This document shows, in pieces, positions 1 to 27,131 of a stretch of DNA of 27,131 nt (positions are counted from its first letter, which is position 1; each line of letters begins with the position of its first letter). Both the position numbers and the translations under genes were made by a program. The DNA comes from a virus. The stretch lies in the IMG/VR virus record IMGVR_UViG_3300007519_000614, positions 1-27,131 of that record; one strand, 5' to 3'. A model generated the notes under the pieces. The model did no database searches. It saw only the letters and a program-made list of their open reading frames with translations, and was not told the origin of the DNA.

Positions 1-2
1 AA

Positions 3-1538
3 AACTCAGACGGTATACTTGCTGGAATTATTACAGATAATGAGAGTACTGCTAAAACTGATGATGTAGTCGGAACAACCAAGCCGGTTCCAACTGGTAA
101 AACTGGAGACGGAAGTGGAACTGCAATATCTGCGGATTTAACTAATTCTGGAAATACATTCGCTGATGTGTTATCTAAAAGCACAAACGTAAAAGAACAG
201 CCTGTTGGATCTAACAGAGGGCCGGAAGTAGATAGATACGTTAAAACTGCAGGACTTGATCCTACTAAAGGATATCCATGGTGTATGGCATATGTATATA
301 CAATGTTCGATGATTTTACTAAGAAAATGAGTATTCCAAATCCACTTGTTAAAACAGCTGGAGTACTAGACCATTGGAACAAGGCAGATAAGGATTTAAA
401 AATTGATATAAATTCAATTAAAAGTAATCCAAATTTAATGAAACCTGGACAGATATTTATTCAGGATCATGGAAAAGGAAAGGGACATACTGGTATTGTT
501 GTATCGGTTAATGCGAAAAACAGAACATTTACCACTATTGAAGGAAATGGAGTTGAACACAACACTGCAACTAGAGCAGGTGATAAAGTAGTTAGAAATA
601 CTAGAGAAATGAGTCAATCTAATTTATTAGGAGTAATAGACTATTTCAAAGATAATAGAACAGAAGAATTTGAACAATCAATTAGTAAAGAAGTTACAGG
701 AGCCGCGTCAGTCTATACAGAAGATCCAACGAATGGAGGATATGTAGAAATTAAACAATATAAGCGCTCGGCAAGTAAAGACTATTATAAAGTATACGAC
801 AAAGAAAATAGAAGATTCCTTACTGCTAAGTATAAAGGAGATTCATTTAAGGTATATAATCGTAGGAAAATAAAGGTAGGTGAAGTATTTAAAATAGGAG
901 ATTCAATATTCATGGATGATAACGATATTACGACGTCACATGTAGGAATTGTATTTGCTAAATTATTTAAATTAGCAGCTGAGAATAAACAACTACCTAA
1001 ATCAAGTGGAAGTGATTTTGTAACAATAGACAACGGAAGTAGTGTAGATATTAAACCTGGAACTAAACTGAGTCCTACTGAATTTAAAAATAAATTCGGA
1101 CCTGTTATGATTAAAGCAACTGAAGGAACTCCGTTATTTCCATCTATTAAATTAGCACAAGCTGCTCTTGAAACAGGATGGGGTGAACATGTTATCGGCG
1201 ATGCTAATAATATGTTTGGAATAAAAGCAAATGGATCACCTAATGAGTATTGGAAAGGTGATAAAGTTACATCAGGTACTACTGAGTTTTATGGTGGTAA
1301 GAAAGGTAACTATGATCTAGGATTTAGAAAATATAATAGCATAGAGGATAGCATAAAAGATCATTCTAGATTATTAATGACTCTTCCTAGGTATGATGGA
1401 GTTAGGTCAGCAACTACACCAGAAGATCAAGCTAACGCATTAAAGGCCGGAGGATACGCAACAAGTCCAACATATGCTGATAACCTTATATCTATAATAA
1501 ACAAATATGGATTTAAGAGCTTAGATAATAAAGCATAA
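3..1538 (+). CDS. Two-domain peptidoglycan hydrolase (CHAP + glucosaminidase), 5' truncated
   Basis: The reading frame is open from the window edge, so the start lies outside; a GTG at 168 is only an internal candidate. The first domain is CHAP-like: the motif PWCMAYVY carries the nucleophilic Cys (nt 282-284), and GHTGIVV supplies the His (nt 486-488) about 68 residues later. CHAP domains cut peptide or amide bonds in peptidoglycan. A linker of about 130 residues follows. The last 140 residues match the glucosaminidase (GH73/FlgJ-type) family: AQAALETGWGE with its catalytic Glu, then NNMFGIK and a YNSIEDSIKDHSRLL segment. Two lytic domains with opposite bond specificity suggest a virion-associated lysin or an endolysin; no signal peptide can be judged because the N-terminus is missing. 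The enzyme class is secure from motifs; its place in the virion or lysis programme is inferred. Confidence 0.85.
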   Translation, partial: NSDGILAGIITDNESTAKTDDVVGTTKPVPTGKTGDGSGTAISADLTNSGNTFADVLSKSTNVKEQPVGSNRGPEVDRYVKTAGLDPTKGYPWCMAYVYTMFDDFTKKMSIPNPLVKTAGVLDHWNKADKDLKIDINSIKSNPNLMKPGQIFIQDHGKGKGHTGIVVSVNAKNRTFTTIEGNGVEHNTATRAGDKVVRNTREMSQSNLLGVIDYFKDNRTEEFEQSISKEVTGAASVYTEDPTNGGYVEIKQYKRSASKDYYKVYDKENRRFLTAKYKGDSFKVYNRRKIKVGEVFKIGDSIFMDDNDITTSHVGIVFAKLFKLAAENKQLPKSSGSDFVTIDNGSSVDIKPGTKLSPTEFKNKFGPVMIKATEGTPLFPSIKLAQAALETGWGEHVIGDANNMFGIKANGSPNEYWKGDKVTSGTTEFYGGKKGNYDLGFRKYNSIEDSIKDHSRLLMTLPRYDGVRSATTPEDQANALKAGGYATSPTYADNLISIINKYGFKSLDNKA

Positions 1539-1589
1539 TTAAAACCTTTTAATTTCACTAGAGTAAAATATTTTAAAATTAATTATATT

Positions 1590-2099
1590 ATGCAAGATGC
1601 GGAAAACACAGTTGATGAAACAATCGACACAGTTCAACAAGTAGAAGATGCTAATTCGGCCAAATCTGACGAGGTAATCGAAGAAACAAAAACTCCACTA
1701 TCACCTGAACAGCATGCCTATGAAGATCTAAAAGTAGAACGAATTGGTAAATTCAAAGTTGGTATGGCATACGAAGATGCTAGATACTACAGAAACCTAA
1801 TAGATAAATCTGCATACGTTGGACCACAACAAGCATATCTATTAATAGTTGCAAAGGCTGAATTGTCTCAGTTATGTGATGGATTAAAGGATCAAGAAAA
1901 AGGACAAAGATACGAGGTTGAATTATCATCTGCTTGTATTGAATCAATCGGTTTCTTTATGAATAAGTACGAAGGAAAAGGAGAAGAATCTGCAATGCGA
2001 TTATTCTCAGCTAGTATGTTACTTAGACCAGCAATGGGATTAATCAACGATTTAGATGCTCAATTGGAAATAACTAAGACTCAACTTCCAAAGAAGTAA
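1590..2099 (+). CDS. Unknown 169-aa protein
   Basis: I do not recognise the family. The first 40 residues are acidic and low complexity (rich in E, D, T), followed by a predicted helical body with conserved-looking aromatic and charged residues (KFKVGMAYEDARYYRNLID) and a Lys-rich end. There are no membrane segments or Cys clusters. The ATG at 1590 is preceded by an A/T-only stretch with no Shine-Dalgarno, as is usual for Bacteroidetes genes. It lies 51 nt downstream of the lysin gene on the same strand and may be cotranscribed. Position between a lytic protein and an acidic protein would fit a structural or assembly role, but that is only a guess from context. Confidence 0.7.
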   Translation: MQDAENTVDETIDTVQQVEDANSAKSDEVIEETKTPLSPEQHAYEDLKVERIGKFKVGMAYEDARYYRNLIDKSAYVGPQQAYLLIVAKAELSQLCDGLKDQEKGQRYEVELSSACIESIGFFMNKYEGKGEESAMRLFSASMLLRPAMGLINDLDAQLEITKTQLPKK

Positions 2100-2159
2100 C
2101 AAATTTAAATTCATTTTTTTGCTAAAAGTGATGATAAATAATAAAAAAATTTAATTCAA

Positions 2160-2480
2160 ATGAAAGTAAAAGATTTTAACGGATTTATGTCTTCTAAGGC
2201 TTTAAACGAACAAGAAAACTTTGATGGAACTGATGCAGGTATGCAATATGGAGCTAATCCAGAAGATGAAGCTGCTGAAGGAGAATTCGAAGAAGGTGAG
2301 ATTGAAGGCGAAGAGATGGAAGGTGAAGAAGAGGAAGTAACTCTTGACGACCTTAAAGCTATGGTTGATGACTTAACTGAACGTATTGAAGCATTGGAGC
2401 CTGATAGAGAAGAAGAAGGTGAAGAAGGTGAAGAAGATATGGAAGGCGAAGAGGAAGAAGCTGACGAAGAAGGAGCATAA
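2160..2480 (+). CDS. Highly acidic 106-aa protein
   Basis: More than a third of the residues are Glu or Asp. Runs of E with G (EGEEEE, GEEGEEDMEGEEEE) flank a short central helix of heptad character (TLDDLKAMVDDLTERIEALE) that could form a coiled coil. Family unknown. Such acidic tails occur in phage scaffold, DNA-mimic and head-decoration proteins, and the sequence does not discriminate between them. An ATAAATAA box lies at 2134-2141, 18 nt before the ATG, and a strong terminator follows at 2502-2537. This makes a likely monocistronic unit. The antisense reading frame is long only because Glu codons read as Ser on the other strand. Confidence 0.75.
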   Translation: MKVKDFNGFMSSKALNEQENFDGTDAGMQYGANPEDEAAEGEFEEGEIEGEEMEGEEEEVTLDDLKAMVDDLTERIEALEPDREEEGEEGEEDMEGEEEEADEEGA

Positions 2481-2501
2481 TTCACACCAATGCAATATTA
2501 A

Positions 2502-2537
2502 AAAAAAGGAAACTTAACTTATTAAGTTTCCTTTTTT
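2502..2537 (+). terminator. Rho-independent terminator
   Basis: A perfect 10-bp stem (2508-2517 with 2522-2531) with loop CTTA is flanked by an A-run on the left and a six-T run on the right, so it can work on either strand. It ends the acidic-protein gene. Confidence 0.9.
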
Positions 2538-2559
2538 CACGTCTAATAAATAAGTATAT

Positions 2560-2997
2560 ATGCAACGTATAACAAATAAAGTAATCCCAATGTTCGAAGG
2601 ATATTGTCGTAAGAACGAGATAGATGGCAAAGAAATTATAGCTACTATATCTGGCAACGAGGTAACACTTATAGTTGCAGCTAATGATGATACAAAGGCA
2701 AAAGGATTAATGGGATCAGATGATCCCGGAGATAGTAATGGAATGATTTTCGTATATGAGGTTCCAGCTATATTAGATTTCTGGATGAAAAGCGTAGAAT
2801 ATGATCTAGATATATTATTCTTTGATGAAAATTCAGATTTAGTAGATCATATTACAATGGCCGCATATCAAGGAGAGTCAGATGACCAACTTAAAATATA
2901 CAAATCTAAAGGTCCAGCAATGTATGCGGTTGAACTTAAAGCTGGATGGTATGATAAGCATTGTAAATCAGAAGATAACGTAACATTAAGAATATAA
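2560..2997 (+). CDS. DUF192 family protein
   Basis: The 145-aa protein carries the DUF192 signature in order: KAKGLMG (family: RGLM), GMIFVYEVPAILDFWMKSV (family: GMLFVF...SFWMKNT), LDILFFDE, and a C-terminal GPAMYAVELKAGWYDKH (family: ALELPAGW). DUF192 proteins form a small beta fold found in bacteria, archaea and phages, and no enzymatic function is established. Most cellular members have a signal peptide; this one does not, so it would stay cytosolic or in the virion. The ATG at 2560 is only 6 nt downstream of an ATAAATAA box (2546-2553), so the message may be almost leaderless if that box is a -10 element. A cluster of three hairpins follows the stop codon. Confidence 0.85.
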   Translation: MQRITNKVIPMFEGYCRKNEIDGKEIIATISGNEVTLIVAANDDTKAKGLMGSDDPGDSNGMIFVYEVPAILDFWMKSVEYDLDILFFDENSDLVDHITMAAYQGESDDQLKIYKSKGPAMYAVELKAGWYDKHCKSEDNVTLRI

Positions 2998-3067
2998 CGG
3001 TTAGGACCGTTGTAGTTTCGGCTACAAGAAAACCTCGGAAGTATCGCTAGCTCCGGGGTTTTTATTT
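2997..3067 (+). terminator. Three tandem hairpins ending in a terminator
   Basis: Directly at the stop codon of the DUF192 gene are ACGGT/ACCGT (2997-3001, 3006-3010), TTGTAG/CTACAA (3010-3015, 3022-3027) and an 11-bp stem (3029-3039 with 3052-3062) followed by T-rich sequence. The third is a good intrinsic terminator. The first two could be an mRNA 3'-end structure or a small RNA. Confidence 0.75.
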
Positions 3068-3140
3068 TTAAATAATGTGTAATTTAAAATTAAAAGAGGT
3101 ATACTAAACATCTGAGCAGTACAAACCAAAATTAAATTTT

Positions 3141-3260
3141 ATGAAATTATACTCATTCAAAAAAACATCATGGCACGTTCGATTCTTCCAATGGATATTC
3201 GACGTAAACCCGGTTAATCGTTATAATACGATGTGTCCTTATTTCTGGACTTACGACTAG
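3141..3260 (+). CDS. N-terminal fragment of membrane protein A (39 aa), frameshifted
   Basis: The ATG at 3141 opens a 39-codon frame (starts MKLYSFKKTSWHVRF, ends MCPYFWTYD) closed by TAG at 3258-3260. The next frame, starting within it, continues with a hydrophobic segment (LVMLFLPLILLIKMF). The two read naturally as one protein if one base is missing near 3255-3258. Alternatively the ATG at 3263, two bases after the TAG, could restart translation by coupling. I regard this as the true N-terminus of the gene that continues to about 3763. Confidence 0.55.
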   Translation: MKLYSFKKTSWHVRFFQWIFDVNPVNRYNTMCPYFWTYD

Positions 3261-3793
3261 TTATGTTATTCCTTCCATTGATCTTATTAATTAAGATGTT
3301 CGGAAAAGGTGGAACTAAGTTCCTAAATTGGGTAAAGGATTACAAAAATAACAGAGAGAAGAAAGCAATCGCTCATCTTAAACTACTTTGTAAAGATCCA
3401 AAATTAACAGCAGAACACGCATATAAAATTAAGAAGAGTAAATGCTGGAAGAATTACTTCTGGGAACTAACATATTCAATTAGAGATAAGGTTGATAATT
3501 TAAGCTCAGATCATCTTGATTATTTAAGTGATGTTAAGAGAGCTAAAGATATGGCAACTGATGCTAAATATGAAATTAGAGCAAATAAATACGAAGAGGT
3601 TAAGGAACAAAAATGGTTTCCTTATGTCGCCTATACAATTACATTCGCACTACTTGGAGTATTTATATATGCTATTGGTTATATGGGATATGCCGGAGCT
3701 AAAATGGTAGATTGGTATGGGCTAGGAAAATGGACATTATATTTAATTGGAGGAGCAGTAGGATATTGCTCCGTCTTCGATTGCATCGTGTAA
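3233..3793 (+). pseudogene. Membrane protein A, 5' part, cut by an inversion
   Basis: The frame from GTG 3233 (or ATG 3263) encodes a hydrophobic N-terminal segment, a charged cytosolic region of about 100 residues rich in Lys and Glu, a membrane span (YVAYTITFALLGVFIYAIGY) and the start of another (KWTLYLIGGAVG). After GGAVG at about 3763 the reading becomes the antisense of another gene and stops at 3791-3793. The missing C-terminal half is on the minus strand at 4254-4003. The protein family is unknown to me; a multi-pass phage membrane protein is all that can be said. It is damaged twice: a likely one-base frameshift near 3258 and the inversion breakpoint near 3763. Confidence 0.7.
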
Positions 3794-3961
3794 ATATCCA
3801 GCACATAGGTATTTTGGATGAACAATGCTGAATCTTTTAAGTATGTCAACTACATCGTCTAAGTGATTTTCGTATGGAAACACTTCATCATAGTTTTGTG
3901 TTCCGTGACATTTGATTGCTACCAATCTTGCTTCTCTTACGTTCTTTTCAGTTAATTGCAT
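3743..3961 (-). pseudogene. RelA/SpoT-like HD hydrolase, N-terminal half (inverted)
   Basis: The minus-strand frame starts at ATG 3961 and its first 66 residues match the N-terminal half of RelA/SpoT/MESH1-type HD hydrolases: ARLVAIKCHG (first metal His), FPYENHLDDVVDIL, then AGYLHDAIED with the HD pair. These enzymes typically hydrolyse (p)ppGpp or related nucleotides. After GAISY the frame runs into antisense of gene A and stops at 3743. The other half of the same domain is on the plus strand at 4258-4566. Rejoined, the gene would be about 168 codons, a normal length for a stand-alone HD hydrolase. As assembled here it lacks the catalytic Asp and the rest of the helical bundle. Confidence 0.8.
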
Positions 3962-4263
3962 TGTTCTAATTTTAAATTACTGTACTCTATTCCTTTCAAT
4001 TATTAATCTTCCCATGTAATAATTGGACATTTTTTCTTATATGTTGAGTAAATCATATCTCCGATTATTCCGAAGAATTTAATGATTCCAACTAATATAT
4101 ATCGAATAGGGATCCATACATATCTAAGTAATGAAAGGAATGATTTTATATTCTCACATATTCCACATTCAGGTAATCTAGTACATGATACCCATCTGAC
4201 TAATGGTGCCAGTATATACTTAATGATTCCATATATAATAAGTCCGGCAACGAATTATCTTAT
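3758..4263. other. Inverted segment of about 0.5 kb interrupting two genes
   Basis: Turning the segment between about 3764 and 4257 around places gene A 5' next to gene A 3', a 41-nt spacer, and HD 5' next to HD 3', all on the plus strand. The ends carry a short imperfect inverted match (TATCCTAC on the minus strand at the left, TATCTTAT on the plus strand at the right). No recombinase gene or long inverted repeat is seen in the window. Joining exactly at the shared GATA would leave GGA TAA TTC in gene A, one substitution from an open frame. The event may therefore be imprecise, old, or an assembly error. Confidence 0.75.
4003..4254 (-). pseudogene. Membrane protein A, C-terminal half (inverted, no start codon)
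   Basis: This minus-strand frame has no start codon near its beginning, yet it is open for 83 residues and clearly protein-like. Hydrophobic spans (FVAGLIIYGIIKYILAPLV and YILVGIIKFFGIIGDMI) alternate with a Cys-containing loop (RLPECGICENIK), and it ends KKKCPIITWED. A stop (TAA) abuts its first codon at the breakpoint. Its hydrophobic pattern continues the interrupted span of membrane protein A on the plus strand. In the restored order it ends 41 nt before the ATG of the HD gene at 3961, a typical gene spacing. I therefore read it as the displaced 3' half of that gene. Confidence 0.7.
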
Positions 4264-4566
4264 AATAAAATTAAGATTCACTTCGGATTAGAAGTTGCAG
4301 AAATGGTATTCTGTGTAACTGATGAAATTGGAAGAAATAGAAAAGAGAAAAAAATTAAAACTCTTCCTAAGACAGCATCTAATCCAGATGCCGTTATAAT
4401 CAAACTAGCAGATAGAATTGCTAATATAGAACATGGTGGTAAAATTGATATGTACGCTAAAGAATATGCGGACTTTAAAAATCACTTATATCAAGCAGAC
4501 AAAGTAGCTGCTCCACTATGGGATCATTTAGAATCATTATTAAAAATTGAAAAAGTTTTAGTATAA
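4258..4566 (+). pseudogene. RelA/SpoT-like HD hydrolase, C-terminal half
   Basis: The frame is protein-like from 4258 (SYNKIKIHFGLEVAEMVFCV), although the first ATG is at 4303. It continues VTDEIGRNRKEKKIKTLP and then AVIIKLADRIANIEHG. In RelA/SpoT HD domains the corresponding elements follow LHDxxED: a VTDE.GRNRKERK segment and KLADRxxN with the last metal-binding Asp. The remaining 40 residues form the closing helices. The N-terminal half is at 3961-3764 on the minus strand. Both halves encode the junction dipeptide Ser-Tyr (TCC TAC and TCT TAT), so a short inverted similarity marks the breakpoint. A terminator is not obvious downstream; the flotillin gene begins at 4638. Confidence 0.8.
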
Positions 4567-4637
4567 TTAAGATATACAGCTAAAACGGAACGGCTGTTAA
4601 AGAAATTTCCTACATCCAAACATTTAAAAGTAAAAAA

Positions 4638-6170
4638 ATGACACCAACTGTAATTACATTAATTTCAATCGGAGTACCAGTATTGTTCGCGATACTAATC
4701 ATCTTCAAGATTCTAGCATTACGTAGAATCGTACCAACCAATGTTGTACATATTGTACAAAGAGGAAACGCCACCGTATCGTACGGAGTAGGAAAAACCT
4801 CAAACGTTTATTACGAGTGGCCAAAGTGGTTACCGAGAATCGGAGTAGAAGTCAGAGAACTTCCTGTATCTAATTTTGATATTGATCTATTTGCGTATTC
4901 AGCATATGATAAAGATCGTGTACCTTTCGTAGTAGATGTTAAAGCATTCTTTCACATTGCAGATACAAACATAGCTGCTGCTAAAGTATCTTCATACGAA
5001 GAACTTAAAGAGCAATTGAAAAACGTAGTACAGGGAGCAGTTCGATCTATCTTAGCGAAATCTCCACTAGAAGCAATAATGGAAGAGCGTTCTGTATTTG
5101 GAGAACAATTTACATTAATGGTAAATGCCGATCTTAAAAACTGGGGAGTTGAATCAATTAAAAACATCGAGCTAATGGATGTTAGAGATTCAGACGAGTC
5201 TAAAGTGATCCACCAAATAATGGCAAAGCGTATGTCTGCTATTGATATGGAATCTCGAACTGAAGTAGCCTTAAATAGAAAAAAGGCAGAACAGGCCGAA
5301 CTTAGAGCACAGCAAGAAATTGCAGTTACTGCAGCTGAAACTGAACAATTATCTGGAGAAGCACAAGCAAAATCAATTCAGGCAATTGGAATCGCAAATG
5401 CAGAGGCTACTAAGCGATCAGGTATTGCACAGCAAGAGTCTCTAAAGGATATTGCCGAAGCTACTAAACTTACTGAAGAGAAAAACATGGATGTAATTCG
5501 TGTAACTCAAGTAAAACAAGCAGAAATTGATAAGGAAACTGAAATCATCAATGCTGAGAAAAACAGAGCAACTGAGATCATCAACGAGGAGAAAGAGAAA
5601 AAGAAAGTAGAGGTAAGAACAGATGCTGATAAGTACAAGGTACAAACCGATGCGGATGCTAAGAAGTACGATGTACAAACTAAAGCAGATGCTGATAAGT
5701 ATCTAATTGAAACAAAAGCATCTGCTGAATTAGAACAGTCTAAGAAAAATGCAGAAGGTATTGCAGCAGAAGGTCAAGCCGAGGCAACTGTAATTAACGC
5801 TAAAGGTATCGCAACAGCAGCAGCTCTAGAAAAAGAGCAATTAGCATCTGTAACCGCTCAAACTACATTAGCAACTGAGATTGGAGATAACAAACCATAC
5901 CAAGATTACTTAATTAGAGTAAAAGAGGTTGAAGTATCTCAAGTCGTTGAAGTTGAGAAAGCGAAAGCGTTATCAGTAGCATTAGCTGGAGCAGATCTTA
6001 AAATCCTTACTAACTCTGGAGATGTTCACTCAGGAGTTAATTCCTTAGGAGGTCTATTATCAGCCAAAGGAGGTTCTCAACTTAACGGATTGCTTGAATC
6101 ATTAAAGCAAACTGAAGAGGGACAAGGATTACTTGACATGCTAAACAAATTCACCTCTGGAAACAAGTAA
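4638..6170 (+). CDS. Flotillin/SPFH-domain membrane protein
   Basis: The protein begins with a hydrophobic anchor (residues 5-28) followed by an SPFH/band-7 domain (about residues 35-195). A long alanine- and glutamate-rich coiled coil (about 195-410) follows, with a local repeat of ADKY...QT(D/K)AD units near residues 330-360. The C-terminal region is Gly/Leu rich. This is the architecture of bacterial flotillins (YqiK/FloT type), which oligomerise as rings or cages on the inner face of the membrane. A phage copy could organise membrane domains, protect against membrane-targeted defences or act in lysis; the sequence does not say which. The ATG at 4638 follows an A-rich leader, and a very strong terminator closes the gene, so it is probably its own transcription unit. 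Confidence 0.85.
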   Translation: MTPTVITLISIGVPVLFAILIIFKILALRRIVPTNVVHIVQRGNATVSYGVGKTSNVYYEWPKWLPRIGVEVRELPVSNFDIDLFAYSAYDKDRVPFVVDVKAFFHIADTNIAAAKVSSYEELKEQLKNVVQGAVRSILAKSPLEAIMEERSVFGEQFTLMVNADLKNWGVESIKNIELMDVRDSDESKVIHQIMAKRMSAIDMESRTEVALNRKKAEQAELRAQQEIAVTAAETEQLSGEAQAKSIQAIGIANAEATKRSGIAQQESLKDIAEATKLTEEKNMDVIRVTQVKQAEIDKETEIINAEKNRATEIINEEKEKKKVEVRTDADKYKVQTDADAKKYDVQTKADADKYLIETKASAELEQSKKNAEGIAAEGQAEATVINAKGIATAAALEKEQLASVTAQTTLATEIGDNKPYQDYLIRVKEVEVSQVVEVEKAKALSVALAGADLKILTNSGDVHSGVNSLGGLLSAKGGSQLNGLLESLKQTEEGQGLLDMLNKFTSGNK

Positions 6171-6192
6171 ATAGCAAAAATAATTAACATAT

Positions 6193-6229
6193 AAAAAACC
6201 CTTGATATTTTTATATCAAGGGTTTTTTT
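6193..6229 (+). terminator. Rho-independent terminator
   Basis: A 16-bp A/T-GC stem (6193-6208 with 6213-6228; core ACCCTTGATAT/ATATCAAGGGT) with a seven-T run ends the flotillin gene. Confidence 0.93.
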
Positions 6230-6243
6230 AGTATAATATATAC

Positions 6244-7683
6244 ATGATGAATATTAAAACAATACTTGACGAGATTGCAAACGAACCAGGTTCAAACGCA
6301 AAAATGGATATCCTTGGAAAATATAAGGATAATGATCTATTAAAAAGAGTGATATACATGGCTAAAAGCCCTAGGTTAAAGTATTACATCAAGCACATTC
6401 CAGATTACGTAAAGGACACATTTGAAATCAATATGCCAATATCACAGGCATTAGATACAATGATGGAAGTGTTGCCTACTAGAAAAGCAACAGGAGGAGC
6501 GGCATCTGCAATATTACAATCATTACTACAAAGTGTAACGGTAGATGATGCATATGTTATCGAAAGAATTATTGAAAAAGATTTAAAGATTGGAATGGGA
6601 ACTTCCAACATTAATAAGATATTCATTGACCTAATTGAAAAGACTCCTTATATGGGAGCAAAATCATTTAGTGAAAAATTAGCAAAAGATATATTCAACC
6701 CTAAGAAAAAGGGAGCCCAGCATGAATCTAAGATGGCATATAGCCAAATTAAGATGGACGGCAGATATTGTAACGCAATCATTAAAGATGGTGAAGCATA
6801 TTTAGAATCTAGATCTGGCGAAACAACATTACTTACTGATTCACTATTAATGTCAGAGTTATCTAACTTTGATGATTGTGTTCTAAATGGAGAATTAACA
6901 ATTCCAGGATTTGATAGAAATACTGCGAATGGTATTGTAAATTCAGTCATTGGAATTACGACTAAGATTAGAGACGGTATTGATACAACAGATGAAAGAG
7001 ATCATTTGTTCGAACGATACAACATGAAATACGAAGAACTATTAAACCGAATTGTGTATACAGTATGGGATAGAATTGAATTAGAAGATTATGAAGCAAA
7101 GAAATCATCAGTCCCATATAATGATAGACTTGGAAGATTAATGAAGGAGATCATGTTAAATCAGGATAATGATCTTCAATGTATTGAATTAGTCGAACAG
7201 AAGTTAGTTACGTCATACTCAGAGTCAATGGAACACTTCGTAGATGCACTTAATCTAGGATTAGAAGGAACTATCCTAAAATCTATTGATGGCACCTGGA
7301 AGGACGGAAAGCCCAACTGGCAAATCAAAATGAAAAAAGTTGACTATTATGATTTAAAGATTGTAAACTTTAATTACGGAACTCCTGGATCTAAAAATGA
7401 ATTGTTAATATCGTCACTTGATGTTGAATGTGAAGATGGATTACTTAAAACATCTCCTGCTGGAATTTCAGATGTTGATATGAAATATATAACTAACAAT
7501 CAGGATAAATTAATGGGAACAATTGTTGAAGTAAAATGTTCTGGAATATCACACAATAGTAAAGGAAACTATTCACTATTACACCCTGTCTTCATTAAAT
7601 TGAGAGACGATAAACATACTGCAAATACTTTTAATGAATGTATTGAAATCCATAATATGGTAAATTCATTAAAAATCAAGTAG
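6244..7683 (+). CDS. ATP-dependent DNA ligase (T4 gp30-like)
   Basis: The 479-aa protein carries the nucleotidyltransferase motifs in order. Motif I is SQIKMDGRY with the adenylated Lys at residue 170; motif III/IIIa is around LNGELTIPGFDR; motif IV is LGLEGTILKS; motif V is WQIKMKKVD. A C-terminal OB-fold region follows. Length and spacing resemble T4 DNA ligase (487 aa, Lys159). It seals nicks in duplex DNA using ATP during replication and repair. Two ATGs (6244, 6247) are possible starts; the first is used here. The last 102 codons (from about 7376) are repeated in diverged form at 8592-8900 behind a homing endonuclease. The C-terminus present here may therefore have been imported with the endonuclease. 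It ends in TAG. Confidence 0.93.
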   Translation: MMNIKTILDEIANEPGSNAKMDILGKYKDNDLLKRVIYMAKSPRLKYYIKHIPDYVKDTFEINMPISQALDTMMEVLPTRKATGGAASAILQSLLQSVTVDDAYVIERIIEKDLKIGMGTSNINKIFIDLIEKTPYMGAKSFSEKLAKDIFNPKKKGAQHESKMAYSQIKMDGRYCNAIIKDGEAYLESRSGETTLLTDSLLMSELSNFDDCVLNGELTIPGFDRNTANGIVNSVIGITTKIRDGIDTTDERDHLFERYNMKYEELLNRIVYTVWDRIELEDYEAKKSSVPYNDRLGRLMKEIMLNQDNDLQCIELVEQKLVTSYSESMEHFVDALNLGLEGTILKSIDGTWKDGKPNWQIKMKKVDYYDLKIVNFNYGTPGSKNELLISSLDVECEDGLLKTSPAGISDVDMKYITNNQDKLMGTIVEVKCSGISHNSKGNYSLLHPVFIKLRDDKHTANTFNECIEIHNMVNSLKIK

Positions 7684-7708
7684 GCAAGTTAATAAATAAC
7701 TAAAATAA

Positions 7709-8359
7709 TACTTAGCTATAGATTATCTAACTCACTTCAAAAACAAATGCAATATAATTAATATTGATAAATTAAAAGAGTACCTAGAATTATGTGATGT
7801 ACATAAGCATGACACTAAAATTAAGTTTAATAATGAACTACACCATATATTAACTCAATCTATTTTTATAGAATATAAAAACTTAAGAACATATCCTAAT
7901 AATGGAGTTTATTTATCATATATAGATCACTTATATGCACATCAATTATTAGCAGAAGCAATAGGTGGAAATATGGTATATGCATGGAATCGAATGTTAA
8001 ACATAGTAGAATATAAAGATAAGCATAAAATAGATATAGGATCATACATCAAGGTTAAGCGCGAGCTTGTTAAATTCTCAGCAGTTAATATGAAAGAAAT
8101 AGGTTCTAATCCTATACATATAACAAAAAGAGTTAACGCTAGAAAAAATAACGGAGGTTATGTATTTTCAAATGAGACTAGAAAAAAAATGTCGGATGCC
8201 AAATTAGGAAAGACAATGTCAACTTTAACTAAAGAAAAAATATCTAAGTCAAATAAAGGTAAACCTAAATCTCCCGAACATAATAAAAAGTGTCAGATGC
8301 ACTTACTGGTAGAACACATAATATTGAGACTAGAAAAAAAATATCGGACGCTAAAATAG
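7709..8359 (+). pseudogene. HNH homing endonuclease, N-terminal and middle part (frameshifted)
   Basis: The frame is open from 7709. It encodes a typical phage HNH core: NNELHHILTQSIF, then NNGVYLSYIDHLYAHQLLAEAIGG. Basic DNA-binding repeats of the NUMOD3 type (SNETRKKMSDAKLGK, TKEKISKSNKGKPKSPEH) follow. There is no in-frame ATG before 7973. An ATG at 7747 is in another frame and meets a stop after four codons, so the start is damaged or uses a rare codon such as ATT. At an A-run near 8287-8292 the frame is lost and the protein continues one frame over (8290-8625). It sits between the intact ligase gene and a duplicated ligase 3' end. Confidence 0.75.
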
Positions 8360-8625
8360 GAAAAGCAAACGGATCACTAAATCCGGCTGCCAATAAAATA
8401 TCTATATTTAACAAGAATGGTGTGCTAATGTTTAAATGTAATGGTAATTTTTTTAAAATATGTAATGAACATAAATTACCAAAGGCACTTATGAATTCAT
8501 ATAAAAATAACGGAGCACCTATTTACAGTGGAAAAACAATTAAGAACGAAGTATTAAGAAAATATGGTAAATTCAAAGGATGGTATGCGGTTATGGAACC
8601 AAGGGAACCAAGAATGAGTTTCTAA
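8290..8625 (+). pseudogene. HNH homing endonuclease, C-terminal part (NUMOD repeats)
   Basis: This frame takes up exactly where the upstream one fails. MSDALTGRTHNIETRKKISDAKIGK is a further NUMOD3 repeat, followed by a NUMOD1-like helix-turn-helix (ISIFNKNGVLMFKCNGNFF, then ALMNSYKNNGAPIYSGK) and the ending KFKGWYAV common in phage homing endonucleases. A one-base loss in the A-run near 8287 separates it from the catalytic part. Its last codons overlap the start of the duplicated ligase tail in a different frame. Confidence 0.7.
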
Positions 8626-8900
8626 TATCATCATTAACTGTTGAATCAGCAGATGGAAAAGTAACTACTAAGCCTACTGGTATAACTGAATCTGATATGA
8701 AAAAGATAACTAAGAATCAGGAATCTTTAATGGGAAGAATAATCGAAATGAAGTGTTGTGGACTATCTCATGACAGAGATGGTAACTGGTCTACCTTACA
8801 TCCAGTGTTCAAATCAATTAGAGATGATAAGGACGAAGCTGATTCTTTTGAAGACATTAAAGAAATTGAAAATATGGCAAAATCTTTAACCCAAGACTAA
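8592..8900 (+). pseudogene. Second, diverged copy of the DNA ligase C-terminus
   Basis: 102 codons from YGTKGTKNEFLISSL to the TAA at 8898-8900 align without gaps to the last 102 residues of the intact ligase; I count about 57 identities by eye. Shared blocks include NQxxLMG, HPVF and RDDK. There is no ligase N-terminus and no convincing start codon (an ATG at 8580 lies in the endonuclease coding region). The frame has no stops or shifts, so it was displaced recently or is still under selection. It most likely is the original 3' end of the ligase, cut off when the HNH gene arrived together with a replacement 3' end. Confidence 0.85.
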
Positions 8901-8962
8901 AACTTCTTTTGATTTTCAAGTAAAATATAATGTAACAATTATTAATTTAAAACAAAATCATT

Positions 8963-9166
8963 ATGAAGTATTACAACTGTAGAGTTCAATTCGAAACAAT
9001 TAACGATCAGAACGGACGAATCCAAAAAACAAAAGAAAATTATCTTGTAGAGGCATTTTCAGTATCTGATGCAGAAGACAAGTTAAAGGAACAGTTCAAA
9101 GAATCTATGTCCGAATTTTCTGTTATTAAAGTGGACGAATCAAACATTATGGGAATCATTAAATAA
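8963..9166 (+). CDS. DUF4494-like small protein
   Basis: The 67-aa protein begins MKYYNCRVQFETI and continues with KENYLVEAFSVSDAEDKLKEQF. This resembles the start of DUF4494 proteins, a family common in Bacteroidetes and their phages (pattern CRVxYE...TExYLVDALSFTEAE). It is shorter than the usual 150 or so residues, so it is either a minimal member or related only in the N-terminal fold. Function unknown. It starts 62 nt after the ligase-tail remnant and is followed closely by 9176-9478, probably in one transcript. Confidence 0.7.
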   Translation: MKYYNCRVQFETINDQNGRIQKTKENYLVEAFSVSDAEDKLKEQFKESMSEFSVIKVDESNIMGIIK

Positions 9167-9175
9167 ATTGTAGAT

Positions 9176-9478
9176 ATGGGAATGATGCCGACAAAAGCGG
9201 CCGAAGAAATCTACTCTGTATTACAGAGATACGCTGAAGCAAAACCAAACTACATAAGTAGCGAATTATTCATTTACAACTTTGGATGTGTTCCAAATGG
9301 ATCTAAGAAATTCAGACTAAACTGTCTAGATGATAAACGTAGAACTTTTATCTATGATGGAAATGATTTTCTTCTAGATGGTCCAGGAAGTTCAAAGGTA
9401 AATACGATCATCAAGAAGATTTTAGCTGACGCTTATAAATCTCAAGAAATTGACGAATTTAAAGTAAGTGAAGTTTAA
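9176..9478 (+). CDS. Unknown 100-aa protein
   Basis: No family recognised. It is a mixed alpha/beta protein without membrane segments, with one notable motif, NFGCVPNGSKKFRLNC, in the middle. The start is one of three close methionine codons (9176, 9182, 9185). It begins 9 nt after the previous stop and overlaps the next gene by 11 nt, so the three genes 8963-9887 look like an operon ending at the terminator at 9889. Confidence 0.65.
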   Translation: MGMMPTKAAEEIYSVLQRYAEAKPNYISSELFIYNFGCVPNGSKKFRLNCLDDKRRTFIYDGNDFLLDGPGSSKVNTIIKKILADAYKSQEIDEFKVSEV

Positions 9479-9887
9479 AGTTCCAATATCAAAAGGAGAT
9501 GAATTTCCAATGATATTCTTCGAGTTCTTTGCAGGACAATTGCAACAACTCCTAGTTGAATATCAAAAATGGCCAAACCGGGTAACATTTTTAGGCGATA
9601 TGGGAAAAGAATTATTCGATTTAATATATGAAAAAGGATGGGATTTTAATCAATTTAATTTATCTCATACACTGACTGGAGTCGAAAAGATATTAATCGA
9701 ATATGATAAACCATTAGATGAGATTGAAGAAACTGGATATCTTAAAGGAGATTCATTACATGGACAAACTATGCAAGGGATTCCTGGAAGCAATACAATT
9801 GGAAAACTCAGAGATCATGCACTAAATACCAGCTTTAGAATAGAACGAAAAGTCAGGCCAAAAATAGAAATAAAATTAATACGATAA
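9468..9887 (+). CDS. Unknown 139-aa protein
   Basis: The best start is GTG 9468, overlapping the end of the upstream gene by 11 nt, which suggests translational coupling. There is an ATG 14 codons later as an alternative. The sequence is aromatic-rich at the N-terminus (MIFFEFFAGQLQQLLVEYQKWP) and basic at the C-terminus. I recognise no domain. It is the last gene before a terminator. Confidence 0.65.
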   Translation: MKFKVPISKGDEFPMIFFEFFAGQLQQLLVEYQKWPNRVTFLGDMGKELFDLIYEKGWDFNQFNLSHTLTGVEKILIEYDKPLDEIEETGYLKGDSLHGQTMQGIPGSNTIGKLRDHALNTSFRIERKVRPKIEIKLIR

Positions 9888-9888
9888 T

Positions 9889-9915
9889 AAAAGTCCCTCT
9901 ATATGAGGGACTTTT
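9889..9915 (+). terminator. Rho-independent terminator
   Basis: An 11-bp stem AAAAGTCCCTC/GAGGGACTTTT (9889-9899, 9905-9915) with loop TATAT is followed by a T-rich stretch. Confidence 0.9.
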
Positions 9916-9995
9916 CTCTTACATGAGTTTTTAAATAAAACCAACAATTTGGTCGGATAAATAATAAAAATGCTAACAAAAAACTTCAATCAACA

Positions 9996-11201
9996 ATGGA
10001 TTTAAATAATTATGTAAAAGGATTCGCTAATTTTAACACTGATAACCAAATCAATGAAATGGCTAGTGAATTAACGAAGTTAGGAGTTCCAAAGAATTTA
10101 ATGCAATTTATTCACAAACTCGGTGGTAAAGTTCACAAAATGAGTCAGAGTGGAGATGCACAAATGGATCCTAATACTGGAAGAGAAACTTCAAAATTTC
10201 ACACTCGTAAAAAACCACACAACGAACCACACACAGCATCAGGAGGTCCATGGCCAGAACGTGAAGATGTTCCTATGTCGCATGATGTTGAGGTTAGAGG
10301 AACTAAGACTGGTAAAAATAATATTTACCATTATCTAACTCAAGTGTTGGATTCAAGAAAAGATGCCGGAGTGAGATTAATTTTAGTTAATCCTACTCAA
10401 GATCAAATACATTATATTACTCGTAAGACTGGTAAAATGAGCAAGGCACAATTAGCAGATGCAGGTATTCGAGATGAACAAGGTAGATCAGCAACTGATC
10501 AAGCTAGAGAATTAGGAACTTCAAATAAAAGAGGATTATACATGAGAGTGGTTACTCTTGATGGAGATTCAGGAGAACCTATTTCAGCATGGGAAGGTAC
10601 AATCAGTCAGATGGCAGATGATATGGATAATGATTCAGTATTATACATAATGCAAGAAGAGAATAAAGTAAGAGACAAGAGAAATACTAGAAGTAAATTG
10701 AAAGAACTTACAGCTGATCAATTCATCAAATATTTCTTAGATAACTTCAAAGATATTTCTCAGAAATTCGTTGGCGCAGCTACTGATAAGAAATCAGATG
10801 AATATAAAGAATTAATGTCTACCATTACTCCTGCTGAATTCCAGCAAATGACAGCAATGTCACAATATTCAGATAGAACTACACCAGTAGGTCAAAAGAA
10901 AACTAAATTGGAAGAATTAGCTAAGGAGATTGCAAACGGAACAATGAATGAAAATGCAATTAAGCCAGAATTAGATTCTTTCCAAAAGAAAGCAATGGAA
11001 GAAGGAGAATATTTACCACAAGATGATTCATACTCTGGAAAACAAAAAGCTAGTTTAGCTCACATGGCAGAAGTTCACACGATGCCAGTAGTAGCATCTA
11101 TGTTTTTACAATGGTTAGCTTTAGGAAAAGTTTACAAGAAATTCTATACTGATGATCCATTCAAGGAACTAGGTATTGATGATTTACTTTTTGATATGTA
11201 A
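9996..11201 (+). CDS. Unknown 401-aa protein
   Basis: Hydrophilic and largely helical, rich in Lys, Asp and Gln, without signal peptide, membrane span or recognisable catalytic motif. The N-terminal 100 residues include a His/Pro-rich stretch (FHTRKKPHNEPHTASGGPWP). The middle has a compact alpha/beta-looking region (VRLILVNPTQDQIHYITRKTGK) and the last 60 residues look globular (MAEVHTMPVVASMFLQWLAL). An ATAAATAA box at 9957-9964 lies 31 nt upstream and a GAAA-capped terminator follows, so it is a single-gene unit. Size and context would fit a virion or late protein, but I cannot assign a role. Confidence 0.75.
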   Translation: MDLNNYVKGFANFNTDNQINEMASELTKLGVPKNLMQFIHKLGGKVHKMSQSGDAQMDPNTGRETSKFHTRKKPHNEPHTASGGPWPEREDVPMSHDVEVRGTKTGKNNIYHYLTQVLDSRKDAGVRLILVNPTQDQIHYITRKTGKMSKAQLADAGIRDEQGRSATDQARELGTSNKRGLYMRVVTLDGDSGEPISAWEGTISQMADDMDNDSVLYIMQEENKVRDKRNTRSKLKELTADQFIKYFLDNFKDISQKFVGAATDKKSDEYKELMSTITPAEFQQMTAMSQYSDRTTPVGQKKTKLEELAKEIANGTMNENAIKPELDSFQKKAMEEGEYLPQDDSYSGKQKASLAHMAEVHTMPVVASMFLQWLALGKVYKKFYTDDPFKELGIDDLLFDM

Positions 11202-11218
11202 TCTAATATATTCAAAAC

Positions 11219-11252
11219 AAAAAAGGAGAGACGAAAGTCTCTCCTTTTTTTT
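11219..11252. terminator. Bidirectional terminator with GAAA tetraloop
   Basis: A 14-bp stem (11219-11232 with 11237-11250) closed by GAAA has an A-run on the left and a T-run on the right. It lies between two convergent genes (ends 11201 and 11267) and can terminate both. Confidence 0.93.
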
Positions 11253-11266
11253 GAGTTAATTTTAGA

Positions 11267-11596
11267 TTATCCCATTCCCTCTTCGTCAGGAGTAACTGGT
11301 GATTTCGATTTTTCAACAGAATCCTTTGCTCCTTTGATTGCAGTATATGCAGTGATGAATTTACCACCAAATACGTATCCTCCAAATAGAGTCATAGAAT
11401 ATTCTAATGCGTTAACTATCATTACAAAGTTCTCCATGTTAATATCACTTTTATTAAGTCCAGCAACTAGTAGAGATCCAAGCGTAATGTAGTATGCAAA
11501 TACCGACCAAAGTAAATACACACGACCTTGAGAGTAAATCCCGTTTTCCTTAAGTACGTCAGTCCACATCTTAAAGTATTGTTTATTCTTCGCCAT
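11267..11596 (-). CDS. Small membrane protein, two spans (holin-like candidate)
   Basis: The 109-aa protein has a basic N-terminus (MAKNKQYFKMWTDVLKENG) and two hydrophobic segments: VYLLWSVFAYYITLGSLLVAGL and a region around FVMIVNALEYSMTLFGGYVFGG. The tail is charged and Lys/Glu/Pro-rich. Two spans with a charged tail fit a class II holin, but also many other small phage membrane proteins; there is no lysis gene next to it. An ATAAATAA box on its strand (11622-11615) sits 18 nt before the ATG, the same spacing as at 2134-2160. Confidence 0.75.
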   Translation of the reverse strand: MAKNKQYFKMWTDVLKENGIYSQGRVYLLWSVFAYYITLGSLLVAGLNKSDINMENFVMIVNALEYSMTLFGGYVFGGKFITAYTAIKGAKDSVEKSKSPVTPDEEGMG

Positions 11597-11683
11597 TTCT
11601 CATTGGTTTTTCTATTATTTATCATCATATTTTAATAAATATAAATATTATAGTACATTAAATATGTAACCAATACATACAAT

Positions 11684-12169
11684 ATGAAAAGTATAACAAT
11701 TATATTATTATTATTATTTACATCAACATTAGGATTATCTCAAGCACCAACGAGCTTAATAGGAAGAGATTCAATCAATCATAGATTACTTGATAGTTTG
11801 ATAATAGTTGTAGTAAATATGAAAAGATCTGAAATTAAAGTTCCAGCCTTAAAATATAATCCAGTTATATTTAAATTTGCATATGATCATGGTGTATGGA
11901 TGTCAGCAAATGATAAATATGAGCATTCTAATCCAGCAGCTAGTGAATATGCTGAATGTATTGCCGCAGGATTTATGTGGGAACGAACTAGTTACATTGA
12001 AGAGGCTAAACTTATAGTAAATGGCTGGATGGATTCACCTAGACACAGAGAAATATTATTAGATAAACAATATACAGAGTGTGGAACACATACTCATGAG
12101 TATATAGATAAATACATCAAATCCTCACTATATGGATTTGATGTAAAATCTACATTTTGTTTAAACTAG
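11684..12169 (+). CDS. Secreted CAP/SCP-domain protein
   Basis: A classical signal peptide (MKSITIILLLLFTSTLGLSQA, cleavage likely near residue 20) precedes a CAP (SCP/PR-1-like) domain. The core resembles bacterial members: an alpha-helical start with VVVNMKRSEIKVPALKYNP, YDHGVWMSANDKYEH with the usual His, AAGFMWERTSYIEEAKLIVNGWMDSPRHREILLD (family: WMNSPGHRxNIL), and TECGTH. CAP proteins are extracellular or periplasmic; no single biochemical activity is established for the bacterial ones. A phage copy exported through the host Sec system is uncommon and could act on the envelope or on competitors. It ends in TAG directly against the stop of the convergent gene, with no spacer and no terminator. 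Confidence 0.82.
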   Translation: MKSITIILLLLFTSTLGLSQAPTSLIGRDSINHRLLDSLIIVVVNMKRSEIKVPALKYNPVIFKFAYDHGVWMSANDKYEHSNPAASEYAECIAAGFMWERTSYIEEAKLIVNGWMDSPRHREILLDKQYTECGTHTHEYIDKYIKSSLYGFDVKSTFCLN

Positions 12170-13270
12170 TTATGCTATCGCGTTAGCTGGTTTCCAATTA
12201 CGTTTAATTACAATAGTCTTACCTGCTCCGTCTCCTTGTAATATTGTGGCATTACTTCCGCCGTCTTTTCCGAATATGTAGTTTCCACCACCACCTTGTT
12301 CTCCAAGGAAATTAGTTTGAACTAATCCGGTTTCAGGTTTACCTGTTTCTTTAAGAGTATTTGATATTTGAGTATATGATTCAATATAATCTTTCATTTT
12401 ATTATATGCATCTTCGTTATCAAACATCAACTTTCCTTTATCAATAGCAGAATATCCATCGACAATCGGTATCATAATTCCATATTCAACAGATCCAGTA
12501 TTATCACCAAATCCTTGTTTAACTAATATTCCATTAGATGGAACATATTTAGATAATTTTCTTTTACCTAAATCATCCTTTTCTCCTCTTAAATCATCAT
12601 TTTCTCCTCTTTCACTTGTCCACGGTGCGCCGTTTCCAATTTTAGTATTTACAATATATGGAACATTATCAATACTATAGAAGTTATACAATATCTCATA
12701 TGCATATTTCTTTTTAGGATTAGGTTCTTTAAATATATTAGACAGTAATCCTTCTATATTAACCTTAACATATTGTTCACTTGGATCTGGAGATTCAGAT
12801 ACTCTCCATTTAACATTGATCATATCATCAGTTACCGGTATACCTATGTCATTTAATTTTTCTATAATTACCTTTTTAATATTTACTCCTCTATTTTTAG
12901 CAAGAAATTCATTATTTGGTTCTTCTCCACCGTAATTATGATCGAGCTTAGTATGTCCCTTTGGTATCGCGTCTGTTGCTCTTCTTGAACTAGCGCTTGA
13001 TATTATATTTATTTTAATATCACTAAGCTTCTTTTTTTCAGATAATGCTTTATTTAAATCATCTGCCATTTGTTTAATAACGGGTTCATAACTCTCTTTC
13101 CTAGGAGTTACCATATTATCTGGAAATAACTGATCGAATTCATATTTTCCATATTTAGACTGATCATTTGACTGTTCAAAAGTTTTCCATCTATTAAATG
13201 AATTGGCAGTGAATTCATTATTCTCATTTATTGATGAGTTCCACTTACTAAAGTTTAAAACTTTTCCCAT
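12170..13270 (-). CDS. Unknown 366-aa protein, possibly with an OmpA-like segment
   Basis: No firm family. Residues about 85-155 (IKINIISSASSRRAT, later NEFLAKNRGVNIKKVIIEKL and GIPVTDDMINV) resemble the strand-helix pattern of OmpA-type peptidoglycan-binding domains: a beta strand, then N..L...R...V...L...GI. The match is weak and the usual conserved Asp and Arg are not clear. The C-terminal third is Gly-rich (GEQGGGGNYIFGKDGG). There is no signal peptide, so a virion protein is more likely than an outer-membrane one. An ATAAATAA box on its strand (13297-13290) lies 19 nt before the ATG. Its stop abuts that of the CAP gene. Confidence 0.7.
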   Translation of the reverse strand: MGKVLNFSKWNSSINENNEFTANSFNRWKTFEQSNDQSKYGKYEFDQLFPDNMVTPRKESYEPVIKQMADDLNKALSEKKKLSDIKINIISSASSRRATDAIPKGHTKLDHNYGGEEPNNEFLAKNRGVNIKKVIIEKLNDIGIPVTDDMINVKWRVSESPDPSEQYVKVNIEGLLSNIFKEPNPKKKYAYEILYNFYSIDNVPYIVNTKIGNGAPWTSERGENDDLRGEKDDLGKRKLSKYVPSNGILVKQGFGDNTGSVEYGIMIPIVDGYSAIDKGKLMFDNEDAYNKMKDYIESYTQISNTLKETGKPETGLVQTNFLGEQGGGGNYIFGKDGGSNATILQGDGAGKTIVIKRNWKPANAIA

Positions 13271-13324
13271 AATTAAAATGTTCTTTTTGTTATTTATTAG
13301 TAAAAATAAGTAAAATATTAATAT

Positions 13325-14242
13325 ATGAAAGAGTTTAAAATATCAGAAAGACTGACACTTAGGAATGAAACTATCACTAGGTATCTAAATGAAATCAGTG
13401 AAATTCCTATGCTTACTCCAGATCAGGAGCACGAAGTTGCAGTCAAGGCGGCCAAGGGAAACCAGGAGGCAATTGATAAGCTAGTAAAATCTAATTTAAG
13501 ATTTGTAGTGAGTGTGGCTAAGATGTATCAAGGTGGAAGTGTTACTAAGTTTGCAGACTTAATAAACGAAGGAAATGCAGGACTTGTTGAAGCAGCACAT
13601 TCATTCGATCCAACCACCGGATTTAAATTTATATCATATGCGGTTTGGTACATTAGAAAGGATATGTTAAAATATTTAACTAACTATTCACGTCACATAC
13701 GAGTTCCATTAAATAGGGTTCAATCAATTAAGAGAATGAATGATATTGAATCTGAACTAATGGGACAATTAGGTAGAAATCCAACAACTGATGAAATCAT
13801 TGATGAGTACATGGATTGGCATCTTATAAATAAAGGAACCACAACTAACCGTCATGGATTACGGTTAGCATTAAACGCTGATATTAGAGTAACTTCACTA
13901 GAGAGTCCATTTGGATCAGGTGATGAAACTTCTATTAGTCCAATTGATGTGATCAACGGAGACCTAGATGGAACAGATCACTTGGCCACATTAAATAGCA
14001 CAAGTCAAATGTTACTTCCATACATATCTAAACTTCCAAATCATGTTGATAGAGAAATTATTCTCCTTAGATTCGGATTTAGAAACGGATTTAGAAACGA
14101 AGGAGAATTAGTATCATTTAGAGAAATCGGAGACATGCTAGGATATACAGCAGAGTATATGTGCCAAAGATATAAACTAGCAATTAAAAGATTACAATCA
14201 GCAATGATAAGAGATAACGCAACAATTGATAATTTCGTGTAA
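13325..14242 (+). CDS. RNA polymerase sigma factor, Bacteroidetes RpoD-like
   Basis: The 305-aa protein begins MKEFKISERLTLRNETITRYLNEI, very like the N-terminus of Bacteroidetes primary sigma factors. Region 2 is well kept (LVKSNLRFVVSVAKMYQGG, FADLINEGNAGL, FKFISYAVWYIRKDML), then HIRVPLNRVQ, a region 3, and region 4 (VDREIILLRFGF, FREIGDMLGYTAEYMCQRYKLAIKRLQ). The recognition helix of region 4.2 differs from RpoD (AEYMCQR where RpoD has RERVRQI), and there is an extra repeat-like NGFRNEG. It should therefore bind a different -35 sequence or none. It probably redirects host polymerase to a phage promoter class, perhaps the ATAAATAA boxes in this window; that link is my inference. Confidence 0.9.
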   Translation: MKEFKISERLTLRNETITRYLNEISEIPMLTPDQEHEVAVKAAKGNQEAIDKLVKSNLRFVVSVAKMYQGGSVTKFADLINEGNAGLVEAAHSFDPTTGFKFISYAVWYIRKDMLKYLTNYSRHIRVPLNRVQSIKRMNDIESELMGQLGRNPTTDEIIDEYMDWHLINKGTTTNRHGLRLALNADIRVTSLESPFGSGDETSISPIDVINGDLDGTDHLATLNSTSQMLLPYISKLPNHVDREIILLRFGFRNGFRNEGELVSFREIGDMLGYTAEYMCQRYKLAIKRLQSAMIRDNATIDNFV

Positions 14243-14243
14243 T

Positions 14244-14470
14244 ATGTTTGAAAGTGTAAAAATAAGAGATATGCAAACTTTGTGTATCGACATGGCAGAT
14301 ACTTATGTGACAATATTATATTCGGAACAGTAGACCATATTAAGAGGTTTATTATGTCAGTAATATCAGTTACTGAAGGTGGAGTAGATTTAAAAAGTTC
14401 ACTTCATACAATTGATGAAATAATAGAACGATTACATGATCTTACTATTGGACGTCCAATGAGGAGATAG
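14244..14470 (+). pseudogene. Small unknown protein, apparently frameshifted
   Basis: ATG 14244 starts a good-looking 29-codon frame (MFESVKIRDMQTLCIDMADT) that meets TAG at 14328. One frame over, the sequence continues smoothly as VDHIKRFIMSVISVTEGGVDLK and on to the TAG at 14468-14470. A single missing base near 14327 would join them into about 75 residues. Without the shift, translation of the second half would start at GTG 14282 or ATG 14354. It starts 1 nt after the sigma-factor stop, so it is cotranscribed with it. Function unknown. Confidence 0.5.
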
Positions 14471-14489
14471 ATAAATTCCTAAAATTCAA

Positions 14490-14852
14490 ATGAGAAAAGT
14501 AGCATTCGATTTCGATAGTACATTAGATAGAGAAGCTATTCAGAAATATGCATCAGAATTAATGGATAGTGGATATGAGGTTTGGATAGTTACATCTAGG
14601 CCTGAGAAATTCGAAGATGGAGTATGGAGAAATTTTACTCCAGATAATGATGACTTATTCAAAGTCGCAGAAAAACTTGGAATCCCAAGAGAAAGAATTC
14701 ATTTTACAGGATATCAATTAAAGGAAACCTTCTTAAAAGGTAAAGGTTTTGTATTTCTATTAGATGACGATTATGTAGAACTTAGACATACTAATAAATA
14801 TACCAAGTGTGCGGGTATTGGATCACTATCAAGTTCATGGAAAATTAAGTGA
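14490..14852 (+). CDS. HAD-like phosphatase-family protein
   Basis: The 120-aa protein begins MRKVAFDFDSTLDREA, the HAD motif I (DxDxT) with the nucleophilic Asp8 and the second Asp10. Motif II is the Ser/Thr in EVWIVTSRPE, and acidic motif IV residues follow in VFLLDDDYVEL. There is no cap domain, so it is a minimal C0-type HAD protein. Such phage proteins may dephosphorylate nucleotides, sugars or polynucleotide ends; the substrate cannot be read from the sequence. Its TGA stop is followed by 56 more open codons in the same frame. Confidence 0.8.
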   Translation: MRKVAFDFDSTLDREAIQKYASELMDSGYEVWIVTSRPEKFEDGVWRNFTPDNDDLFKVAEKLGIPRERIHFTGYQLKETFLKGKGFVFLLDDDYVELRHTNKYTKCAGIGSLSSSWKIK

Positions 14853-14888
14853 GAAAGGATTATAAATAAAGAAAACGATTGGGATAAA

Positions 14889-15023
14889 TTGTACACCGGT
14901 CTTAGAAATATTGAGAAGGTTCCACACAGAGAGATCAAAACTAAGAGACAATGGATGGAAATTATAAATACTTCAGAAATTAAGTTTGAACGCCTGGTTG
15001 GCACCGGGATATGGTTTAAATAA
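14889..15023 (+). CDS. Small ORF, possible in-frame extension of the HAD-like gene
   Basis: After the TGA at 14850 the same frame stays open to TAA 15021-15023 and looks coding: NDWDKLYTGLRNIEKVPH, then KTKRQWMEIINTSEIKFERL and GTGIWFK. There is no ATG near its start; TTG 14889 is the best conventional candidate and would give 44 residues. It could be a separate small gene with a rare start, a readthrough extension, or a decayed gene. A TATAAATA box at 14861 lies just upstream. Confidence 0.4.
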   Translation: MYTGLRNIEKVPHREIKTKRQWMEIINTSEIKFERLVGTGIWFK

Positions 15024-15036
15024 AAAATGAATTTTT

Positions 15037-15069
15037 TTTGAAATAAACTGAAACTTTATTGTATATTTA
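15037..15069 (+). promoter_or_regulatory. Bacteroidetes-type promoter before the tRNA array
   Basis: TTTG (15037-15040) is followed after 21 nt by TATATTTA (15062-15069), seven of eight matches to the Bacteroidetes -7 consensus TAnnTTTG. It would transcribe the 44-codon leader ORF and the first tRNAs. Confidence 0.55.
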
Positions 15070-15144
15070 CATTATAAGATTATAAATAAACAAAATAACG
15101 GTAAATTATATCGTTCCTTTTAAAAAAAATTAAAACTAACTTCA

Positions 15145-15279
15145 ATGTTAACAACAACAAAAATATCTACAATGTATCATCAACCGATTCCGGTTAATGG
15201 AACAGATTATGGCTTTAATGCCTTTAATCAAGTTCAAGGATGGGCCGATATTAAGGAACCAATTTCCAGTTCGAGTTAA
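15145..15279 (+). CDS. 44-codon leader ORF upstream of the tRNA array
   Basis: ATG 15145 to TAA 15277-15279 encodes a small soluble peptide ending in four serines (EPISSSS). It has its own promoter and is followed 28 nt later by an intrinsic terminator, after which the tRNAs begin. Its last codons (15268-15277) can pair with the 5' arm of the terminator (15311-15320). The layout is therefore that of an attenuator leader peptide. The same plan recurs at 25704-25861. A plain small structural protein is the alternative. Confidence 0.6.
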   Translation: MLTTTKISTMYHQPIPVNGTDYGFNAFNQVQGWADIKEPISSSS

Positions 15280-15306
15280 TGTAAAAAGATAGATTACTAT
15301 ATTTTT

Positions 15307-15339
15307 AAAAAGCTCGAATTATAAATTCGAGCTTTTTTT
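15307..15339 (+). terminator. Terminator/attenuator before the tRNA array
   Basis: A stem AAGCTCGAATT/AATTCGAGCTT (15310-15320, 15324-15334) with a flanking A-run and a seven-T run. The 5' arm has a second possible partner, AGTTCGAGTT at 15268-15277 (10 pairs, two of them G-U), which would prevent the terminator. Confidence 0.85.
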
Positions 15340-15357
15340 GTATAACAAATAATAAAT

Positions 15358-15430
15358 GCGGCTTAAGCTAACCTGGTGGAAGCGAAAGACTGAAAATCTT
15401 TAGGGATTGGTTCGAAACCAATAGGTTGCA
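15358..15430 (+). tRNA. tRNA-Phe(GAA)
   Basis: Anticodon arm AAAGA CTGAAAA TCTTT, T arm ATTGG TTCGAAA CCAAT, acceptor GCGGCTT/AGGTTGC, A73. CCA is not encoded. Confidence 0.9.
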
Positions 15431-15471
15431 CAACAAAAAGAAAACGTTCTTTACATAATTAATTTATACAC

Positions 15472-15544
15472 ACGGGTGTAGTTCAGCTGGTAGAATACCG
15501 GTCTCCAAAACCGACGGTCGTAGGTTCGATCCCTACCACCCGTG
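15472..15544 (+). tRNA. tRNA-Trp(CCA)
   Basis: Acceptor ACGGGTG/CACCCGT with G73 (the Trp discriminator), anticodon loop CTCCAAA, T loop TTCGATC. CCA tail not encoded. Confidence 0.92.
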
Positions 15545-15550
15545 CTTTTA

Positions 15551-15582
15551 GACTGTTTTGTACCTAAAGCATAGATAAATAA
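15551..15582 (+). promoter_or_regulatory. Repeated promoter-like block before a GIY-YIG gene, copy 1
   Basis: TTTTG, then TACCTAAAGCATAGATAAATAA. The block recurs before the other two GIY-YIG genes and before the remnant at the right edge, always 9-17 nt before the start codon when one exists. Confidence 0.5.
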
Positions 15583-15591
15583 AACTTATTT

Positions 15592-16236
15592 ATGCCAAGG
15601 AAAGAAAAGAAGTTTCACTTCATATACAGAACAGCGAATAATGTGACAGGAAAATATTATATTGGAATGCACACGACATATGATATAGACGATGGATATT
15701 TAGGATCAGGAACACGATTAAGATATTCGATACGAAAATACGGAGAAGATAATCATTCAAGAGAAATACTTGAATTTTTAGACTCTCGAATAGAATTAAA
15801 GAAAAGAGAAAAGGATATTGTAAACTTGAATGAGATAGCTAAAGAAGATTGTATGAACTTTAGAATTGGCGGTAATGGATGGCCAGGTAAAGGGACTAGA
15901 ATCGGAGGAGATAAATTTAAAGGAGCCCGTGAGTATTGGAAAGATCCTGAAAATAAAATTAGAATGTCCAAGATTGCATCGGATTCTCTAATTGAACGAT
16001 GGAAGGATCCTAAATTCAAAGAATCTAGATTGAAAGATATAGATTGGACGGGTAGGAAACATACAGAAGACGCTAAACAGAAGATGAGTGATTCTTCGAA
16101 TAATAAAGGAGTTAACAACTCTCAATTTGGAACATGCTGGATTTATAACGATAATGAAAGTAAGAAAATAAAAAAAGAAGACCTAGATTCATTTATTAAT
16201 AATGGATGGAATAGAGGAAGAAAATTGAAATTTTAA
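15592..16236 (+). CDS. GIY-YIG homing endonuclease 1 (Seg-like)
   Basis: The N-terminal 90 residues form a GIY-YIG nuclease: FIYRTANNVTGKYYIGMHTT carries the two signature strands, followed by SREILEFLDS and a Glu/Asn-containing helix. Basic DNA-binding repeats of NUMOD3 type follow (WTGRKHTEDAKQKMSDSSNNKG), then a conserved C-terminal box (NSQFGTCWIYN, KKIKKEDL, WNRGRKLKF). It lies between tRNA-Trp and tRNA-Ala, like free-standing Seg genes of T4-like phages that home next to tRNA genes. It has two full relatives in the window (18008, 19255) and a remnant (27052). The target site is unknown; the empty site would be the Trp-Ala spacer. Confidence 0.88.
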   Translation: MPRKEKKFHFIYRTANNVTGKYYIGMHTTYDIDDGYLGSGTRLRYSIRKYGEDNHSREILEFLDSRIELKKREKDIVNLNEIAKEDCMNFRIGGNGWPGKGTRIGGDKFKGAREYWKDPENKIRMSKIASDSLIERWKDPKFKESRLKDIDWTGRKHTEDAKQKMSDSSNNKGVNNSQFGTCWIYNDNESKKIKKEDLDSFINNGWNRGRKLKF

Positions 16237-16246
16237 AACTTAAAAT

Positions 16247-16322
16247 GGGGGTGTAGCTAAACTGGCTTAGCACCACGTTTGCAACGTGACGTATGCGGGT
16301 TCGAATCCCGTCGCTTCCACCA
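16247..16322 (+). tRNA. tRNA-Ala(TGC)
   Basis: Acceptor GGGGGTG/CGCTTCC with two G-U pairs, A73 and an encoded CCA (16320-16322). Anticodon loop TTTGCAA, T loop TTCGAAT. Confidence 0.9.
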
Positions 16323-16329
16323 TTTAAAA

Positions 16330-16346
16330 GTTCTTTGACATCTTGG
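16330..16346 (+). promoter_or_regulatory. boxA-like element GTTCTTTGACATCTTGG
   Basis: The same string (one base different) occurs at 25862-25878 just before another tRNA group, and GTTCTTTGA occurs at 23378 before structured RNAs. It resembles the GTTCTTTGA sequence in Bacteroidetes rRNA leaders and the boxA antitermination signal. It could alternatively be a TTGACA promoter element. Confidence 0.4.
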
Positions 16347-16387
16347 TTATTATCTATCAGAATAGTGGAAAAATTCATTTTACATTA

Positions 16388-16437
16388 GTTCTATAAACGC
16401 AGCCACACTTCGTCCGAAGAAAATGCAAATTTAGAAC
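16388..16437 (+). other. Structured spacer hairpin
   Basis: GTTCTA (16388-16393) pairs with TAGAAC (16432-16437), and CTTCG/CGAAG forms an inner hairpin. No tRNA fold is possible. It may be a processing hairpin between tRNAs. Confidence 0.35.
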
Positions 16438-16445
16438 AATTATAC

Positions 16446-16517
16446 GCTTGGGTAGCTCAGAGGCAGAGCAATCGACTGTTAATCGATGGGTCGGGATTTC
16501 AAAATTCCCCCTGAGCG
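16446..16517 (+). tRNA. tRNA-Asn(GTT)
   Basis: Anticodon arm ATCGA CTGTTAA TCGAT, acceptor GCTTGGG/CCTGAGC, G73. The T arm is atypical (TTTCAAA in place of TTCGANN). Confidence 0.87.
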
Positions 16518-16529
16518 CAAATAATAAAT

Positions 16530-16613
16530 GGGGTCGCGCTGGAGTTGGAGAGCCAGGGCAGTCTGTAAAATTGTTGACTTATGTCTGAATGGGTTCGAAT
16601 CCCTTATGCCCCA
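16530..16613 (+). tRNA. tRNA-Tyr(GTA), class II
   Basis: Anticodon arm GCAGT CTGTAAA ATTGT and a long variable arm as expected for bacterial tRNA-Tyr. The acceptor GGGGTCG/ATGCCCC has two unpaired positions at its base, and the T stem has a T-T mismatch. Confidence 0.85.
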
Positions 16614-16619
16614 CAACAT

Positions 16620-16691
16620 GCTCGGTTCGTCTAACGGCCAGGACCTATGGTTTTCATCCATAAAATAGGGGTTCGATTCCCCTACCTAGTA
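16620..16691 (+). tRNA. tRNA-Glu(TTC)
   Basis: Anticodon arm TATGG TTTTCAT CCATA; T arm AGGGG TTCGATT CCCCT; acceptor GCTCGGT/ACCTAGT with one C-T mismatch. Confidence 0.88.
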
Positions 16692-16710
16692 CTAAAAATA
16701 AACAAATAAA

Positions 16711-16763
16711 AATGAAACACTCAAAGATCATAGAGTGACTTAGAATCATGCAGCTAAGTCATT
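16711..16763 (+). ncRNA. Two-hairpin, three-way-junction structure between tRNAs
   Basis: AATGA (16711-16715) pairs with TCATT (16759-16763) and encloses two adjacent hairpins, CACTC/GAGTG and ACTTAG/CTAAGT. It has no T-loop signature. It is either a processing structure or a small RNA. Confidence 0.35.
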
Positions 16764-16790
16764 CGATAATCGCAATATGTATTAGAGAAT

Positions 16791-16864
16791 GATTTCGTAG
16801 CTCAGTTGGTTAGAGCACCTCACTTTTAATGAGGGAGTCGTGGGTTCGAGCCCCACCGGGATCA
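16791..16864 (+). tRNA. tRNA-Lys(TTT)
   Basis: Acceptor GATTTCG/CGGGATC, A73; anticodon arm CCTCA CTTTTAA TGAGG; T arm GTGGG TTCGAGC CCCAC. Confidence 0.93.
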
Positions 16865-16878
16865 CATTAGAGATTAGG

Positions 16879-16917
16879 CCTAGTAAAGCATCTTTCCTTA
16901 GTGGAAACGTAACTAGG
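16879..16917 (+). other. Spacer hairpin
   Basis: CCTAGT (16879-16884) pairs with ACTAGG (16912-16917), and TTTCC/GGAAA forms an inner stem. Possibly a tRNA processing hairpin. Confidence 0.35.
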
Positions 16918-16922
16918 TATAT

Positions 16923-17000
16923 GGTGGTTATAGCTCAGTTGGTTAGAGCGCACGGTTGTGGTCTGTGAGGTCGTCGGTTCGATCCCGACTTTCCACCCCA
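16923..17000 (+). tRNA. tRNA-His(GTG)
   Basis: Has the His-specific extra G at position -1 opposite C73, an anticodon loop TTGTGGT and an encoded CCA. The acceptor GTGGTTA/TTTCCAC contains two T-T mismatches. Confidence 0.9.
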
Positions 17001-17009
17001 ATATTACAA

Positions 17010-17082
17010 TGTCCTATGGTGTAATTGGCAACACGTCGGTTTTTGGTACCGAAGAGTCCAGGTTCGAGCCCTGGTGGGACAA
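17010..17082 (+). tRNA. tRNA-Gln(TTG)
   Basis: Acceptor TGTCCTA/TGGGACA with the T1-A72 pair typical of Gln, anticodon arm TCGGT TTTTGGT ACCGA, A73. Confidence 0.92.
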
Positions 17083-17289
17083 CAAAAAGAGAGAAACATT
17101 TGCAGAAATATTAAGTGAACCATATCACGAATATTATTGGAAATCTATATAACGAACTCAACGTATCAACGCAAAGGCTAAGACAAACCGTGAGCTAATG
17201 AAAGGGTAGACAGGCGGAAAGCAAGGAGTATAGAAAGTATAATAATAGGAAGGATATAAAGTACCTTAGCAGAGTATGCCGTGTGGATG
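17083..17289 (+). other. Spacer with a short gene remnant
   Basis: About 200 nt without a tRNA. Positions 17083-17151 read as a protein-like fragment without a start (KKRETFAEILSEPYHEYYW), probably the tail of a lost gene. I see no structure or gene in the rest. Confidence 0.35.
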
Positions 17290-17373
17290 ATAATAGTATA
17301 GCTCAGTTGGCAGAGCAGGGGACATCATTTGCGTTTTAAACCCCGCGTCGGAGGTTCGAGTCCTTCTATTATA
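17290..17373 (+). tRNA. Atypical tRNA-like gene with expanded anticodon loop
   Basis: Acceptor ATAATAG/CTATTAT (7 perfect pairs), D arm GCTC/GAGC and T arm (G)GAGG TTCGAGT CCTT(C) are clear. Four nucleotides instead of two join acceptor and D arm. The anticodon stem GGGG/CCCC encloses 19 nt instead of about 9, so the anticodon cannot be assigned. Removing about 10-12 nt would give a normal loop. Either it is a degenerate gene or its loop carries an insertion that is removed or tolerated. Confidence 0.6.
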
Positions 17374-17398
17374 ATTATGAAGCACGTTAAAATTATAC

Positions 17399-17473
17399 GG
17401 TTCCGCAGTCCAGTCCGGAGTGGACGCCTCCCTGTCACGGAGGAGATCGAGGGTTCGAATCCCTTCGGAACCG
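17399..17473 (+). tRNA. tRNA-Asp(GTC)
   Basis: Acceptor GGTTCCG/CGGAACC, G73 (Asp identity), anticodon arm CCTCC CTGTCAC GGAGG. Confidence 0.93.
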
Positions 17474-17698
17474 CATTTAATTATCGATAGTTTAATGGTT
17501 AAGTAATAGTAAGTAAAATAAGTAGACATCAAAGATCTAATGTTAAAAGGTTTATCGAAATTACAACAGTTTAGAACATGAGCAGTTGAGGCCCAAGGTG
17601 CAGTATCAATTCTGCAAAGATAATTAATAATTCGTTAACCTAATAATTCAGTGATTAACCGAAGTAGAGTATTAAATAAAACAAATAAAGGAGAAACA
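17474..17698 (+). other. Spacer with possible tRNA debris
   Basis: No intact gene. The start (TATCGATAGTTTAATGG) resembles the 5' part of a Gly/Glu-type tRNA without a matching 3' part. The rest shows no clear coding or structure. Confidence 0.3.
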
Positions 17699-17770
17699 AT
17701 GAAGCGATTAATCGTAAGAATTATGAAAGTAATTAATGAAGGAGGAATATTTTTTCCACCACACAAGTAA
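17699..17770 (+). CDS. 23-codon ORF with a Shine-Dalgarno
   Basis: ATG 17699 to TAA 17768-17770. AAAGGAGAAAC lies 2-12 nt before the ATG, one of very few good Shine-Dalgarno sequences in the window, where most genes have none. The peptide is basic at the start and ends FFPPHK. It directly precedes tRNA-Pro. Could be a genuine small peptide or a chance ORF. Confidence 0.35.
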   Translation: MKRLIVRIMKVINEGGIFFPPHK

Positions 17771-17776
17771 ACCAAT

Positions 17777-17852
17777 CGGGACTTAGAGGAGTCCGGTTTA
17801 TCTCGCTTGCTTTGGGAGCAAGAGCACGGGGGTTCGAATCCCTCCGTCCCGA
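17777..17852 (+). tRNA. tRNA-Pro(TGG)
   Basis: C1-G72 acceptor CGGGACT/CGTCCCG, A73, anticodon arm CTTGC TTTGGGA GCAAG, T loop TTCGAAT. Confidence 0.9.
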
Positions 17853-17882
17853 CACTAATTTTATCGCAGATATTTAACACAA

Positions 17883-17955
17883 GCAGGATGTAGCTTAATG
17901 GCTTAAAGCATCACACTTCCAATGTGAGGACGGGGTTCGATTCCCACATTCTGCT
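17883..17955 (+). tRNA. tRNA-Gly(TCC)
   Basis: Acceptor GCAGGAT/ATTCTGC, T73 (Gly discriminator), anticodon arm TCACA CTTCCAA TGTGA. Confidence 0.92.
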
Positions 17956-17960
17956 CCTTT

Positions 17961-17991
17961 AACTTTTTTGCACTTGACTTTAGATAAATAA
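17961..17991 (+). promoter_or_regulatory. Repeated promoter-like block, copy 2
   Basis: AACTTTTTTG followed by a spacer and TAGATAAATAA, 16 nt before the second GIY-YIG gene. Confidence 0.5.
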
Positions 17992-18007
17992 ATAAAACGA
18001 TTTACTA

Positions 18008-18634
18008 ATGTCAAGGACAAAAAAGTATCATTACATTTACAAAACAACGTGTAATATATCAAATAGATATTATTACGGAATGCACTCAACTGATAATTTA
18101 AACGATAGTTATATCGGAAGTGGAACCAGATTATGGCATTCTATTAATTACCATGGAAGAGAAAATCATTCTATGGAAATATTAGAATATTTAGATAATC
18201 GCGATTTACTTAAATTAAGAGAACGTGAATTAATAAATGAAGATATGTTAAAAGATCCAATGTGTATGAATCTCAAAGTTGGAGGAGAAGGAGGAGGATT
18301 CACAGAAGCTCAATATAAAAAGGGAGCTCACACCATGCTTAAAAAAATATGGAATGATCCTGAATTTAGAAAAAGAAAATCTATATCTTCATCTAAAAAT
18401 ATTAAACATTTATTATCTGAAGGAATCATAAAAGCTCCAGATTGGACTGGTAGAAAACATTCAGATGAAACTAAAAAGAAAATGAGTGAATCATCTAATA
18501 ATAAAGGATCTAAAAATTCTCAATTTGGAACATGTTGGATTTATAATGAAATTGAAAGTAAGAAAATTAAAAAAGAGGAGATTGTTTATTATTTAAAATC
18601 TGGTTGGAATAAAGGTAGAAAATTAAATTTCTAA
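18008..18634 (+). CDS. GIY-YIG homing endonuclease 2 (Seg-like)
   Basis: The nuclease core is HYIYKTTCNISNRYYYGMHSTDN followed by LWHSINYHGRENHSMEILEYLDN. NUMOD3-type repeats follow (DWTGRKHSDETKKKMSESSNNKG), with the same C-terminal box as copy 1 (NSQFGTCWIYN, WNKGRKLNF). The YIG strand reads YYG, so the second signature Ile is a Tyr. It lies between tRNA-Gly and the 94-aa ORF. Its N-terminal half is closer to copy 3 and its C-terminal half to copy 1, which suggests exchange between copies. Confidence 0.87.
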   Translation: MSRTKKYHYIYKTTCNISNRYYYGMHSTDNLNDSYIGSGTRLWHSINYHGRENHSMEILEYLDNRDLLKLRERELINEDMLKDPMCMNLKVGGEGGGFTEAQYKKGAHTMLKKIWNDPEFRKRKSISSSKNIKHLLSEGIIKAPDWTGRKHSDETKKKMSESSNNKGSKNSQFGTCWIYNEIESKKIKKEEIVYYLKSGWNKGRKLNF

Positions 18635-18684
18635 AAATAACGCTACCGCCCGAAACCTTTAATAGAAATAAAGTATTAGATAAC

Positions 18685-18969
18685 ATGACGGCATTGAATT
18701 ATCTAAAGCTTATAAAGAATGCTGAATTTCTTGGAAGATCTAGAATTGATGGACATCCAATGTATAGAGCTTGGATTGGAAAAAATCCAAGAACTAGAGG
18801 ACTAGACACTGTTAAATTTAAGTATGACGAATCCAATAAAACTCATAGCATAATTAAAGAAATTGATTATGTTAGAGGATATCAAGATACGCATGGATTA
18901 GTATCAGATGGAATAGTCGGTCCAGTAACTATTAGAGTTGCACGATATAGAAATGACGATATTATTTAA
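18685..18969 (+). CDS. Unknown 94-aa protein with PG_binding_1-like end
   Basis: The C-terminal third (RGYQDTHGLVSDGIVGPVTIRVA) follows the pattern of peptidoglycan-binding domain 1 (FQxxxGLxxDGIVGPxTxxxL), but a full three-helix domain is not obvious. The first part is basic and unknown. It is a solitary protein gene inside the tRNA array, between a homing endonuclease and a tRNA-like RNA; possibly carried there by the endonuclease. Confidence 0.6.
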   Translation: MTALNYLKLIKNAEFLGRSRIDGHPMYRAWIGKNPRTRGLDTVKFKYDESNKTHSIIKEIDYVRGYQDTHGLVSDGIVGPVTIRVARYRNDDII

Positions 18970-18972
18970 GAA

Positions 18973-19040
18973 TTTGGGACCGGTATACTCAATTCGGTGG
19001 TGAGGCAATTGTGATGGAGATCCTTTGCCCTCCCAAACCA
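18973..19040 (+). ncRNA. tRNA-like RNA lacking an arm, with encoded CCA
   Basis: TTTGGGA (18973-18979) pairs perfectly with TCCCAAA (19031-19037), followed directly by CCA. Inside are only two hairpins, CCG/CGG and GGCAA/TTTGCC; there is no T-loop. Length 68 nt. The next tRNA begins 1 nt later, so RNase P and tRNA nucleases would free it in any case. Confidence 0.55.
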
Positions 19041-19041
19041 T

Positions 19042-19115
19042 GGCGATGTAGCTCAGTTGGCTAGAGCGTAGGATTCATAAACCTGAGGTCATCAGTTCGA
19101 TTCTGATCATCGCTA
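19042..19115 (+). tRNA. tRNA with CAT anticodon (Met or Ile2)
   Basis: Acceptor GGCGATG/CATCGCT, A73; anticodon loop TTCATAA. The purine-rich stem and lack of initiator features make it elongator Met or a lysidine-modified Ile tRNA; the sequence alone does not settle which. Confidence 0.88.
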
Positions 19116-19130
19116 CAAAAAGAGATTTAT

Positions 19131-19203
19131 TGCGGGGTAGAGCAGCTGGTAGCTCGTTAGGCTCATAACCTAGAGGTCGTCGGTTCGAGTCCGGCCCCCG
19201 CTA
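19131..19203 (+). tRNA. tRNA-fMet(CAT)
   Basis: Initiator features: an unpaired 1-72 position (T1/T72), GCGGGG/CCCCGC stem, and D arm GAGC AGCTGGTA GCTC nearly identical to bacterial initiator tRNA. Anticodon loop CTCATAA. Confidence 0.92.
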
Positions 19204-19208
19204 CTTTT

Positions 19209-19238
19209 AACTTTTTGTTCCTAAGTATAGATAAATAA
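19209..19238 (+). promoter_or_regulatory. Repeated promoter-like block, copy 3
   Basis: AACTTTTTG, then TTCCTAAGTATAGATAAATAA, 16 nt before the third GIY-YIG gene. Confidence 0.5.
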
Positions 19239-19254
19239 AATAAACTTATTTACT

Positions 19255-19887
19255 ATGCCTAGGAAACAAAAAGTTTATCATTACATTTATAAAACGACAT
19301 GTAATATATCAAATATATATTATTATGGAATGCATTCCACTGATAATTTAGAAGATGGATATATTGGAAGTGGAACTAGACTATGGCACTCTATTAACTA
19401 TCATGGAAAAGAAAATCACTCAATTGAGATCTTAGAATATTTAGATGATAGAAAATCTCTAAAATATAGAGAAAAAGAATTAATTAAAGAGGAAACACTA
19501 AAGGATCCAATGTGTATGAATTTAGCATTAGGTGGTGAAGGCGGCATTAGAAATAAAAAACATGCTAAAAAATTCCACAAAGCAGGAGGTCGTAAGGTTC
19601 TTCAGATGATGAGTAAAATACATCACAATAAATTAAAAAGTGACGTGGGGTATAGAGAAAAATATTGTAAATCTGTATCTGAATCATTAAAAGGAGAAAA
19701 GAATCCAATGTTTGGAAAATCTCACTCCATTGAAACTAAAAAGAAAATGAGTAAGTCTTCTAATAATAAAGGTCAGAATAACTCTCAATTCGGTAAACGT
19801 TGGATAACAAACGGAACTGAAAATAGAAAAATTGATAAGTTTATGGACATTCCAGAAGGATGGAGTCCAGGTAGAAAACTTAAATGA
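19255..19887 (+). CDS. GIY-YIG homing endonuclease 3 (Seg-like)
   Basis: GIY-YIG core HYIYKTTCNISNIYYYGMHSTDN, then HSIEILEYLDD with the helix residues. NUMOD3-like motifs follow (NPMFGKSHSIETKKKMSKSSNNKG), and the C-terminal box is divergent (NSQFGKRWITN, PEGWSPGRKLK). The first 95 residues are nearly the same as copy 2; the rest is unrelated to it in the middle. It lies between tRNA-fMet and a group of tRNA-like RNAs. Confidence 0.87.
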   Translation: MPRKQKVYHYIYKTTCNISNIYYYGMHSTDNLEDGYIGSGTRLWHSINYHGKENHSIEILEYLDDRKSLKYREKELIKEETLKDPMCMNLALGGEGGIRNKKHAKKFHKAGGRKVLQMMSKIHHNKLKSDVGYREKYCKSVSESLKGEKNPMFGKSHSIETKKKMSKSSNNKGQNNSQFGKRWITNGTENRKIDKFMDIPEGWSPGRKLK

Positions 19888-19890
19888 CAC

Positions 19891-19964
19891 ATGCCGGATA
19901 ATACTCATGTTTATCCATGAGCCGGCTCCAATTAGTTACGTAAGTCCAGGTAACCGCCCGGCAT
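19891..19964 (+). ncRNA. tRNA-like RNA lacking an arm
   Basis: ATGCCGG (19891-19897) pairs with CCGGCAT (19958-19964). Inside are CTCATG/CATGAG with loop TTTATC, and GTTAC/GTAAC. A competing pairing (GCCGG with CCGGC at 19920-19925) would give a single long hairpin. Total 74 nt, no T-loop. Confidence 0.45.
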
Positions 19965-19984
19965 TGACATTAACATTATCATTA

Positions 19985-20117
19985 AGAGGATTAGTATATT
20001 CTTCCTTCACTAAATCCAAACAGGTGGTCCCGAGTTCGAATCTCGGTCTCTTCTTAGGAAGAGGTAGCTCAGTCGGTAGAGTCCCTGTCTCATAATAGAA
20101 TATACACTTACCTTTTT
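19985..20117 (+). ncRNA. Structured RNA motif, copy a (encloses the permuted tRNA)
   Basis: P1 AAGAGG with CCTTTT; internal loop ATTA (19990-19993) opposite ACTTA (20106-20110); P2 GTATATTC (19994-20001) with GAATATAC (20098-20105), 8 perfect pairs; then TTCCTTC. The interior is a tRNA in permuted order. A T-run follows P1. Confidence 0.7.
20020..20095 (+). tRNA. Circularly permuted tRNA, anticodon CAT
   Basis: The 3' half comes first: ACAGG (anticodon stem), TGGTC, T arm CCGAG TTCGAAT CTCGG, acceptor TCTCTTC. A TTAG loop then leads into the 5' half: acceptor GAAGAGG, TA, D arm GCTC/GAGT, anticodon stem CCTGT, loop CTCATAA. CCTGT pairs with ACAGG and the acceptor strands pair in all seven positions, so every helix of a tRNA is there with the break in the anticodon loop. 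The amino acid would be Met or Ile. Confidence 0.75.
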
Positions 20118-20124
20118 ATTTTAT

Positions 20125-20198
20125 ACGAGTATAGCTCAGTTGGTTAGAGCGCAACACTGATAATGTTGAGGTCGCAAGTTCAAATCTTGCTATTCGTA
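20125..20198 (+). tRNA. tRNA-Ile(GAT)
   Basis: Acceptor ACGAGTA/TATTCGT, A73; anticodon arm CAACA CTGATAA TGTTG. Confidence 0.93.
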
Positions 20199-20201
20199 CA
20201 T

Positions 20202-20299
20202 TGAGGATTAGAAATTACTTCCTTCTTTTTATTGGTTCGATTCCAATAAAGACTGCTAATACCGGTCTTTAGGTTAACTTAGAAATTTCACTTACCTCA
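20202..20299 (+). ncRNA. Structured RNA motif, copy b (with T-arm-like hairpin)
   Basis: P1 TGAGG/CCTCA; ATTA opposite ACTTA; P2 GAAATT/AATTTC; then CTTCCTTC. The interior has a T arm (ATTGG TTCGATT CCAAT) and AAAGAC/GTCTTT closed by a loop, as if a permuted acceptor stem, but no D or anticodon arm. The interior is similar in sequence to 26348-26400. Confidence 0.65.
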
Positions 20300-20305
20300 T
20301 TATTT

Positions 20306-20380
20306 AGTCTCATAGCTCAGTTGGTTCAGAGCATTTGCCTTACAAGCAAGAGGTCGTAGGTTCGACTCCTACTGAGACTA
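20306..20380 (+). tRNA. tRNA-Val(TAC)
   Basis: Acceptor AGTCTCA/TGAGACT, A73; anticodon loop CTTACAA; T arm GTAGG TTCGACT CCTAC. Confidence 0.93.
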
Positions 20381-20436
20381 CTAGAAATAATAACCAAGAA
20401 TGTCAATCGCTAATAAATAATAAAAAATAACAAGAC

Positions 20437-20928
20437 ATGACTATTTTAGTATTAAACGCAGATTCTCAACCTTTGAATGTTACGACATTTCAAAGAGGTT
20501 TCAACCTTGTATGGAAAGGTAAAGCCGAAGTTGTGAAGTATGATGCAGATTCTCCTATTGAGTCTTCTGTTGGAACATACAAACGTCCTCTTGTTATTAG
20601 ATTAATCAGATTCGTTTACATTCCATTTAAGAAAGTACCATTATCTCGTCAAAATATATTCAGACGTGATGGACACAAATGTGGGTATTGTGGAGATGCA
20701 AGTAAGGATCTTACAATTGATCATATCTTCCCAAAATCTAAAGGTGGAGATAACAGTTGGAAAAATCTAGTTACTTGTTGTAAAAAATGTAACTGTAAAA
20801 AAGATAACATGACGACTAAAGAAGCAGATATGACATTACTCGTAACAGCATACATGCCAACCTTTACTCAGTTTATCGACGGTATGGTAGACGGACATAG
20901 AGCAACATGGGCAGAATATCTCTCATAA
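20437..20928 (+). CDS. HNH endonuclease
   Basis: Residues 76-125 form a zinc-type HNH domain: NIFRRDGHKCGYCGDAS with the first Cys pair, LTIDHIFPKSKGG with the catalytic DH, SWKNLVTCCKKCNCKK with the second Cys pair and Asn. The first 75 residues (ILVLNADSQPLNV, the widespread N-terminal segment of this HNH family) are typical of stand-alone HNH proteins found in many bacteria and phages. Roles include homing and DNA processing at packaging; none is shown here. An ATAAATAA box at 20413-20420 lies 16 nt before the ATG. Confidence 0.88.
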   Translation: MTILVLNADSQPLNVTTFQRGFNLVWKGKAEVVKYDADSPIESSVGTYKRPLVIRLIRFVYIPFKKVPLSRQNIFRRDGHKCGYCGDASKDLTIDHIFPKSKGGDNSWKNLVTCCKKCNCKKDNMTTKEADMTLLVTAYMPTFTQFIDGMVDGHRATWAEYLS

Positions 20929-20971
20929 AATTTTCACAAATTATGAAACTTAGTCAGTAACATATGTATAA

Positions 20972-20979
20972 TATATTTG
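20972..20979 (+). promoter_or_regulatory. -7 box TATATTTG of a likely promoter
   Basis: A perfect match to the Bacteroidetes -7 consensus; no clear -33 TTTG at the right distance. Transcription from here would give a leader of about 210 nt containing motif copies c and d before the TerD-like gene. Confidence 0.4.
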
Positions 20980-21014
20980 TTACAAAATTAACGACACAAG
21001 TTCATTAACATATT

Positions 21015-21090
21015 AAAATTGGATTAGTAGGTAACTTCCTTCTACAACAACTATATTAAAGCTAAAATAGTTGCCTCATTTACCAATTTT
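21015..21090 (+). ncRNA. Structured RNA motif, copy c
   Basis: P1 AAAATTGG/CCAATTTT (8 pairs); ATTA opposite ATTTA; P2 AGGTAAC with GTTGCCT; then TTCCTTC. The interior hairpin CAACTAT/ATAGTTG partly competes with P2. It lies in the leader of the TerD-like gene. Confidence 0.65.
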
Positions 21091-21099
21091 AACTTACTT

Positions 21100-21175
21100 A
21101 AGCGGATTAAAAGTGGCTTCCTTCTTTAAACTTTTGATGTATTTAGTCACTTTAATCCCCGCTTTTTATTTTTAA
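21100..21175 (+). ncRNA. Structured RNA motif, copy d, with terminator-like end
   Basis: P1 AAGCGG/CCGCTT followed by a T-rich tract; ATTA loop; P2 AAAGTGGC/GTCACTTT; then TTCCTTC. P1 plus the T-tract could act as a terminator 22 nt before the start codon of the TerD-like gene, which suggests riboregulation. Confidence 0.65.
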
Positions 21176-21197
21176 ACAAAACTTAAAACAATATAGC

Positions 21198-27051: not shown

Positions 27052-27131
27052 TACGGAAAGTTAAATCATTCAAGGGAAATACTTGAATTTTTAGACTCTA
27101 TAAAGGAATTAAAGAAAATAGATCATGAGTC
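27052..27131 (+). pseudogene. GIY-YIG endonuclease remnant, 5' part deleted, runs off the window
   Basis: Positions 27052-27131 match codons about 50-75 of endonuclease 1 (NHSREILEFLDS, then ELKK) in the same frame, closely also at DNA level. The first 150 or so bases, including the start codon and the GIY-YIG motif, are missing; the promoter block abuts the remainder. Confidence 0.75.

Follow-up and report, generated by a model that had tools for sequence, protein, structure and literature searches.

Organization of the leader preceding the first tRNA operon

What is the function of a promoter, a short open reading frame and a terminator placed before an array of tRNA genes in a phage? This question is raised by the viral DNA analysed here (referred to as the window: the 27,131 nucleotides of the IMG/VR record IMGVR_UViG_3300007519_000614), where such elements precede the tRNA-Phe at position 15358, the first gene of the tRNA operon 1 (15358-20381). 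All features described for the two leaders and the two operons of the window are on the + strand. A promoter-like site TTGAAA-18-TATATT is localized at positions 15038-15067. It is followed by the leader ORF 1 (15145-15279), which starts with ATG and encodes in 44 codons the peptide MLTTTKISTMYHQPIPVNGTDYGFNAFNQVQGWADIKEPISSSS, and by an intrinsic terminator (15307-15337) displaying 14 pairs, a loop of 3 nt and a T-run, the tRNA-Phe being found 20 nt downstream. Segment 2 of this leader is the sequence AGTTCGAGTT (15268-15277), which overlaps the stop codon and has the 5' arm of the terminator as partner. Its alternative partner, segment 3, is the sequence AGCTCGAATT (15311-15320) included in this arm, and AGTTCGAGTT:AGCTCGAATT form 10 contiguous pairs, two of them G-U. 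The first-pass annotation of this DNA had described the succession of promoter, 44-codon ORF, terminator and tRNA array, as well as the 10-pair complementarity between the end of the ORF and the terminator arm; all the coordinates of this layout hold and the complementarity is confirmed.

The RNA fold of leader 1 is better than that of 200/200 shuffles (z -4.7). The pairing itself is equalled by 2% of dinucleotide shuffles of the upstream 110 nt, and is thus, taken alone, just moderately unlikely. The identification of leader 1 as a known gene was rejected, since tblastn of its protein over phage records gave no match and the DNA matches were obtained via tRNA-Phe only. Matches to the leader pattern in the contigs L006 and L008 were also rejected as chance occurrences inside longer genes. 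Upstream of the leader, the region 14490-15023 corresponds to a single gene of 177 amino acids in the related contigs L004 and L013, and is interrupted in the window by a TGA in frame (14850-14852), a Cys codon being found at this place in the relatives.

A second leader and the composition of the two operons

The tRNA operon 1 is composed of F W A N (Y) E K H Q D P G M M I V and serves 15 amino acids (F W A N Y E K H Q D P G M I V). The tRNA-Tyr (~16537-16613) was read by eye in the window and is called by ARAGORN at the corresponding place of L013. In the sensing stretch of leader 1 (codons 10-39, 15172-15261), 29 of the 30 residues belong to the set of operon 1, whose 15 amino acids are all present, with one residue from outside. 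Over its whole length, leader 1 is devoid only of Cys and Arg, and the tRNAs for both belong to operon 2. This correspondence of peptide and tRNAs is absent from the first-pass annotation.

We have detected in the window a second leader of the same design (25637-25859), absent from the first-pass annotation and localized before the second block of tRNAs. Its promoter-like site (25637-25666) is identical to that of leader 1 in both hexamers and in spacing. The leader ORF 2 (25704-25802) encodes in 32 codons the peptide MKTPLNISNLNSSTSLCTSIRRYRSGNVFKES, which has no relation to the peptide of leader 1. Segment 2, GATCAGGC (25774-25781), is included in this ORF and is complementary to the arm GCCTGATC (25830-25837), the segment 3 of the terminator 25826-25859. 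The tRNA operon 2 (25892-27016) is composed of S(UGA) T C R(UCU) L(UAA) L(UAG) M, with S(UGA) read by eye, and extends past the end of the window with S(GCU) and R(ACG). It serves S T C R L M, so that Met is the sole amino acid in common with operon 1. The residues S, T, C, R and L are abundant in leader 2, which uses over its whole length both codon families of Leu, of Ser and of Arg. Tests of the peptide/tRNA correspondence restricted to the window are post hoc and give p values from ~0.02 down to 0.0003, according to the test and the null.

Several other features were observed within and around the tRNA blocks. Operon 1 contains between its tRNAs three related ORFs resembling homing endonucleases (15592-16236, 18008-18634 and 19255-19887), of which one has a NUMOD3 motif and parts are ~80% identical in DNA. 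In operon 2, a tRNA-like sequence (26085-26158) is called neither by ARAGORN nor by Rfam; its acceptor strands match in L010 (GGATTAAT..ATTAATCC). The region 23380-23848, between an ORF of 712 amino acids and a tRNA with anticodon CUA (24118-24194), has no ORF, ends with a strong terminator and is probably a non-coding RNA, for which Rfam gave no significant match. The stem of this terminator is different yet paired in L013 (CCTCCACC..GGTGGAGG vs CCAGACC..GGTCTGG). This terminator before the tRNA-CUA (23826-23848) displays neither a leader ORF nor a 2:3 partner. The tRNA-CUA is followed by an ORF whose ATG is at 24248 and whose codon 9 is an in-frame TAG (24272-24274), after which the frame is open to 25189; it may be a suppressor-dependent gene. 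Just past the end of the window, near-perfect repeats of 60 bases (L014:1050-1750, - strand) encode a repetitive protein.

Conservation of the leaders in related contigs

Leader 1 is nearly identical, from promoter to terminator, in the related contigs L004 (IMGVR_UViG_3300035034_001183) and L013 (IMGVR_UViG_3300026097_000012). The first-pass annotation had made its reading depend on the conservation of the alternative pairing in relatives, and the pairing segments and the terminator arms of leader 1 are fully conserved in L004 and L013. The ORF is nearly so, with an in-frame indel of 3 nt across the relatives (an insertion in one contig). Despite this conservation of leader 1 the neighbouring proteins have diverged, the sigma factor being 72% identical in L004. 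The tRNA-Phe that follows leader 1 in L013 has a sequence clearly unlike that of the window, which indicates that leader 1 is not just carried along with this tRNA. The homologue of leader 2 found in L013/L010 has one codon fewer, and one mismatch is observed within the 2:3 pairing of the relative's leader 2. Between orthologous leaders, compensatory changes are found in the 2:3 pairing, for example AGGTTCGA/TCGAACTT vs AGATTCGA/TCGAATCT.

Distribution of the design in other phages

The contig IMGVR_UViG_3300022868_000009 (344 kb), reached via a weak protein match, contains five leaders, each matching its own tRNA cluster: MLNININMIINLLLEEIWDWL before L,L,I,E,N,I,M (the leader of this operon reads MLNININMIINLLLEEI...), MNLNFNIMAVVVRTGTPTRPVAGTVIPT... 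before P,T,G,R,V,V,A, MINNLTYQIENLDIICLDNYLQ... before D,Q,(Y),C, MNNTFKHNSSSFHKWFSRFG... before H,W,F and MIIININSKSKKNSRLK... before K,K,S,S. The E,Y,P,F,R cluster of the same contig has only a weak leader with the tiny ORF MKNYEIEDDRVMF and no terminator, and was excluded from the count. An operon composed of Gln tRNAs only has the leader MTTSFQQQQQQQINRTD. The design is also present in four phage genomes of 462-735 kb (LR756502, LR756500, LR756501 and LR745206) and in the cultured Tenacibaculum phage Gundel_1 (MT732474), where MKTKLYSYSCFSSWFKNRAG is followed by two tRNAs below threshold, read as Tyr and Trp, and then by Phe, Ser, a Cys-like tRNA and Ser. In the blind scan described below, it was found in 8 phage lineages or records, including the window and its relative. 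No such leader was found at the tRNA arrays of the phages Vibrio Thalassa, Aeromonas CC2, Klebsiella Trex_ER12, Xanthomonas XacN1 and Bacteroides DAC19, nor at that of LR745208. Being absent from these five other cultured phages and from LR745208, the design is not general to phage tRNA clusters. The promoter pattern of Bacteroidota is TTTG...TATATTTG; the promoters before several leaders fit it, which suggests that the hosts are Bacteroidota.

Correspondence between leader peptides and tRNA operons

In the blind scan, terminators were selected for lying ahead of tRNAs, and the sole criterion for the ORF was that it overlap the segment able to pair with the terminator arm; amino acid composition was not used. 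Most of the records were scanned with this composition-blind rule after the hypothesis had been formed. The statistics were calculated on 30 non-redundant leaders, in which the picks L032 and L034, probably false, were retained. In the codons upstream of segment 2, 263 of 539 residues match the leader's own operon vs 120 expected (z 10.7 vs reassigned operons). This excess of 143 residues compares with a mean of 3 (sd 13) after reassignment of the operons, the best of 20,000 reassignments reaching 59 and none (0/20,000) equalling the true match. The other reading frames (+1 and +2) show no match signal, with z of 0.0 and -2.4, respectively. For each of the four phages having 4-8 leaders, no permutation of the assignment surpasses the true one, which ranks first, alone or tied. 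The coverage of the own operon is of 97%, vs 61% after reassignment.

The match is concentrated upstream of segment 2 (307/593, for 152 expected), as compared with the residues in or after this segment (103/332, for 71 expected). The control codons are thus upstream of segment 2 as in ribosome-mediated attenuators, and what the leader encodes agrees with the products of the downstream operon, as is expected for this class of attenuators. At the level of isoacceptors, Leu and Arg match well and Ser indifferently, which is partly due to tRNAs missed by ARAGORN. In operons where Leu tRNAs of the two codon families coexist, both families are used by the leader in five cases out of six, and the leader of an operon with five Leu tRNAs contains all six Leu codons.

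Alternative pairing and folding

The 2:3 pairing is better than that of shuffles (p<0.05) in 24/30 leaders vs 5/42 ordinary terminators of the same loci (Mann-Whitney 3e-9), with a slight bias in favour of the leaders, since a minimal 2:3 score was needed for a pick. In the six other leaders, the complementarity falls short of p<0.05. Three of the 42 control terminators display a 2:3 complementarity at p<=0.01; these may be attenuators of other genes.

The antiterminator (2:3) and the terminator (3:4) are mutually exclusive. When folding was modelled with arm 3 emerged and a ribosome stalled in the core, the 2:3 pairing was almost complete (median of 0.98 of the pairs), so that stalling should switch the tRNA operon on; with segment 2 hidden, 3:4 forms. 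In leader 1 of the window, the two structures are close in energy (-15.3 and -14.9 kcal/mol), and the order of synthesis and the position of the ribosome can therefore decide between them. In the model, the RNA upstream of a terminating ribosome was counted as inaccessible. The finishing ribosome would cover segment 2, as it does at the stop codon of the trp leader, in 12 of the 32 picks, among them leader 1 of the window. In the 20 others, leader 2 included, segment 2 ends 9-26 nt ahead of the stop codon, which would place the terminating ribosome between segments 2 and 3 and not on segment 2. In ribosome-mediated attenuators a 1:2 protector hairpin imposes termination when translation is lacking. 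When folding of the phage leaders was performed without a ribosome, 2:3 still forms in most of them, and a failure of initiation would thus look like stalling; in a few leaders segment 2 is sequestered upstream.

Proposed mechanism and alternative explanations

We propose, with a probability of about 0.88, that a ribosome-mediated attenuator precedes each tRNA operon and that its leader peptide is a multi-codon test strip for the tRNAs of that operon. RNA polymerase would start at the promoter and transcribe the short leader ORF, whose codons would be those read by the tRNAs of the same operon, and then the intrinsic terminator. With all these tRNAs plentiful and charged, the ribosome would reach the end of the ORF and cover or pass segment 2, the 3:4 hairpin would form and the tRNAs would not be made. 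If any of them were scarce, uncharged or cleaved, the ribosome would stall upstream, 2:3 would pair in the place of the terminator and the operon would be transcribed, restoring the missing tRNA. Such phages would probably measure their tRNA supply by test translation, with tRNAs being made only if the reading of a codon is slow. The direction of this control, from a stall or lack of translation to transcription of the tRNAs, is predicted from the anatomy and the folding; we infer from the sequences its direction, its strength and a role against tRNA depletion (host tRNA decay, anticodon nucleases, starvation). Attenuation as such had been proposed in the first-pass annotation, and is supported by the mutually exclusive and conserved pairing, by the presence of a second leader in the window and by the ~30 non-redundant candidates. 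Its suggestion that translation is sensed is to be refined: beyond translation as such, the leader probably samples the codons of the downstream tRNAs.

A generic translation sensor, reporting only the movement of ribosomes whatever the identity of the codons, is improbable: the alternative pairing would respond to any block of translation, and forms even without a ribosome, but the composition of the leaders follows the downstream operon in a single frame and above all 20,000 reassignments. Still less probable is the presence of small functional protein genes followed by ordinary terminators, the tRNAs being transcribed by constant read-through or from other promoters. These ORFs are conserved, leader 1 almost letter for letter in three contigs; however, unrelated peptides occupy the same position before different operons, and sequences such as QQQQQQQ, RTGTPTRPVAGTV and NININMIINLLLEE are lists of tRNAs and little like proteins. 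Many terminators are moreover within ~20 nt of the first tRNA, which leaves little room for a further promoter. Chance, or an artefact of the scan in AT-rich phage DNA, is hardly credible: although single 2:3 pairings are moderately improbable at best and the hypothesis came after the window and the 344-kb contig had been seen, the post-hypothesis scanning of most records by a composition-blind rule, the frame and permutation controls, and the six other phage tRNA arrays scanned without such a leader all contradict it. The test-strip attenuator very likely represents a kind of control of tRNA operons that is widespread in large phages, whose hosts are probably Bacteroidota. Each phage would distribute its tRNA set over several operons, each leader would test-translate exactly the codons of its operon, and the depletion of one tRNA would induce only the operon that encodes it.

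Comparison with known systems

Ribosome-mediated attenuators are known from the enteric amino-acid operons trp, his, leu, thr, ilv and pheA and from pheST of E. coli. The phage leaders share with them a short leader ORF with control codons, an exclusive antiterminator/terminator pair and the decisive position of the ribosome; a short ORF with the appearance of being translated, placed between promoter and terminator and showing in-frame indels in relatives, is also as in attenuators. Contrary to these systems, the targets of the phage leaders are tRNAs and not biosynthetic enzymes or synthetases, a leader may sample up to 15 amino acids, the product of the operon (tRNA) would directly cure the stall, and the setting is that of phages. 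With the T-box riboswitches the phage leaders share a choice between terminator and antiterminator tuned to the supply of charged tRNA, but T-boxes lack a leader ORF and recognize a single tRNA by direct binding. No T-box covariance-model match at the Rfam gathering score was found in the window or L004, nor any of the Rfam leader families (for example Phe_leader RF01859 and Thr_leader RF00506), only tRNAs reaching gathering. The Gundel_1 leader has a Phe_leader score of 27.9 against 55.

The tRNA arrays of phages have been proposed as a counter to host anticodon nucleases (PMC10264068; PMC11555353). The arrays described there and those analysed here represent the same class of genes with the same proposed need, tRNA depletion during infection; leaders, attenuation and tRNA operons are not mentioned in these two papers. 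The paper on huge-phage clades (PMC7162821) mentions tRNAs 35 times, and attenuation or leaders 0 times. In the open-access literature, to which the search was restricted, no control of tRNA operons by a leader peptide was found. The type of mechanism is known, and the target, the breadth of codons sampled and the setting appear to be new.

The purpose of tRNA arrays in phages is a decades-old subject of debate. Leaders that name the tRNAs of their operons would mean that the phage measures a shortage at precisely those codons, which favours the tRNA-depletion view of phage tRNAs over that of a constant codon supplementation, and makes testable which tRNA losses induce which operon. Attenuation would be extended from one or few amino acids to as many as fifteen. 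The leaders also offer a way to read from sequence the boundaries of tRNA operons and the tRNAs that are not annotated.
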